A stretch of DNA of 59,397 nucleotides, taken from NCBI GenBank assembly GCA_944324285.1, contig CALUVR010000003.1, forward strand, positions 64,001-123,397, written 5' to 3'. Position numbers and translations under genes: made by a program. Source of the stretch: Candidatus Gastranaerophilales bacterium (GTDB lineage: Bacteria; Cyanobacteriota; Vampirovibrionia; Gastranaerophilales; Gastranaerophilaceae). How positions within the stretch are numbered: position 1 is the stretch's first letter; each line of letters starts with the position of its first letter. Positions 1 through 59,397 of this stretch are shown piece by piece. Under the pieces are notes generated by a model. It saw only the letters and a program-made list of their open reading frames with translations, did not search any database and was not told the DNA's origin.

Positions 1-1
1 G

Positions 2-520
2 GTTATCGGGTTGTATTTTTTGTGTTTTAATAAAGGGACAGCATTTCAGCTTTGTGATTTAGGGCTGCTTGTAAGCTCTTTGCTTTTCACCTTTCATTTA
101 TTTGCTGTCGGTTATTATTCGCACAGGATAAGTTCAATAAAATTATCCTGCGTACAGTTTTTCACTGCAGGAATACTTTCTTCAATATTTATGTTTTTTG
201 AGAATGTATCAATTGATATTATATTAGATTGTGCAAAGCCTCTTATTTTTGCGGGAGTTGTAGTTACCGGAGTTGCGTATACTCTGCAGGTTTACGGGCA
301 GAAAAATACTCCCCCTGTTCTTGCTTCATTAATATTAAGTTTAGAATCGGTTTTTGCGGTACTTGGCGGAATGGTTATATTAGGAGAAACTCTTACTGTA
401 AAAGAAGTTATTGGTTGTTTGGTTATGATTACGGCGATTGTACTGTCGCAATTGAGATTTTCGCCTGCCGCAATGAAGAGGTTAAAGAGAATTAATAAAA
501 AAGTTCAATCGCAGGTGTGA
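2..520 (+). CDS. EamA/DMT-family transporter, C-terminal part (5' end outside window)
   Basis: The frame is open to the left edge (a GTT-ATC-GGG run precedes the first visible TTG), so the true start lies upstream. What remains is about 170 residues with five to six hydrophobic segments. The PPVLASLILSLESVFAVLGG stretch followed by GETLT is the typical last-helix region of the second EamA repeat of drug/metabolite transporters. The protein should be an inner-membrane exporter or permease of small metabolites; the substrate cannot be told. It ends with a basic tail (KRLKRINKK). It converges on the MerR gene, 72 bp away. Confidence 0.85.
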   Translation, partial: VIGLYFLCFNKGTAFQLCDLGLLVSSLLFTFHLFAVGYYSHRISSIKLSCVQFFTAGILSSIFMFFENVSIDIILDCAKPLIFAGVVVTGVAYTLQVYGQKNTPPVLASLILSLESVFAVLGGMVILGETLTVKEVIGCLVMITAIVLSQLRFSPAAMKRLKRINKKVQSQV

Positions 521-592
521 GTAACGGATAACAGATTTGTGAAGAATAAAAGCTGGAGAGTTATTAAAGTGTCCTCACTCCACTCACTTTTA

Positions 593-1006
593 TCAAGCAA
601 TACTCTCCTGTTCTGCGTTATTCATCGGGTTCCACTCGTCAGTGAGGTTATTTTTTATGATGTTCTGGTAGTAGTTTTCCTTGTATTCCAGCAGGTCAAG
701 CTGTTTTTGTAAATCTTTCATCTGTTGTTCAGCCCTTGTTTTGGTGTTTTTGATAATTTCAAATCTTTCTTTTACAGTTGAATCCCCTACAAGACAAAGA
801 TCTATATATTTTTTTATCGCTTTATTTTCTGTTCCGACGCTTCTCAAACACTTTACAATCCTTACCCAGCCTAGATCGTTTTCAGAAAACAACCTTACAT
901 TATTTTTATTCCTTTTTATAAAAGGAATAAGTCCGCTCTTAGCCCAAAAACGTAAGGTGTGTTCAGATATGTCCATTTTTTCGGCAACTTCTTTAATGGT
1001 ATACAT
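593..1006 (-). CDS. MerR-family transcriptional regulator
   Basis: A 137-residue protein beginning MYTIKEVAEKM. The N-terminal winged helix-turn-helix (YTIKEVAEKMDISEHTLRFW, then GLIPFIKR and N..R.F...D) is characteristic of MerR regulators. A long coiled-coil dimerisation helix follows at about residues 75-115 (KTRAEQQMKDLQKQLDLLE). There are no paired cysteines like those of the metal-sensing MerR types, so the effector is unknown. The start was chosen because AGGAGG lies five bases before this ATG; a longer reading starting nine codons upstream has no such site. Confidence 0.85.
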   Translation of the reverse strand: MYTIKEVAEKMDISEHTLRFWAKSGLIPFIKRNKNNVRLFSENDLGWVRIVKCLRSVGTENKAIKKYIDLCLVGDSTVKERFEIIKNTKTRAEQQMKDLQKQLDLLEYKENYYQNIIKNNLTDEWNPMNNAEQESIA

Positions 1007-1037
1007 AACTACCTCCTGAAAATATATTAGCACAAAA

Positions 1038-2057
1038 TCAGGTATGCTTTTCTATATATTTGTCTATTTTTTCTGAGATGTAAGTTGAAAATATTGGCAG
1101 AATTCCGTAATATATTCCTGCAAATATCAGGGCAGGACGCAGAATGTTTATACCTTCGATATATTTATGCAATTTCGGGTCATGCTTGTTTATTTCTGAG
1201 AAGGTTTTTATAAAGTTCCCTGTTTTATTTTTCATTACACTGTCTATTCCATAGCCTCCGAAAAGTGTTATTGCGGTTGATATTACGTTGTTATAGATGA
1301 GAGCTTTTTTACGGTTTTCTTTTATCTTATCACTCTTTTCAGTGCGCCAGGCAAAGGCTGATGTCAGTAAAATATCCGTTGCCGCTGTGATATGTTTTGC
1401 AATATCTTTTTCTTTGTCTGCATTTTTTACAGCAAATTTTTGCAGATATTTGTTATCCAGAATTTTCCCAGCGCCTTTAGATAACCCTTCCTGTACAGCT
1501 CCTGAAAACGGGATTTTTTTACTGTTTATAATTTGAATATTGTCCGGATTGTTTTTGACTCTCAGAGTTTCTTCAACTTTTTTCTTTTTATTATTATTAA
1601 AGATATTATCCATTATGACAGGAATAAGTGCTATTGTAAGAACAGATTTTGGAATTGCCATAAAAAATCCGGTTCCTAGTTTTATCATCTGGGAGGCAAG
1701 TTTGTAGCTTTTAGATTTTATTAAATTATCCGCTCCGTTTTTGAAAGTATTAATGGTTTCTTTTTTTAGATATTTTTCGGGGTTTTTATCAATCTTTTTT
1801 ACGGCGTTTTCAATCGGGAGGGCAACTGCTTCTACCATACCGAACTTGATAAGCCCCGAACACAGTGAGTTTGCCACAGCATATTGTTTATTTTCTTTTT
1901 CAACGTCAGGCGTTGAAAGAATTGCGAATGGTCTTACTGTCATGGACATCAAAAGAGAAGTTCCGGCTGCAAACGAGGTTCCGTGCTCGGAAATTTTCTC
2001 CAATCCCTTCAAGAGAGTTTTATTATTCAATATTCGGCTTACACTTTGTATACGCAT
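1038..2057 (-). CDS. Membrane protein of unknown function with MRIQ start and IPFSGAV motif
   Basis: 339 residues, no family recognised. It starts MRIQSVSRIL. A small-residue-rich stretch (about 25-45), a hydrophobic helix at about 131-150 and another at about 305-327 suggest a membrane association. Lys-rich stretches (155-162) separate them. At residues 182-188 it has IPFSGAV, nearly the same as INFTGAV in the AAA+ protein three genes away, so it belongs to the FxG-signature set discussed in the findings. There is no clear Shine-Dalgarno site before the ATG (AT-rich CTATAAATAA). It is divergent from pnuC with only 46 bp between. Function unknown. Confidence 0.75.
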   Translation of the reverse strand: MRIQSVSRILNNKTLLKGLEKISEHGTSFAAGTSLLMSMTVRPFAILSTPDVEKENKQYAVANSLCSGLIKFGMVEAVALPIENAVKKIDKNPEKYLKKETINTFKNGADNLIKSKSYKLASQMIKLGTGFFMAIPKSVLTIALIPVIMDNIFNNNKKKKVEETLRVKNNPDNIQIINSKKIPFSGAVQEGLSKGAGKILDNKYLQKFAVKNADKEKDIAKHITAATDILLTSAFAWRTEKSDKIKENRKKALIYNNVISTAITLFGGYGIDSVMKNKTGNFIKTFSEINKHDPKLHKYIEGINILRPALIFAGIYYGILPIFSTYISEKIDKYIEKHT

Positions 2058-2103
2058 TTATTTATAGTAGACAACACACAAAGAAAAAAGTAAAATAAAT
2101 TTA

Positions 2104-2802
2104 ATGAAACTAATAGAATTTATTAAAAATGAACTTAGCGGCTGGGGAAAGTTTGAGCGTATAATATTTCCGCTGGAAATTCTGCTTATTATCGGTATAT
2201 CATTTATTATAGACGACAGCAAAGTCGCATTAGTGTCTGCTGTTTGCGGAATTATGTACACAATTTTTGCGGGAAAAGGTAAAATTTCCTGTTATATTTT
2301 CGGTCTTACGGGGACAATGTGTTATGCTTTTATAGCCTTTCAAAACCAGCTTTACGGAAACCTTTTTCTTTATATGCTTTATTATTTCCCGATGCAAATT
2401 CTGGGAATTTTAAAATGGAAAAAACACCTGAAAAAAGAAAAACAGGAAATTATAAAAACTAAATTAAAACCTGTTGAATGCTGGTTATTTCTTACAATAA
2501 CTTTTTTAATATCATTAGCTGCGGCTTTAATTCTAAAAAAAACAGGCGGTGCTACTCCTTTTATGGACGCATTTACGACAGTATTTTCGGTTACAGGGCT
2601 GATACTTACAATAAAACGTGTTATTGAGCAGTGGTACATCTGGATAATCGTTAATGGTTTATCTGTTATAATGTGGATTGAGGCATACTTTAACGGTTCA
2701 AATTGTCTTGCGACAGTTCTTATGTGGGTGACATATTTTGTTCTGGCGTTTTATTTCCTTTATACGTGGAGAAGAGAAATTCTTGGAAATGATATAAAGT
2801 AA
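2104..2802 (+). CDS. pnuC: PnuC-family nicotinamide riboside transporter
   Basis: 232 residues with seven predicted membrane helices. The PnuC signatures are visible: LYYFPMQILGILKW in the middle, FMDAFTTVFSVTGLILTIKR, and EQWYIWIIVNGLSVIMWIEA near the C-terminus, the conserved W..WI..N motif. Members take up nicotinamide riboside or related vitamin precursors by facilitated diffusion, with trapping by a cytoplasmic kinase. No NAD-related riboswitch fits into the short upstream gap. It stands alone, with a convergent gene downstream. The precise vitamin (NR or thiamine, as in PnuT) cannot be settled from this context. Confidence 0.88.
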   Translation: MKLIEFIKNELSGWGKFERIIFPLEILLIIGISFIIDDSKVALVSAVCGIMYTIFAGKGKISCYIFGLTGTMCYAFIAFQNQLYGNLFLYMLYYFPMQILGILKWKKHLKKEKQEIIKTKLKPVECWLFLTITFLISLAAALILKKTGGATPFMDAFTTVFSVTGLILTIKRVIEQWYIWIIVNGLSVIMWIEAYFNGSNCLATVLMWVTYFVLAFYFLYTWRREILGNDIK

Positions 2803-2958
2803 AAGCGTGATGTGAATTTTTAGCTGGCTTGCCTGTGCCCTATCTCGCCTTTTTTTTGTATTGCGAAAACAAAAGGAAACACTTCAATCATCTTCCGTTC
2901 AGCTAATTTGTCGTTTCAATTTTAGTTTAATTATATTTAACGAATAAAAAACTATTAT

Positions 2959-4026
2959 TTATTTAGTTTCTATAAAGTTTGTATTTGGAATGTATTCGCT
3001 ATGAGCCTCAAAATCTATTTTATTAATAATCGTAGCGCGTTTTTTACGGAAAAGCATATCAACAAAAGCTTCAAGTCTTGTTATAAAGCCTGCTTCTCCT
3101 GTTTGTTCATCAACTGTCAGGTGAAGAACCGGTTTGCCGAACTGTTTTGCTTTTCTTGTAATTCTTTCAACCATTAAAGAATCAGGTCCGCAGCCAAATG
3201 CATTCAATGCAATTATACCGTCAATTTTATTGTCTTTCAGGTAATGTCCTGCTGTGCCGGTCATTTCAAATTCGTTAGCCCAGTAAAGTTTCTCTCCGAG
3301 GGCATTAATACCTTCAAGCATTTGCTCTGTTGAAAGCTGGAGGGAGGTATGCACTTTTACATCCATACTTTCAAGTTTATCAATAATTTTCATGGACGCA
3401 CGGTCATCATAAATGTTATAGCCGTGAGCAACAAGCGCAATTGATATTGGATATTCTTTTGTATTATTTTCAATAAATACTTTTCCCTGAAGAGCATAGT
3501 TCATAGCTTTTTTATAACTCATACCGGATTTTGACATAATATGGAAGTTATTATATGTTCTCCAGCCGGCTTTTGAAGCTTCTTTAATTTGTTTTTCGTC
3601 GGTAATTCCAAACGGGGCAACAGCCTCTTTTAAAAATTCATAAAGCCCTTGATTTTTTTCAGATTTATCAAGGGTAGCTTCGATAAGCGTAAAATCTTTT
3701 TTTACAACATTTCTGATTAAATCCGGCAGTCCTCGGATTTTAGAACAATTGTAAATTTTGTAATCTATAGATTGGATTGACGGGACAAAAATTTTATCAA
3801 TACCTTTATCAAGAAGGTTAAGAACATGCCCGACATAAATTTTGATAGGGAGGCAGGTTTCAGTAACTACAAGCGATGAACCCGCAGAAAGAGTCTGTTT
3901 TGTAGTCACATCGGACAAAATAATTTTAATTCCGAGTGCTGTAAAAAATCCGTAGTAGAACGGATAATTATGATAAAAAGACATTGCCCGCGGAATACCG
4001 ATTACTTTGTCGTTATTTTGTGTCAT
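2959..4026 (-). CDS. DUF2229 / acyl-CoA dehydratase activase-related protein
   Basis: 355 residues. IGIPRAMSFYHNYPFYYGFF, then TETCLPIKIYVGHVLNL, then a C-terminal GCGPDSLMVERI followed by LTVDEQTGEAGFITRLEAFVDM are hallmarks of the DUF2229 domain found in activators of 2-hydroxyacyl-CoA dehydratases (BadF/HgdC-like systems). Cysteines in ETCLP, YNCSK and FGCGP are candidate [4Fe-4S] ligands. In many genomes this domain is fused to a BadF ATPase; here it is a stand-alone protein with no ATPase or dehydratase next to it, so the partner is unknown. A GGGGAG site sits about ten bases before the ATG. Confidence 0.82.
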   Translation of the reverse strand: MTQNNDKVIGIPRAMSFYHNYPFYYGFFTALGIKIILSDVTTKQTLSAGSSLVVTETCLPIKIYVGHVLNLLDKGIDKIFVPSIQSIDYKIYNCSKIRGLPDLIRNVVKKDFTLIEATLDKSEKNQGLYEFLKEAVAPFGITDEKQIKEASKAGWRTYNNFHIMSKSGMSYKKAMNYALQGKVFIENNTKEYPISIALVAHGYNIYDDRASMKIIDKLESMDVKVHTSLQLSTEQMLEGINALGEKLYWANEFEMTGTAGHYLKDNKIDGIIALNAFGCGPDSLMVERITRKAKQFGKPVLHLTVDEQTGEAGFITRLEAFVDMLFRKKRATIINKIDFEAHSEYIPNTNFIETK

Positions 4027-4155
4027 TTTAGAGAATCTCCCCTTTTATTATTTACTACTTATATAATACTTCAAACTTAAAATTATGTGAAGCTAAAAGA
4101 CATAAAACTTAATATAAGTTACTAAGATGACAGCACTGGTTTGCTCTCTGAAATC

Positions 4156-4184
4156 AATAAAGAGGACTTAATGTCCTCTTTATT
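4156..4184 (-). terminator. Rho-independent terminator of the AAA+ ATPase gene
   Basis: A perfect 12-bp stem (AATAAAGAGGAC with its complement) around a 5-base loop. The stop codon of the minus-strand AAA+ gene lies inside the stem's first arm. A/T-rich sequence follows on the minus strand. Confidence 0.75.
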
Positions 4185-5700
4185 TTGTAAACCCGATAGG
4201 TTTCCTGTCTTTCTTTTTCCCCTGCAGAAAATTGTTGATAGCTGCTGTGAAATCTTCATCAGTTATTTTAAATTCATCAAGGTCAGCATCCGTTAAAGTG
4301 TTAGCCTCAAGCTTTGCCGTAATACCTGTTCTTTCATAACCTTTCATGTAGGCATCCGTTACAAGTCTTTTTACATCAGCGCCGGTGCACTTGATAGCAA
4401 ACATCTGTTTAGCAATTTCATCTTTTGATAATTTTTCGCTTACGGGTTTTCCTTTAATATAACAGTCAAGAAGTTTTCGGGTTGCATCTAAATCAGGAGT
4501 TTTAAAATCAAGAATTTTTCCGAATCTTCCGGATCTGATTAATGCGGAATCTAGTTTGTCAAAGAAGTTTGTCGCCGCCATAACAAAGACATCTAATTTA
4601 TTGTCATCAATATCTGTCATACAGCTGAGTATCTGGTTTACAACTTTATCCCCGTACTCATCGTGCCCGCCGCGCGCTCTTCCTACAGAATCAAATTCAT
4701 CAATAAAAAGAAGATACGGCTGATTTGCCTTTGCCTCGTCAAAAAGTGCCCTCCAGGCAGCTTCAGATTCCCCGACATATTTATTTTCAAGCTCAAGACC
4801 GTTTAAAAATCTGTAATTCATGCCTGCTTCATTGATTAGAGCTGTTGCCGTATGGGTTTTTCCAAGCCCAGGTCCGCCTTTCAGGATAAACCCATGGTGT
4901 AAATCAAAGTTCTCAAACGCTCTAGGATTTCTTAAAGGATATAATATATTTTCCTTTAATTCTTTTATAACTTCATCCTGTCCGATTACGTCAGTAAACA
5001 TTGTCTTTTTGCCGGATTTCTTTTCTGAATACATATTTGATAAAACTTTTTTGTTTTGCCTTAATATAATATCTTCAGCATCTTTTTCAAAGTTGAACGG
5101 CTTGGCAAAAGCTGTTCTGTATTTGCTTATGTCAGCTTTAGGCTTATCTTTAATATTTATAATATTACCCTCGATTTTGACAGCATCTCCTGAAATAACA
5201 TAATAACTCCCCTTTTTAGGAAGTTCATATTCTCTTCCTCCCGTAACAATAAATACAGACTTATTATTTGTGTTAATTATTTCTGTATCCCCTAGTGTGT
5301 CTTTTGTAAACGCAATAGTCCCCTTAATATCCTCATCCTCTATGAAAAACGCACGTTTTATAACATTTTTGTTGAAACTTTTCAAAGATTCCAAAAGAGA
5401 ATTCTGCGCGGTTTTAAGGCTGTTTGACGTAATAATCAAATCACCGTGTTTCATGTAACTGAAAGCGTCAGCGAGTCTGTCTTCCAGCGGAACTTGTTTA
5501 CCCAGCGTAGTAATAGCTTTATCAACTGCACCGGTAAAATTTATTTTGTTTTTATTTACTAATAACCTGTTATAAGTGTAATCAGCCAAACTATTCTTAA
5601 CAACGTACCCTTGTTCGGCAGCTGTTTTTGCAGAAGGTGCATTAACTCTTCTACTGTTATATTGATTAAATCTAAAAGTTTGTATCTGCTGTATTCTCAT
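4180..5700 (-). CDS. AAA+ ATPase with N-terminal FxG-type extension
   Basis: 506 residues. The C-terminal half (about 232-450) is a classical FtsH/Vps4-like AAA+ module: FTDVIGQDEV entry, Walker A GGPGLGKT at 275-282, Walker B LLFIDEFDS at 330-338, sensor-1 asparagine in AATN (378), and the second region of homology with arginine fingers in RSGRFG (389-392). All catalytic residues are present, so it should hydrolyse ATP and remodel a protein target. The first 230 residues are not recognised; they start MRIQQIQ and hold INFTGAV at 53-59. There are no membrane helices or protease domain, so it is not FtsH. An AGGAG site precedes the ATG by ten bases. The target is unknown. Confidence 0.85.
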   Translation of the reverse strand: MRIQQIQTFRFNQYNSRRVNAPSAKTAAEQGYVVKNSLADYTYNRLLVNKNKINFTGAVDKAITTLGKQVPLEDRLADAFSYMKHGDLIITSNSLKTAQNSLLESLKSFNKNVIKRAFFIEDEDIKGTIAFTKDTLGDTEIINTNNKSVFIVTGGREYELPKKGSYYVISGDAVKIEGNIINIKDKPKADISKYRTAFAKPFNFEKDAEDIILRQNKKVLSNMYSEKKSGKKTMFTDVIGQDEVIKELKENILYPLRNPRAFENFDLHHGFILKGGPGLGKTHTATALINEAGMNYRFLNGLELENKYVGESEAAWRALFDEAKANQPYLLFIDEFDSVGRARGGHDEYGDKVVNQILSCMTDIDDNKLDVFVMAATNFFDKLDSALIRSGRFGKILDFKTPDLDATRKLLDCYIKGKPVSEKLSKDEIAKQMFAIKCTGADVKRLVTDAYMKGYERTGITAKLEANTLTDADLDEFKITDEDFTAAINNFLQGKKKDRKPIGFTK

Positions 5701-5734
5701 TTATAAAAATCTCCTTTCGTCCGAATAAAAAAAT

Positions 5735-5766
5735 AGTCTGCAAATCTACCCCGTGATTTGCAGACT
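5735..5766 (-). terminator. Strong terminator facing left, not belonging to an annotated gene
   Basis: A perfect 12-bp stem (AGTCTGCAAATC and complement) with an 8-base loop. On the minus strand it is followed at once by ATTTTTTTATT. It lies upstream of the AAA+ gene, so it must end a minus-strand transcript coming from the right, between about 5770 and 5960. Confidence 0.75.
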
Positions 5767-5799
5767 GTAGTATTATGTTAATCAGGTTTAGTAAATCAT

Positions 5800-5907
5800 T
5801 TATGTCCTACAATTCTGCAATACCGAAAAACAATGCACATGCACCGTGGAAAACATTTCCACCGATAGCTTTTTGATATTTAGTACAATGTGTTTCAATA
5901 TTGTCAT
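5800..5907 (-). CDS. Candidate 35-residue small protein or small RNA region
   Basis: Inside the short promoter-to-terminator unit there is an ATG with a GAGGG site seven bases before it, opening a 35-codon frame (starts MTILKHIVLN). The frame two bases over, without an ATG, reads more like this genome's protein (contains KAIGGNVFHGACALFFGIAE, ending TAG at 5807). Either frame, a frameshifted remnant, or a non-coding RNA is possible. No homologue recognised. Confidence 0.25.
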   Translation of the reverse strand: MTILKHIVLNIKKLSVEMFSTVHVHCFSVLQNCRT

Positions 5908-5937
5908 TTGATATCCCTCTGGTATTTATTTGTATAT

Positions 5938-5966
5938 ACAATACATTACGTTTAAAAAAACGTCAA
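5938..5966 (-). promoter_or_regulatory. Candidate promoter of the small minus-strand unit
   Basis: On the minus strand TTGACG (5966-5961) and TATTGT (5943-5938) are separated by exactly 17 bases. Together with the GAGGG site downstream and the terminator at 5735-5766 this outlines a transcript of roughly 200 bases. Confidence 0.5.
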
Positions 5967-6389
5967 TGCCTAATTTGGCAGGCTGAAAACTAATTTATTT
6001 CTTATTTATGCTACAAGTGTAATATAAATATTCATAAATGGTATATTTTATTTTCTAAAAATAAGATATTTTATCTATTTTTAACAAAATATGCGGAATA
6101 AAAATGTAAAATTGTAAAAACTACACTTTTAGTAAATTGTTACAATTCTTAATATACTTTAGAGTTTTAAATCTGGTATTTTGTTATTTTTATGCTATTA
6201 TCAATGCATAAAAATGTCATGGAGTATTCTTTCTGCACGGGGAGTTGTATCTTCTCAAAATCTTTTTAGAAAGGGGATTTTTACAGTAAAATTGTATAAA
6301 ATATTTACATTTAACTAGCAAAAATTTTTATTGACGTTTTTTGTAACATGCAAATTGAATTTATAAAAATGAAGGAGTAAAAAAGTATT
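5967..6389. other. AT-rich intergenic stretch before the GH77-like gene
   Basis: Very AT-rich, with many stop codons in all frames and no tRNA or repeat seen. A TTGACG at 6331-6336 may be the -35 element of the downstream gene, but no well-placed -10 was found. An A/T-rich run with GGAG about 13 bases before the ATG at 6390 forms the presumed leader. Nothing else can be supported. Confidence 0.4.
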
Positions 6390-8369
6390 ATGTTAGTATC
6401 AAGAATCAGCCCGAATTTGAGTTTTGGTCGTGCCCTGCATAATGATGAGATTGCAGAATTTAAGAAAACAGTAAGTGAAGGTAAGAAATTAACAGGACAG
6501 ACAGGAAATTCTGTATTTATAATGCCATCAACATCCATGCCTCAATCCGCAGCGATAAATACAGGGGTAGGAAATTTATCATCAAAGGACTCAATGTCGT
6601 ACCTGGCTGAAATGAAAACATATCTTGATTACAACGTAGTTGAAGACTTACCTATGGGGCAGTTTAAAGGAAATCATTATAATTCCTCATCTTTTTCCCT
6701 CGGAGATCAGAATATTAATGCAGAGCTGTTAACTACAGAGGAATACGGCTCAATTCTCAAAAAAGAAGAATTTGACGAAATCGTAAAAGCTAACGGTAAA
6801 GAAACAAAAGAAACCCTTGCTAATTTTGAAAATGTAATAGGAAATGACAGTGCTCAAGGAAAAGCCCTTAAAAAAGCTTATGAACGTTTTAAGGCTCTTG
6901 ATGAAAATTCAGACCTCAAGAAAAAGTACAATAAATTTTTAGAAGATAATGCTGCAACATTGAATATCAAACGTGAATCCGAACCGGATGCGGATTTCTT
7001 CAAGTTTAAGCAATTTCTTGCGGAAGAACATCACTCAAAAGCACTTGCCAAGTTACATGAGAATGGTTTAAAATATTGCGTTGATGTACCTTTAAATTTT
7101 GACGATGACGAAGTAAAAGCCTTTCCAAAAGCTTTCAAACAGGATCATTATATGGGCGTACCGGGCTGGAAAATGCCGTCACTTGATTTTGAATCAATTC
7201 ATGACCCGAATAGTGATGCAAATAAATTGCTGAAGATGAAAATTCAATATGCAGCAAAGCATGGTGACATGTTAAGACTGGATGCGGCATGGAACTATGT
7301 AACTCCTGTTATATCTCATAAAGACCAGACAGAAATTGTTGACGGAAACAGAAAAGCTTTGCAGGAAGGTCTTTTAAAACAGATAGAAGGCTGGGTAAAA
7401 GAAGTTAAAGGCGAGGATTTTGATGTTAAGAAAAATCTTATGTATGAATTTGAAGCCGGTGTAAATGAGTTTAGTGCATTTTGGGATGGAAAATTAATTC
7501 CTGCGGTAAAAGACAGAGTTAACGTTTACCAGACAACCTATATGAATGATGGCTGGGGGTCAAATGAAGCATTTCAATCAAAAGGCTGGACAGCAGACGA
7601 ATTATCTGTGGGAGTTGGAAATCAGGATACTCAGCCATTAAGACAAATTGCAGAAGGGGTTCAGGATACTGTTAACGGAAATTCCGTACACAAAAATGAT
7701 GCGATAAAACCTCTTGCAAGAATTCTAAAACTTGATGAAGCTTCTTTAGGCGATGCTGCAGAGTTTTCTAAAGCAAAATGGGCTGAAACATTACTTGGTA
7801 AAAATACCCACTTTTTCTTCATGGATGCACTTGGAAGAAGTGAAAGATTTAATGAACACAACGGCGCATCTGCAACAAATTTCCGTTATAAAGTACCTGT
7901 AGATTATAAAAAAGGGTATTTTGAAGCCTTAAAAGAAGGGTTCGGTTTCAATATTATGGATGCTCTTGCAAAAGCGTTTAAGGCAAAGGGGTTAGATGAA
8001 TCAAATCCTGATTTATACGCAAAAATAGTTAAATTCAGCAATATTCTTGCAGATAAAGAAGAAGTTGCAAAACCTGCAGCAGAAGCAAAAGCCGAAGGTA
8101 GCAAAGCTGCAGAGTCGGTCGGTGAAGCTGCAAAACCGGCTGCAGAAGCAGCAAGTCAGGCAGCAGAATCAACTGGTAAAGCTGCGAGTAAGGCTGCGAA
8201 ATCCTACAAGCCGCTCTGGTATACAATAGGAGCGTTGGCGATAGTTGGCGGAGCGTACACTCTTATCAAAAACAGACATCCGAAACCAGCGCACAAAGAA
8301 GATGCTAAACCGGTTCAGACGGCGCAGGCTAATCAAGCTCAAGATAAAAAACTTGTTGGCAATGCGTAG
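6390..8369 (+). CDS. GH77-like (4-alpha-glucanotransferase-like) membrane-anchored protein
   Basis: 659 residues. After the N-terminal LSFGRAL (10-16, an FxG-like signature) comes a MalQ-like barrel: FIMPSTSMPQ at 43-52, a PMGQFKGNHYNSSSFSLGDQN stretch corresponding to the SPY..S.FA.N region, VDVPLNF at 231-237, GVPGW at 256-260, LRLDAAW with the presumed nucleophile D298, and MYEFEAG with a possible acid/base glutamate at 353 or 355. Spacing resembles GH77 but the usual RIDH and E-D-LG motifs are altered, so activity is uncertain. An Ala/Lys/Glu-rich linker (about 560-605) leads to one membrane helix (about 607-625) and a short polar tail. This looks like a C-terminally anchored, degenerate or specialised alpha-glucan-acting protein. 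Confidence 0.65.
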   Translation: MLVSRISPNLSFGRALHNDEIAEFKKTVSEGKKLTGQTGNSVFIMPSTSMPQSAAINTGVGNLSSKDSMSYLAEMKTYLDYNVVEDLPMGQFKGNHYNSSSFSLGDQNINAELLTTEEYGSILKKEEFDEIVKANGKETKETLANFENVIGNDSAQGKALKKAYERFKALDENSDLKKKYNKFLEDNAATLNIKRESEPDADFFKFKQFLAEEHHSKALAKLHENGLKYCVDVPLNFDDDEVKAFPKAFKQDHYMGVPGWKMPSLDFESIHDPNSDANKLLKMKIQYAAKHGDMLRLDAAWNYVTPVISHKDQTEIVDGNRKALQEGLLKQIEGWVKEVKGEDFDVKKNLMYEFEAGVNEFSAFWDGKLIPAVKDRVNVYQTTYMNDGWGSNEAFQSKGWTADELSVGVGNQDTQPLRQIAEGVQDTVNGNSVHKNDAIKPLARILKLDEASLGDAAEFSKAKWAETLLGKNTHFFFMDALGRSERFNEHNGASATNFRYKVPVDYKKGYFEALKEGFGFNIMDALAKAFKAKGLDESNPDLYAKIVKFSNILADKEEVAKPAAEAKAEGSKAAESVGEAAKPAAEAASQAAESTGKAASKAAKSYKPLWYTIGALAIVGGAYTLIKNRHPKPAHKEDAKPVQTAQANQAQDKKLVGNA

Positions 8370-8393
8370 AGGTAAATAAATATTATAAATGAC

Positions 8394-8423
8394 GGAAGCG
8401 AAAACAATTCTTTCGCTTCCGCT
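8394..8423 (+). terminator. Terminator of the GH77-like gene
   Basis: Stem GGAAGCGAAA / TTTCGCTTCC with a 7-base loop, followed by GCTTCTTT, 25 bases after the stop codon. Confidence 0.7.
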
Positions 8424-8490
8424 TCTTTAGTGTAAAATACTTGAATAAAAAGGAATTTTCTGGCAGAATAGGGATATTCGGAGGTGTTAA

Positions 8491-9483
8491 ATGACGATAT
8501 TAGTTCTCGGAGGAGCAGGATATATAGGTTCGCATACGGTATATGAGCTTATAGATGCGGGGGAAGATGTTGTAATAGCGGATAATCTGCAAACAGGATA
8601 TATGGGTGCAGTTCATCCGAAAGCCAGATTTTATAAAGGTGATATCAGGGATGAACAATTCTTAGATAATTTATTTAATAAAGAGAAAATTGGTGCTGTT
8701 ATACATTTTGCAGCAAACTCTCTTGTCGGCGAGAGTATGATTGATCCTTTGAAATACTATGATAATAACATTTACGGGACAATGGTGCTTTTAAAATCAA
8801 TGGTAAAAAACGGTATAGATAAAATTGTTTTTTCATCAACTGCTGCGACTTACGGAGAACCTGAAAATACACCTATTCTGGAAACGGACAAAACTGAGCC
8901 GACAAATACATACGGAGAAACAAAGCTTTCCATGGAAAAAATGTTTAAGTGGGTTTCCAAGGTACACGGATTGAGATATGTTTCTTTAAGGTACTTTAAT
9001 GCGTGCGGGGCGCATATTTCTGGCAAAATCGGAGAAGCACATATTCCTGAAACGCACTTGATTCCGTTAATATTGCAGGTTCCTAACGGTCAGCGTGAGT
9101 TTATCGGGATTTTTGGTGACGATTACAACACTCCTGACGGAACATGCATTAGAGATTATATTCACGTAACTGATTTAGCGCAAGCGCATATTCTGGCAGT
9201 TAAATACCTTAATGACGGGCATGAAAGCAATATCTTTAATCTGGGAAATGGTGTGGGGTTCAGTGTAAAAGAAGTAATAGAGGTTGCAAGAAAAGTAACC
9301 GGACATGCGATACCTGCGCGAGTGTCTGAAAGACGTGCCGGAGATCCCGCTGTATTAATTGCCTCAAGCGATAAAGCAAAGAAAATACTTGACTGGAAAC
9401 CGGAGCATGCTTCTCTTGAAGAAATAATAGAAACTGCATGGAATTGGCATAAGAACCACCCGAGGGGCTATAGCAGCAAATAG
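8491..9483 (+). CDS. galE: UDP-glucose 4-epimerase
   Basis: 330 residues, the usual length. GGAGYIGSH at the N-terminus is the NAD-binding Rossmann glycine motif; FSSTAATYG supplies the catalytic Ser/Thr and YGETK (about 147-151) the Tyr-x-x-x-Lys pair of extended short-chain dehydrogenases. RYFNACGA and the C-terminal RAGDPA are typical of GalE. It interconverts UDP-glucose and UDP-galactose in the cytoplasm, feeding galactose use and surface glycan synthesis. GGAGG lies six bases before the ATG. It is monocistronic. Confidence 0.93.
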   Translation: MTILVLGGAGYIGSHTVYELIDAGEDVVIADNLQTGYMGAVHPKARFYKGDIRDEQFLDNLFNKEKIGAVIHFAANSLVGESMIDPLKYYDNNIYGTMVLLKSMVKNGIDKIVFSSTAATYGEPENTPILETDKTEPTNTYGETKLSMEKMFKWVSKVHGLRYVSLRYFNACGAHISGKIGEAHIPETHLIPLILQVPNGQREFIGIFGDDYNTPDGTCIRDYIHVTDLAQAHILAVKYLNDGHESNIFNLGNGVGFSVKEVIEVARKVTGHAIPARVSERRAGDPAVLIASSDKAKKILDWKPEHASLEEIIETAWNWHKNHPRGYSSK

Positions 9484-9641
9484 TAACCTTAGTTTTTTAT
9501 TTTTGTGATTATGAGCTAGTTGCGCCCCATTTAAGCTGCAAGCTAATTTCCAGCTATGCTCTATACGCTAAGTAACAAGATTCCGCACTTATATTATTCC
9601 TATTGCTGCTACCACGATTGTTTGCATAAAATTTTTCGGTG

Positions 9642-10334
9642 TTAGTATTTTACAGGATAATCGGCTTTGATTTCCCATCCATCGTGCATTATTAGTGCGG
9701 TACAAGTTTCACCATCTGCAGGCGGTGTTTTGCAATTTTTTAACAGGAAATCTCTATCTTCTCTGTCTTTTTTATTCGTACTGTTTACGGATGGTGCAAA
9801 TCCTGTCGTCCCGCCTGCATAATAGCCGCCGGCTGAAGGGCATAGCCTAAACGTAAAATAATCCCTGCCCTTTGTTAAATTACTTATTAAATAAGTTTTA
9901 TCAAGCTTTGAAGGTTTTATAATATACCGAAAGTCTGCACAGTCGCCGGTTGAAACCTTAAATGCCGTTCCGTCATTCAAGTAAACTAAAAGCGATTTAT
10001 CTGACAGGTTGGCTCTTTTTTGTGTTATTGTTTTCAAATATTTTGCAAGGTATTTATTGTAAAATAAAGCAGTTTCACTTATTTCATTATTCTCGTCTAG
10101 TTCGTAATCAGCGGCTTTAAGCTGCCAATCCGTTGTCGGTCCGTTATCTTCTTCTGAAAGTATAATTGCTTGTGTCATAACTGTGTAGAATTTTTTTAAT
10201 CTGGTTTCAATAACTCTTTTTCTGTATTTTGCAGTTAGCGCAGGAAGAGTCATTGACGCAACAATACCTATTATCCCGAGTGTAATAAGAACTTCCGCAA
10301 GGGTAAATCCTTTTCGTTTTATTATAAGTTTCAT
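9642..10334 (-). CDS. Prepilin-like (type IV pilin/pseudopilin) protein
   Basis: 230 residues. The class III signal has a short basic leader (MKLIIKRKG) and then FTLAEVLITLGIIGIVASM, with glycine at -1 and glutamate at +5 as prepilin peptidase expects. One N-terminal helix is followed by a soluble domain with cysteines. The C-terminus (TALIMHDGWEIKADYPVKY) closely resembles that of the prepilin at 31506-32132. It is likely exported and assembled into a pilus-like fibre or retained as a minor pseudopilin; the role is unknown. It is divergent from an XRE regulator gene, and a palindrome overlaps its promoter. GGAG precedes the ATG. Confidence 0.85.
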   Translation of the reverse strand: MKLIIKRKGFTLAEVLITLGIIGIVASMTLPALTAKYRKRVIETRLKKFYTVMTQAIILSEEDNGPTTDWQLKAADYELDENNEISETALFYNKYLAKYLKTITQKRANLSDKSLLVYLNDGTAFKVSTGDCADFRYIIKPSKLDKTYLISNLTKGRDYFTFRLCPSAGGYYAGGTTGFAPSVNSTNKKDREDRDFLLKNCKTPPADGETCTALIMHDGWEIKADYPVKY

Positions 10335-10357
10335 TTGTATTTTTTCTCCAAATTATG

Positions 10358-10400
10358 AGTTTTACTTTTATATTATAGGAGTAAAACTATGTTTTGTCTA
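10358..10400 (-). promoter_or_regulatory. Prepilin promoter with overlapping palindromic operator
   Basis: On the minus strand TAGACA (10400-10395) and TATAAT (10377-10372) are 17 bases apart. The inverted repeat AGTTTTAC (10358-10365) / GTAAAACT (10381-10388) spans the -10 and spacer. This is where the divergently encoded XRE protein would be expected to bind; the pairing is inference. Confidence 0.6.
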
Positions 10401-10467
10401 GTGCAAATATGGGCTTAACTCAATGTTAAATTATTCTAAAAAATATAAAATAATTTATGAGGTAATA

Positions 10468-10788
10468 ATGAATTTCAAAAAATCATTCGGGCAAAACGTA
10501 CAAAAATATAGAAAATACAGAAATTTGACACAAGAAAAACTTGCTGAGTTGGTTGGTGTTGATGTTACAAGCATAAGTTCGATTGAAACGGGTAAATATT
10601 TTCCTTCTGCGGATAATCTCGTAAAAATTGTAGATGTATTAGATGTTGAGTTCGCAGATTTGTTTGAATTTGAGTCCCTTCAGAGTAATGAAGAGATTTT
10701 TAATGATATTATTACATTCGTGTCATCTTTTAAAAATGATAAAAAGCGTCTTAACGCGGTAAGGTACTTTGTTAAAACGCTTATCTGA
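10468..10788 (+). CDS. XRE-family HTH regulator, paired with prepilin gene
   Basis: 106 residues beginning MNFKKSFGQN. The Cro/C1-type helix-turn-helix occupies about residues 5-60 (YRKYRNLTQEKLAELVGVDV, then SIETGKYFPS..NL..I). A C-terminal 40-residue extension (NEEIFNDIITFVSSF) may mediate dimerisation. The start was chosen because GAGG lies five bases before this ATG; the upstream in-frame ATG at 10423 has no such site. It is likely an autoregulating repressor acting on the divergent prepilin gene. It converges on argS with a 15-bp gap. Confidence 0.85.
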   Translation: MNFKKSFGQNVQKYRKYRNLTQEKLAELVGVDVTSISSIETGKYFPSADNLVKIVDVLDVEFADLFEFESLQSNEEIFNDIITFVSSFKNDKKRLNAVRYFVKTLI

Positions 10789-10803
10789 AGTTGTTTTTTG
10801 TTT

Positions 10804-12564
10804 TTACATTTTCTCAGGTGCGGTGACTGCGAGAATATCAAGTGCGTTATTTAAGACTTTTTTAACTGCTACAACTAGTGCTAAACGTGCTTTCATCATT
10901 TCTTTATCTTCGGAAATTACACGGTTTGCATTGTAGAAGGAGTGAAATTCCGCCGCGAGTTCCTGAACATATCTGCAGATTGTATAAACCTGTCTTGTTT
11001 CCGCTGAAGTTTTTATCATTGATTTGTATTCTTCAAGTTTGAGAATTAATTTTTTCGCAGTATCAAGGGTAGGTAAAATAGTTTCTGCGGAATAGTTCTT
11101 TACAATTTCGTCAAGTTCTGCCTTTGTTAACGGTGCAGGAGTTTTTTCTCCGGTTTCAGTGTTTATTTTTTCTTCAACCGCGTTTCGTAAAATAGAGCAG
11201 GCTCTTGCGTGTGCATATTGAACATAAAATACAGGGTTTTCATCACTGTTTGTTTTTGCAAGTTCAATATCAAAATCGAGAGTTGTATCAATGTTTCTCA
11301 TCGACATCCAAAAACGTGTTGCGTCAACTCCAACTTCTTCAATCAAATCGTCAAGAGTCACCATGTTTTTACGTTTACCCATGCGGACTTCGTTGCCGTT
11401 AATCACAAGGTTAACAAGCTGTCCTAAAAGAATTTCAAGTTTATTCGGGTCATACCCGAGTGCCTCGATGGAGGCTTTTACCCTTGCTACATAGCCGTGG
11501 TGGTCGGCGCCCCAGATGTTTATCATTCTGTCAAAGCCGCGTTCAAGTTTATCTATATGGTATGCAATATCTGCCGTAAGATATGTGTTTGAACCGTCGG
11601 CTTTTTTGATTACTCTGTCTTGATCATCGCCGTAATCTGATGATTTAAACCAGTCGGCGCCGTCTTTCTGGTAAATTTTTCCGCTGGTTTTAAGTTTATT
11701 TACACATTCATCAACTTTGCCGGATTTATGGAGAGATAATTCGGAATAGAAGTTATCAAAATGAACGCGGAAGTTTTCCAGTAATTCTCTTTGAAGGCGT
11801 TCCATTTCAGCTTTTGCAAAGTCGGAGAATATTTTGACATCAATTTTTTTTGCCTCTTCAAGTGTTAGTTGAGATCCCGAAACAAGTTCAGGATGACATG
11901 TCGGAATATCATTGATAAATTTTTCGGCTGTCGGAATTAAGTAATCTCCGGGGTAGTAATTTTTTCTTTCAATTTCATCTGCCGGAAAATCAATATCTTC
12001 CCCTAACTGTTGGCGTACGCGAATTGCAAGAGAGTTTCCGAGTTTTGTAATCTGAGAGCCTGCGTCATTAATGTAGAATTCCTGATAAACATCGTGCCCG
12101 TAGAATTTTAAAAGGTTTGCGAGTACAGAGCCCATCGCAGCCCAGCGTCCGTGTCCTATGTGGAAAGGTCCTGTCGGGTTTGCGGAAACGTATTCAAGTA
12201 TGATTTTTTCTGTTTTGACGTTTTCAGGTTTCCCGTAGTTTTTATCTTTTTCAAAGATTTCTTTTATGGAATTTACAAGTAATTTTTTCCCTGTTTTGAA
12301 ATTTATAAATCCTGCAACAACAGAGTAATCGTTGTCGTCTTTATCAACATATTCAAGGATAGTATTAGCAATCATAGGCGGCGCCATCTTAGCAAATCTT
12401 GCAAGAGAGGATACGTTTATTGCAAAATCTCCAAAATCTGCATTTTTAGGACGTTCTGTTAGTAATGTCCCTCTTTTATATTCAGTCATTCCTCCGAGCT
12501 TTTTATCCTTAATCGCCTTTTCAACGGCTGATTCTATCTCATTTAAAAAATAATCTTTTATCAT
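10804..12564 (-). CDS. argS: Arginyl-tRNA synthetase
   Basis: 586 residues, class I synthetase charging tRNA-Arg. Visible are the N-terminal Add1-like domain, ANPTGPFHIGHGRWA with the HIGH signature, QEFYINDAGSQI, the WGADHHGY segment and GKRKN in the place of KMSKS, then the C-terminal anticodon-binding helical domain (ALVVAVKKVLNNALDILAV). The start is taken at MIKDYF; GAGAG lies ten bases before it. Odd: residues 224-231 read HPELVSGS, encoded by an inserted palindromic repeat between the GDY segment and the next conserved helix. The frame is kept, so the enzyme is probably functional with a surface loop insertion. Confidence 0.93.
   Translation of the reverse strand: MIKDYFLNEIESAVEKAIKDKKLGGMTEYKRGTLLTERPKNADFGDFAINVSSLARFAKMAPPMIANTILEYVDKDDNDYSVVAGFINFKTGKKLLVNSIKEIFEKDKNYGKPENVKTEKIILEYVSANPTGPFHIGHGRWAAMGSVLANLLKFYGHDVYQEFYINDAGSQITKLGNSLAIRVRQQLGEDIDFPADEIERKNYYPGDYLIPTAEKFINDIPTCHPELVSGSQLTLEEAKKIDVKIFSDFAKAEMERLQRELLENFRVHFDNFYSELSLHKSGKVDECVNKLKTSGKIYQKDGADWFKSSDYGDDQDRVIKKADGSNTYLTADIAYHIDKLERGFDRMINIWGADHHGYVARVKASIEALGYDPNKLEILLGQLVNLVINGNEVRMGKRKNMVTLDDLIEEVGVDATRFWMSMRNIDTTLDFDIELAKTNSDENPVFYVQYAHARACSILRNAVEEKINTETGEKTPAPLTKAELDEIVKNYSAETILPTLDTAKKLILKLEEYKSMIKTSAETRQVYTICRYVQELAAEFHSFYNANRVISEDKEMMKARLALVVAVKKVLNNALDILAVTAPEKM
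11871..11900. repeat. Palindromic repeat element inserted in argS
   Basis: The 30-base stretch beginning GAGATCCCGAAACAAG is of the type that yields the peptide HPELVSGS when read in one frame on the minus strand, familiar as a dispersed small palindromic repeat in many bacterial genomes. It interrupts argS without breaking the frame. Confidence 0.6.
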
Positions 12565-12620
12565 AATCGTTTTTCTCTCCATATTGTATTTATTATTATT
12601 ATAATACAAATATAAGAGTT

Positions 12621-12680
12621 CTAAAATTTTATAGGATAGTTTTCGGGTATTTTCCAGCCGTTTTTCTCAATAGCATGTCT
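12621..12680 (-). pseudogene. Remnant of a prepilin-like gene (3' end only)
   Basis: Minus-strand translation upstream of argS ends EKNGWKIPENYPIKF then TAG (12623-12621). This matches the C-terminal signatures of the two intact prepilins in the window (DGWEIKADYPVKY and NGWKVPDDYPLLR). No FTLAEVL start or body is present to its right; that space is taken by a plus-strand HTH-like gene. I read it as a fossil left by loss or replacement of a prepilin gene. Confidence 0.55.
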
Positions 12681-12905
12681 GAAAAGTTTGAGAATGATAT
12701 GTCTGTTGATATACGTAACGAGGTCCGCTCATATATGGTGGCGAGAGGGCAGACGTATCAATCTGTTGCAACTCTTTTAAACAAACGTTTCGGTCTGCAT
12801 TGTACCGCACAGAGTATAAATAATAAACTAGCCAGAGGGTCACTCAGGTATTCTGATGCAAAACTTATTGCCGAAGTTCTTGATTATAAGATTAAATGGG
12901 AATGA
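12675..12905 (+). CDS. Small HTH-like protein (DUF6471-like)
   Basis: 76 residues. VRSYMVARGQTYQSVATLLN followed by TAQSINNKLARGSLRYSDAK and a short C-terminal helix resembles small XRE-like/DUF6471 DNA-binding proteins. The start is uncertain: a second in-frame ATG at 12699 gives MSVDIRNEV and neither has a strong ribosome site. It overlaps the end of the convergent nucleotidyltransferase-like gene by 14 bases. It sits against a fossil prepilin end, so it may be the regulator left over from another prepilin/regulator pair. Confidence 0.6.
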   Translation: MSEKFENDMSVDIRNEVRSYMVARGQTYQSVATLLNKRFGLHCTAQSINNKLARGSLRYSDAKLIAEVLDYKIKWE

Positions 12906-14052
12906 CATCAATCCCAAATAGTTTTTTATACATTTCAATAATATTACCGAGTTCGGTGTTCATATCCTGTCCGTTGCCGGCGTTTTTGAAATATTTTGCG
13001 TTTTCGGCGCTTACAGGATGTCCTAAAACAGATAAAAGGGTGTCTTTTATGAGGTTGTATTTTCCGTCAAGGTCTTTATTCTTAAAGTCATTTTCTAACT
13101 CTTTGCGGGCATCAATTTTTGATTTTACAGAATATTGCAGCCCTTCCTGTCGCGTAATATTCCCGTATTTATACAGCGGGGAAGATTTTATGAGTTTTAT
13201 TGTTTCATTGTCAAGATTATTGGCTAGTACCTTTCCGGCTCTTAAGTATTCCGCAAGATATGATATCATTGATATAAAAGTTTTTTCGTTCTGATTGATA
13301 TATTTCCCAAGTCTGATATTAAAATCCCCTGCTCTGACAAAGTCGTTATCATTACGCAGAATGTTTATTTCGAAGTTTTCGTAATCAGTTGCTCTTAAAT
13401 CCTTTCTTAGCTCTTTAAAGGCTTGATTTGCGATATTAAATCCGTTGTGGATTTCATCAATATTAAAAACTTCCGGAGTATGATTAATCGGCATATTGAT
13501 AATTTTCTGGTCTATAGTATAACCAATTTCTGCACGTAAGGATATTGAAGGTGCGGAATTTTTTCCGAATACAAAAAACAGTCCGTCACAGTCGCTTCCC
13601 GGAAGGGCTAATCCTCTGCCCATAGAACAATTTTTATCATATCCCGCAAATAGAAGAGGTGCTTTTATAGCGGAGCTTAATTTTTCCGCGCATTTAAGAA
13701 TTTCCCCTTCCATAGTTTCTGTCACTTTTTTAAGGTTTGGAAATCCTGTTTCTTTGCAAAATATATCGACAAATTCATTTTTCATCCCGTCAAGTTTATG
13801 AAAACTATCTTCAATTAAAATTTCTTTTTCATCAAAATTAAGTTTGTCTATGCTTTTGGCAAAGTTAGCGTTTGCAAGTTCTTCCCAGGTTTTAGTCACG
13901 ATGCCTGCAGGATTCCCTCTGAAATTTACTGGCTGATAATATATATTTGAAATTTCATTAAAGTTAGGATTATAAGTGCTTCTGATGTTCTTAGTGCGGT
14001 CCGAATTTTTTTGACCAATTGATATAAAATTATTTACAGGTGAAATTCTCAT
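12892..14052 (-). CDS. Nucleotidyltransferase-like protein with FxG signature
   Basis: 386 residues starting MRISPVNNF. VNFRGNP at 42-48 is the FxG signature. LALPGSDCDGLFFVFG at about 148-163 is a nucleotidyltransferase-fold metal-binding motif (GSxxD plus D); the third carboxylate is not obvious, so activity is unsure. The rest is helical with Lys/Glu-rich segments and an SAENAKYFKNAGNG stretch near the end. No transporter, toxin or antitoxin is adjacent. Substrate unknown. The best description is a DNA-polymerase-beta-like nucleotidyltransferase of unassigned subfamily. Confidence 0.55.
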   Translation of the reverse strand: MRISPVNNFISIGQKNSDRTKNIRSTYNPNFNEISNIYYQPVNFRGNPAGIVTKTWEELANANFAKSIDKLNFDEKEILIEDSFHKLDGMKNEFVDIFCKETGFPNLKKVTETMEGEILKCAEKLSSAIKAPLLFAGYDKNCSMGRGLALPGSDCDGLFFVFGKNSAPSISLRAEIGYTIDQKIINMPINHTPEVFNIDEIHNGFNIANQAFKELRKDLRATDYENFEINILRNDNDFVRAGDFNIRLGKYINQNEKTFISMISYLAEYLRAGKVLANNLDNETIKLIKSSPLYKYGNITRQEGLQYSVKSKIDARKELENDFKNKDLDGKYNLIKDTLLSVLGHPVSAENAKYFKNAGNGQDMNTELGNIIEMYKKLFGIDVIPI

Positions 14053-14114
14053 GTATTATCTAAAACGCCTGAAAAATTTTTTTGCCTTAAAGAAACCGAA
14101 TTTTTTATTTGTAA

Positions 14115-14129
14115 TATAATGTTAATATG
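14115..14129 (+). promoter_or_regulatory. -10 element placed for a leaderless mgtE mRNA
   Basis: TATAAT at 14115-14120 ends six bases before the mgtE ATG (14127), so transcription should start at or next to the A of the ATG. There is no Shine-Dalgarno sequence in the gap, and no -35 hexamer at the usual distance. Confidence 0.5.
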
Positions 14130-15494
14130 ATTAATCTGGAAAATATAATCGAAAGAATCCGAGAGATTATGGATGATGAAACGACCGATCAGCTCAAAGA
14201 AGAGTTGAACGGCTATCACGTTGCGGATTTGGCGGATATTTTTCAGGAATTAAAACCGGAAGAAAGACTCAAATGTTTTACTCTTCTGGCAGTTGAAAAG
14301 GCGGCAGATTTGATGGAATATCTGCCGGCTCAAACTCAGGTAGAACTTTTGAGCGATATAGATGAAGAACTCGCTTCAAAAATTCTTACACAATTACCTC
14401 ACGATGCGGCGGCGGATGTCCTCGGCGATATGGAAGATGACGAGAGTGAAACTTATCTTGACAAACTCCCGCATAAATTTTCCGAAGAAGTCAGAGAACT
14501 TTTGACCTATAACGAAGATACCGCAGGCGGTATTATGAACCCTGTTGTTTTAACTGTTAATTCCGATATGAGCGTTCAGGATGTTTTGAACTATATAAGA
14601 ATAAAGGCAGAACAGGACAATATGGAACTTTATTACGTTTATGTAACGGATAAGCAAAACCATCTTCTTGGCGTTGTGTCTTTGAGAAAACTTTTAACTT
14701 CTCCGATTAATCAAAAAGTAGAAGATATCATGATTTCTGATATAGTAAAGCTTCACGTTGATGATTACAGTGATTATATTATTGATGAATTTATGAAATA
14801 TCAATATAACGCGCTGCCTGTCGTAGACTTGTATAACAGGTTAAAAGGGATGATTACGTGGGATGACGTGCACGATCTGTTTGAAGAAGAAACAACCGAA
14901 GAAATTTACCAGTCATCCGGTATTTCAACAGAGGTTGTTGATGAAGATGAAATCCTGACAGGGAATATATTTAATGCAATCAGAGCAAGAACTCCGTGGC
15001 TTTTTATAACTCTTCTTGGTGAGTTTGTTGCGGTTAACGTTGCTCATTTTTATCAGCATACCCTGACAGCGTTGCCTATAATTGCGATTTTTATGCCGCT
15101 TCTTGCAGGACTTGGCGGTAATATCGGCACTCAGAGTATTACGCTTATGGTGCGCGGGCTTTCGACCGGTCAGGTTACGTTAAGTTCGGCATTTCACCAT
15201 ATTTTACGAGAAGCCCTTATAGGCTTTTTAATAGGTGCCCTTTTTGGTATACTTGTTACTTTCGCAACATGGGGCTGGCAGCACAGCGTATTACTCGGGA
15301 TTGTCGTCGGTGCTGCAATGACTATTAATATGACTATGGCAACTGTTATCGGAACCTTCACCCCGTTTGCACTAAAGGCTGTTAACATAGATCCTGCCGT
15401 TGCATCAGGTCCTGTTATTGCAACAACTATTGATGTCGTCGGACTTGCTGTATATTTTTCTCTTGTTACGCTTGTTTTAATCAAGGTATTTTAA
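14127..15494 (+). CDS. mgtE: Magnesium transporter MgtE
   Basis: 455 residues, the normal size. Domains in order: N-terminal superhelical MgtE_N domain (1-125, with LAD.F..L.PEER), two CBS domains (about 135-260, starting NEDTAGGIMNP), a plug helix, then five membrane helices with PWLFITLLGEF, MPLLAGLGGNIGTQS and the C-terminal ATTIDVVGLAVYFS. GNIGTQS and AxxxD-type residues line the Mg2+ path. It imports Mg2+ with gating by cytosolic Mg2+ bound between the N and CBS domains. No M-box riboswitch fits upstream, so regulation may be only by gating. Confidence 0.95.
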   Translation: MINLENIIERIREIMDDETTDQLKEELNGYHVADLADIFQELKPEERLKCFTLLAVEKAADLMEYLPAQTQVELLSDIDEELASKILTQLPHDAAADVLGDMEDDESETYLDKLPHKFSEEVRELLTYNEDTAGGIMNPVVLTVNSDMSVQDVLNYIRIKAEQDNMELYYVYVTDKQNHLLGVVSLRKLLTSPINQKVEDIMISDIVKLHVDDYSDYIIDEFMKYQYNALPVVDLYNRLKGMITWDDVHDLFEEETTEEIYQSSGISTEVVDEDEILTGNIFNAIRARTPWLFITLLGEFVAVNVAHFYQHTLTALPIIAIFMPLLAGLGGNIGTQSITLMVRGLSTGQVTLSSAFHHILREALIGFLIGALFGILVTFATWGWQHSVLLGIVVGAAMTINMTMATVIGTFTPFALKAVNIDPAVASGPVIATTIDVVGLAVYFSLVTLVLIKVF

Positions 15495-15579
15495 CAGGAA
15501 ATACATAATTTATTGTATGGCACTGGAAAAATTTTATAATACAATATTCTAATAAGAAGATTACAGAGGAATTTTTAAT

Positions 15580-16935
15580 ATGACTATCAACCCGAACGAG
15601 GAACGAACTCAGGATTATAAGCCTGATGAAAATACCAGAAGAAACGATTATTTAAACCATTTAAAGCAGCAGCAGGAGGAACAGGAAACTTTTATACGCG
15701 CAATAATTATTATGTTTATAATTTTTATTTGTGTAATAGCTGCAATTCTTTTCTGTTCAGGTAACAGTGACTTTATAAAATCTAAATTCGGAGAAAATTC
15801 TTTTATTACTAAACTGTTTAATGATGTGAATAAAGATAATGATGTAAAAGAGAAAGCGGAATTCTCGCTGCCTTTTGGTCCTCGCAGGCAGAATATTCTT
15901 CTCCTGGGAGTTGACGCAAGTCAGAATGACAATGATTTATGGACGGGCACAAGGACTGACACTATTATTCTTGTTAACATTGACCCTAAAACAAAATCAG
16001 TCAATGCAATTTCTATTCCAAGGGACAGCAAAGTTTATCTTCCTGATAATAACGGAATTCAAAAAATTAATGCGGCACATGCGATAGGCGGCATTGGAAT
16101 GACTATTAGAACGGTAGAAGATACTCTCGGGGTTCGGGTTGATAAGTATATTATGGTTCATGATAATGCTGTGAAAGCAATTGTTGAAGCGTTAGGCGGC
16201 GTAGATGTATATGTAGAAAAACCTATGCGTTATCATGATTATTCCGGAAAGTTACACATTGACCTTTCAAAAGGTAACCACAGACTCAGCCCTGATGAAG
16301 CAGTCGGATATCTCCGTTTCCGTCACGATGCCCTTGGAGATATCGGCAGAACCCACCGTCAACAATGGTTCCTCAGAGGGTTGCTGCAAGAATTGCAAAA
16401 GCCTGAAACTATTACTAAAATTCCTGATATTATTGACGTAACAAAAAAATATGTGAAAACAAATATGTCTTTATATGAACTTTCCCAGTATGCAGCGCTC
16501 ACAAAGCATATTGATATGGATAAAATTGAGATTGCAACTCTTCCGGGTGAACCAAATAAAAAAGGGGTTATCAGTTATTGGATTTTAGACCCGCAAAAAT
16601 CTCAGGAAGTGGTCGATAGACTTATTTACAGAGAAAAAATTCAGCCGGATGCAAATATGGTTATGTCCGCAGGCATTATGTATTCACTTGCAAAATCAGA
16701 CGAAGCTGAAAGTGTTAAAAATGAACTTGAGGCTGCAGGCATAAATGTAAAATGCACAGGAAATTTAGCAAAAACACATACTCAATTTATTGCACATTCA
16801 AATAAAGTTACTAATGAATATTATAACTGGTTAAAGAAGAAAACTCCTTCAATTGCAGGTTATCAATTTGTTTATGAACCTGTAAACTATTATTGTGGTG
16901 AAACAGATTTTACCGTTATTGTGGCAGGAAAATAG
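15580..16935 (+). CDS. LytR-CpsA-Psr (LCP) family envelope polymer transferase
   Basis: 451 residues. A polar cytoplasmic N-terminus (1-38), one membrane helix (about 40-61), then the LCP domain: NILLLGVD, GTRTDTIILVNIDP, AISIPRDSKV, INAAHAIGG, GGVDVYV and RFRHDALGDIGRTHRQQ with the arginines and aspartates that bind the polyprenyl pyrophosphate. A C-terminal LytR_C domain follows (about 365-450). LCP enzymes attach secondary polymers to peptidoglycan. GAGG precedes the ATG and TATAAT lies 40 bases before it. The lemA gene follows after 12 bases, likely in one operon. Confidence 0.9.
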   Translation: MTINPNEERTQDYKPDENTRRNDYLNHLKQQQEEQETFIRAIIIMFIIFICVIAAILFCSGNSDFIKSKFGENSFITKLFNDVNKDNDVKEKAEFSLPFGPRRQNILLLGVDASQNDNDLWTGTRTDTIILVNIDPKTKSVNAISIPRDSKVYLPDNNGIQKINAAHAIGGIGMTIRTVEDTLGVRVDKYIMVHDNAVKAIVEALGGVDVYVEKPMRYHDYSGKLHIDLSKGNHRLSPDEAVGYLRFRHDALGDIGRTHRQQWFLRGLLQELQKPETITKIPDIIDVTKKYVKTNMSLYELSQYAALTKHIDMDKIEIATLPGEPNKKGVISYWILDPQKSQEVVDRLIYREKIQPDANMVMSAGIMYSLAKSDEAESVKNELEAAGINVKCTGNLAKTHTQFIAHSNKVTNEYYNWLKKKTPSIAGYQFVYEPVNYYCGETDFTVIVAGK

Positions 16936-16947
16936 AAATGAGGTTTT

Positions 16948-17550
16948 ATGGAAAAAGTTTTTATTAATTTCAGCGACTTGTTGTCATTGGTTGTCCTTAT
17001 TCTTGTCGTTCTTGTGATTGTCGTAGCATATTCATTTTATGTATCGCTTATCAAAAAGAAAAACAAGGCAAAAGAGGCGTTTTCTAGTATTGATGTACAA
17101 TTGAAAAAACGTTATGATTTAATTCCTAACGTATTGTTTATCGCAAACAAATTTATGGAGCATGAAAGAGGTTTGCTGGAAGAAATTACAAAATTAAGAG
17201 CTCAGGCTGCAAAGTTACCTGCGGATTTGAACAATGCAGAACAGAAATTACAGCTTGATAATGTAATCAGCGGAAAAATGGGACAACTCATGGTATCTGT
17301 TGAAAATTATCCTCAATTAAAGTCAGATCAAACTATGATTACGGCTATGCAGACCTATAATGAACAGGAAGAACATATTGCCGCAGCAAGAAGATTTTAC
17401 AACTCTGCAGTGCTTGAATTAAATAATGCCGTAGAAATCTTCCCGGGTTCATTGATTGCAGGAATGCTTGCAATCAAACAGCTTCCGTTCTTTGAAGTTG
17501 AAAATGAGCAGGAACGAAAAGCAATAAATGCAGCGGATTATATGAAATAA
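16948..17550 (+). CDS. lemA: LemA family protein
   Basis: 200 residues. An N-terminal membrane helix (about 10-32) is followed by the LemA domain: KAKEAFSSIDVQLKKRYDLIPNV, a helical coiled-coil region and the closing ARRFYNSAVLELNNAVEIFPG. The function of LemA proteins is not firmly known; they sit at the inner membrane with the domain probably outside, and often occur near envelope stress or protease genes. Here it lies 12 bases after the LCP gene, with GAGG before its ATG, and is closed by a strong terminator. Confidence 0.9.
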   Translation: MEKVFINFSDLLSLVVLILVVLVIVVAYSFYVSLIKKKNKAKEAFSSIDVQLKKRYDLIPNVLFIANKFMEHERGLLEEITKLRAQAAKLPADLNNAEQKLQLDNVISGKMGQLMVSVENYPQLKSDQTMITAMQTYNEQEEHIAAARRFYNSAVLELNNAVEIFPGSLIAGMLAIKQLPFFEVENEQERKAINAADYMK

Positions 17551-17562
17551 AAATGTATGTTG

Positions 17563-17590
17563 AAAGGCGGTTTTTTAAACCGCCTTTTTT
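17563..17590 (+). terminator. Rho-independent terminator of the LCP-lemA operon
   Basis: Stem AAAGGCGGTTT / AAACCGCCTTT with a 3-base loop and a following T-run, 13 bases after the lemA stop. Confidence 0.85.
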
Positions 17591-17613
17591 GTGGTATTAT
17601 AATCACAACATGT

Positions 17614-17687
17614 GCGCCCGTAGCTCAGTTGAATAGAGTGTCGGTCTCCGAAGCCGAAGGTCACGGGTTTGACTCCCGTCGGGCGCA
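17614..17687 (+). tRNA. tRNA-Arg (anticodon CCG) with A19-U56
   Basis: 74 bases. Acceptor GCGCCCG/CGGGCGC, D stem GCTC/GAGT, anticodon stem TCGGT/GCCGA around loop CTCCGAA (anticodon CCG, reading CGG), five-base variable loop, T stem ACGGG/CCCGT, discriminator A; CCA is not encoded. The T loop is TTTGACT rather than TTCGANT and the D loop is AGTTGAATA rather than carrying GG: C56 has become U and G19 has become A, a compensated tertiary pair. A20, an arginine identity base, is kept. TATAAT precedes it. Confidence 0.88.
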
Positions 17688-17717
17688 ATTAGTATTCAAA
17701 GTTGATAAGGAGATGTT

Positions 17718-18767
17718 ATGCGACCTTTAGAGTATGTTTTTAGTGTGCGAAACGAAGATTTTTGGAAAGTTTTTACTGTTTTGGGTATTAAAATTCGCCT
17801 TGGTAATGGAAAATATTTTAATAAATTTTTTCAGAAGATAATTAGAAAATCATTCATAAACTCATTAAATTTCCTGTTAGACTTTTGGGGCGTTAAAAAC
17901 AATATAAATTTGAACGCAGATTATGCTGCCTTGATAAAAAATATGGATGAAAAAAGTGTTGAGAATGTAAATTTGACTCTAGGTTTATTTATAATTCATG
18001 ATAAAAATTCGGCAAAAGCCTTTTTAAAAAATTTAAGAAGGCAGATTCTTTCATCTAGAAAGTTTCGTAAAGAATATAGTAAAAGTATTGAAAATATAGG
18101 TGCTGAAAAGTATTCCTATAATGGTTATATGCTTCCGCTCAATCATTTTGAACCGAGTGTATTTAATTATAAGCATTCTATAAATGAACTGGTTAGGCTC
18201 GATAAAATCAGGCAAAAAGATATTATAGATGTTGGTGGCTTTATCGGTGATTCAGCTCTGGTATTTTCAGATTACACGGATAAAAAGATATATTCATTTG
18301 AACCTTCAAAAGAAAATTTTGAATTAATGAAAAAGACAATTGAGTTAAATAATCTGACTAATGTTGTACCTGTAAACTGTGCTTTAGGAGATAATGTTGC
18401 TGAAAAATTATACATAAACGGAGATGGGTCAACGGTTACGGTAGCCCCCCCCCCTTCATCTAAAAGCTTAGCTGGAGCCGTGATTGAGGCTACTACATTA
18501 GATGATTTTGTAAGAAAAAATAATATTGAAGTAGGATTAATAAAAGTTGATATTGAAGGATATGAGCAGCATTTTTTAAAAGGTGCAGAACAGACAATAA
18601 AGACTCAAAAACCTGCCTTGTTAATAAGTATTTATCATAATATAGATGACTACCTTCACATAAAACCAATGATAGAGAGTTGGAATTTAGGTTACAAATT
18701 CAAAATAAGAAAACCGGAAGAATCTTTATTCTTAGAAACCTTGTTAATAGCAGAGATAGAAGATTAA
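17718..18767 (+). CDS. FkbM-family methyltransferase with coding C10 tract
   Basis: 349 residues. The N-terminal 130 residues are basic and not recognised. The FkbM methyltransferase domain covers about 165-345: DIIDVGGFIGDSALVFS (SAM motif I), IYSFEPSKENFELM (motif II) and LIKVDIEGYEQHFL. Such enzymes O-methylate sugars, often on surface glycans. Residues 243-247 (APPPS) are encoded by ten consecutive C; gain or loss of one base would truncate the protein before motif LIKVDIEG. It lies alone between two tRNA-Arg genes. AAGGAG precedes the ATG. Confidence 0.82.
   Translation: MRPLEYVFSVRNEDFWKVFTVLGIKIRLGNGKYFNKFFQKIIRKSFINSLNFLLDFWGVKNNINLNADYAALIKNMDEKSVENVNLTLGLFIIHDKNSAKAFLKNLRRQILSSRKFRKEYSKSIENIGAEKYSYNGYMLPLNHFEPSVFNYKHSINELVRLDKIRQKDIIDVGGFIGDSALVFSDYTDKKIYSFEPSKENFELMKKTIELNNLTNVVPVNCALGDNVAEKLYINGDGSTVTVAPPPSSKSLAGAVIEATTLDDFVRKNNIEVGLIKVDIEGYEQHFLKGAEQTIKTQKPALLISIYHNIDDYLHIKPMIESWNLGYKFKIRKPEESLFLETLLIAEIED
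18445..18454 (+). repeat. Homopolymeric C10 tract inside the FkbM gene
   Basis: Ten consecutive C in an AT-rich coding region, in frame as given. Such tracts are prone to slipped-strand mispairing; length changes not divisible by three would switch the gene off. Confidence 0.75.
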
Positions 18768-18937
18768 ATTCTATTTGACTAATAAATCCTCTGATGATAA
18801 GATAAGAGAGGTTGACAGCCGGTTGTTTAAACAATCGAAGGGTGCCGGTAAGATATTAATTGGTACTTTAAGAATAAGGCAGACGAGGAAATCAAAATTA
18901 GGCGTTTTGTCTGTAAGTAAAAATAAAATATAAAAAT
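18768..18937 (+). other. Intergenic stretch between FkbM and tRNA-Arg, possibly a structured RNA
   Basis: No ORF. Paired segments are visible: CCTCT/AGAGG near 18788-18813, two CCGG segments around TTGTTTAAACAA, and CAGAC/GTCTG (about 18882-18914) followed by an A-rich stretch. It does not match 6S, SRP, RNase P or riboswitch consensus that I know. It may be only tRNA leader sequence. Confidence 0.25.
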
Positions 18938-19011
18938 GGCTTTGTAGCTCAGTAGGATAGAGCGACGGTTTCCTAAACCGGTGGTCGTGGGTTCGACTCC
19001 CACCAAGGTCA
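18938..19011 (+). tRNA. tRNA-Arg (anticodon CCT)
   Basis: 74 bases. Acceptor GGCTTTG/CAAGGTC with a G-T wobble, D loop AGTAGGATA with the normal G18-G19, anticodon loop TTCCTAA (anticodon CCT, reading AGG), T loop TTCGACT, discriminator A, no encoded CCA. The base pair at 27-43 is an A-G mismatch. It is followed by a terminator. Confidence 0.9.
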
Positions 19012-19013
19012 AA

Positions 19014-19047
19014 AATAAAAGCAGACGTATAAAGGTCTGCTTTTATT
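19014..19047. terminator. Bidirectional terminator between tRNA-Arg and the GH13 gene
   Basis: Stem AATAAAAGCAGAC / GTCTGCTTTTATT around an 8-base loop; A/T runs on both sides let it serve the tRNA (plus) and the GH13 gene (minus). Confidence 0.8.
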
Positions 19048-21105
19048 TTAATTATTTTCCATTTTTAACCATGCTGTGTCAAATGGTCTTAATAATAGCG
19101 TCATCTTTTTATTTGTAGTAGAGATTGAAACCTTAAGTTTTCTGTTATTCAGCAAATCAGTTAACAGAACATCTTTATCGCCTGTCCAGATTGTATCCGT
19201 CGGTAATTCTATTTCTGCCTGAATTTTGTCGTTTGAAAGGTTATTGATTATGATAATTTTTTCATCTTTATAAGTTCTTGTATATGCAAAGATTTCAGGA
19301 GATTTCGTTTTTACCTGAGTGAAGGTTCCGCGTGAAATCACAGGGTTTTCTTTTCTGACTTTTATAAGCTGTTTAACCCTTTTATAAACTTTGCTGTTTT
19401 CCTGCGCATTATAAAAGTTTTTTGCTCTAATAGCGCCTCTATTAATGTCGCGGCTGTCAAAATAAGAAAGTAATTCTGTACTGTTTTTTGAATTTTTATT
19501 TTTCTCTCTCATTTCTCTGAGGCGTGCAAATCTTTTTGCATTATAAAAATTGTTCTGGCTTGCGATTTCATCACCGTAATAGATGATTGGAATTCCAGGT
19601 AGCGACATTAGAATTGAAAAAGCCATTGCAATTCTGTCAGGGTTATTATCAAGGAAATTTGCCATTCTTCCGCTGACGCCAAAGCCTTTTCTGAATTCTG
19701 CGCCTTTAGGTTCCAAATCTTCATAGATAAGTTCTCGTGTCTTTTTATTTACCATTTCAAGTGTTAATTCATCGTGAACACGTAAGAATATTGCCCATGT
19801 GGCTGTAGATGGAATTTCCGGAGTTTGCTTGTGTGCTTTCCAGAAATAGCTATTGTCAGCTGTAATTAATGATGCCCAGATTGCCGGCATATACGGGAAG
19901 TGATACGCAATCTGAACTTCATCAGTTCTGGTGATTTCTTTTTCTTCATTATTTATAGTTTCAGTAAAAGTTCTTTCTTTGCCAAAATAAGGAAGAATTT
20001 TGTTCGGAAGCTGGCAAGCTTCTGCCTGAATGACAGAACGCGGTGCTATTGATTGAAGAAAAAGACTGAGTAATTTGATTGTATCGTGAGTTCTCGGAAG
20101 ATTTTCAGCATTTGTGCCATTTTCTTTCATAAGATATGGAATAGCATCCATTCTAAAAATATCTACTCCTAAGTTTGCCCAGAAAGTAATTGTTTCAAGG
20201 TTATAGTAGAGAACTTCAGGGTTTTCCCAGTTTATATCAAGCTGAAACGGATAAAACGTATGATAAAGATAGTAGTTTTTATTGTTTATCGTAACTTTTC
20301 TATAGTTGTGTTCCGTTTGGTCAGGAAATATTAATCTGCGTTTTGAAATGCTTCCGTCTGATTCTTTATATTCTACAACCCAACCGAGTTTATCATCTTT
20401 ATACTTGGTAAATTGCGGCATCTCTTCTTTGACAACAAAGTAATGAAGTTTATCTAAATCGCCTTTGAGAGCCTGTTTAAACCATTCGTGCTGGTCTGAG
20501 AAATGATTAAGCACTAAATCTGCCTTAATTTTAAATCCTTTTTCTCTGGCAGCAGTAATAAACTGTTTAAATTCATCCAGCCCGCCTAAATCAGCCCTTA
20601 CGTTACGTGGATTTCTTATGTCAAAGCCTGCATCCCCCATAGGAGAATCCGCAAACGGCAGAATGTATATTGTTGTTACACCTAAATCTTTCAGGTAATC
20701 GAGCATCCCTATAGTATCTTTAAATGTATTGGGGCGGATTGTCGATTTTACTCCAAATTGATCAGCATAAAACATATAAATAATTTCATCTTTATACCAG
20801 TCAGAAGGTCTTGAAAAATCATCCTTTAGCAGGTAATCAGGACGCTCTGCTTTGGCTTTTTGAGCAAGCATATAGATATGTGAATAAATATCATCAACTT
20901 TTGCTGTACCGTAAATTTTTTTTATGCATTCTTTCATTTCTTTTTCAATAGAATCAGGGATTGCGCGCTGTTTTAGATTGAAGTTCAGATTCGTGCTCTG
21001 TTTTTTTGCCAATGAGATATTCTCAGAGCAAAATACCGGAGAAAGTGTTGTATTCAGCAATACAAGTGTTGTTAAAATAAAAGCTGTGTATTTTTTTACA
21101 TTCAT
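19048..21105 (-). CDS. Secreted GH13 alpha-amylase-family enzyme
   Basis: 685 residues starting MNVKKYTAF, with a signal peptide (hydrophobic core about 6-22). The GH13 regions are complete: KADLVLNHFSDQHEW (region I), VDIFRMDAIPYL with the nucleophile Asp (region II), VIQAEAC with the acid/base Glu (region III) and LRVHDELTL with the transition-state Asp (region IV). DPF-like start, DAGFDIRNPRNV and LPFADSPMGD recall trehalose synthase/amylosucrase/sucrose phosphorylase-type members more than classical amylases. A C-terminal beta domain ends LLLRPFDTAWLKM. It should cleave or transfer alpha-glucosyl units outside the cytoplasm. GAGGGGA precedes this ATG, which decides the start. Confidence 0.88.
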   Translation of the reverse strand: MNVKKYTAFILTTLVLLNTTLSPVFCSENISLAKKQSTNLNFNLKQRAIPDSIEKEMKECIKKIYGTAKVDDIYSHIYMLAQKAKAERPDYLLKDDFSRPSDWYKDEIIYMFYADQFGVKSTIRPNTFKDTIGMLDYLKDLGVTTIYILPFADSPMGDAGFDIRNPRNVRADLGGLDEFKQFITAAREKGFKIKADLVLNHFSDQHEWFKQALKGDLDKLHYFVVKEEMPQFTKYKDDKLGWVVEYKESDGSISKRRLIFPDQTEHNYRKVTINNKNYYLYHTFYPFQLDINWENPEVLYYNLETITFWANLGVDIFRMDAIPYLMKENGTNAENLPRTHDTIKLLSLFLQSIAPRSVIQAEACQLPNKILPYFGKERTFTETINNEEKEITRTDEVQIAYHFPYMPAIWASLITADNSYFWKAHKQTPEIPSTATWAIFLRVHDELTLEMVNKKTRELIYEDLEPKGAEFRKGFGVSGRMANFLDNNPDRIAMAFSILMSLPGIPIIYYGDEIASQNNFYNAKRFARLREMREKNKNSKNSTELLSYFDSRDINRGAIRAKNFYNAQENSKVYKRVKQLIKVRKENPVISRGTFTQVKTKSPEIFAYTRTYKDEKIIIINNLSNDKIQAEIELPTDTIWTGDKDVLLTDLLNNRKLKVSISTTNKKMTLLLRPFDTAWLKMENN

Positions 21106-21238
21106 AAAAAATCCCCTCATCAGATGTATATTATTATTATATATGAAATAAAATGCATAATTATGTATTAATGTAAATATTTTGCCAGTATGGGGCTATT
21201 ATTTATAAAATAGATTATTATTAATTTTTGGGGGAAGT

Positions 21239-22741
21239 ATGAAACATAAAATTTCAAAACGAAATCTTGCATTATTAATATTGCTTGGCATTGGAGTTTT
21301 AGCGGTACTGATTTTTGTAACCTGCATGATGATATTGGTTCCGAAAACATATTTTGCTTTTCCTGGAGCAGAAGGTTTTGGTGCTTTTATACAAGGTGGC
21401 AGAGGCGGAAAAGTGTATCATGTTACGACCCTCAAAGATGGAAACTCTCCTGGAACTTTACGTTATGCAATTTCCCAGCCGGGTAGGAGAACTGTTGTGT
21501 TTGATGTTTCTGGCGTAATTTCATTAAATGCACCGTTGGAGATTAAACATAATAATATTACAATTGCAGGACAAACTGCGCCGGGGACAGGTATTTGTAT
21601 AAAAAACTATCCTCTGATAATTAATGCTGATAATGTTATTATCAGATTTTTGCGTTTGCGATTGGGAGAGGCAAGTCAAAATTCTGCGCTAATTGTTCAA
21701 AACAGGCAAAGAATTATGATTGATCACTGTTCTATAAGCTGGTCAACAATGCAAAATATCAATATACAAAATAATGCACTTTTAACAATGCAGTGGTGTA
21801 TAATCAGCGAAGCTCTGAATAGAACAAATGAGGGCTATAACGGTGCCGGTGCAAAACTCGGAGGTCTTTCTTCTTCTTTCCACCATAACCTTTTTGTAAG
21901 CAATGCCCGTCAGAATCCTTATTTTGTATATAGGAATTTGTCAAGCAGTTCGTTTGCACAGCTTGTAGATTTTAGAAATAACGTGATTATAAATTGGGAT
22001 GACAATTCTTCTGAAGGCATATTACAGGGTCGTTTAAATATGGTAAATAACTATTACAAAAGCGGACCGGCATCTCTTTTACCTACAAGAAGCCAGATTA
22101 TCCGGCTTTATCAAGACAGTACAAAAGTTGCGGATGGTGCTCCTACTCCTAACTTATATTTGTACGGGAATTTTGTGTATAATAACCCTTTGCATACAAA
22201 TGATAACTGGATGGGAGTTTATCCTAATCAACAGTACATAAAAGAAGGTCAAAATCAGTATCTTTCTTGGAAGCAGTTTTTCCATGCTCCTGTAACACTC
22301 CATACTGCAAATAGGGCGTTTATAAGTGTTCTCCGTTATGCAGGAGCTTCTAAGAAAAAGGATAATGTAGATATAAGACTTGTTTTGAATATTACAACAA
22401 ATAAGTTTCCGCATGACGGCTCAAGAGGTAGTAAGGGCGGGATAATTGATTCTCCTGAAGATGTAGGAGGGTATAAGCCTTATTCAAAAGCCGAAAAGAT
22501 AAAAGATACGGATAGGGACGGAATTCCTGATGCCTGGGAAATCTCTCACGGACTCAACCCGAAGGATGCAAAAGATGGAAGTCAATTTAACCGTCGATAT
22601 AGAGATTATACGAATTTGGAAGTTTATATGAACAGCCTTGTTGAACATGTAACTTCACATCAAAACAGAATGCCGGTTCTTTCAAGAGATTTGTTCTGGC
22701 TGAATGTGCTTAAGATGGTTAACTTCCTTAAAAAATCTTAA
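21239..22741 (+). CDS. Pectate-lyase-like (PL1-type) parallel beta-helix protein, membrane-anchored
   Basis: 500 residues. An N-terminal membrane helix (about 10-34) anchors it outside. FPGAEGFGAF, GGRGGKVYHVTTL, GTLRYAI, VVFDVSGVISL and NITIAGQTAPG are the conserved opening of PL1-like pectate lyases from gut bacteria; NVIIRFLRLRLG and IMIDHCSISWS continue the beta-helix. Near 425-450 DTDRDGIPDAWEISHGLNP is a calcium-binding type 3 repeat common at the end of such enzymes. It probably acts on pectic or another uronic polysaccharide; the polymer is not certain. It is divergent from the GH13 gene (133 bp gap), suggesting a shared polysaccharide-use locus. Confidence 0.82.
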   Translation: MKHKISKRNLALLILLGIGVLAVLIFVTCMMILVPKTYFAFPGAEGFGAFIQGGRGGKVYHVTTLKDGNSPGTLRYAISQPGRRTVVFDVSGVISLNAPLEIKHNNITIAGQTAPGTGICIKNYPLIINADNVIIRFLRLRLGEASQNSALIVQNRQRIMIDHCSISWSTMQNINIQNNALLTMQWCIISEALNRTNEGYNGAGAKLGGLSSSFHHNLFVSNARQNPYFVYRNLSSSSFAQLVDFRNNVIINWDDNSSEGILQGRLNMVNNYYKSGPASLLPTRSQIIRLYQDSTKVADGAPTPNLYLYGNFVYNNPLHTNDNWMGVYPNQQYIKEGQNQYLSWKQFFHAPVTLHTANRAFISVLRYAGASKKKDNVDIRLVLNITTNKFPHDGSRGSKGGIIDSPEDVGGYKPYSKAEKIKDTDRDGIPDAWEISHGLNPKDAKDGSQFNRRYRDYTNLEVYMNSLVEHVTSHQNRMPVLSRDLFWLNVLKMVNFLKKS

Positions 22742-23006
22742 GTTTATAGTAGGTATCTGTTGACTTAATTTCAATATTATATCCAGCCTCGACTATTGAA
22801 TGAGAGGGATAAATTTCTTTATGAACTCAGGAGAGTTTAGAATTTCAGGTGCTTGGTAAATTAAGATTGCACAATTGATAATTATCCCTCCTGTGAGTGT
22901 AGGTATTACAACATAACGACAATGCGATTTCGCAAGTTACGACAGTTTAATCCAAAACATCCTCTCCGAGAGATAGTATGTCATAGAAAAGTTGGCGTGT
23001 AATAAC
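22742..23006 (+). other. Intergenic, contains a long-range inverted repeat
   Basis: No gene seen. GAGGGATAA (22804-22812) pairs with TTATCCCTC (22882-22890), which would close a hairpin of about 85 bases. It could be the 3' region of the lyase mRNA or a small RNA; there is no T-run to mark an end. Confidence 0.25.
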
Positions 23007-23705
23007 TTAAATTTTGCTTCTTACCGGCATTCTGCCGCAGGATTTATCCTCATCGCAAAATCCAAGGCGCTCGCATTTAGGAACAAGGTACGGCTTCAGC
23101 CATGGCTCTTCTTTTGTCAGTTCCTCGCACATTTTTTTTACCAGTAATCTTATTTCATACTGTGCACGGGTACATAGTCTTAAATTTGCAAGGTGTATCA
23201 TCTCTCTGAGGTTTAAGCTTGCCACCATTGAACTCGCAGCAGCATTAGGTAACACAAAACGTGCATCTTCCGCTGGAATACCTGCCTCCACAAATTCCTG
23301 ATACTGTTTTGTAATTTCACCCATAAATGAAATAAATTTTTCTTTTAATTCCGGATTTTTTTCAATAGTCGGCGGAATTATGTAATCAAACTGTCCCTTT
23401 TCTTTTACGTATCTCTGAGATTTTTGAGAGAAGGACATGTGTCTGTGGCGGACAAGCTGATGTGTGCAAGCCCGCGAAACATTTGAAATTGCAAAACTTA
23501 CTTGAATGTGCTCAATGGTTGAATAATGCCCGGACGATACAACCCTTTCTATAAGTTTAAGCATTTTTTCTTTATCGTCTGTGCTTTCGTAAATATTTAT
23601 CGGATAATCCGCACTATAGCATGTTCTGCAAGCTGTATAAACCGTTTTTAACATGTTATCCGGTTTTGAAATAAGATTTACAACCGGCTGGTTTGTTTTT
23701 TCCAT
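23007..23705 (-). CDS. thyX: Flavin-dependent thymidylate synthase ThyX
   Basis: 232 residues starting MEKTNQPVV. The ThyX signature RHRHMSFSQKSQR (RHRx5SxxxxSQR-type) is intact, with STIEHIQVSF before it and LNLREMIHLANLR near the end. It makes dTMP from dUMP using FAD, NADPH and methylene-THF, replacing ThyA. GGAGG lies six bases before this ATG, so the start is here and not at the in-frame ATG 60 bases upstream, which would overlap the next gene. The C-terminus carries extra cysteines (CERLGFC, SCGRMP), which I cannot explain. Confidence 0.93.
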   Translation of the reverse strand: MEKTNQPVVNLISKPDNMLKTVYTACRTCYSADYPINIYESTDDKEKMLKLIERVVSSGHYSTIEHIQVSFAISNVSRACTHQLVRHRHMSFSQKSQRYVKEKGQFDYIIPPTIEKNPELKEKFISFMGEITKQYQEFVEAGIPAEDARFVLPNAAASSMVASLNLREMIHLANLRLCTRAQYEIRLLVKKMCEELTKEEPWLKPYLVPKCERLGFCDEDKSCGRMPVRSKI

Positions 23706-23733
23706 GTATTCCTCCAAAATTTTTTTTATTATA

Positions 23734-24945
23734 TCACACTTTTGGTTTTTTGGACAAGTAATCAACCATGTTAAATACTGAAAGCAGCCGGTTTAAAAAC
23801 GGGTCATAGGCTTTTTCATTTTCCATATCTTTTGTCCAGTCAAATATATTTAATCTCGGAGAATTAGTTTCCATAAAAAATAGCATGGAGTTATCTTTAA
23901 TAGATACTCGTATATACTTAGGTTTAAAGTTTCCTTTTATATTTTCAATTATTGCAAAAAATACCGGCGACAAAATTTTTGGTTCATTAGTCTTACTTAT
24001 GAGTAGTCTGAAATCTTTAGTAGGCGGCTTAACTTCGCGCAAATATTTACGAGTTTCTTTGACATATTTATCATCTGCAGGTATAAGGACAGCCTGACCG
24101 TCATAGATTTTTTCAGGAGTATTAATCTCTACCATCACTCCTTTGTACTGATCTGCAGAATTAACAAATATCATAATAATGTAAGAGGCTAATAAAGTAA
24201 TTGCAAAAAGATAAGCTACAATTGTTTGAAAATGTGTAATGTTAGCTGCCATCAAATTTGTAACTGCAAGAACAATAAATCCTCCAAACAAAAGAACCAG
24301 ATAGTAATCATTAGGTTTCATAGAGTAAAAAGTGTTTTCTCGCAGAGAAATCTTATTGCCGTTTCTGGAGGTTTTATATTCATCTCCTAAATCATTAGTA
24401 TTTTTTAAAACAAAAAGACCCCCGAAAGTAATCCTTGCATTGAATTTTGCAAGCTTATCAAATTTTGGAAAAATAAAAGAATTTTTTAATTTTTCACATA
24501 ACTGATTTTGTTTTAATTTTGATAAATAATTGCTTTTCTTAATTCTGAAAAGTGCAAGAACTTGTTCTTCAAGCTCCAAGCTCTGTTTGTTATAGCTGTC
24601 TCCCTTTTCATTGATGACTTTATTAAAAGCTTCGGAAAATTTTTTATTATCACTCTGCATTTTGTCAGGACAAAAGTAGTAATACAGTGAAATTATAGGT
24701 AAAATTGCGCCGCAAATAATAATACTTGCAATAGCTAGGTTTGTATCTTTCTCTGTAGCAGGGTGCTCTACTACAAAGAGTAAATATGTCATTACAACAG
24801 GAATTATAAGAGAGATAATCCCTTCAATCGCCAGTATAAATCTTTTTTTATTAAATTTTTTGATTTTTGGCGAGATTTCTGATACAAATTGTTTTTTAAA
24901 CTCTTTTTTTATCTCAAGAGTACTTTTTTCTGGCGTGTTAAGCAT
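23734..24945 (-). CDS. DUF3137-like membrane protein
   Basis: 403 residues. Two membrane helices at about 38-60 and 70-90, a soluble middle part including ITFGGLFVLKN, two more helices at about 215-235 and 240-265, then a C-terminal soluble region with DFRLLISKTNE and IRVSIKDNSMLFFMET. The layout resembles DUF3137 proteins, often found near LemA genes; here lemA is 6 kb away. Function unknown. It is 28 bp upstream of thyX and may share its transcript. Confidence 0.5.
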   Translation of the reverse strand: MLNTPEKSTLEIKKEFKKQFVSEISPKIKKFNKKRFILAIEGIISLIIPVVMTYLLFVVEHPATEKDTNLAIASIIICGAILPIISLYYYFCPDKMQSDNKKFSEAFNKVINEKGDSYNKQSLELEEQVLALFRIKKSNYLSKLKQNQLCEKLKNSFIFPKFDKLAKFNARITFGGLFVLKNTNDLGDEYKTSRNGNKISLRENTFYSMKPNDYYLVLLFGGFIVLAVTNLMAANITHFQTIVAYLFAITLLASYIIMIFVNSADQYKGVMVEINTPEKIYDGQAVLIPADDKYVKETRKYLREVKPPTKDFRLLISKTNEPKILSPVFFAIIENIKGNFKPKYIRVSIKDNSMLFFMETNSPRLNIFDWTKDMENEKAYDPFLNRLLSVFNMVDYLSKKPKV

Positions 24946-24956
24946 AATACAAAAAT

Positions 24957-24985
24957 AATACCACTTTTGTCAAAAAAGTGGTATT
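24957..24985 (-). terminator. Terminator of rpmE
   Basis: Stem AATACCACTTTT / AAAAGTGGTATT with a 5-base loop; on the minus strand ATTTTTGTATT follows. It lies 28 bases after the rpmE stop. Confidence 0.8.
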
Positions 24986-25013
24986 ATGTAAAATTTTATT
25001 TACAAAACAATTA

Positions 25014-25214
25014 TTATTTATTGCCGTAACGTTTGTTAAATCTTTCTACACGACCTTCAGAGTCAAGAATTTTCTGTTGACCTGTGTAGAACGGGTGGCA
25101 TTTGTTACAAATTTCAACTGTAATATTGTCTACAACCGAACCTGTTTCTATTTCGTTACCGCAAACACATTTGATAACTGTTTTTTTATAATCAGGGTGA
25201 ATACCTTGTTTCAT
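25014..25214 (-). CDS. rpmE: Ribosomal protein L31
   Basis: 66 residues. [20 protein letters not shown] opens in the usual way, with the zinc cysteines in CVCGN and [10 protein letters not shown], so this is the zinc-containing (C+) L31 form. It is part of the 50S subunit, at the central protuberance bridging to the 30S head. GAGG is placed before the ATG. Monocistronic, with its own terminator. Confidence 0.95.
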
Positions 25215-25449
25215 TGTTTTACCTCTTTCTTTTTCTCAAGATTCCAAACTTGATGTTAAATTACATTCGACTATAAATATAATACAACAGAAAAATAAAA
25301 GTGCAAGACATGTTGAAAAAGTATTAAATCATCTGTTCGCATGAGTATTCCGTCTGAATATTGTATGAAAAGTTGATGTATTAAATTTCTAGATTTGACA
25401 TAATAAAAATGTTGCCGTTGAGCGTATTTTTACAGGTGGTTTAGATTAT

Positions 25450-25623
25450 ATGAATTTACATGAACAATGCCTTTTGAGATATCTTAAAAATCCCGATGAA
25501 CTCTCTTATTCTACGGAAATTCTCAAGCTGAATAATTTTATTCTGGAAAAACGTTTTATCGTAAAAAATTTTGTTGCCAAATCTTCAAATATAAATTATA
25601 CTGATAATATAGATTTGGGATGA
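25450..25623 (+). CDS. Small protein of 57 residues upstream of the CHASE2-GGDEF gene
   Basis: Starts MNLHEQCLLRYLKNPDEL and ends TDNIDLG. Charged, helical in appearance, without a membrane segment. An AGGTGG site lies about ten bases before the ATG. The stop codon is seven bases before the CHASE2-GGDEF start, so the two are almost surely co-transcribed. No family recognised; it might be a regulator or partner of the cyclase. Confidence 0.55.
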   Translation: MNLHEQCLLRYLKNPDELSYSTEILKLNNFILEKRFIVKNFVAKSSNINYTDNIDLG

Positions 25624-25630
25624 TATAATT

Positions 25631-27415
25631 ATGCTGAAAAAAATATTATATAGTATCTGGTTATTCTTGTTTTGTCTGGTTATATTTGTAAGTGTGCAAA
25701 GTGCTAATTTTAATGCCTTTATTGACGTCATTGAGAACAGAACCTTTGATTTACGCCAGAATATCATGGTTAATAATAAGATTAAATCTGTTAATAATAA
25801 TATTGTGATAGTAGCGATAGATGATGCGAGTTACGAATATATTCTTGATAAGTACGGTGAATGGCCTTTATCTAGGGATGTTTACGCGAAACTTATTGAC
25901 TATATAGAGGCTCAAAAACCCCGGAGTATTGCCTTTGATTTGATGTTTGTAAAATCCATGAAAAGTGCAGCGTCGGCGGACGAAGCTTTAGTTAATTCTT
26001 TCAAAAAATATGACAATATTTTTACTGCAATGAATTTGGATAATCAATCTAAGGATTTGAGAATTCCGCCTGTACTGCCTGATAAAATCTCGATAAACGT
26101 TATAAATAATGCAGAACATGTTAATCTTGACGGACACTCTTATACAAACTGCAGAGCCATATTGCAAGGAATTCTTGACGCGACTTCCAATATCGGAATG
26201 ATAAATGTTTCTCGTGCAGAGGACGGTATTTTAAGAAGGATGCCGCTTTTTGTGAAATATCAGGACAAATATTATCCGCAGCTCGGGCTGAAAGTTGGGC
26301 TTCAATATCTTAAAGATATGGAAAATCTTGATATCAAAGACTTTGTTATTGATAAAAATTCTAATTTAATTTTAGGAAAAAGAAAAATATATGTAGATAA
26401 CAGCGGAAATGCAATTCTTAACTGGTACGGACCTACTGCGAGTTATGAGCATATTCCGATATACCGTCTTATCAAAATTGTAAATGGAGAATTGAAAAAT
26501 GAAGGTTATGATTTTAAGGATAAGATTGTCTACTTTGGAACAACCGCATCAAGCCTTTTTGACATAAAAACTGTTCCTGTGAGCAGAATTTATCCCGGAG
26601 TTGAAGTTCAGGCAACTTATGTGAATAATCTTATTGATAATAATTTTATAAGAAAGGCAGATAAACGATTTACGGTTGCAGCAGGGGTGCTTCTTGCCGT
26701 ATTGACGGGAATTATTGTTATGAAGGTTGCATCTGCATTTGTAGCTTCACTCGCATCCCTATCAGTTTATTTAATATATGTTTTGTCGGCTTATTATGCT
26801 ATGAAGTTTGGAAATATTTGGATAGAGCTTGTTTATCCGTTAATTTTAGCAATAGTTGCATTTATATCTGCACTTGTTGTCAAATATTTCATTAAATCAA
26901 GAGATTTTGAACAGCAATACAGACTGGCAACAACAGACGGATTGACTGAACTGTATAATCACAGATATTTTCAGGAGCAGATGAAGCGGCAGATTGAAAA
27001 TTCAAAACGATACGAAACAGAATTTTCAATGATAATTCTTGATATAGACTTTTTCAAAAAATTTAATGATACCTTCGGTCATCAGGCTGGTGATGCTGTA
27101 TTAAGACAGGTTGCTCAGACACTTAAGCGTAATGTCCGTGCAACAGATATAGTTTGCAGATACGGCGGGGAAGAAATGAGTATCATCTTGCCTAATACTG
27201 GAAAAGATGTTGCGCATTCTACTGCGGAAAAAATTTGTGAAAGAGTTTCCGATAAGAAATTTAAACTTGCAAATGACCGTGAAACCTCTGTCACAATCAG
27301 CCTCGGAGTAGCAACTTTCCCATACGACGGTCAGACTGCTTCAGAGATTATTGACGCGGCGGATAAACGCTTGTATAATGCAAAGAATAATGGTAGAAAT
27401 CAAGTAGGAAAATAA
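25631..27415 (+). CDS. CHASE2-domain diguanylate cyclase
   Basis: 594 residues. N-terminal membrane helix (about 5-24), periplasmic CHASE2 sensor domain (about 45-345; IVIVAIDDASYEYI, GEWPLSRDVYAKLIDYI, AFDLMF, YPGVEVQATYVNNLI), three membrane helices (about 350-425), and a C-terminal GGDEF domain: TTDGLTELYNHRYF, ILDIDFFKKFNDTFGHQAGD and GGEEM at 512-516. The last residue of the signature is Met instead of Phe, a conservative change, so activity is likely. The inhibitory RxxD site is present (RATD, 503-506). It should make cyclic di-GMP in response to an external signal. Confidence 0.93.
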   Translation: MLKKILYSIWLFLFCLVIFVSVQSANFNAFIDVIENRTFDLRQNIMVNNKIKSVNNNIVIVAIDDASYEYILDKYGEWPLSRDVYAKLIDYIEAQKPRSIAFDLMFVKSMKSAASADEALVNSFKKYDNIFTAMNLDNQSKDLRIPPVLPDKISINVINNAEHVNLDGHSYTNCRAILQGILDATSNIGMINVSRAEDGILRRMPLFVKYQDKYYPQLGLKVGLQYLKDMENLDIKDFVIDKNSNLILGKRKIYVDNSGNAILNWYGPTASYEHIPIYRLIKIVNGELKNEGYDFKDKIVYFGTTASSLFDIKTVPVSRIYPGVEVQATYVNNLIDNNFIRKADKRFTVAAGVLLAVLTGIIVMKVASAFVASLASLSVYLIYVLSAYYAMKFGNIWIELVYPLILAIVAFISALVVKYFIKSRDFEQQYRLATTDGLTELYNHRYFQEQMKRQIENSKRYETEFSMIILDIDFFKKFNDTFGHQAGDAVLRQVAQTLKRNVRATDIVCRYGGEEMSIILPNTGKDVAHSTAEKICERVSDKKFKLANDRETSVTISLGVATFPYDGQTASEIIDAADKRLYNAKNNGRNQVGK

Positions 27416-27430
27416 GAGGAGTGTGAGAAA

Positions 27431-28057
27431 ATGGATAAAATTAATTACACTATAACGATAGACGATTGCAGAGATTACGTCAAATACCAGAGAACTATTC
27501 CACGATTAAAGAAATACAGATTCAAAATTTTTATTCCTTTATTTATAATTTTTGCGCTTATGATTATTTTCAGTTTAATTATGGAAATAAGATTTTTCTT
27601 AAAAGCTTTCGATTACGTTGGCGGGCAGTATTCCATGACGTTTGCGGAGCTAATGCAATCAGACTTTTCTGCTCTTTTGTTTGAAGGGGTTGCTGATCAT
27701 TTCTGGCACATGAACCTTCCTGTTTTCGGAGTTTGGGCTGTAATATTTTTCCTTGCTTGGATTATTTCTAAAAATGATATTTTCCATGCCGAATCCAGTA
27801 AAATATATGAAGGCTTAAAAAAGCAATCTCTTGATATTGAGGTTTCAGTTGAAAATGAAGGTTTGAAATGTACGGGTAAAGGTTCCTCTTTCATTTACAG
27901 ATGGTCTGATATTATAGATGTATACGAATCTGAAAAATCGTTTTTGGTTTATGTCGCGGAAACTTCAGCTCTTATTGTGCCTAAACGCGCATTCAACACT
28001 CCTGAAGAGGCTAAAGAATTTTACGGTCTGTTAATTGCAAGAACCCGCAAAAAGTAA
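27431..28057 (+). CDS. YcxB-like membrane protein
   Basis: 208 residues. Two membrane helices (about 33-56 and 95-115) separated by a short loop, then a C-terminal soluble domain with FIYRWSDIIDVYESEKSFLV and IVPKRAFNTPEEAKEFYGLL, typical of the YcxB family, whose role is not established. It follows the cyclase by 15 bases with GAGGAG before the ATG, so it belongs to the same operon. Its end overlaps the convergent dus gene by 27 bases. Confidence 0.75.
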   Translation: MDKINYTITIDDCRDYVKYQRTIPRLKKYRFKIFIPLFIIFALMIIFSLIMEIRFFLKAFDYVGGQYSMTFAELMQSDFSALLFEGVADHFWHMNLPVFGVWAVIFFLAWIISKNDIFHAESSKIYEGLKKQSLDIEVSVENEGLKCTGKGSSFIYRWSDIIDVYESEKSFLVYVAETSALIVPKRAFNTPEEAKEFYGLLIARTRKK

Positions 28058-29002
28058 ATCCAGAGTTTCAATAATTTTATTATAATTTTCTTCTCTAACA
28101 AGAATGCTGCGGATTTTCGCGGCGTTCTTTATGCCTGAAATATAGTAAGGATAGAATTTCCTGCAAAATTTTATCCCGACATTTTCCCCGCGGAGTTTAA
28201 TTTCTTCATCCAGGTGTGTTTTTAGTATGGAAATTCTTTCTTCTAAAGACGGAACCGGAAGTTTTTCACCTGTATTAATATAATGTTCAATTCTATGCAA
28301 AAGTGTCGGGTCGCCTAGTACTCCTCTCCCTATTGCAACGCCGTCGGCTTTTGATTGTTCAAGGCACTCCTCGGCTGTTTCAATTGATGTAACATCTCCG
28401 TTTGCAAAGACTGGAACATCAACATTTTCTTTTAGTTTTCTTATAATTTTCCAGTCAGCTGTGCCTGAATAGAGTTGAGAACGGGTTCTTCCGTGGATTG
28501 TGATAAATTCAGCGCCTGCCTCCTGCATTTTTTGTCCGAATTCGACAAAGTTAAGTTCATCAAAAGTGTAACCGAGGCGGAATTTTACGCTGACAGGTTT
28601 ATCAGTTCCGTCTTTTACAGCTTTCACAAGGTCTGCGGCAAGGGAAGGATTTCGCATCAGGGCACAGCCGTCCTGACCTTTTACCACCTTGTTTACAGGG
28701 CAGCCCATATTAATGTCAATCATATCCGCAATAGGAGAAAGATATTCAGCCGCAGCCTTCATCAAATGAGGTTTATGACCGCTAATCTGGTACGATATCG
28801 GAGAATGATTTGTATCCCGTTTTATTATATCGCCGCCCTTCACCTGAGCAAGGAATTCCGAACTTATCATCTCTGTTGTCAAAAGGCAGGAGTTTGTATA
28901 TTTTCTCACAAGACTTCTCAATACATAGTCGGTTATCCCAGCCATAGGCGCAAGGGATACTTTGCTTTGGATAAGGGGGTGGACTTTTTTGTTATTTGAC
29001 AT
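28031..29002 (-). CDS. dus: tRNA-dihydrouridine synthase
   Basis: 323 residues. FMN-binding TIM barrel with SLAPMAGITDYVLR at the start, DINMGCPVNKVVKGQDGCALM holding the catalytic cysteine, VSVKFRLGY, ITIHGRTRSQLYSG, VFANGDVTS and VAIGRGVLGDP. It reduces specific uridines in the D loop of tRNA. Closest to DusB by overall pattern, but the exact position it modifies cannot be read off. Its start overlaps the end of the TPR gene by 11 bases, so translation may be coupled. Confidence 0.93.
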   Translation of the reverse strand: MSNNKKVHPLIQSKVSLAPMAGITDYVLRSLVRKYTNSCLLTTEMISSEFLAQVKGGDIIKRDTNHSPISYQISGHKPHLMKAAAEYLSPIADMIDINMGCPVNKVVKGQDGCALMRNPSLAADLVKAVKDGTDKPVSVKFRLGYTFDELNFVEFGQKMQEAGAEFITIHGRTRSQLYSGTADWKIIRKLKENVDVPVFANGDVTSIETAEECLEQSKADGVAIGRGVLGDPTLLHRIEHYINTGEKLPVPSLEERISILKTHLDEEIKLRGENVGIKFCRKFYPYYISGIKNAAKIRSILVREENYNKIIETLDLLFAGSCN

Positions 29003-31103
29003 AAGGTTTCAATTCTTCCATACGTGTTTTGGCGTATTGTTTATATTCATCGTCAGGCGCAGTAGAATTTATATAAACTTCGTAGTATTTGTACGCTTCT
29101 TTATAGTTTTCGAGTGTATCATAGTCTGCCGCAATCATATAATTTAAAATCAAGAAATCATTCGCATTTAATTCCAAAACTTTTTTGAAATCAGTTATGG
29201 CATCTGTGAGTTTTTTCTGAGCATCATATATCATGCCTCTGTAATAAAGCCCGTAGACATTATTTTTATCAGCTTCAAGGATTTTGTTAAAGGCAGTGAG
29301 CGCCTCATCATATTTTTGTCCGTCGTAAAGAGCAATCGCGTCGTTGAGAGCTGTTGCTTTGTTTTGTTCCTGAATTTGGGTTAAAAGTTCAAAAGCTTTG
29401 GCATTATTTTTATTCAGGGTAAGCGCTTTATTCAGATAACTTTCCGCGTCTGCATATCTTTCATCATCGGCGTAGAGAGCGCCTATGTAATAAGCGATTT
29501 CAGAATCCGTCGGTTTTAGCGCTAGTGCTTTTTTATAGTATTCTATGGCATTTGGAATATCCTCCATATTCTGGTAGGCAGAGGCAACACCGAGCATTGA
29601 CTCTACTGTTGCAGGCTGTATTTTTAAATATTCCGTAATTGCTTTTTTGTAGTCTTTATTGTCAAGAAATTCCCCGGCTTTTGCAAGTTTGTTATTGAGT
29701 GCTTCCTGCTCGATAGACTCTTTAGTTGTTAAAATTTGCGAATTGTTCGGGAATTTTGAGTTTGCCGCATTGAGAGTATTTATTGCGTTATTGTAATTCC
29801 CTTTTTGATTTTGCGCAATTGCAAGGTTAATATAAATTTCACCAGTTGTATCTGATTTTAGAAGTTCATTGTAAATCGTAATGGCGTCATCAAGTTTATT
29901 TTCTTTATGCAGGTCTAGCCCGTATGAATATAGAAGATTTACGACATTTTGCCCGGAGGTATTTTTCTTTACATAATCAATGTATTCGTTGACGGACATT
30001 GCTTTCTTAGCATTTTCAAAGATGCCGTTTTGAGCTTCGGTATTTGACGGGTCGAGTGCCAGAACCTTTTTATAAGCTTCCTGAGCTTCTTTTCCGTTGC
30101 CTAATGCTGAAAGACATTGTGCTTTATATATATTAGCGTTAAGGTTATCAGGATAGAGAATTAGGACGGAATCATAAGCTACAATAGCGGTTTTGTAATC
30201 TTCTTTTTGCTGGTACAGGGTTCCGACGTTAATTCTTGTATTAATATTTGAAGGGTCAAGCTGTTCTGCCTTTTTATAATATGCAAGAGCTTCATCGAGT
30301 TTCCCCTGTTTTTGAAGGATTGCGCCGAGGTTTGAGGTCAGGTCTGAATCTGATGGGTCAGCTTCGAGTTTTTTCTTGTAAATTCTCTCCAGAGAATAGA
30401 GAACATCTTTATTGTCTATACTTCTGGTTAAGATGTAATTATACTCTTCAACGGCTGCTTCTTCCTGATCAAGTTTGTCAAGAAGCTTTGCATAAGTTAG
30501 ACGGAGCGGAATATCTGTCGGTGAAACAGATACTGCACGGCGGTAATATTCAGCGGCTTTAGGAGCGTTGCCGAGAAGTTTCATAATATCGCCGATTTGT
30601 TCATAGCTGTCTTTTATTAATTCTTTATCGCCGAGTGATTGGCTGAATTCATAAGCTGCGGCTGCAAAATTCCCTTCTGCTCTGAGTTGTTTTGCAGTTT
30701 CAAAACGTGATTGCGGGCTTGTGTTGAATTTCAAAACAGAAAGGCATCTGTTCAAATTGTTTGTAACAGGTGATATGCCTTGAGAGGAACTTTTTGCCTG
30801 ATTTGCCGTCGGGTAATATATCATATAGAAAAGGGCACTTCTGTAATCATCTGCAGCTTTTTGCCAGTTTTTCTCGTTATTTGCATAATAGGCGCCTCTT
30901 GCAAGGTATGAATTTATCAGTCCTATTCTTGCTGAATTATCAAGGTAGTTAATTCTCAGTGCATTTTTGAACTCTGTAACGGCTCCGGAATACTGATAAT
31001 TTGATAAATACTGCTGTCCGAGGTCAAAGTGTTCTTTAAAGTCTGCAAATGCAGGCTGAATTAATGCAAGTGTACAAATTATGGCAATAACGGATTTTTT
31101 CAT
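28992..31103 (-). CDS. Secreted TPR-repeat protein
   Basis: 703 residues. Signal peptide MKKSVIAIICTLALIQPAFA, then a nearly continuous array of about fifteen to eighteen tetratricopeptide repeats (for example YYKKAEQLDPSNINTRINVG, EAYKKVLALDPSN, YYKKALALKPTDSEIAYYIG). TPR solenoids hold protein complexes together; being exported, this one probably works in the periplasm or at the outer membrane, for example in pilus or polysaccharide export assembly. No other domain is present. The downstream dus gene overlaps its end. Confidence 0.88.
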   Translation of the reverse strand: MKKSVIAIICTLALIQPAFADFKEHFDLGQQYLSNYQYSGAVTEFKNALRINYLDNSARIGLINSYLARGAYYANNEKNWQKAADDYRSALFYMIYYPTANQAKSSSQGISPVTNNLNRCLSVLKFNTSPQSRFETAKQLRAEGNFAAAAYEFSQSLGDKELIKDSYEQIGDIMKLLGNAPKAAEYYRRAVSVSPTDIPLRLTYAKLLDKLDQEEAAVEEYNYILTRSIDNKDVLYSLERIYKKKLEADPSDSDLTSNLGAILQKQGKLDEALAYYKKAEQLDPSNINTRINVGTLYQQKEDYKTAIVAYDSVLILYPDNLNANIYKAQCLSALGNGKEAQEAYKKVLALDPSNTEAQNGIFENAKKAMSVNEYIDYVKKNTSGQNVVNLLYSYGLDLHKENKLDDAITIYNELLKSDTTGEIYINLAIAQNQKGNYNNAINTLNAANSKFPNNSQILTTKESIEQEALNNKLAKAGEFLDNKDYKKAITEYLKIQPATVESMLGVASAYQNMEDIPNAIEYYKKALALKPTDSEIAYYIGALYADDERYADAESYLNKALTLNKNNAKAFELLTQIQEQNKATALNDAIALYDGQKYDEALTAFNKILEADKNNVYGLYYRGMIYDAQKKLTDAITDFKKVLELNANDFLILNYMIAADYDTLENYKEAYKYYEVYINSTAPDDEYKQYAKTRMEELKPYVK

Positions 31104-31204
31104 ATTAGTAAGCCCTCATTTTTACTAAAACAATATTAATACAAGAATGGCTGATTGTATATCTACATACGTATAAACAGGTTTACAATTTAATATTTTT
31201 TAAC

Positions 31205-31441
31205 TTAATCAATATCCTCCACAAGTTCAGATAGCTTAACTCCAAGCGCCTGTGCCAGCCGATGCAGAGTTAATATTGTCGGCGCTTTTTCTCCCCTTTC
31301 AATACAGCCTATAAAGTTTCTTGCGGAATTAATCTTAAAAGCCAATTCTTCTTGTGAAATCTTCATTTGGCTGCGGATTTGCTTTATATTATTACCCAGC
31401 TTTAAAAGCAAAGTTTTCTGTGTTTGGTTGTATTGACTCAT
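31205..31441 (-). CDS. XRE-family HTH regulator, paired with prepilin gene
   Basis: 78 residues, almost only the Cro/C1 helix-turn-helix: LGNNIKQIRSQMKISQEELA, then SARNFIGCIERGEKAPTILT and LHRLAQALGVKLSELVED. Divergent from the prepilin gene at 31506. Its ATG lies inside one of two copies of a TACCACCTAT operator-like sequence, so autoregulation is likely. Confidence 0.88.
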   Translation of the reverse strand: MSQYNQTQKTLLLKLGNNIKQIRSQMKISQEELAFKINSARNFIGCIERGEKAPTILTLHRLAQALGVKLSELVEDID

Positions 31442-31492
31442 ACCACCTATTGTGGTACATTGTTTACAAAGTTACTACCACCTATAGGTGTC
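31441..31492. promoter_or_regulatory. Twin operator-like sites between XRE and prepilin genes
   Basis: TACCACCTATTGTGGTA (31441-31457) and TACCACCTATAGGTGTCA (31476-31493) share TACCACCTAT and are both palindromic; the second contains the perfect 12-bp CACCTATAGGTG. They start 35 bp apart. TTGTTT and TATAGG, 17 bases apart and overlapping the second site, could be the prepilin promoter. Confidence 0.6.
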
Positions 31493-31505
31493 ATAAGGAG
31501 TGTTG

Positions 31506-32132
31506 ATGAAAAATTTCGCATTTACTTTGGCTGAGGTTCTAATTACTTTAGGGATTATTGGAGTAGTTGCCTCTATGACTTTACCGACAGTAATAAATAA
31601 ATATAAAAAGCAAGTGATTGGAACAAAACTGGCAAAATTTTATTCTGTTATGAGCCAGGCATTAGAGAGGTCAAAAGCAGAAAAAGGTGAATTGACTTTT
31701 GAACAGGAAATGCTGAATGATTCTGAATATTTGACTGCTTGGTACAGGGATAATATAACAAAATACATAAAAACAATTTACGAAGAAGGTCCGGATAAAA
31801 ATAACACGTACTATAAGGCGATATTTCTTGACGGAAGCGGGTTTAACAGTTATTATTCAGGAACTAAGCCTGACGGTTCCGGTGGATTAGGTAATTTATA
31901 TATTTTTTATTGTATTGATTATAAAAGTTGTAAAAATGGGAGTTTTGACGGTATAAATACGTTTTTGTTTATTGCGCTTCCTGATGAGGCCAGAATAACA
32001 ACATACGGTGTAAACAGTTCTCACTCGCAACTGGTTAAAGACTGTGGCACTAAAGATCGTCAGTGGGGATGTGCAACTTTAATTATGCAGAATGGCTGGA
32101 AAGTTCCTGACGATTATCCTCTGCTGCGATAG
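31506..32132 (+). CDS. Prepilin-like protein
   Basis: 208 residues. MKNFA followed by FTLAEVLITLGIIGVVASM: alanine instead of glycine at the -1 position of the expected cleavage site, glutamate at +5. The body is rich in Tyr, Gly and Ser. The end, GCATLIMQNGWKVPDDYPLLR, matches the prepilin at 9642-10334. AAGGAG lies five bases before the ATG, so the start is here and not at the GTG six bases upstream. Its stop abuts the stop of the SNF2 gene with no gap. Confidence 0.85.
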   Translation: MKNFAFTLAEVLITLGIIGVVASMTLPTVINKYKKQVIGTKLAKFYSVMSQALERSKAEKGELTFEQEMLNDSEYLTAWYRDNITKYIKTIYEEGPDKNNTYYKAIFLDGSGFNSYYSGTKPDGSGGLGNLYIFYCIDYKSCKNGSFDGINTFLFIALPDEARITTYGVNSSHSQLVKDCGTKDRQWGCATLIMQNGWKVPDDYPLLR

Positions 32133-35102
32133 TTACGCAGAGAGTGTAAATATTTCGTAGATTTCCTCGTCGGAGAGTTCTGTGATAATCTTTTCGCCTT
32201 CGTAGACTGCAAGGTCTGCAAGTTCTTTCTTAGATTTCAGCATTTCGTCAATTTTTTCTTCAAAGGTTCCGAGCGTAATCATACGGTGTACCATAACATT
32301 TTTATCCTGACCTATACGGTAGGTTCTGTCTGTTGCCTGATCTTCAACAGCAGGGTTCCACCATAAATCGTAGTGAATTACGTTGGTGGCTTTTGTTAGG
32401 TTTAAACCTGTTCCGCCGGCTTTCAGCGATAAAATCATAACTTTAGAATCATCTTCATTCTGGAACTTGTTAATTAATTCTTCTCTCTGCGGTACGGTTA
32501 AAGAACCGTGGAAGAACAGAGGTTCTGTGCTGCATTCTTCTGCAATAACTTTTGTCAGGATATCGCCCATTTCTTTATATTGAGTAAATATAAGTGTCTT
32601 TTCCCCGTTATCTAAGATACTCTGGACGGTTGAAATACATTTATCCATTTTACCCGAAAGCTCTCTGCTCATTTCGCCAGACTTTAAGAATTGATATGGG
32701 TGGTTGCAGATTTGTTTTAACGCCGTAATAAGTTTGAATATATTTCCGCGTCTGTTGATGCCAGAGAATTCGCTTATCTTTGCCATCATTTCGTTTAGAG
32801 TCTTTTCGTAGAGTACCGCCTGAGGTTTTGAGAGGTAGCAGTATTCGTTCAGAACCATCTTTTCCGGCAAATCTGAAATAACATGTTTGTCTGTTTTTAA
32901 ACGTCTTAATACAAACGGAGATACGGACATTTTTAATTTTGCGGCACGGGAAGTTTCTTTAAAGCGTTCAATCGGAATAGCGTAGCTTTTCTGGAATTCC
33001 CTGAGAGAGCCTAAGTATCCCTGATTGATAAAGTCGAATATACTCCAGAGTTCTGTTAATCTGTTTTCTACAGGAGTACCGGTCATAGCAACTTTTACTT
33101 CGGATTTCAGGGTTTTAATAGCAAGAGTCTGCGCAGTATCAGGATTTTTAATATTCTGTGCTTCATCGACGATAACCATTCCCCATGCGTGTTTTTTCAG
33201 TTCTTCAACATCTATTCTCATAATTGCGTATGTTGTGAGGATGATATCGTGGTTTACATCAAGTTTTCTTTCCGCACCGTGGTATATTACCGCATCCAGT
33301 GACGGCGCAAACATCTGTAATTCTTTCATCCAGTTACCGATAAGGGTTGTCGGGCAGATGACAAGAACAGGTTTCTTTAAAGTACCTTCCTCTTTCATTT
33401 TAAGGATTAAGCTTATAATCTGAATGGTTTTACCAAGTCCCATATCATCAGCCATACAGACGCCGAAACCTTTAGAAACGTTCGTCCAGAGCCATTTTAG
33501 ACCGGTTTGCTGATAAGGTCTTAAGACTCCTTTCAGGCTTTCAGGCGGCGCAACATCAACAGGTTTAGTAAAGTCTTGAATTACACGGGCAAAAGCATCA
33601 TCATAATCAAAATCATACTGTGCAAGCTGTCCTGACATAGAAGCGTGGATTAATTCCATTCTGGACATTGATTTGAAGTTCGCTTTTGCAATCTGTTCAA
33701 AGATTTTTTTGCTTTCTTCTTTATCTATAAGCACGTATTTGTTTTTGTATTTAATAAGTCCGTTGCTGGATTCCACAAGTTTGTTGAATTCTTCAAGTGA
33801 AAGCTTTTCGTTGCCGATTGCAATTTCGTAAGAAAAATCCAGAATATCATCTAGGGAAATTTTTGATGAGGAGGTATTATTAAACAAATCTGCAAGATCC
33901 TTAGACCGTGACGCCTTAACTTTTGCATTGATAGAGGCACGCGGAACAACTATATTAACCAGTTCTTTCGGAAGAATAACTTCAATCTGAGCCTTCTGCA
34001 GGTAATACGCCGTCTGTGTAATAATCTTATAGACCTCATTCAAATTCAAATCAAGCGCAAGTTTTTCTTCATCCTCAAATAAATCCTCCAGTTCCGGCAT
34101 GTAGCGGATTGCGTAGTTGAGCTGTTTTTCTACGATTTTTGCAATATCAGAGGAATTTGCGTCAAAAATCTTATCTTTATGATAAAGTTCATCAATCAAG
34201 ACACTTTCATCGGTTTTACGGTTTTTAATGTATACTTTCAGTCTGAATAATTCATCCTCGACTTTTTCAATTTTAAAGAAAGGAATTACGTCATATTTAC
34301 CTAAATACAATTCGTCAAACCATTGTGAGATATTTTCAGCAATATCAACGCCGCGCATCTGGGCTTTTTGTTCAAGGTTTTTAATCATATATGTTCCGGA
34401 CTTTACGTCTTTGAACTTATATGCCTTAATTGATAAAAATTTATAAATAACATAATTCATATAATTATGAATAAAGTCATTTACGAAATTTTGAGGTTTT
34501 TCGCCTTTTATAAAGAGTTTTTCCGGAATATTTTCTTCAAACTGGTTGATAATTCTTGCGACCTGCTGGTTTGGAATAATCGGTTCATAAACTATTTTGA
34601 ACATTGAGCCTTTTAGTTTCACTGTCGGAATAAAATATAATTTTTCAATCAATTTCATTACAAAGTGGGCAAGAGTATTCATATAGATAAATGTCGGTGT
34701 GAGGGATTCCATATCCACAATATCGCCGAAACCGCCGAAGTAATCCATAACAAGATCAAGACTCATTGCGTAACCGACTTCATTCCCGAGAACCTCTGAT
34801 TTAAATCGGAAAAGAGAGCCTTTTGATTTCAGGTAGTATTCAAAGTTATTGGTCGGAGTGATGAAAAATGACAGTTTGCCGCCTTCATTCACCAGATAGA
34901 AGTTCGTGTTTCTGGCAGGTGAAATCGGGCTTACAAAAACATCTTTAAATTCATCTTCCACTATTTGATAAATAAGGCTCAGAGTATATCTGAAATCCTT
35001 GTTTTTAAATCCTTCCGGGTTTTCTGAAAGGTTAAAAAACAATTCATCAATATTATTCTTTTTTAGTGAAAAATCAATATCTAGTGTTTTCGTGTCTGTC
35101 AT
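32133..35102 (-). CDS. SNF2/Rad54-family DEAD-box-like helicase
   Basis: 989 residues starting MTDTKTLDI (AGGA six bases before). The first 500 residues are a bacterial SNF2-specific N-terminal region. The motor follows: LRPYQQTGLKWL (Q motif), MADDMGLGKTIQ (Walker A), VIVDEAQNIKNP (DEAQ box), MTGTPVENRLTELWSIFDFI, then the second lobe with LIFTQYKEM, LSLKAGGTGLNLTKA and DRTYRIGQDKNV. It uses ATP to move along double-stranded DNA and displace proteins; its cellular role in bacteria (transcription recycling, defence or repair) is not clear. No defence genes surround it, so I favour a housekeeping RapA-like or HepA-like role. Confidence 0.9.
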   Translation of the reverse strand: MTDTKTLDIDFSLKKNNIDELFFNLSENPEGFKNKDFRYTLSLIYQIVEDEFKDVFVSPISPARNTNFYLVNEGGKLSFFITPTNNFEYYLKSKGSLFRFKSEVLGNEVGYAMSLDLVMDYFGGFGDIVDMESLTPTFIYMNTLAHFVMKLIEKLYFIPTVKLKGSMFKIVYEPIIPNQQVARIINQFEENIPEKLFIKGEKPQNFVNDFIHNYMNYVIYKFLSIKAYKFKDVKSGTYMIKNLEQKAQMRGVDIAENISQWFDELYLGKYDVIPFFKIEKVEDELFRLKVYIKNRKTDESVLIDELYHKDKIFDANSSDIAKIVEKQLNYAIRYMPELEDLFEDEEKLALDLNLNEVYKIITQTAYYLQKAQIEVILPKELVNIVVPRASINAKVKASRSKDLADLFNNTSSSKISLDDILDFSYEIAIGNEKLSLEEFNKLVESSNGLIKYKNKYVLIDKEESKKIFEQIAKANFKSMSRMELIHASMSGQLAQYDFDYDDAFARVIQDFTKPVDVAPPESLKGVLRPYQQTGLKWLWTNVSKGFGVCMADDMGLGKTIQIISLILKMKEEGTLKKPVLVICPTTLIGNWMKELQMFAPSLDAVIYHGAERKLDVNHDIILTTYAIMRIDVEELKKHAWGMVIVDEAQNIKNPDTAQTLAIKTLKSEVKVAMTGTPVENRLTELWSIFDFINQGYLGSLREFQKSYAIPIERFKETSRAAKLKMSVSPFVLRRLKTDKHVISDLPEKMVLNEYCYLSKPQAVLYEKTLNEMMAKISEFSGINRRGNIFKLITALKQICNHPYQFLKSGEMSRELSGKMDKCISTVQSILDNGEKTLIFTQYKEMGDILTKVIAEECSTEPLFFHGSLTVPQREELINKFQNEDDSKVMILSLKAGGTGLNLTKATNVIHYDLWWNPAVEDQATDRTYRIGQDKNVMVHRMITLGTFEEKIDEMLKSKKELADLAVYEGEKIITELSDEEIYEIFTLSA

Positions 35103-35118
35103 AGTTGTCCTTTTGTAA

Positions 35119-35155
35119 AAATGAAGAGTGAAGCTGCTGTCACCACTCTTCATTT
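35119..35155 (-). terminator. Terminator of gpmI
   Basis: Stem AAATGAAGAGTG / CACTCTTCATTT around a 13-base loop, seven bases after the gpmI stop on the minus strand, followed by TTAC and a weak T-run. It separates gpmI from the SNF2 gene. Confidence 0.65.
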
Positions 35156-35161
35156 ACCAAT

Positions 35162-36688
35162 TTACTTGATTAGCGATTCACAGTCCATTTCTTTCGGTTG
35201 TTTAATTCCGAGAAGCTGAAGAACTGTAGGTGCGATGTTGCATAAAGCGCCGTCGTCTTTCAATTTTAACCCTTCAGGTCCGTTGATGATTACGAACGGA
35301 ACTTTATTTGTTGTGTGTGCGGTCTGAGGTTTTCCCGTTTCTGCGTTAACCATAACTTCGCTGTTGCCGTGATCTGCTGTCAGAAGCATTACAACCCCAT
35401 GTTTTTTGCAGGCATCTGCAATTTTTCCTACGCATTCATCAACAACGTGGCAGGCCTTTGTTGCAGCTTCAATAACCCCTGTATGACCTACCATATCAGG
35501 GTTTGCAAAGTTTACAAGTATAAATCCGTATTCAGGATTATTAATAGCTTTTAATACGTTTTCGCAAACTGCAGGTGCGCTCATTTCAGGCTGCATATCA
35601 TAAGTCGCAACTTTCGGTGACGGAACAAGAACCCTTGTTTCGTGAGGCTGCGGCTCATCAATTCCACCGTTAAAGAAGAAGGTTACGTGAGCGTATTTTT
35701 CTGTTTCTGCAGTTCTGAACTGTTTAATGCCGTTTGCTTCCAAAACATCACCTAAGATATTTACAAGATGTTCTTTCGGGAACGCTACAGGGAATGTAAA
35801 ATCTTCATTGTAGCTTGTCATTGTGATATAGCAGAGGTTTTTGAGAACTTTCTTTCTTTCAAAACCGTCAAAATCTGTGAAATTGAGGGCTTTGGAAATT
35901 TCTCTTGCTCTATCAGGTCTGTAGTTAAAGAAAATAATCGCATCATTATCGTGAATTCTGCTTTCTTCTCCGCCGATAACAGTCGGAAGAACGAATTCAT
36001 CGTTATCGCCTCTTGCATAAGAAGCTTTTACTCCTTCGCATGCAGTTGCCGCGTGTTCGCCTTCGCCGAGAAGAAGTGCATTGTAGCCTTTTTCAACTCT
36101 GTCCCAGCGATTATCACGGTCCATTATATAGTATCTTCCGATAATTGTCGCAATAGGAGGAAGATTATATTTTTTGAGTTCGGCTTCAACTTTTTCTAAG
36201 AAAGTGCAGGCACTTTGAGGAGGCGTATCACGACCGTCCAAAAATGCGTGTACGTAAACTTTTTTCAAGCCTTCATCAGCAGCGAGTTTTATTAATGCCA
36301 TAAGGTGGTCTAAAGAAGAATGCACTCCGCCTGTTGAAACAAGCCCGAAAAGATGAAGTGCTGAATCGTTCTTTTTAGCGTGGTTAACAGCCATTAAGAA
36401 TCTTTCGTTTTTGAAAAATGAGCCGTCTTTTATTGCTCTGTTAATTCTTGACAAGTCCTGATGAACAACACGACCTGCGCCGAGGTTTAAGTGACCTACT
36501 TCACTGTTGCCCATCTGTCCTTCAGGAAGTCCTACATATTGCCCGTCAGCGTGGATTGTAATTGACGGATAATCTTTTTCAAGCTCGTCAACGTGCACAG
36601 GGTGTGCCAATTTTGTTGCATCATATTCCGGATGGTTCTTGCTGATACCCCAGCCATCCATTATACATAATAAAACTCTTTTACTCAT
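35162..36688 (-). CDS. gpmI: 2,3-bisphosphoglycerate-independent phosphoglycerate mutase
   Basis: 508 residues, family length. LLCIMDGWGIS at the start gives the first metal aspartate; GQMGNSEVGHLNLGAGR holds the phosphorylated serine; HAFLDGRDTPP, YYIMDRDNRWDR, FFNYRPDRAREI and LTADHGNSEVM complete the alkaline-phosphatase-like active site binding two Mn2+. It interconverts 3- and 2-phosphoglycerate in glycolysis. The start at MSKRVLL is set by GAGGGG upstream; the longer in-frame reading adds ten residues without support. Confidence 0.96.
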   Translation of the reverse strand: MSKRVLLCIMDGWGISKNHPEYDATKLAHPVHVDELEKDYPSITIHADGQYVGLPEGQMGNSEVGHLNLGAGRVVHQDLSRINRAIKDGSFFKNERFLMAVNHAKKNDSALHLFGLVSTGGVHSSLDHLMALIKLAADEGLKKVYVHAFLDGRDTPPQSACTFLEKVEAELKKYNLPPIATIIGRYYIMDRDNRWDRVEKGYNALLLGEGEHAATACEGVKASYARGDNDEFVLPTVIGGEESRIHDNDAIIFFNYRPDRAREISKALNFTDFDGFERKKVLKNLCYITMTSYNEDFTFPVAFPKEHLVNILGDVLEANGIKQFRTAETEKYAHVTFFFNGGIDEPQPHETRVLVPSPKVATYDMQPEMSAPAVCENVLKAINNPEYGFILVNFANPDMVGHTGVIEAATKACHVVDECVGKIADACKKHGVVMLLTADHGNSEVMVNAETGKPQTAHTTNKVPFVIINGPEGLKLKDDGALCNIAPTVLQLLGIKQPKEMDCESLIK

Positions 36689-36773
36689 ATCTATATCCCC
36701 TCTAGTGATTCTATACAATGCTTAGATTTTATCAGGAACATAATCCGATTTCAAGAGTTTTTTATATTTGGAA

Positions 36774-37493
36774 TTATTTTATTTCAGAGCCAACCGTGTA
36801 TGGTGTATATGTAAATTTCTCTGTTGCAAGCACATTTGAAAGATGCTGATGCGGACTCAAATTTTTACTTGAAGATAGTATTCTTACCTGAAAAACATCT
36901 GCGCCGTATTGATTTGGACCTTTATTTACTCCGTTAGCGTCAAAATATATTACTGCACATACGTCATTGATAATATCTTCTGTTAATGGTTGTCCGTTTT
37001 CATCAAGCACATAATTCCCTTTGTCATCTGTGACATTAGCCTGTACTGTTCTCGGACATTGATTATATTGCAATACCTGATATGCACTGCCTGAGGCGGA
37101 GACAAAAAACGGAGCCCTGAAACTGTCAGAGTATGCCGTTTGTCCGTATCCGTTATTTGTCGGACTATATCCCTTTACAAGAGTGTATTTGCATATACCT
37201 TTGTTTTCGGTTTTTGAGCAGTATGTTCCTCCATTAAAACTCGTGTATAGTCTTTTTAATAATTCTTCAGATGTTCCTGATGTGTCTGAAATACATGTGA
37301 TATCACTGCAATAATTTTGTGCGGCATACAGTCTTAATGCATTTTCTATATCAGAATATGCACGTTTAACCTGAGTGAGCATAACTTTGTCCTGGTATTT
37401 TTTTGTAAGTGTCGGCAGCGTCATGGCTGCTACAACACCGATTATGCCGAGTGTAATCAAGACCTCAGCTAACGTGAATGCTTTCTCTTTCAT
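36774..37493 (-). CDS. Prepilin-like protein
   Basis: 239 residues. MKEKA then FTLAEVLITLGIIGVVAAM, again with alanine at -1. The soluble domain has six or more cysteines (NYCSDITCISD, TYCSKTENKGICKY, QCPRTVQ, DVCAVIYFDANG), which could form disulfides. DVCAVIYFDANGVNKGPNQYG recalls the closing strands of many gut pseudopilin-like proteins. The C-terminus differs from the two NGW-type prepilins. Divergent from an XRE gene over a set of TTATAAG sites. Confidence 0.85.
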   Translation of the reverse strand: MKEKAFTLAEVLITLGIIGVVAAMTLPTLTKKYQDKVMLTQVKRAYSDIENALRLYAAQNYCSDITCISDTSGTSEELLKRLYTSFNGGTYCSKTENKGICKYTLVKGYSPTNNGYGQTAYSDSFRAPFFVSASGSAYQVLQYNQCPRTVQANVTDDKGNYVLDENGQPLTEDIINDVCAVIYFDANGVNKGPNQYGADVFQVRILSSSKNLSPHQHLSNVLATEKFTYTPYTVGSEIK

Positions 37494-37513
37494 TATTTCC
37501 CTGTTGTTTATAG

Positions 37514-37575
37514 CTTATAACTTATATATTAAACATTATAAGTAAATAGAAGTTATAAGTCAATCTTTGTATAAT
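37514..37575. promoter_or_regulatory. Repeated TTATAAG operator-like sites and XRE promoter
   Basis: CTTATAA (37514-37520), CTTATAT (37521-37527), TTATAAG (37536-37542) and TTATAAG (37553-37559) form an inverted set between the divergent prepilin and XRE genes. TATAAT (37570-37575) lies eight bases before the XRE ATG, so its mRNA would be leaderless or nearly so; no ribosome site is present. Confidence 0.6.
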
Positions 37576-37583
37576 TATTACTT

Positions 37584-37805
37584 ATGAATAAGTCGGAACT
37601 GTTAAAAAAGTTTGGCAAAAATGTTAAAATTGAGCGAATAAAAAAAGATTTGACTCAGGAAAAGCTTGCGGAACTTCTTGATAAGAGTCAAAACTATATC
37701 GCCTGTATTGAGTGCGGACGGCAGAATATGTCACTCGGAAAAATTCTTGAACTTGCGGATGCTCTGGATGTTGAAATTGAAACACTTTTAAAGTTTAATG
37801 ATTAA
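37584..37805 (+). CDS. XRE-family HTH regulator, paired with prepilin gene
   Basis: 73 residues: MNKSELLKKFGKNVKIERIK, then the HTH DLTQEKLAELLDKSQNYIAC and CGRQNMSLGKILELADALDV. Closely similar in size and arrangement to the XRE proteins at 31205 and 10468. Likely a repressor of the divergent prepilin gene and of itself. The start codon lies right after a -10 element, with no Shine-Dalgarno sequence. Confidence 0.88.
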   Translation: MNKSELLKKFGKNVKIERIKKDLTQEKLAELLDKSQNYIACIECGRQNMSLGKILELADALDVEIETLLKFND

Positions 37806-38116
37806 GTTTTAGTGTCTTGTATTTTAGTAGAATGGATTAGAAAATAAAAAAGCTGGATTCTTTCGGGCTTCGCCCTCAGAATGACGTACTTAGTACCTTA
37901 GTTTGGCTTCGCGCCATCTCCATTAAAAGGGTATTGTTAACTTTTTATCGCTATGAATTTTAAGATTTTTGTCCTCCCCTTGCGGGAGGACCGAAATCTT
38001 TGATTTCGAGGAGGGGTAGCAATGAAAAGTTAACAAACTCCCTTAATAAGGGCGGCTACGGTTTTGTCCCCTTTGGTAAAGGGGGCAGGGGGGATTTTCC
38101 TTATAAAATAATAAAC
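37806..38116. repeat. Gene-free stretch made of palindromic repeat elements
   Basis: Contains three repeat-like pieces. GGATTCTTTCGGGCTTCGCCC... (37855-37885) is a REP-type palindrome. 37922-38047 is a fold-back element whose ends ATTAAAAGGGTATTGTTAAC and GTTAACAAACTCCCTTAAT are imperfect inverted repeats with internal short palindromes. A third piece (about 38066-38097) has CCCCTTTGG/AAAGGGGG. No ORF is seen. Confidence 0.65.
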
Positions 38117-38533
38117 TTAATACAAAATCTGCACATGAACTGTTCTTGTTCTGGCTTTGTTGTCAAAGTCAACAAGAACTATTTGCTGCCACTGACCGAG
38201 TTGCAAGGCTCCGTCTATGAGTGGAACCATTGTGCTGTTACCGATAATCGAGGCTCTTACATGGGCATATCCGTTTCCGTCATGCCAGGTGTCATCGTGA
38301 TGGTATGCCATATCTGCGGGCGCAATTTTTTCCAGTGCTTGCGGAAAATCTTTTAAAAGCCCAGGTTCATATTCTATATTTGTAATCGAAACTGTACTCC
38401 CTGCAACATAAACGTACACAACAGCATCATGGAGCGAGTGTTTGTAAACCGCATTTTGAACCTGTCGTGTGATATCTTTGATTTCGGTATTTCCTTTTGT
38501 GTGAACAATAAATTTTTCGTTAATTATTGTCAT
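38117..38533 (-). CDS. yjbQ: YjbQ/UPF0047 family protein
   Basis: 138 residues. The family block DDTWHDGNGYAHVRASIIGN (three histidines), then PLIDGALQLGQWQQIVLVDFD and a closing RTRTVHVQIL, are all present. The family folds as a small beta-barrel trimer and can show weak thiamine-phosphate synthase activity; the true role is unsettled. Its ATG overlaps the stop of the upstream amidohydrolase-like gene (ATGA), so the two are translationally coupled. Confidence 0.9.
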   Translation of the reverse strand: MTIINEKFIVHTKGNTEIKDITRQVQNAVYKHSLHDAVVYVYVAGSTVSITNIEYEPGLLKDFPQALEKIAPADMAYHHDDTWHDGNGYAHVRASIIGNSTMVPLIDGALQLGQWQQIVLVDFDNKARTRTVHVQILY

Positions 38534-39840
38534 AGCGTATACCTTATATCTCCTTTTTTGACTAACTTTCTGCCATTAGAGTATGTAGCATAAGGGCTGT
38601 GTTTTTTTAGTAAATCTCTGTAATCTTCGCCTTCTTCAAGTTTAAATACATTAAAGTCTGCGCATTTGCCTATTTTAATAGAGCCTGTAAAATTGTCCAG
38701 ACGTAAAATTCTTGCAGGATAAATTGTCAAATATTTGATAAGTTCAACAACATCAAGTTCCTTATTTTCGTTTGCAAGTACCGCTTCTTTTAATAAGCTG
38801 TAATCCTTATCTTGTTTAAAACTTTGGGTTGAAAATCCGAAGTTTTCAGGGAAATATTTAAGAACAGTTTTTAAAGGAAGTTTGTGATTGCAGATTTCTT
38901 CACTGTATGACGGCTGATATACAAATTTAGCACCGGTTTCCGCTAGTTTTTCTAGCTCGGTTTCCGATAGGTAATTCCCGTTTGCGACAATAACTTTCTT
39001 TGTTAGAACTTTCAAATTGTTCAGATATTCAACAGGGCTTAAATCCCTTTCATAAGGAGTAATCTTACGCATCCCCATAAATTTATGCAGCAAATCAATA
39101 TCGGAAAATCCGTGTTCAAGCCATTCCATTTCGTCTTTTGATTCCGCAAAACGCGTCATTAGAAGCATATTATGTTTTCTGCAATATTTTGAAAAAAGCT
39201 CCCATAATTTTTTATGAACACCTGAAATAGAGTTCAGCATAATACCAATGTGTGTATTGTCGCCTTTGTGCATGACTAGATCTTCTACCTTAGCTCTCAG
39301 TTCTTTAAACTGTTTTTTACTTTTCATAGAAGTGTCTGCGTAAACTTCAAAAAATAGGTACGTTTTTATCGGCATTTTATTGATAACATCAAAATATTTA
39401 AACTCTTTTGAAACCTGGGCAACGCATGTTGTACCGGCTTTTATCGCCATATTAACGCCGTTTTCAAAAGATTTGATTTTTTCATTTCTATCCATTGTAA
39501 AATATTTGGAAAGAATTGTAGCCCACTTAAGTGAATATGTATCCGGCGAAACTCCAGCAAAATTGTACTTTCTGCTGAAATTAATAAAGAATTTTTTAAG
39601 GGTATTTTTAATTCCTGAAGGTTTTGTGATATTCTCATCAGTGTATTGAAACTGGGTAAACATATCCACGAATCCCGGTGTAATCACAGCGTTGCCGAGT
39701 TCTTTGACATATTTTTCTTCAAAGTTCACTTCAGTATTAGGAAGTATATCGACAATTTTACCTTCGTCAACGACAATTGCATGATTTTCTAATACGCTAT
39801 CCTCAGATGTCAAAATCCATTTAGCTTTATAGCACTTCAT
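38530..39840 (-). CDS. Degenerate amidohydrolase-superfamily protein
   Basis: 436 residues with the shape of MtaD/guanine-deaminase-like amidohydrolases: N-terminal beta-sandwich half (KWILTSEDSVLENHAIVVDEGKI...), barrel starting at ITPGFVDMF, and the returning C-terminal sandwich (GSIKIGKCADFNVFKL, YATYSNGRKLVKKG). The metal ligands are lost: HxH after PGFVD is FTQ, the later HxAE is RFAE, and the usual closing GSDS-type aspartate is GFSTQS. It is thus probably not a hydrolase and may act as a binding or scaffold protein. Coupled by four-base overlap to yjbQ. Confidence 0.75.
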   Translation of the reverse strand: MKCYKAKWILTSEDSVLENHAIVVDEGKIVDILPNTEVNFEEKYVKELGNAVITPGFVDMFTQFQYTDENITKPSGIKNTLKKFFINFSRKYNFAGVSPDTYSLKWATILSKYFTMDRNEKIKSFENGVNMAIKAGTTCVAQVSKEFKYFDVINKMPIKTYLFFEVYADTSMKSKKQFKELRAKVEDLVMHKGDNTHIGIMLNSISGVHKKLWELFSKYCRKHNMLLMTRFAESKDEMEWLEHGFSDIDLLHKFMGMRKITPYERDLSPVEYLNNLKVLTKKVIVANGNYLSETELEKLAETGAKFVYQPSYSEEICNHKLPLKTVLKYFPENFGFSTQSFKQDKDYSLLKEAVLANENKELDVVELIKYLTIYPARILRLDNFTGSIKIGKCADFNVFKLEEGEDYRDLLKKHSPYATYSNGRKLVKKGDIRYTL

Positions 39841-39871
39841 AAAATCCCCTTTTAATGTATTATATTAACTT

Positions 39872-40009
39872 ATGAAAGTTGAAAAATCAATAGACATTTT
39901 TAAATTTTTATGTTATAAAAGTCAAGCGGGCGGAGCAGGTTTTGTTCCAAAAGTTAGAAACGAAAACAAACCCGTCGCATGGGGCGTTGGCAGGGACCCG
40001 CAAATTTGA
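39872..40009 (+). CDS. Short frame, possible truncated gene next to tRNA-Ala
   Basis: 45 codons starting MKVEKSIDIFKFLCYKS. TATATT lies five bases before the ATG. The second half of the frame is made of sequence duplicated from the tRNA-Ala leader and gene (see 39949-39991), so it looks like a gene start cut short by that duplication. May not be real. Confidence 0.25.
   Translation: MKVEKSIDIFKFLCYKSQAGGAGFVPKVRNENKPVAWGVGRDPQI
39949..39991 (+). repeat. Duplicate of the tRNA-Ala promoter and 5' end
   Basis: 39972-39991 (CCGTCGCATGGGGCGTTGGC) is identical to 40072-40091, exactly 100 bp downstream, which covers the last bases before and the first 11 bases of tRNA-Ala. Weaker similarity extends left to AAAAGTT in both copies. 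Between them lie a hairpin (AAATTTGAT/ATCAAATTT) and a GC-rich GGGGGGCTGCGCCCGCCCC palindrome. Confidence 0.7.
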
Positions 40010-40080
40010 TTAAGTATCAAATTTGAAGGGGGGCTGCGCCCGCCCCTAAAAGTTGACAACAAAATACGAATCCGTCGCAT

Positions 40081-40153
40081 GGGGCGTTGGCGCAGTTGGT
40101 AGCGCGTGACACTGGCAGTGTCAAGGTCAGGGGTTCGAATCCCCTACGCTCCA
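40081..40153 (+). tRNA. tRNA-Ala (anticodon GGC)
   Basis: 73 bases. Acceptor GGGGCGT/ACGCTCC with the alanine-identity G3-U70 wobble pair, D arm GCGC-AGTTGGTA-GCGC, anticodon loop CTGGCAG (GGC, reading GCC), T arm AGGGG-TTCGAAT-CCCCT, discriminator A; CCA not encoded. A partial copy of its 5' end lies 100 bp upstream. Confidence 0.92.
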
Positions 40154-40228
40154 TAATAATTTTAATATGATGGCAAAAAAAATTTTTCTGAATTTTTATA
40201 TTACTGGATAAAAATACGGAAATTATTA

Positions 40229-40552
40229 ATGCAAGTAAAAAACACACCATCAGTTATACATTTTCAAGGGTTTGCAAAGTTTAAAGGCAAGCCTCAGGCA
40301 GCTACGCGTACAGCTGACAAGATAAAGGAAAACTTTGAATCACCTTTTGTTTTCTGGGACAAAAAAATTAAAAAAGAAAAGACCTATTATATTATTACAG
40401 GCAAGCATAAAGATAAGTTTATCTCTCTTATGAGGGATATTGATATGTTTGAATTAAAAGAAAATGTAGAAAAATATATGAAAGAAAAGGCTGAAAAAAT
40501 AAGTCTGAAAGAATTGCACAAACAAATTAAAAACGGCAAGTTGAAAATTTAA
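40229..40552 (+). CDS. Small basic protein with IHFQG and KFKGKP motifs
   Basis: 107 residues, Lys/Glu-rich and helical after residue 60. Residues 10-15 (IHFQGF) and 17-22 (KFKGKP) are two instances of the FxG signature right at the N-terminus. The middle (KTYYIITGKHKDKFISLMRD) may form a small alpha/beta unit. No family recognised. No strong ribosome site. It may be a secreted, membrane-associated or regulatory partner of other FxG proteins; nothing in the context decides this. Confidence 0.6.
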   Translation: MQVKNTPSVIHFQGFAKFKGKPQAATRTADKIKENFESPFVFWDKKIKKEKTYYIITGKHKDKFISLMRDIDMFELKENVEKYMKEKAEKISLKELHKQIKNGKLKI

Positions 40553-40567
40553 CCTGCCGCTTTAAAT

Positions 40568-41023
40568 CTACTTATAAACATTTATCAACGATATCAACAT
40601 AACAATATCATCGTCTATTTGGTCATAATCAGAATCTGGAATGATTATCTTTTTAGCGTTAAATTCCCTGACAAAGTCGTTGCTCATTGATTTATCAGCC
40701 GGATATTCCGCAAGATAAAGATACATATCTTTTGTTTTTTGTAAATACTCACGGTTTAATTTAGTTTTTAAATCATCACCTTTCATGTATTTTTTTTCAA
40801 GTGAAACTATTTGAGCGAATACTGATGATTTATCATTTTTGTCATTATAAAGCAGGTAGTCTTCCCTGAAAGAAACGTAATGTTTTGAAAGTCTGCCTGC
40901 ATCTGAATTAATTATAGCCCTCAGCAAAACTTCGTCCTTTGTTTGTTTGTTGTTTTTAATATCTGTACAAAATGCAGGTAATGTAAGAAATAATACTAAA
41001 ATTAAAAGGATAATCTTTTTCAT
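40568..41023 (-). CDS. Small secreted protein of unknown function
   Basis: 151 residues starting MKKIILLILVLFLTLPAFCT: a clean signal peptide, cleaved near AFC-T or with the Cys as an atypical lipidation site. The mature part is charged (QTKDEVLLRAIINSDAG, YLYLAEYPADKS) and ends in a hydrophobic VMLISLINVYK. GAGG lies nine bases before this ATG; a longer reading adds five residues. It follows a 50-residue ORF by 17 bases. Confidence 0.7.
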   Translation of the reverse strand: MKKIILLILVLFLTLPAFCTDIKNNKQTKDEVLLRAIINSDAGRLSKHYVSFREDYLLYNDKNDKSSVFAQIVSLEKKYMKGDDLKTKLNREYLQKTKDMYLYLAEYPADKSMSNDFVREFNAKKIIIPDSDYDQIDDDIVMLISLINVYK

Positions 41024-41040
41024 AAAATCTAACCTCATAT

Positions 41041-41193
41041 TTATTTTCTATCAAAAATTTCAGGGTGAGCAGAATTTGATAATTTTATTTCGTAATACTC
41101 GTTTTTATCAATATTCACACCCATATTCTTAATATTACAGAGTTGTTTTCTTTTGATTTTATTTTTAATAATATTATCAATAAAAGATTTCAT
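41041..41193 (-). CDS. Small 50-residue protein
   Basis: Starts MKSFIDNIIKNKIKRKQLCN and ends AHPEIFDRK. Strongly basic N-terminal half, acidic middle. Codon choice is like that of its neighbours. The stop is 17 bases before the secreted-protein start, so both probably lie on one transcript. No homologue recognised; no good ribosome site, hence moderate confidence. Confidence 0.45.
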   Translation of the reverse strand: MKSFIDNIIKNKIKRKQLCNIKNMGVNIDKNEYYEIKLSNSAHPEIFDRK

Positions 41194-41363
41194 AAAAACA
41201 TTTTACCACAAAGTAAACATTTATTAATAGCTGCTTGCAAAAATTTCTACTTTGTACTACGATTACAATACTTGCGTGCGTCGGTATATTTTTGTGGAAA
41301 ATATTTACAGCCGATTAAGGAATTTAAAAATAGTAATTAAGTTAAATATAAAGGAAAAAAGAA
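41194..41363 (+). other. Divergent control region and rplS leader
   Basis: About 170 bases between the minus-strand small gene and rplS. TACAAT (41268-41273) could be a -10 for rplS, leaving a leader of roughly 85 bases. The leader holds no clear match to the known L19 leader motif. AAGGAA precedes the rplS ATG. Confidence 0.35.
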
Positions 41364-41717
41364 ATGAACCCTATTATTGATGAATTAGAAAAACCTTATA
41401 TGGAAAAAGAAGTTCCGGATGTAAACCCGGGCGATACGGTCAGAGTATTTGTCAGAATCGTTGAAGGAAACAAAGAAAGAATTCAGGCTTTTGAAGGTAC
41501 AATTATAAAAAAACACGGTTCTGGCATAAACAAAACTATTACTGTAAGAAAAGTATTCCAGGGTGTTGGTGTTGAACGTGTATTCCTTCTCCACTCACCT
41601 AGAATCGAAAAAATTAACATCGTAAGACGCGGTGATGTTAAACGCGCTAAATTGTACTACCTGAGAGAACGTTCAGGCAAAGCTACAAGAATTAAGGAAA
41701 AAATTGAAAAGAAATAA
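41364..41717 (+). CDS. rplS: Ribosomal protein L19
   Basis: 117 residues. [42 protein letters not shown] and [18 protein letters not shown] are the conserved L19 blocks, with the basic tail [19 protein letters not shown]. It sits at the 30S-50S interface. First gene of an rplS-rbgA-rnhB operon, an arrangement seen widely in bacteria. Confidence 0.97.
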
Positions 41718-42558
41718 GCTTCACATACACTGGTATCCGGGGCATATAGCCAAAGCCGAAAGAAAACTGAAAGAACAGCTTTCTTTAGTGGATGCAGTGA
41801 TTGAAGTTATTGATGCAAGACTGCCGTTATCGAGCAGTTATACAAATATTACGGGGCTGTTAGGCGACAAGCCCCGTTTAATTTTGCTTAATAAATCAGA
41901 TTTGACAGAACGCAATGAAATCAATAAATGGGTTAAATTTCTGGAAGAAAAATACAGTGCGCCTGTTCTCCTGTGTGATGCAAAAAATACTAAAGACCTT
42001 AATATAATAATCAAAAAAGCAATCGAATTGGCTGAACCGAGAATTCAGGCAATAATGAAAAAGGGGCTTTTGAGACGGCCAGCAAGAGTTATGGTTGTAG
42101 GCATGCCAAATGTCGGAAAGTCCAGCATCATTAATAAATTAACCCGTTCATCAAAAACTAAAATAGGTGCAAAAGCAGGAGTTACACGACAGCAGCAGTG
42201 GGTAAGGATTAATCCGCAGCTTGAACTTCTTGACACTCCCGGAATTATACCGATGAGGCAGGATAATCAGGAAGTCGCAGCTAAGTTAGCTTTTGTAAAT
42301 TCAATATCTGAAAACGCATACACAAATGAACCTGTAGCGCAGGAACTTCTTGAAGCTCTGGATGAACGTTATCCGGCTGAAGTGAGAGAATATTATAAAA
42401 TTCAAGATGAGCCTTTGAGCCTGGAAAATATTGCATTAAAAAGGAATTGGCTTATTAGCGGCGGAGAAGCCGATATAACAAGGACTTCTGCCTATGTTTT
42501 GCGGGATTTTCGAGAAGGAAAAATCGGAAAGTTTATTCTTGATGACATGGAGGAATAG
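41704..42558 (+). CDS. rbgA: Ribosome biogenesis GTPase RbgA/YlqF
   Basis: 284 residues. Circularly permuted GTPase: [13 protein letters not shown] entry, LNKSDL (G4) first, then [14 protein letters not shown] (G1), GVTRQQQW (G2) and DTPGI (G3), followed by the helical C-terminal domain. It helps late 50S assembly. The start is a TTG inside the end of rplS (14-base overlap) with AAGGA five bases before it; there is no in-frame ATG nearby, so translational coupling to rplS is likely. rnhB follows directly. Confidence 0.93.
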
Positions 42559-43254
42559 GTGGAACTTACAAAAGATTCACATATTATAAAACTTTTTGCA
42601 TACGATTTATATTACAAAAACCATATAGTAATCGGGACAGATGAAGCCGGCAGAGGGCCTGCGGCAGGAGGTGTATTTGCAAGTGCAGTATGCTTCTACA
42701 AACGCTCACGAGAATTAATAGAAAAGCTTGCAATTTTAAACGACAGCAAACAGCTTTCCAAGAAAAAACGAGACATTTTATATGACATAATTTCGAATGA
42801 GACGATTAATTCAACAGTATGCATTGATGTAGAAGAAATTGAAAAAATAAATATATTAAATGCATCTTTAAAAGCAATGAAGCTGGCGGTTGAAGATGTC
42901 TTGAAACGTGCCTCACTGACTGATGCATTAGAGGGAAATTTGTCAAAATTCTTAGTGCTCGTGGATGGCAATAAGATGATTAAAAATTTTGACATGTGCT
43001 CACAAAAATGGGTTGTGAAAGGAGACAGTAAATCTGCCTCAATAGCAGCCGCAAGTATTTTGGCAAAAGTTACGCGTGACAGGTATATGGAAGAACTTGA
43101 CGCAAAGTATCCACAGTACGGCTGGGGAAAAAACGCAGGATACCTCACAAAAGAACATATTGCCGCAATTGATAAATACGGGCTTACAGAATATCACCGC
43201 CCCTCTTTTTTGCGGAAACATTTTGAAAAACAAAAACAACTAAGCTTGTTTTAG
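42559..43254 (+). CDS. rnhB: Ribonuclease HII
   Basis: 231 residues. GTDEAGRGPAAGGVFASAV carries the DEAGRG active-site signature; LNDSKQLSKKKRD, VLVDGN, VVKGDSKSASIAAASILAKVTRDR and YGWGKNAGY follow. It nicks DNA at embedded ribonucleotides and removes RNA from hybrids. The start is a GTG with GGAGG before it, starting right after the rbgA stop. Last gene of the operon; it meets the fourth prepilin gene end to end. Confidence 0.95.
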   Translation: MELTKDSHIIKLFAYDLYYKNHIVIGTDEAGRGPAAGGVFASAVCFYKRSRELIEKLAILNDSKQLSKKKRDILYDIISNETINSTVCIDVEEIEKINILNASLKAMKLAVEDVLKRASLTDALEGNLSKFLVLVDGNKMIKNFDMCSQKWVVKGDSKSASIAAASILAKVTRDRYMEELDAKYPQYGWGKNAGYLTKEHIAAIDKYGLTEYHRPSFLRKHFEKQKQLSLF

Positions 43255-43260
43255 CAAATC

Positions 43261-43980
43261 CTATTTACAACTTGTTTTACCATTTTTATATAAGTCATTA
43301 CAATGAAGGTAATCCATATTTCCTTCATACACAACCCATGTTCCACAATATTCAGGAATAGTTCCTAAACAGTAATTCATAAAATACGTTGATCCACTTG
43401 AATATGAAGAATAACCTTGTGGCATAATTTTGTTTTTAATATTACCATTACCACCACAATATAACTCAAAACTAAACATATCTTTACCAAACATATTCGG
43501 TTTTTTAGGGCCATTAATATCATAATAAAAATGCATAAGAAAAGAATTATTTTGTAAGAGGATAAATGAACCACCATCAGGTAGTTTATACCCAAATTCG
43601 GTATCCTCTTCTGATATTCCCCATATACGCTGCCCCTTAAGATTATAGTAGTCAGAATTAAAACAACTTTCATAAAATTTTTGCTTTGAACACTTCTTTA
43701 TATTAGCGAACTCAGAAACAAAATAACTAGTCCAAAGCCTTGTATAAGAAGTATTTCTTCCAGCAGAACTCGGACAATCCCAACTAGATGCCGGCCCATA
43801 TTTATTTTCTACACGAAGATAGGCTTCTTGAAGCAGTGCATACATTTTTCTTACTTTTGAGACTGTTACTTTCTCCTGATATTTTTCTATTATTGAAGGC
43901 AACGTCATTGCTGCAACAATTCCGATTATTCCTAAAGTTATCAAAACTTCTGCCAAAGTAAAAGCGTTTCTCATTTTCAT
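43261..43980 (-). CDS. Prepilin-like protein without adjacent XRE gene
   Basis: 239 residues. MKMRNA then FTLAEVLITLGIIGIVAAM, alanine at -1. The body has six to eight cysteines (SSWDCPSS, KKCSKQ, ESCFNS, ELYCGGNG, MNYCLG, EYCGTW, HCNDL) and aromatic loops, quite different from the other three. GGAGGG precedes the ATG. Unlike the other prepilins it has no divergent XRE regulator; upstream lies a short leader ORF with a poly-C/G tract and glgA. Confidence 0.85.
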   Translation of the reverse strand: MKMRNAFTLAEVLITLGIIGIVAAMTLPSIIEKYQEKVTVSKVRKMYALLQEAYLRVENKYGPASSWDCPSSAGRNTSYTRLWTSYFVSEFANIKKCSKQKFYESCFNSDYYNLKGQRIWGISEEDTEFGYKLPDGGSFILLQNNSFLMHFYYDINGPKKPNMFGKDMFSFELYCGGNGNIKNKIMPQGYSSYSSGSTYFMNYCLGTIPEYCGTWVVYEGNMDYLHCNDLYKNGKTSCK

Positions 43981-44173
43981 TTTCCCTCCATTTATATACT
44001 ATTTCATATTTTAACACTTTTCATACCAAAATTCACCGTGTCACTTGGCACGGCTTACATTTTTACTCTTTTTCTTTTAATCGGAGGTCTAAGTCGGAAA
44101 TGCTTACTCTTACTGTTAGTTGGCAGCCCCTTTTTCATCTACCCTTTTTTATACTGTTTTTTTATTTTATTTA

Positions 44174-44233
44174 TTATTTTTTTGCTCCCCCCCCCCCCCC
44201 CCCCGAAATTCTATCTATATTAGCTTTTTGCAT
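44174..44233 (-). CDS. Short ORF with poly-G tract, downstream of glgA
   Basis: Minus-strand ATG with a strong AAGGAGG five bases before it, 17 bases after the glgA stop. Reads MQKANIDRISGGGGGGAKK as given; the glycine run is the C18 tract. One base fewer would extend it to a 30-residue basic peptide ending TAG right before another ATG. It resembles the G-tract leader ORF of the GT11 gene in its MQ start, length and position of the tract. Confidence 0.45.
   Translation of the reverse strand: MQKANIDRISGGGGGGAKK
44187..44204. repeat. Homopolymeric C18 tract
   Basis: Eighteen consecutive C on the plus strand, i.e. a G18 run in the minus-strand short ORF. The longest homopolymer G/C run in the window. 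Confidence 0.8.
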
Positions 44234-44249
44234 AATATCCTCCTTATAT

Positions 44250-45692
44250 TTAAGACATAAGCTCTTTATACATATTTAAATATTCTTTTGAACTTTTCTT
44301 CCATGAAAAATCAGCTTCCATAGCAGATTTTCTCATCGCGTTAAGTGTGTATTTGTCTTTATAAACATCGAGTGCAACATTTATCGCCTGCATCATATCC
44401 CATCCGTCATAACGCCAGAATTTAAATCCTGTGGAATCATTCAAAGGATAACCGACAACAGTATCTTCAAGCCCGCCGGTTGCTCTCACAACCGGCAATG
44501 AGCCGTATCTCATCGCAATTAACTGACTCAAACCGCACGGTTCAAATTTGGACGGCATAAGGTAAAAATCACTTCCGGCATATATAAGATTTGCCAGATC
44601 CGCACGGTATCCGATATATGCCCTGATATTTGAAGAGTTATTGGAAAGCCAGATTAGCAAATTCTCGTAATCAGAATTTCCGCTTCCTAAAAATACAAAA
44701 TCCGCATTTGTATTTTTCAAAGCATTTTCAGCCTGCCTTATCAAATCAAAACCCTTTTGAGGCACCAATCTTGAAATACAAGCGAAAAGAGGTCTTTGAG
44801 GGTTATATTTCAGTCCGAATTCCTCGCAGACTTTCTTTTTATTTTCTTCTTTATTGCTGACAGTTTTAATGTCATAATTTTTGGCTAGTGTTTTATCGGT
44901 TTTCGGATTAAAGACATCGTAATCAATTCCGTTCAGGATGCCGCGGAGCTTATTCTGAGCACCTCTGAGGGTGTAATCCATACCCTCGCCGTATTCACCT
45001 GTAAGAATTTCTTTTGCATAAGTAGGCGAAACCGCAACAACTCTATCTGAATAATTTATGGCACCTTTCATCCAGTTAACTTTACCGTAATGCTCAACCC
45101 CCCATTCGTTATAGACAATATCTTTTCGCATATTTGCAAAATCCAGGACATCTTCAAACCAGACTCCCTGATATGCAAGATTATGAATTTCAAAAACGGT
45201 TTTTGTATTTTTCCAGTAATCGTCAAACCTGTAGTTGCTTTTGAGATAAACAGGAATCATCGCAGTATGCCAGTCGTTTGCATGGATTATATCCGCTCTG
45301 AAATTCAAAAGTTTAGCATACTCCATAACCGCAAGAGAAAACGCAATATATCTTTCGTGTTCATATCTCGGGTCAAGCCATTTTGGATAAACATCCTGAA
45401 AACATGTAAAGTACCAGTCGTTATGAACAAAAAATACGTTTATATCAGTTCCCGGAAGTTTGCACATAAATAAACGGAACTTATGTCCCATATTTCCGAA
45501 AGTGAGCCATAATTCAGAATTTTCAAGTTCTTTAATCCCAAATTTTTCTTTGTTTATCCCGCCGTGTAAAGGTGTAAATATTGCGATTTCAGCGTCTTTT
45601 TCCAGATATTTAGGCAGACTGCCTACTACATCCGCAAGTCCACCTGCTTTTGAAAATGGTGCGACTTCTGCCGCTGCAAATAAAACTTTCAT
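44250..45692 (-). CDS. glgA: Glycogen synthase (ADP-glucose type)
   Basis: 480 residues, GT5 family. MKVLFAAAEVAPFSKAGGLA has the KxGGL nucleotide-sugar motif; HANDWHTAMIP, FEIHNLAYQG and KFEPCGLSQLIAMRYGSLP are conserved, the last holding the catalytic glutamates. It extends alpha-1,4-glucan chains from ADP- (or UDP-) glucose. Its start overlaps the stop of the 1197-residue gene upstream (TAATG), so the two are translationally coupled. Glycogen synthesis fits with the GH77- and GH13-like enzymes elsewhere in the window. Confidence 0.94.
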   Translation of the reverse strand: MKVLFAAAEVAPFSKAGGLADVVGSLPKYLEKDAEIAIFTPLHGGINKEKFGIKELENSELWLTFGNMGHKFRLFMCKLPGTDINVFFVHNDWYFTCFQDVYPKWLDPRYEHERYIAFSLAVMEYAKLLNFRADIIHANDWHTAMIPVYLKSNYRFDDYWKNTKTVFEIHNLAYQGVWFEDVLDFANMRKDIVYNEWGVEHYGKVNWMKGAINYSDRVVAVSPTYAKEILTGEYGEGMDYTLRGAQNKLRGILNGIDYDVFNPKTDKTLAKNYDIKTVSNKEENKKKVCEEFGLKYNPQRPLFACISRLVPQKGFDLIRQAENALKNTNADFVFLGSGNSDYENLLIWLSNNSSNIRAYIGYRADLANLIYAGSDFYLMPSKFEPCGLSQLIAMRYGSLPVVRATGGLEDTVVGYPLNDSTGFKFWRYDGWDMMQAINVALDVYKDKYTLNAMRKSAMEADFSWKKSSKEYLNMYKELMS

Positions 45693-48600
45693 TATGCCTC
45701 GCTTTCGTTCGTCTTAGCTGCAGGAACTTCTTCCTGTGAAGCCGGAGATTCTTCATGTGTAGAGTTTCCTTCTTCAGAAGATTTCTTTTCTCCGTTTGTG
45801 ACATCAATACTGATTTCCTGTCCCTGTGTAGTTTTTGGAACAAATTCTTCTGCATCGGGATCTTCCAGTGGAATGTAGTGACTGTCATCCGTGTCAAAAT
45901 TAAATGTGATTCCGTGTTTATTCATAAAATACTGAGCTTGTGCAAGACAAATCTGTGCACTTTCGTTTTGCCCGCGGAATCTCAAGACTTTATACATATT
46001 GTATTTGAATAATAACAGCAGGTATTCGTTGGAACCGTCTGTTTTTTCCAGTTGAATAAGCGCATTGTTTACAATACCATAAGTAACGATATATTTGCCT
46101 TGAGAGAGGTTTAATTCGCTCATTATGTACCATGCGGTGTAAAGAAGGTTCGTCATGCCGTTTTCATTTGCAGTTTTAATAATTTTATAGATAATAAGTG
46201 AAGCTTTTTGAATAGAATTTAATTTAATATAACAATATGCAATCATCAAATCCGCAAACAATTCAAACTGATATAATCCGTTGCATTTTGCGACAATTTT
46301 TGCCTCATAAATTTGTTCCGCGAACATATTATAATCTTCCGAGCATTTTGTAAATGCTTCCAGGATATGAAAGATAACCGCCGAGAATTTATCATTATCC
46401 GAGGCAAGTGAGCCGTCATAACGAGGCGGCTGACCGGATATTAAATCCTGCAGTCCTATGAAGATGTCATAAGAATGCGGGACGTTTGTCAAATCTGTTC
46501 TTACAATATTTAAAAATTCCTGAACATTTCCTTTTAATTGCAGAACATTCACTGCGGCAACATAGCCAATTGTATTAATAACAATGGCTTCAAACTGTTC
46601 TACCGTCATGTAATCAGGTTTGAGTTTTTCAAGGTTTTCTTGATTTACTACGTTAAGGACTCGATATCCTATATCAAGACAATCTTCCCAGGCACCGATA
46701 TTGAAAAGAATTTCAACGTGAACAAGTGTCATAAGGAAGAAATAATGGTTAAAGTCGGTAGCGGCAGGGTCAATTGATGCGTTAGGCATCATTGAAAGAA
46801 CCTTATGAGTGAGTTCCAGTGCGTGCATATAATTCCCTGCAAGCAGGCAGCCTTGAATCATTTTATTACACAGGCTTATAATTTTATCCATATCGGTTGT
46901 GTTTTCAAGATGAGCAAGAGTATCCTCGGCAATTGTGAAGGTTTTTTCAGGAACATAATCAAATAGGTTGTTTGAAATATTTTCGTATAATTCAAGTTTG
47001 TATTTATCAATATCTTCCTGAGCTTCTTCATCCGTATTCATATCAAGAATTTTTAAAATTCTGTCAGCGCAATTCAGATAGGAGTTAAAATCACCCAAGG
47101 AAATATCAATTTTTGCGAGTTGTTCCCACTCCTTAAATTCAGCTTGATAATCATCCATTAATCTGTAAAGGTAAGCCTTTTCCGGAGAAGGCATTGTTTC
47201 TACAAAAACTTTTTCAAACAGGTCTTTAGCAATATCCTGCAGCATATCTTTAGAAAGCGTTTCAAGGAGGTTTTCTCTCAATATATTGTAGTTCGGGAAA
47301 TACATACAGTTATTGTAGAAATAAATGTACCCCATAGTTGATAATTGCTCTATAACTTCATTCAAATTAGGAACGTTAAGGCTCTTAATTGTTTCCTGAT
47401 CTATTCTCGGACCGAGGAGGACAACTTCTGCCAGGAATTTAATTGCATCAGGATAATCCTGCAAAAGATTTAACCTTCTTTTGACGAGTTTGTTCAGACT
47501 GGACGGAATTATAATTGTTTTAGGGTTAACGAGATTAATCGCATCGTCGGTAGCCTCAAAAACTCCGGATTCAATAAGGTATTGAATTGCAATATCCAAA
47601 AATAAGATGCTTCCGAATGAATACTTTGCAATACGCTGAAAGTAGAAACTATCCAGAATATTTCTGTAGTATTCTTTATTTTCTTCAATCATTTTTTCAA
47701 ATGCTGTAGGTTTGAGGGTAATTTCCGTGTAATAATTTTTTGAAAGCAGGAAGTGCAAGTCTTTGTGCAGTGAAAATTCCTTATCATACTGGATAAGATA
47801 ACTTATATCCAGTTTTTCAAATGATTCCAGCAAATACTTAAGAACATCATAGGAACTTGCATCAATCTTTTCAAAATTTTCGATAAAGATTAATGTATTC
47901 GGAATTGCCTGAAGTAGTGTCATAAAGATGTCAAAATACGTGTAGCGAGTGTCGCGAGAGGTATCTATATCACGTTCGGTAAATGTTATTAAATCTTTTA
48001 TTAATCCGTCCGTATCAATAGATTTAAACATTGAAAAATCGTTCTGCGAGAATAATTTTTGAGAAACAGTATATTCAAAAATTGCAGCTACAAGGTCGCG
48101 GAAGAATGAGTACGGTGAATATTTCATTTCATCGTAGCAGGTTACTGTGATAATATTTTTGTACAGATGTAAATCTTCTATAGTTGTAATAAGTTTCAGT
48201 GAATACGGAACATATAAAGGTGCTGTGCGGATTGCAAGAATTCCTTTAGGTGTAGTTTGCAGTTTATTTATAACGTGCAGAAATACATCTATATTTTCAG
48301 TTCTGATAAATTCGCACTGTATTTCGTTAAAATTAATTGTTTCCAAATCATATACAGAATCAGGATCATAAGGCTTTTCCATCTTGCTGAGGGCTTCACC
48401 GTCAAGTTTATCCTGTTCTACAAGAAGGTTTTGGACAAAGTTCGGGACTTCAATTTCCTCATCTTTTTCGTCGAGTTCTTCATAGTTAATTATAATTAGA
48501 TTAGAAACATCTGCCTCATAAAATGTAACCATTTCTCCCTTTACCATGACCGAGTTCAGAGGAGAAAATTTGAATTCAGAACCGATGGCTTCATTAATAT

Positions 48601-49285
48601 GGTTATCGACGATTACCTGGAATGAATTCATTAATTTAGAGCGTTCGTCGGTGCTCTGGTTAACCATGCTGATGTTGAATCCGGAGCTGACATCATACGG
48701 ATCATCTTGAACCGTACGCTTCATCATAAACATATTACATCTGACGGAGGCATTCTTTTTATTTGTCAGACGATAGTTCATCTTTGTAATTTCAGTCAAA
48801 ATCTGAATGGCTGTATTCATCGCGGTGTTAGCAGAACTGTTAAAGGTATAATCCTTATAGAATCTTATCATATAAGTATTCCCGATAATCTGGCGTCTTA
48901 CACCGGCTTCTTTGGCAATATCAGCGACAATTTTATCAAGGTTAGCCTTAAATTTATTCAAAAGTTTAGCAGAGCCGAGAAGAACTTTCATCTCGCTCAT
49001 ATTCGGAAATTCAATAGTCAGTGCAGTAAAATTATCTGTATTGGATTCATTCAGAATAACGCTCTGTTCTGTACTAAATCCGCACTTTTTACATTTTTTA
49101 TCGCCTGTCAGGTTGATTTTGCCGCACTTATTACACTTGCCGATAATAACGTAGCCGCATTTTTTACAGGTATTACCTTTATTAATAGTTTTACAAACAG
49201 GGCAGACGACTTTCAGAACCTTTTTACAGTTCGGACATACAATCGTCTTTTCATCTATTTCTAACCCGCACTTTGGACATTCCAT
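45692..49285 (-). CDS. Zinc-ribbon, pseudo-cyclase/pseudo-STAND ATPase protein, 1197 residues
   Basis: Two to three zinc ribbons open the protein (CPKCG, CPNCKK, CPVCK, CKKCGY, CNKCG, CKKCGF within residues 1-70). Residues about 85-205 have the pattern of a class III nucleotide-cyclase fold without catalytic aspartates. About 310-560 resembles a STAND/AAA ATPase, but the P-loop position reads KGILAIRTAPLY with no GK[ST], and the Walker B region is NTLIFIENFEKID. A long helical TPR-like part follows (600-1120), then an acidic tail. It looks like a signalling or scaffold protein that has lost both enzyme functions. It is translated together with glgA. Domain calls past the zinc ribbons are inference. 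Confidence 0.6.
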   Translation of the reverse strand: MECPKCGLEIDEKTIVCPNCKKVLKVVCPVCKTINKGNTCKKCGYVIIGKCNKCGKINLTGDKKCKKCGFSTEQSVILNESNTDNFTALTIEFPNMSEMKVLLGSAKLLNKFKANLDKIVADIAKEAGVRRQIIGNTYMIRFYKDYTFNSSANTAMNTAIQILTEITKMNYRLTNKKNASVRCNMFMMKRTVQDDPYDVSSGFNISMVNQSTDERSKLMNSFQVIVDNHINEAIGSEFKFSPLNSVMVKGEMVTFYEADVSNLIIINYEELDEKDEEIEVPNFVQNLLVEQDKLDGEALSKMEKPYDPDSVYDLETINFNEIQCEFIRTENIDVFLHVINKLQTTPKGILAIRTAPLYVPYSLKLITTIEDLHLYKNIITVTCYDEMKYSPYSFFRDLVAAIFEYTVSQKLFSQNDFSMFKSIDTDGLIKDLITFTERDIDTSRDTRYTYFDIFMTLLQAIPNTLIFIENFEKIDASSYDVLKYLLESFEKLDISYLIQYDKEFSLHKDLHFLLSKNYYTEITLKPTAFEKMIEENKEYYRNILDSFYFQRIAKYSFGSILFLDIAIQYLIESGVFEATDDAINLVNPKTIIIPSSLNKLVKRRLNLLQDYPDAIKFLAEVVLLGPRIDQETIKSLNVPNLNEVIEQLSTMGYIYFYNNCMYFPNYNILRENLLETLSKDMLQDIAKDLFEKVFVETMPSPEKAYLYRLMDDYQAEFKEWEQLAKIDISLGDFNSYLNCADRILKILDMNTDEEAQEDIDKYKLELYENISNNLFDYVPEKTFTIAEDTLAHLENTTDMDKIISLCNKMIQGCLLAGNYMHALELTHKVLSMMPNASIDPAATDFNHYFFLMTLVHVEILFNIGAWEDCLDIGYRVLNVVNQENLEKLKPDYMTVEQFEAIVINTIGYVAAVNVLQLKGNVQEFLNIVRTDLTNVPHSYDIFIGLQDLISGQPPRYDGSLASDNDKFSAVIFHILEAFTKCSEDYNMFAEQIYEAKIVAKCNGLYQFELFADLMIAYCYIKLNSIQKASLIIYKIIKTANENGMTNLLYTAWYIMSELNLSQGKYIVTYGIVNNALIQLEKTDGSNEYLLLLFKYNMYKVLRFRGQNESAQICLAQAQYFMNKHGITFNFDTDDSHYIPLEDPDAEEFVPKTTQGQEISIDVTNGEKKSSEEGNSTHEESPASQEEVPAAKTNESEA

Positions 49286-49320
49286 AACTTAAATATACCA
49301 CACCGATATGTTAGTGACAA
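49286..49320 (-). promoter_or_regulatory. Promoter for a leaderless mRNA of the 1197-residue protein
   Basis: On the minus strand TTGTCA (49320-49315) and TATATT (49297-49292) are 17 bases apart; six bases then lead to the ATG (49285). No Shine-Dalgarno sequence. Transcription would start at or beside the start codon. Confidence 0.55.
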
Positions 49321-49341
49321 ATTTTTACACTTATTAATAAA

Positions 49342-49361
49342 GGGCGCGGCGCGCCGCGCCC
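49342..49361 (-). terminator. Loopless 20-bp G/C palindrome after dapL
   Basis: GGGCGCGGCGCGCCGCGCCC is a perfect palindrome, made only of G and C in an AT-rich region. On the minus strand TTTATTAATAA follows, eight bases after the dapL stop, so it probably serves as its terminator. Confidence 0.65.
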
Positions 49362-49369
49362 GAATGAAT

Positions 49370-50539
49370 TTATTCGTAACGGATACCTGCTTTTTTCATT
49401 CTTTCAATACATTTTTTGATAGTATCGACGTCTTTAGTCAAAGCAACGCGGAAGTATCCTTCGCCGTATTCACCGTAACCGTTGCCCGGAGGTACTACCA
49501 CCTGAGCTTTTTCAAGCATTATGGTTACAAATTCTTCTGAAGTCATGCCTTTTGGGACAGGAAGCCAGAGATAGAATGTTGCTTTTGAAGGTTTTAGTTT
49601 CCAGCCGAGTTCTGCAAAACCTTTTTCAGCGGCATCGCGGCGTTCCTGATACATTTTATTCAAATCTTCAATATATTTTTTATCAATTGTAAAAGCGACA
49701 GAGGCTGCCTGCTGGATTGCTTTGAATGTGCCGCTATCAATATTATTTTTAATTGTACCGAGGGCTTTTACGGCATCAGCGTTACCGCAGACAAATCCGA
49801 CACGCCATCCGGTCATATTGTAGGATTTTGAATGTGAATAAAATTCTATTGCGACATCTTTTGCACCTTCAACCTGAAGAACTGATGGCGCTTTGTAACC
49901 GTCGTATGTCATTTCTGAATAAGCCATATCAGAGCATAAAAGAATGTCATATTTTTTACAGAAATCTACTGCTTTTTTATAAAAATCTAAATCTGCAACA
50001 GCTCCTGTCGGGTTGTTCGGGTAATTGAGGAACATGATTTTAGATTTTTTAGCAATATCTTCCGGAATTTTATCAAAATCAGGAAGGTAGCCGTTTTCTT
50101 CTAATAATGGCATGTGATAAGGAGTTCCGCCTGCAAAGATAGTTGCATTATGATAAACAGGATACCCCGGATCTGGCACTAATGTATAATCGCCTTTATC
50201 AACAAAAGCAAAGAAAACATGGGCAATAGCTTCTTTAGAACCTATGTTACAGAGCATTTCCTTATCCGCATCAAGTTCAACTCCAAAACGGTCCTTCATC
50301 CAGTCACATGCTGCCTTTCTGAATTGTTCTGTTCCGTTATACGGCGGGTAATCATGATTTTTAGAATTATCAATAGCTCTGTGCATCTCCTCAACCACAG
50401 GCGCTAATGTCGGTTTATCAGGATCGCCGATACCGAGGCTTATTATATCCAAACCTTTTGCTTTAGCTTCTGCAATTTTTCTGTCTATCTCCGCAAAAAG
50501 ATACGGAGGAATCTTTTCCAAACGTTCTGAAACTTTCAT
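49370..50539 (-). CDS. dapL: LL-diaminopimelate aminotransferase (or close class I aminotransferase)
   Basis: 389 residues. PPYLFAEIDRKIAEAKAKG, IISLGIGDPDKPT, YPPYNGTEQFRKA, NYPNNPTGA and SHSKSYNMTGWRVGF (PLP lysine) match DapL-type enzymes that convert tetrahydrodipicolinate directly to LL-diaminopimelate for lysine and peptidoglycan. The route is typical of cyanobacteria, Chlamydia and relatives. A general aspartate-family aminotransferase remains possible. An AGGGAG-type site precedes the ATG. Monocistronic. Confidence 0.87.
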   Translation of the reverse strand: MKVSERLEKIPPYLFAEIDRKIAEAKAKGLDIISLGIGDPDKPTLAPVVEEMHRAIDNSKNHDYPPYNGTEQFRKAACDWMKDRFGVELDADKEMLCNIGSKEAIAHVFFAFVDKGDYTLVPDPGYPVYHNATIFAGGTPYHMPLLEENGYLPDFDKIPEDIAKKSKIMFLNYPNNPTGAVADLDFYKKAVDFCKKYDILLCSDMAYSEMTYDGYKAPSVLQVEGAKDVAIEFYSHSKSYNMTGWRVGFVCGNADAVKALGTIKNNIDSGTFKAIQQAASVAFTIDKKYIEDLNKMYQERRDAAEKGFAELGWKLKPSKATFYLWLPVPKGMTSEEFVTIMLEKAQVVVPPGNGYGEYGEGYFRVALTKDVDTIKKCIERMKKAGIRYE

Positions 50540-50559
50540 GCTTTCTCCCTTTCAAATCC

Positions 50560-50645
50560 ACCCTCGCCCATTGCGGGAGAGAGAAGAAATACTTAATGAG
50601 TTTACAAATTTAGTATTTCGGGTGAGGAGTTTACCCCCGACCCTA
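50560..50645. repeat. Imperfect palindromic repeat between dapL and ruvB
   Basis: CCACCCTCGCCCATTGCGGG... pairs with a later CGGGTGAGGAG, and AAATACT pairs with AGTATTT. It resembles the CTCCCTGCGGGAG-type palindrome at about 57808-57824. Probably a dispersed REP-like element. Confidence 0.5.
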
Positions 50646-50702
50646 TTGTTAAATATTTTCCTTAACCTTAATTTTATGTTATCATAAAAACAGGGAAAAA
50701 CA

Positions 50703-51770
50703 ATGAGTATTATTACAGACGACGGGAACAGAACAAAAAGAATTGATATTAATCAAAAAAATCCGAATACAAAAGCGGAAAAGATTGATTATGACAGAAA
50801 TTTTGAGAATTCTATCCGCCCGAAAAGTTTTGACACATATATAGGTCAATCAGCACTTAAAGAAACTCTGAAAATTACAATAGCTGCGGCAAAGAAAAGA
50901 GAAAAACCGCTTGACCATCTGCTTTTCTACGGACCTCCGGGACTTGGAAAAACGACTCTTGCAGGCGTAATTGCAGAACAAATGGGCGTTGAAATAAAAA
51001 TCACATCAGCTCCGGCGCTTGAAAGACCGCGTGATATTATCGGGATTTTAATGTCATTAAAAGGCGGCGAAATTCTTTTTATTGATGAAATCCACCGTTT
51101 GAATAAAGTTGCGGAAGAAATTCTCTATCCTGCTATGGAAGATTTTTTCCTTGATATGACAACAGGAAAAAGTCAGACAGTTAAAACGCTGCGTGTTCCG
51201 CTCCCGAAATTCACGCTAATCGGTGCAACCACAAAAGCAGGAGAATTATCGGGTCCTTTGCGCGACCGTTTCGGGATAATTCACAGACTTGAATTTTACA
51301 CGGATGAAGAACTCTCGCAGGTAATAAAAAGAACCGCCGGAATTTTGGAAATAGAAATTACGGATGACGGCGCCCTTGCGATTGCAAGACGCTCAAGAGG
51401 AACCCCGCGTATTGCAAACAGACTAATCAAACGAGTGAGCGATTATGCACTTGTAAAATCAGATGGCACAATTGATGAAAAAATTGCGAATAAAGCGCTC
51501 GATACATTGAAAATCGACGGCTACGGACTTGATTCGACAGACAGAAGCCTTTTGAAATTAATCATTGAAAAATACGACGGCGGGCCTGTCGGAATTGAAA
51601 CGCTTGCTGCTGCACTCGGGGAGGATGTCAGAACTTTAGAAGATGTCTGTGAGCCATTTTTATTGCAGGCAGGTTTATTGCAGCGGACGCCAAGGGGAAG
51701 AAGGGTTACGCCTGCAACATACCGTCACCTCGGTTACAAAAATGCCGTTGACCAGCAAAGTCTGTTTTAA
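50703..51770 (+). CDS. ruvB: Holliday junction helicase motor RuvB
   Basis: 355 residues. [19 protein letters not shown], Walker [16 protein letters not shown], Walker [11 protein letters not shown], sensor 1 [20 protein letters not shown] with the arginine finger, and the C-terminal winged helix ([19 protein letters not shown]). It drives branch migration with RuvA. No ruvA or ruvC next to it. It ends overlapping the convergent GT11 gene by four bases. Confidence 0.96.
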
Positions 51771-52663
51771 GCTTTGGAACTTATAAATTCCTTTTTTGAA
51801 GCTAAAGATTTCGCATCGCGTGGCAATCTTATCCAGTCATCAGGCACTGTTTCACTATCATAACGGAATTGACACCATGGTTCAGGTGCAATAATCGTTT
51901 TATCCGGATTATCAATAAGCCAAGCACCCCACCAGGAAAATGAAGAATTTGCGCAAATCCCATGCTTGCAGCCTTGAAGCAGATAAATGTCATAAGGAAT
52001 ATCTGTATTTCCTGATGTGTAAACTTTAAACGGATAATCTATTTTTAAATTTTCTCTCAACCACTCCGGCTCATCTGAGATTGCAATAAAAGTGCAATTC
52101 GGATATTTTTCTGCCATAAGTTTTGTTGCTTTTTGATAGTACGTCATATCGCAGCATTCCAATTTATATGTAATATAATCTCCGCGTCTAACATGTATAA
52201 AAATCGGGCATTCATAGCTTTCTATTTCTTTTCGTAACCTCAGAACATTTTCATCTTTTATCGGTTTAAATGTAAAATCTTTTCTGATTTGTGGTTCTAT
52301 TTCTTTAAAATATTTTTCACACTGAAAATATCCCGAATAATAAACATCTCCTTTTTTAGTTAATAGTTCAGGATCAAAGAATCCAGAATCCTCATAGGTA
52401 TAACCATTAAACATAAAAAATTTAAAGAATTTTGGATGCGCTTGCACAAATTGAAATTTTTCTAGTCTGGATATATTAAAATGCTTTTTTAGTAATTTGG
52501 TAGGAGCTTTTTCAATTTTTACATTAAATAAAGTTTCAAAAGGTGAGCCCCACATCCACTTATCAAAATAAACTTTTTCTTTGGTATAATACTCGACGGC
52601 TTTAGCAAAAGCATACTGAAACATGTTGTTTCCTAATCTGCCCTGGAATTTTACGACTTTCAT
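51767..52663 (-). CDS. GT11-family glycosyltransferase (alpha-1,2-fucosyltransferase-like)
   Basis: 298 residues. [20 protein letters not shown] at the start, FIHVRRGDY in the middle and [15 protein letters not shown] near the end are the three GT11 signatures; the HxRRGDY motif binds GDP-fucose. It probably adds an alpha-1,2-linked fucose (or similar sugar) to a surface glycan. GGAGG lies seven bases before the ATG. The ATG overlaps the stop of an upstream leader ORF that carries a G11 tract, which points to on/off switching. Confidence 0.88.
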
Positions 52664-52758
52664 GATACTGCCTCCAATAGAGGCGTAAAACCAGCTGCTA
52701 TAAGGCTAAACAGCCCCCCCCCCCTGACTGAAAATTCAGTTATAATTGAGTTTTGCAT
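52660..52758 (-). CDS. Leader ORF with G11 tract, overlapping the GT11 start
   Basis: ATG with GGAGG five bases before it opens a 32-codon frame: MQNSIITEFSVRGGG, then a hydrophobic part [10 protein letters not shown], and TGA that overlaps the GT11 ATG (ATGA). The frame passes through the G11 tract. With one base less it would stop at TAG 27 bases after the tract start region; with one more it would stop even sooner. Only lengths of 8, 11, 14 keep the overlap. I read it as a switchable translational-coupling leader. Confidence 0.6.
   Translation of the reverse strand: MQNSIITEFSVRGGGLFSLIAAGFTPLLEAVS
52714..52724. repeat. Homopolymeric C11 tract before the GT11 gene
   Basis: Eleven consecutive C on the plus strand, the G11 run of the minus-strand leader ORF, 50 bases before the GT11 start codon. 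Confidence 0.8.
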
Positions 52759-52843
52759 ATTAACCTCCGGAAATTAATTAAATTTACAATTAGAATTATC
52801 CGTAAAAATTGTGATAAAGTAAAGGGTAACAGGAGAGGTACTA

Positions 52844-53989
52844 ATGAAAAATCTATTACTTTTTGGCTTTATATTGCTAGGATTTATGTGTCCTTCGTTT
52901 GCAAACGAAAAAACTGAACTCCCGTCAGAAACAGGCATCGTTGAAAATATCCGGTATGAAGATGTTCAGGATTTGCAGCAGGGAGATAACAGTGTTAAGC
53001 AGGTTGCGCTTGTAAAAGTTTTGAGCGGAAAATTCAAAGGAACAGAACGTTTAATTGATAATATGCTTACCGGCAACCCTGCTTATGATATTAACCTCCA
53101 AAAAGGCGATAAAGTAATTCTCCACGTTGAAAGAAAAACTGAGGATATTATAACAGCTGATGATGTCGACTTTTTTGTTGCTGATATAAAAAGAGATGAT
53201 GCATTAATATGGACGTCACTATTTTTTGTTGCACTTCTTTTTATTATCGGTAGGAAAAAAGGGGGGTACAGCTTAATTTCAATTGCGGCAACGGTGGCAT
53301 TAATTTTCTTTATGCTTATGCCGATGATTTTGCATGGTTTCTGTCCTATTGCATCGGCTGTACTTGTCGGAATTTTATCAACTATTATAACAATTTATCT
53401 TGTCGGCGGTTTAAATGCTAAAAGTTCATCCGCAATAATAGGAACTGCTTTTAGTCTTATCTTTGCAGGAGGTGCATCTTTAATTACTATATATCTTGCG
53501 CACCTCACAGGTTTTGCGGGAGAGGAAAGTATGTTTTTATATTCAGCGCATCCGGAATTAGATTTTCAGGGGCTTCTGGCTGCCTCAATGATTATCGCTG
53601 CACTCGGCGCCTTGATGGATACCGGAGTATCTATCGCAAGCGCCATTAACGAAATCTATGAAACGGATAAAACACTTTCAGTTAAACAGCTTTTTAAATC
53701 AGGCATGAATATCGGAAAAGACGTTATCGGCACAATGTCTAACACTCTTATTTTGGTTTATTTAGGCTCTGCGCTTCCTCTTGTTCTGCTCTCGGATAAC
53801 ATAGATTTGAAAAAATTCTTTAACCTTAATCAGGTCGCAACAGAGATTTCATCTGCAATAATCGGAAGTATCTCAATCCTTATTTGTGTTCCTTTGACAG
53901 CAATAATAAGTGCTTATTTAATTAAAAATCAAAAAGAAAAGCCTGAATTTGAATTTGAAACTACTGAAAATAAGCCGTTTGATGATTAG
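52844..53989 (+). CDS. YibE/F-family membrane protein
   Basis: 381 residues. A signal peptide (MKNLLLFGFILLGFMCPSFA) and a periplasmic domain of about 100 residues come first, then seven to eight membrane helices. DDALIWTSLFFVALLFIIG, ALGALMDTGVSIASAINEI and GMNIGKDVIGTMSNTLILVYLG are the YibE/F core. The function of the family is unknown (transport is assumed). GGAGAGG precedes the ATG. Its end overlaps the convergent WYL gene by four bases. Confidence 0.88.
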   Translation: MKNLLLFGFILLGFMCPSFANEKTELPSETGIVENIRYEDVQDLQQGDNSVKQVALVKVLSGKFKGTERLIDNMLTGNPAYDINLQKGDKVILHVERKTEDIITADDVDFFVADIKRDDALIWTSLFFVALLFIIGRKKGGYSLISIAATVALIFFMLMPMILHGFCPIASAVLVGILSTIITIYLVGGLNAKSSSAIIGTAFSLIFAGGASLITIYLAHLTGFAGEESMFLYSAHPELDFQGLLAASMIIAALGALMDTGVSIASAINEIYETDKTLSVKQLFKSGMNIGKDVIGTMSNTLILVYLGSALPLVLLSDNIDLKKFFNLNQVATEISSAIIGSISILICVPLTAIISAYLIKNQKEKPEFEFETTENKPFDD

Positions 53990-54909
53990 TTTTGATAATT
54001 CTCAAGAATTTTGTCAATACATTCAACCATTCGGTCTTTCATGTACTTCGGCGTTAATATTTCACAATTTTCGCCATATTTTATTAATCTGGATAGCAGT
54101 ATATCAGGTTCTTCTTTAGTGTTTACAACAATTAAATTCCCGTCACTGTCATAGCCGTTTGAATATTCATTTTCTTTAAGTCTATATGAATTCGCAAGCC
54201 TTCTTTTTAATTTGTATACAACAGAAACACTTATGTCTGTTGAAGAAGATATTGTCGGAAGAAGTTTTATGCTCTTAATATTATCAATAGGAATATCAAA
54301 GGTCTGTCGGCTTAGTTGGTTGAATACGCAGAAACAAACCTTTCTATTTTGATATTTAATTTCTCTCGGAGAGCAAATAATGGAAGTTTCGGTATCTCCG
54401 GACAGATAAAGTATTTCCAGTTTTTTCTTTTCTTCACAAAGCTTTTCACATTCAAAAATTTGGTCTTTGAATTTTGAATAGTAAAAACTTAAGTCACAGT
54501 AATCTTCACTGTTTTGTGAAGCTGCAACAGATTTTGCTGCATCATTATAGCGAACCTCTATTGCCTTTATAAAATCATTCAGAGCCTCTTTATTTTTTTG
54601 AGAAGAAAGAAGAATAGAAGCTGTTTTTAATATATGTACAGCCTTCACATCATCTGCTGCAAAATTAATATTAAACGGTATATTCAAAAGGTGATACTTA
54701 TTTTTTACTTTTTGTACCTTTACTCCGAAAATTTTTAATGTATTTAAATATTTGTTTAAAATAACAGGAAGCGCAGAACGATTTTTTTCTGCCTCATCTG
54801 CAAAAATATCCATTACAGCAGAATAATCAGCTTTGTCTTCTATTAAAAGCTTTAAGAGTTTGAAAATTTTTATGCATGAGTCATTGTATTTTTCACTTAA
54901 TCTAGCCAT
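53986..54909 (-). CDS. WYL-domain transcriptional regulator, second of a tandem pair
   Basis: 307 residues starting MARLSEKYN (GAGGAG eight bases before, which decides the start). An N-terminal winged helix-turn-helix-like region (1-90), a middle helical part, and a WYL-type domain at about 165-235 (KLEILYLSGDTETSIICSPREIKYQNRKVCFCVFN) with a C-terminal WCX-like extension. It overlaps the paralogue upstream by eight bases, so they are made together and may form a heterodimer as PafB and PafC do. Confidence 0.75.
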   Translation of the reverse strand: MARLSEKYNDSCIKIFKLLKLLIEDKADYSAVMDIFADEAEKNRSALPVILNKYLNTLKIFGVKVQKVKNKYHLLNIPFNINFAADDVKAVHILKTASILLSSQKNKEALNDFIKAIEVRYNDAAKSVAASQNSEDYCDLSFYYSKFKDQIFECEKLCEEKKKLEILYLSGDTETSIICSPREIKYQNRKVCFCVFNQLSRQTFDIPIDNIKSIKLLPTISSSTDISVSVVYKLKRRLANSYRLKENEYSNGYDSDGNLIVVNTKEEPDILLSRLIKYGENCEILTPKYMKDRMVECIDKILENYQN

Positions 54910-55843
54910 TGATATACTCCTCACGCATTTTTCTTAAAGTGTCTATTATTTCGTTCCTGAAATTTTCAGGATACAGAACTTTGCAGCCTGCCCCGAGTGA
55001 TAAGACTCTCTGCTTAATTATAAACGGATTTGAGGAAGTGCTTTCAATTAACAGTTTCCCGTTTTTTATGTCTATAAGCTTTTCTTCATCTGTCAGTTTG
55101 ACTTCATTCGGATTAATTCTAAGTTCATAACCGACTGTTATTGTTTTTAGGTTGCTGACATCTTGTTTAAACATTTGGACACTTAATACGGATTTTATTC
55201 TTGTAATTGGAAAATATCCGTATTGATTATACTCAAGCCCTGTTCCGTACAAATAAAGTTTATTGTTGCTAAAATCAACTTTATCTGTAATTATTTCAAT
55301 TTCTTTATCTCCGGATTTTGGTGAATTATATAAAATAGTAATCTGCTCTTTGTTTTTGCAGTGTCTGATTAATTCGCCGGCAAGGTCAAGATTTATGCCG
55401 TTGCATAAAGACATTTTATCTATAGCTTCTGTCAAATCCGGATTATTAATTATTGATGCAATTTTTCTTAGGAATTTTTCAAGAATAATAAGTTCATGCA
55501 GTTCAATATTTTTGGCAACAGTCTTGTAAACTTTCACAAGACTTTTTATTTGTTCTTCTGTAATTTTTAATTTAAAAGGATGGGAAATAAGCTTATACTT
55601 GCCGCCTTCGGCTTTGCGGGTTCTAACGATTTCACACCCTACCATTTTTAGAGATGTAAGATAAACTCTTAGCGTATCAACAGAAACAGCCTCTTTTATA
55701 AATTCATGTTGTTTAAAATATTGGTTGATTTCATCGTAAGAACGTGGAGCTTCAAGAAGCAGAGCAAAAACAACAAGTGATTTAAACCCCGTAAATGACA
55801 TCAGGTTATAAGTCACGGTTTTATTTTTTATAAATTCCTTCAT
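54902..55843 (-). CDS. WYL-domain transcriptional regulator, first of a tandem pair
   Basis: 313 residues. N-terminal HTH (SYDEINQYFKQHEFIKEAVS..TLRVYLTSLKMVGCEI), a helical linker, then a WYL-like domain (about 170-240: EQITILYNSPKSGDKEIEIITDKVDFSNNKLYLYG) and a C-terminal extension ending ENFRNEIIDTLRKM. Similar in length and layout to its downstream partner but clearly diverged in sequence. WYL proteins bind single-stranded nucleic acid or nucleotides and often control DNA-damage or defence genes; the target here is unknown. Confidence 0.75.
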   Translation of the reverse strand: MKEFIKNKTVTYNLMSFTGFKSLVVFALLLEAPRSYDEINQYFKQHEFIKEAVSVDTLRVYLTSLKMVGCEIVRTRKAEGGKYKLISHPFKLKITEEQIKSLVKVYKTVAKNIELHELIILEKFLRKIASIINNPDLTEAIDKMSLCNGINLDLAGELIRHCKNKEQITILYNSPKSGDKEIEIITDKVDFSNNKLYLYGTGLEYNQYGYFPITRIKSVLSVQMFKQDVSNLKTITVGYELRINPNEVKLTDEEKLIDIKNGKLLIESTSSNPFIIKQRVLSLGAGCKVLYPENFRNEIIDTLRKMREEYING

Positions 55844-56465
55844 ACTTAAAGCCCTTCCCCTTTATTTGTCATTTTATAATAAAATAACAAAAATTACCAA
55901 TAATTAATTCAGGCATGCTCAATGTTCAGTGCCAATTATATTTTCCGGCAATTTACAAAATTGTGCATGCAAATACACTAACAGGATAATGTCAAGAAAA
56001 ATCTACTCAAATCTTTACCTAATTTCATTAAAAAAAGTTCATTAAGATTTAAGAACTTGAATTTTTCTTAGAGTAAAGGGAGGCATGGTCAATTGTAAAA
56101 AATAATTAATTTTTTTTTACTTGTCAAGTAATTAACTTAGTTTTACATTAAATAATGTAATCGGGAATTACCCGAGTGGATAATAATAAGGCTACCTGCC
56201 CGGGGGAGGGAGGAGAACCTACAGAGGACAGTTTAAGAAAAAGAGGTGATGGCACAAAAGTCCTTAGAACAATTTAAGGAAAACTGAAGAAAAAGAGAGA
56301 AAGTTATTTGAGGTGTTTTTAAAGCAGATTAGGGATTTTTATTTTTGGTGATTAGGGATATTTTTTAAAAAGAATTATCAGATTTTGAGGAGTATTTGGG
56401 GATTAAGTTGTAATATATGTAAAGAGGTTTGCTATAATCTGAAAATTATCATAGAATAGATTAGT
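55844..56465. other. 622-base gene-free stretch with a possible non-coding RNA
   Basis: No ORF of note. A minus-strand hairpin AAGTTC/GAACTT followed by TTTTTTT (about 56030-56056) looks like a left-facing terminator. On the plus strand TTGTCA (56133-56138) and TACATT (56156-56161, 17 bases apart) may be a promoter for the purine-rich, partly structured 56165-56330 segment, which holds CGGG-AATTA-CCCG, CCTGCCCGGGGGAGG and CCTTA/TAAGG stems. It matches no RNA family I can name. Confidence 0.3.
56430..56438 (+). promoter_or_regulatory. Extended -10 promoter of anmK
   Basis: TGCTATAAT: a consensus -10 with the upstream TG, 27 bases before the ATG of anmK. Confidence 0.55.
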
Positions 56466-57596
56466 ATGGATGAATTGAAAAGTAAAAAGATTATAGCACT
56501 GATGTCCGGAACCTCCTGTGACAGTATCGACGCGGGGTTGTGTATTGTAGAACCTGATATGACATGTAAGCTTGTTCAGGGAATTAATTTTCAATATCCG
56601 GATCACATAAGGACGAAAATATTCAGGCTTTTTTCAGGTGATGCTACTGTAAAAGATGTTTGTCAGATGAATTTTGCTGTTGGAAAATGTTTTGCAGACG
56701 CATGTAATGTTTTGATTTCTGAGCACGGAAAGCCTGACTTTATAGCAAGTCATGGACAGACAATTTTTCATTCACCCAAAAAAGAAAAGCTTGATGGAAT
56801 ACAATTAAGAAGTACTCTCCAAATCGGGGAAAGTTCCGTGATTGCAGCAGAAACAGGGTGTCCTGTTATTTCAAATTTCAGGGAAGCAGATATAGCAAGC
56901 GGCGGAGAAGGTGCGCCTCTTGTTTGCTTTGCAGATGAGAAGTGGTTTAAGAAATTAAAAAAGAATGTTGCAATACAAAATATCGGCGGAATTTCTAATG
57001 TTACAGTAATATCAAATTCTCATAAAACATACGGGTTTGATACGGGACCCGGGAATGTGATAATTGATTACTGTATGCTGAAACTTTTTGGCAGAACATT
57101 TGATATGGACGGAGAAACAGCAAATTCCGGTAAAATTTGTGAAAGCTGGATGGACTGCCTCTTGCAGGATGAATATTATTTTAAAAATCCACCTAAAACA
57201 ACTGGCAGAGAATATTTTTCGCCAATGTATATTGATACAGCCTTAAGATTTGCTCCTAAAGCGCCTGAGGATGTTATTGCTACGATTACCGCGCTTACGG
57301 CTAAAACAATAGCGCAGGCTTATGAACGATTTATTTATCCGAAGCTTGACCTTGAAGAAGTAATTGTAGGGGGCGGGGGTGCTTATAATCCTGCTATAAT
57401 GAAATTTTTGCGTCACTATCTGCCAAAGCATATAAATATAAAAACACATGAAGATTATGGAATATCAAATAATTTTAAAGAGGTTATGGCATTTGCGCTA
57501 CTAGGTTACTGTACTTATTACGGCATTCCGAATAATCTGCCGGAATGTACCGGCGCAAAAAAACGTGTCGTTATGGGTAAAATTACAAACTTATAA
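56466..57596 (+). CDS. anmK: Anhydro-N-acetylmuramic acid kinase
   Basis: 376 residues. IALMSGTSCDSIDAGL is the ATP-binding opening (usually GTSxDGxD; here Ser replaces Gly), followed by ASHGQTIFH, TLQIGESSVIA, NFREADIASGGEGAPLV with the catalytic aspartate, NIGGISNVT, GFDTGPGNVIID and VIVGGGGAYNPAIM. It phosphorylates 1,6-anhydro-MurNAc while opening the ring, recycling peptidoglycan. No murQ nearby. There is no Shine-Dalgarno sequence before its ATG. Confidence 0.95.
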   Translation: MDELKSKKIIALMSGTSCDSIDAGLCIVEPDMTCKLVQGINFQYPDHIRTKIFRLFSGDATVKDVCQMNFAVGKCFADACNVLISEHGKPDFIASHGQTIFHSPKKEKLDGIQLRSTLQIGESSVIAAETGCPVISNFREADIASGGEGAPLVCFADEKWFKKLKKNVAIQNIGGISNVTVISNSHKTYGFDTGPGNVIIDYCMLKLFGRTFDMDGETANSGKICESWMDCLLQDEYYFKNPPKTTGREYFSPMYIDTALRFAPKAPEDVIATITALTAKTIAQAYERFIYPKLDLEEVIVGGGGAYNPAIMKFLRHYLPKHINIKTHEDYGISNNFKEVMAFALLGYCTYYGIPNNLPECTGAKKRVVMGKITNL

Positions 57597-57645
57597 TTTT
57601 ACTCAACGCGCAGCCTGAAATGAGCAATGTTTGGTGCTGGTTAGT

Positions 57646-57790
57646 CCATTTCTCAGATAAGCCGGAACATTTGCATTAAATTTCTCAACACCCTCCAGCC
57701 CTGCTTCCGCTATTGTTTCGAAAACAAATACAAATGTTCAGAAGAAATACCTTTGCCCCTTGAGTCTGATTTATACTTTCCAGAATAAAA
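57646..57790. repeat. Direct repeat, copy 1
   Basis: First of two copies spaced about 201 bp apart. A 59-base core starting AGATAAGCCGGAACATTTGC is identical in both, as is AAAACAAATACAAATGTTCAG and what follows. Within each copy GAACATTTG and CAAATGTTC are inverted, so a copy can fold back. 57597-58014 holds no gene. Confidence 0.8.
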
Positions 57791-57803
57791 AATAATGTAA
57801 TAA

Positions 57804-57840
57804 AACCCTCTCCCTGCGGGAGAGGGTAGGGTGAGGGGGC
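57804..57840. repeat. REP-like palindrome between the two direct repeats
   Basis: CCCTCTCCCTGCGGGAGAGGG is close to this (inner 17 bases CTCTCCCTGCGGGAGAG form the stem-loop), followed by TAGGGTGAGGGGG. A familiar type of dispersed intergenic palindrome. Confidence 0.6.
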
Positions 57841-57846
57841 TGTTCT

Positions 57847-57990
57847 CCATTCCTTAGATAAGCCGGAACATTTGCATTAAATTTCTCAACACCCTCCAGC
57901 CCTGCTTCCGCTATCATTTCGAAAACAAATACAAATGTTCAGAAGAAATACCTTTGCTCCTTGATGTCGATTTACACTTTGTAGAATAAT
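57847..57990. repeat. Direct repeat, copy 2
   Basis: Second copy, with a few substitutions (for example CATTTCG for TGTTTCG) and a diverged right end. Same internal inverted repeat. Confidence 0.8.
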
Positions 57991-58014
57991 AAAATAAAAA
58001 ACTAATTTGCTTTT

Positions 58015-58054
58015 TACCAAAAAAGAGAGGTGGTTACCCCCTCTCTTTTTGGTA
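58015..58054 (-). terminator. Terminator of metK
   Basis: Stem TACCAAAAAAGAGAGG / CCTCTCTTTTTGGTA with a 9-base loop and one unpaired A, 18 bases after the metK stop on the minus strand; AAAAAGC follows. Confidence 0.75.
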
Positions 58055-58072
58055 AGTATTTTTCTTACAATA

Positions 58073-59344
58073 TTATGAGCAAGAACATAAGCTGCAAGCC
58101 TGAGATTTCAAAGCATCAGCTTTTTCTGTTTTCTCCCACGGAACATCAATATCAGTTCTTCCCATGTGACCGTAAGCTGCTAATAACTGGTAGAATTTAC
58201 CGCCGTTTTTAGCAGGCAAACCACGGAGGTCAAACTGTTTGATAATTGCAGCAGGTCTAAGGTCAAAGTTTTTAGATACAAGTGCAGAAATTTCGTCATC
58301 TGAAATTTTACCTGTACCGAAAGTATCAACCATGATTGAAACAGGTTCTGCAACACCGATAGCGTAAGCAAGTTCTATTTCGCATTTTTCAGCCAAACCT
58401 GCCGCAACGATATTTTTAGCAACCCATCTTGCTGCATAAGCTGCTGATCTATCTACTTTTGTCGGATCCTTTCCTGAAAAAGCACCGCCGCCGTGGCGTG
58501 AATAACCTCCGTAAGTATCAACAATGATTTTACGTCCTGTCAAACCTGCATCCCCCTGAGGACCGCCAACAACAAATCTTCCAGAAGGGTTAACCAGAAT
58601 TTTTGTTCTGCTGTCAAGTTTTATTGTTTCGTGAGAGAACACTTCATCTATAACGAGTTTTTTAATATCGTTTTTGATAATTTCCTGAACCTTGGAATTA
58701 TCAGATACACCGTTGATTTCAGGGTCATGCTGAGTTGAAATCAAAACGGTATCAATTCTTGAAGGTTTTCCGTCAACATATTCAACAGTTACCTGAGATT
58801 TACCGTCAGGTCGGAGGTAACTTACAAGCCCCTGTTTTCTAACCTGAGCAAGTCTATAGGATAATTTATGCGCAAGGCTGATAGGAAGCGGCATAAGTTC
58901 AGGAGTTTCGTTACATGCATAACCGAACATAATACCCTGATCGCCCGCACCGATATTTTCTGTTTCCGAAGTTGAAGTATCTGCATTATCGCTTCTTGTT
59001 TCATAAGCTTTGTTTACGCCGCCCGCGATATCGCAAGACTGTTCGTCAATGCTTGTTAAAACAGCGCAAGTTTCAAAGCTGAAACCGCCGCCTTCTTCTT
59101 CAGCATAACCGATATTTTTAATAGTATTTCTAACAACTGACGGGATGTCAACATAGCAGTCAGATGTAATTTCGCCGCAAACTAGTGCCATACCTGTTGT
59201 AACAGTAGTTTCTGCTGCAACACGTGACTGCGGTGATTTTGTCAAAAATTCGTCCAAAATAGCATCAGAAATCTGATCGCATACTTTGTCGGGGTGACCT
59301 TCCGTAACTGATTCGGAAGTGAATAAAAAGTTTCTTGGTGTCAT
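58073..59344 (-). CDS. metK: S-adenosylmethionine synthetase
   Basis: 423 residues starting [32 protein letters not shown] (ATP site), [21 protein letters not shown] and the P-loop-like [19 protein letters not shown] are intact. It makes SAM from methionine and ATP, supplying FkbM and all other methylations. The ATG is chosen because AAGGAG lies nine bases before; a TTG two codons up is unlikely. Odd: the C-terminus ends ACSLCSCS, a cysteine-rich tail beyond the usual end. Confidence 0.96.
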
Positions 59345-59371
59345 TTCCAATTTCTCCTTAATTTGTTTTTG

Positions 59372-59383
59372 TACCGGCCGGTA
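59372..59383. other. TACCGGCCGGTA palindrome upstream of metK
   Basis: A perfect 12-bp palindrome flanked by T-rich sequence, 28 bases before the metK ATG. It could be an operator or the end of a hairpin; only 47 bases of upstream sequence are visible, so a SAM riboswitch cannot be judged. Confidence 0.35.
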
Positions 59384-59397
59384 AGTTTTTTAATTCC

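Follow-up and report, generated by a model that had tools for sequence, protein, structure and literature searches.

A C10 tract in an FkbM methyltransferase gene and surface-linked homopolymer tracts in Gastranaerophilales

An FkbM gene with an in-frame C10 tract

The window, that is, the whole stretch of 59,397 nucleotides analysed here, comes from an uncultured Candidatus Gastranaerophilales bacterium and carries an FkbM-family methyltransferase gene that stands alone between two tRNA-Arg genes, both here and in the sister species G005.

17613..17688, + strand, tRNA-Arg(CCG), left neighbour of the FkbM gene; same slot in the nearest relative
17718..18767, + strand, FkbM-family methyltransferase, 349 aa, intact (ON) in the assembly; PF05050, E=3e-15; solved relative 2py6
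18445..18454, + strand, C10 homopolymer in the FkbM gene, spanning codons 243-246 (Ala-Pro-Pro-Pro); proposed slippage switch
18937..19012, + strand, tRNA-Arg(CCT), right neighbour of the FkbM gene; same slot in the nearest relative

The preliminary description had placed an in-frame C10 at 18445-18454 inside an FkbM methyltransferase, and our analysis confirmed it: the position is exact, the 349-aa ORF is intact, and the PF05050 domain covers residues 171-327 (57.1 bits against the curated Pfam cut-off of 22.7). The protein shares this domain with the FkbM family and its solved relative 2py6 (profile match E=5e-14), and differs from them in its long N-terminal part, which is variable in an alignment of 24 homologs. 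The same alignment and the predicted model showed that the family motifs DVGGFIGDSA, FEP, TLD and KVDIEGYE are kept along the domain.

The tract corresponds to bases 728-737 of the ORF and encodes A-P-P-P at residues 243-246. The frame is open at C10 and, by frame alone, C7 or C13 would also be ON. The computed frames give a product of 349 aa with C10, 250 aa with C9 and 248 aa with C11. In the predicted model (mean pLDDT 81), residues 243-246 fall in a low-confidence loop (234-254) flanked by strands 228-233 and 255-259. The length of this loop differs among the 24 homologs, so three-base steps should be harmless and one-base steps fatal.

The C10 run is far from chance. C8 words occur 18 times in the window versus 0.19 expected from dinucleotide shuffles of the window, and an order-1 model predicts approximately 0.23 runs of 10 or more per 2-Mb genome. 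Furthermore, 3% of the proline codons in the window are CCC, and approximately 0.006 occurrences of GCC-CCC-CCC are expected per genome. The distribution of C-run lengths in the window is bimodal, the longest ordinary run being C6 and the next ones C10, C11 and C18. The FkbM tract thus has the traits of a contingency gene, namely a G/C run of at least 8 inside an ORF, beyond chance, where a one-base change truncates the product. Homopolymers of this kind are error-prone, and the sequence is a single consensus from a draft assembly (2.03 Mb in 55 contigs), such that the true tract might have another length. Nevertheless, we consider an assembly or sequencing error extremely improbable, as the open frame obtained with C10 is precisely the one that agrees with all homologs, and tract lengths elsewhere form coherent frame classes.

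The tract in orthologs and in other FkbM genes

The nearest ortholog, which occupies the shared tRNA-Arg slot in G005, is 81% identical at the amino acid level. The two genes align without gaps over 1050 nt with 17% differences, and the ortholog has GCCCGACGTCCA where the present genome has GCCCCCCCCCCT, corresponding to four substitutions in the tract. Therefore, the locus shows no sign of a length change, and the tract is either young or was lost in G005. FkbM orthologs lack a tract at the C10 site. A GTDB scan for further alleles returned the sister species and two distant matches and nothing else, a search with the FkbM flanks in 20 relatives revealed no copy with a different tract length, and an exact flank search in viral contigs yielded none. 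The gap-free, tract-less ortholog, the lack of a second allele and a second FkbM gene of this genome that carries no tract were counted against switching. However, many phase-variable genes of Campylobacter are also rare, and hence non-conservation lowers the case for phase variation of the FkbM gene without excluding it.

Other FkbM genes of the genus carry tracts within the ORF near the N-terminus: G11 in G004, and an interrupted G8AGGG in G008 and G011, all three in open frames. Tracts were thus present at 3 of 15 FkbM loci (p ~0.01 against an assumed 3% of genes).

The main rival to switching is an incidental origin of the tract, in which a few substitutions in C-rich loop codons (GCCCGACGTCCA to GCCCCCCCCCCT) were tolerated in an unconstrained loop; the gene would then be effectively always on, and slippage would only produce deleterious mutants. 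The gap-free alignment with four tract substitutions at 17% overall divergence agrees with such an origin, as do the tract-less orthologs, the presence of MutS1, and the strand and position of the tract, since a coding-strand C run in the middle of a gene is atypical among the tracts of this genome. It is at odds with the rarity of CCC and the very low expectation for GCC-CCC-CCC, with the recurrence of tracts in other FkbM genes of the genus, and with the location of all other coding tracts of the genome at surface genes, as described below. Furthermore, C10 falls inside the switching length range of Campylobacter (tracts of 8 or more, PMC6321876). We regard an incidental tract as rather unlikely and lean towards a phase-variable FkbM gene that is turned on and off by slipped-strand mispairing at C10; the in-frame tract, the truncation upon a change of one base in either direction and the beyond-chance length were counted in its favour, together with the genome-wide placement of tracts at surface genes, the FkbM tracts elsewhere in the genus, the slippage pattern of the family, the variable low-confidence loop and the methyltransferases of the Campylobacter fetus phasome. 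For the FkbM gene itself, this evidence is indirect.

Tracts across the genome lie at surface and glycan genes

We observed 36 C/G runs of nine or more in the genome, compared to approximately one expected, and only five runs of exactly eight. The genome-wide listing with neighbours that the preliminary description had called for was completed, and all 36 runs were inspected in their sequence context. Seven are intergenic repeats, 21 belong to type IV pilin-like genes, seven to glycan genes or loci, and one to an adhesin-like gene. Each of the 29 tracts that are not part of such repeats falls within or next to a surface or glycan gene or neighbourhood, and no non-repeat tract is clearly away from surface functions, contrary to the prospect, also raised in that description, of tracts being equally common in unrelated genes. 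Its proposal of a contingency-locus style of surface variation held in this respect and in the ON and OFF frames elsewhere in the family, which fit slippage, but had to be modified in that glycan genes are not the dominant class; the 21 pilin-like genes are.

The glycan class comprises FkbM, GT11, RgpF, a GT2-like gene that scores below the Pfam cut-off, a cytidylyltransferase (CTP_transf_3), PS_pyruv_trans, and one gene without a Pfam match that adjoins an aminotransferase-like gene. The G11 leader tract of RgpF (rhamnan synthesis F) leaves the gene OFF here (L048, 4001-4011) and ON in the sister species (L092, 1499-1509). Together with the ON and OFF frames of the pilins, this difference matches the signature of slippage in the family.

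Six loci (L045, L047, L050, L059, L063 and L064) contain intergenic hairpin-like repeats, CCCTCTCCCTCAAGGGG ... CCCCCCCCCTTGAAAAGGGGGGG, with C8-C10 runs. The seven intergenic runs are components of such repeats and not obvious switches.

The two other long runs of the window were examined in the same manner.

52714..52724, - strand, G11 (coding strand), part of the leader ORF that precedes GT11
52660..52758, - strand, leader ORF MQNSIITEFSVRGGG...LLEAVS-stop, 32 aa; its TGA overlaps the GT11 ATG (ATGA)
51767..52663, - strand, glycosyltransferase family 11 (GT11); PF01531, E=1e-26
44187..44204, - strand, G18 (coding strand) in a short leader ORF, post-glgA
44174..44233, - strand, leader ORF MQKANIDRISGGGGGGAKK-stop around G18
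43261..43980, - strand, pilin-like gene (N_methyl) with its own RBS and ATG

Three long C/G runs had been reported for the window, two of them in glycan loci. The C10, C11 and C18 runs exist, but their placement required correction: the GT11 run belongs to a leader ORF whose end coincides with the GT11 start codon, and the post-glgA run is in a leader ORF approximately 200 nt upstream of a pilin-like gene. The leader ORF reaches the GT11 start only at the present tract length (mod 3), and we infer from this overlap that the leader could be translationally coupled to GT11, which also has its own GGAGG. Stops occur between the G18 leader ORF and the pilin-like gene, suggesting that this leader is probably a remnant.

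Poly-G tracts in the leaders of pilin-like genes

The 2-Mb genome contains approximately 80 N_methyl (type IV pilin-like) matches, 21 of which have a poly-G leader tract (L031-L062, L119-L158). The tract-less genes that we inspected mostly have a short normal leader (MKK, MNK) directly before (A/G)FTLAEV. The tract-bearing genes instead display an RBS, an ATG, 9-12 codons, G9-G13 and a linker, followed by the prepilin motif, usually in another frame. Hence, the tract lies between the RBS and start codon on one side and the mature protein on the other, its length sets the frame, and several lengths occur. The leader peptide with its poly-G should be removed by prepilin peptidase.

The prepilin motif was in the ON frame with the leader ATG in 1 of 18 pilins of this genome, 3 of 19 in G033 and 5 of 24 in G021. 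Pooled over the three genomes, 9 of 61 were ON (p ~0.001 versus one third, a value that is overstated since such pilin-frame tests treat paralogs as independent) and 52 of 61 were out of frame in the consensus. The ON length was 11 in 15 of 16 counted loci of G033, and 12 in 19 of 24 loci of G021 despite linkers of 12 to 231 nt. Although the ON length is constant within each of these two genomes, the tracts themselves span G10 to G14. Therefore, the frame across the tract looks selected, with the tract length itself differing by about one base. In a tandem pilin pair of G033 (L114), near-identical flanks enclose G12 in one copy and G10 in the other. The frame shift needed is mostly minus one in G000 and G021, and plus one in G033.

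Transcriptional or ribosomal slippage could also employ such tracts, yielding a fraction of product in frame at any genomic length in place of heritable switching. Low-level slippage of this type could make use of the 52 pilins that are out of frame in the consensus. In contrast, the needed shift differs by genome, and copies with near-identical flanks have tracts of unequal length, as heritable slippage predicts. We consider constant slippage very unlikely. Programmed frameshifting as the source of the pilin frames is likewise disfavoured, as it would need one direction while the direction varies by genome. Contig ends near tracts were not taken as evidence for mixed lengths, since assemblies also break at repeated pilin motifs.

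The largest set was found in G021 (L182-L211), where 111 tracts were counted; of 30 that were sampled, at least 24 are in leaders of pilin-like genes of approximately 310 aa. The bodies of these pilins are constant at the N-terminus (98% identity) and vary in their C-terminal parts (22-42%), and the set is possibly an antigenic repertoire. In contrast, none of the 15 tracts of G005 is at a pilin-like gene, which implies rapid turnover in the set of switched genes. Tract counts among relatives range from 0 to 111 per genome within the same family and from 0 to 6 in other families of the order. A lack of mismatch repair was rejected as a simple cause: in a repair-gene comparison that covered MutS1, this protein was matched in 59 of 59 genomes whatever the tract count. 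With MutS1 present, slippage need not be very frequent.

Discussion

The best-known examples of homopolymer phase variation come from Campylobacter, Helicobacter and Neisseria. We are almost certain that a lineage-wide system of phase variation by homopolymer tracts also operates in Gastranaerophilales, the non-photosynthetic gut relatives of cyanobacteria. Its more specific form is likely to be a very large, OFF-biased repertoire of phase-variable pilin-like genes, from approximately 20 to perhaps 100 loci per 2-Mb genome, with poly-G in the leader, leader-tract ORFs also preceding GT11, RgpF and, in a relative, Stealth, and FkbM as a side member with its own recent tract.

In the proposed mechanism, the C10 allele keeps the frame open and the 349-aa enzyme is made. 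If slipped-strand mispairing yielded C9 or C11, the resulting frame shift would end the protein after 250 or 248 aa, respectively. Strands and helices would be lost from residue 255 onwards, the conserved TLD and LIKVDIEG motifs among them, which would turn the enzyme off. With steps of three bases, only the flexible Pro loop would become longer or shorter. The substrate is probably a surface glycan. The C10 tract is one of approximately 29 in this genome that are surface-linked. Most of the latter are poly-G in type IV pilin-like leader peptides, where the run would set the frame between the leader start codon and the prepilin motif.

The slippage switch itself is already known from Campylobacter and Neisseria; what appears to be new is the lineage, the scale, and the placement in pilin leaders. 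The Campylobacter phasome likewise has 7-11 G/C in ORFs of glycan and methyl-transfer genes that switch by frame shift, mostly as poly-G on the coding strand, a feature shared with the present genome (PMC6321876), and the core phasome of Campylobacter fetus includes SAM-dependent methyltransferases with G(7-10) (PMC6321876). It differs in belonging to another phylum, and pilin leaders dominate here. The preliminary description credits Campylobacter and Helicobacter with tracts in FkbM genes as such, which the papers that we found did not confirm.

Neisseria pglH, lgtG and pgtA function in glycosylation and lipooligosaccharide. They are known phase-variable genes and carry poly-C or poly-G of the same length as the tracts here, (C)10, (C)11 and (G)11, respectively, and the interrupted pgtA allele of some strains, GGGAGCGGG, resembles FkbM of G008 and G011, although these are gene families other than FkbM (PMC5320596). 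Translational phase variation is also seen in Neisseria with pilC (poly-G) and opa (CTTCT, approximately 11 copies, each with its own repeat), in which the reading frame depends on a repeat in the 5' part of the gene and paralogous copies are many (PMC5320596). The likeness of the pilin leader tracts to these systems concerns the mode of switching. In contrast to pilC and opa, the product itself is pilin-like here, and its tract precedes the prepilin cleavage motif within the leader; there are approximately 20 copies in this genome and at least 24 of the 30 sampled tracts in G021; the FkbM tract, for its part, is mid-gene.

We found no relevant paper that links Gastranaerophilales or Melainabacteria with phase variation in the open-access literature. 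Homopolymer phase variation appears as a dominant genome feature of these uncultured gut commensals of the cyanobacterial phylum, acting mainly on pilins. It predicts stochastic surface diversity inside one gut population, which existing metagenome reads can test directly. Furthermore, since the consensus shows most tract genes out of frame, annotation pipelines will report them as absent or truncated.

Several other tracts were observed at individual surface and glycan genes. In the present genome, G12 (L058, 4990-5001) puts a 1349-aa PATR/PMP-like surface protein out of frame with its signal peptide. G16 (L033, 4986-5001) is near the 3' end of the cytidylyltransferase gene in a sugar-biosynthesis-like cluster, and might change the C-terminus or the coupling to the next gene. 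In G005, a Stealth-type capsule phosphotransferase has a G11 tract near its start (L089, 1499-1509), and at four loci (L088, L091, L095 and L097) the tract falls within the N-terminal region of a Sec-like signal peptide; the large secreted proteins concerned exceed 500 aa and are open at the locus end.
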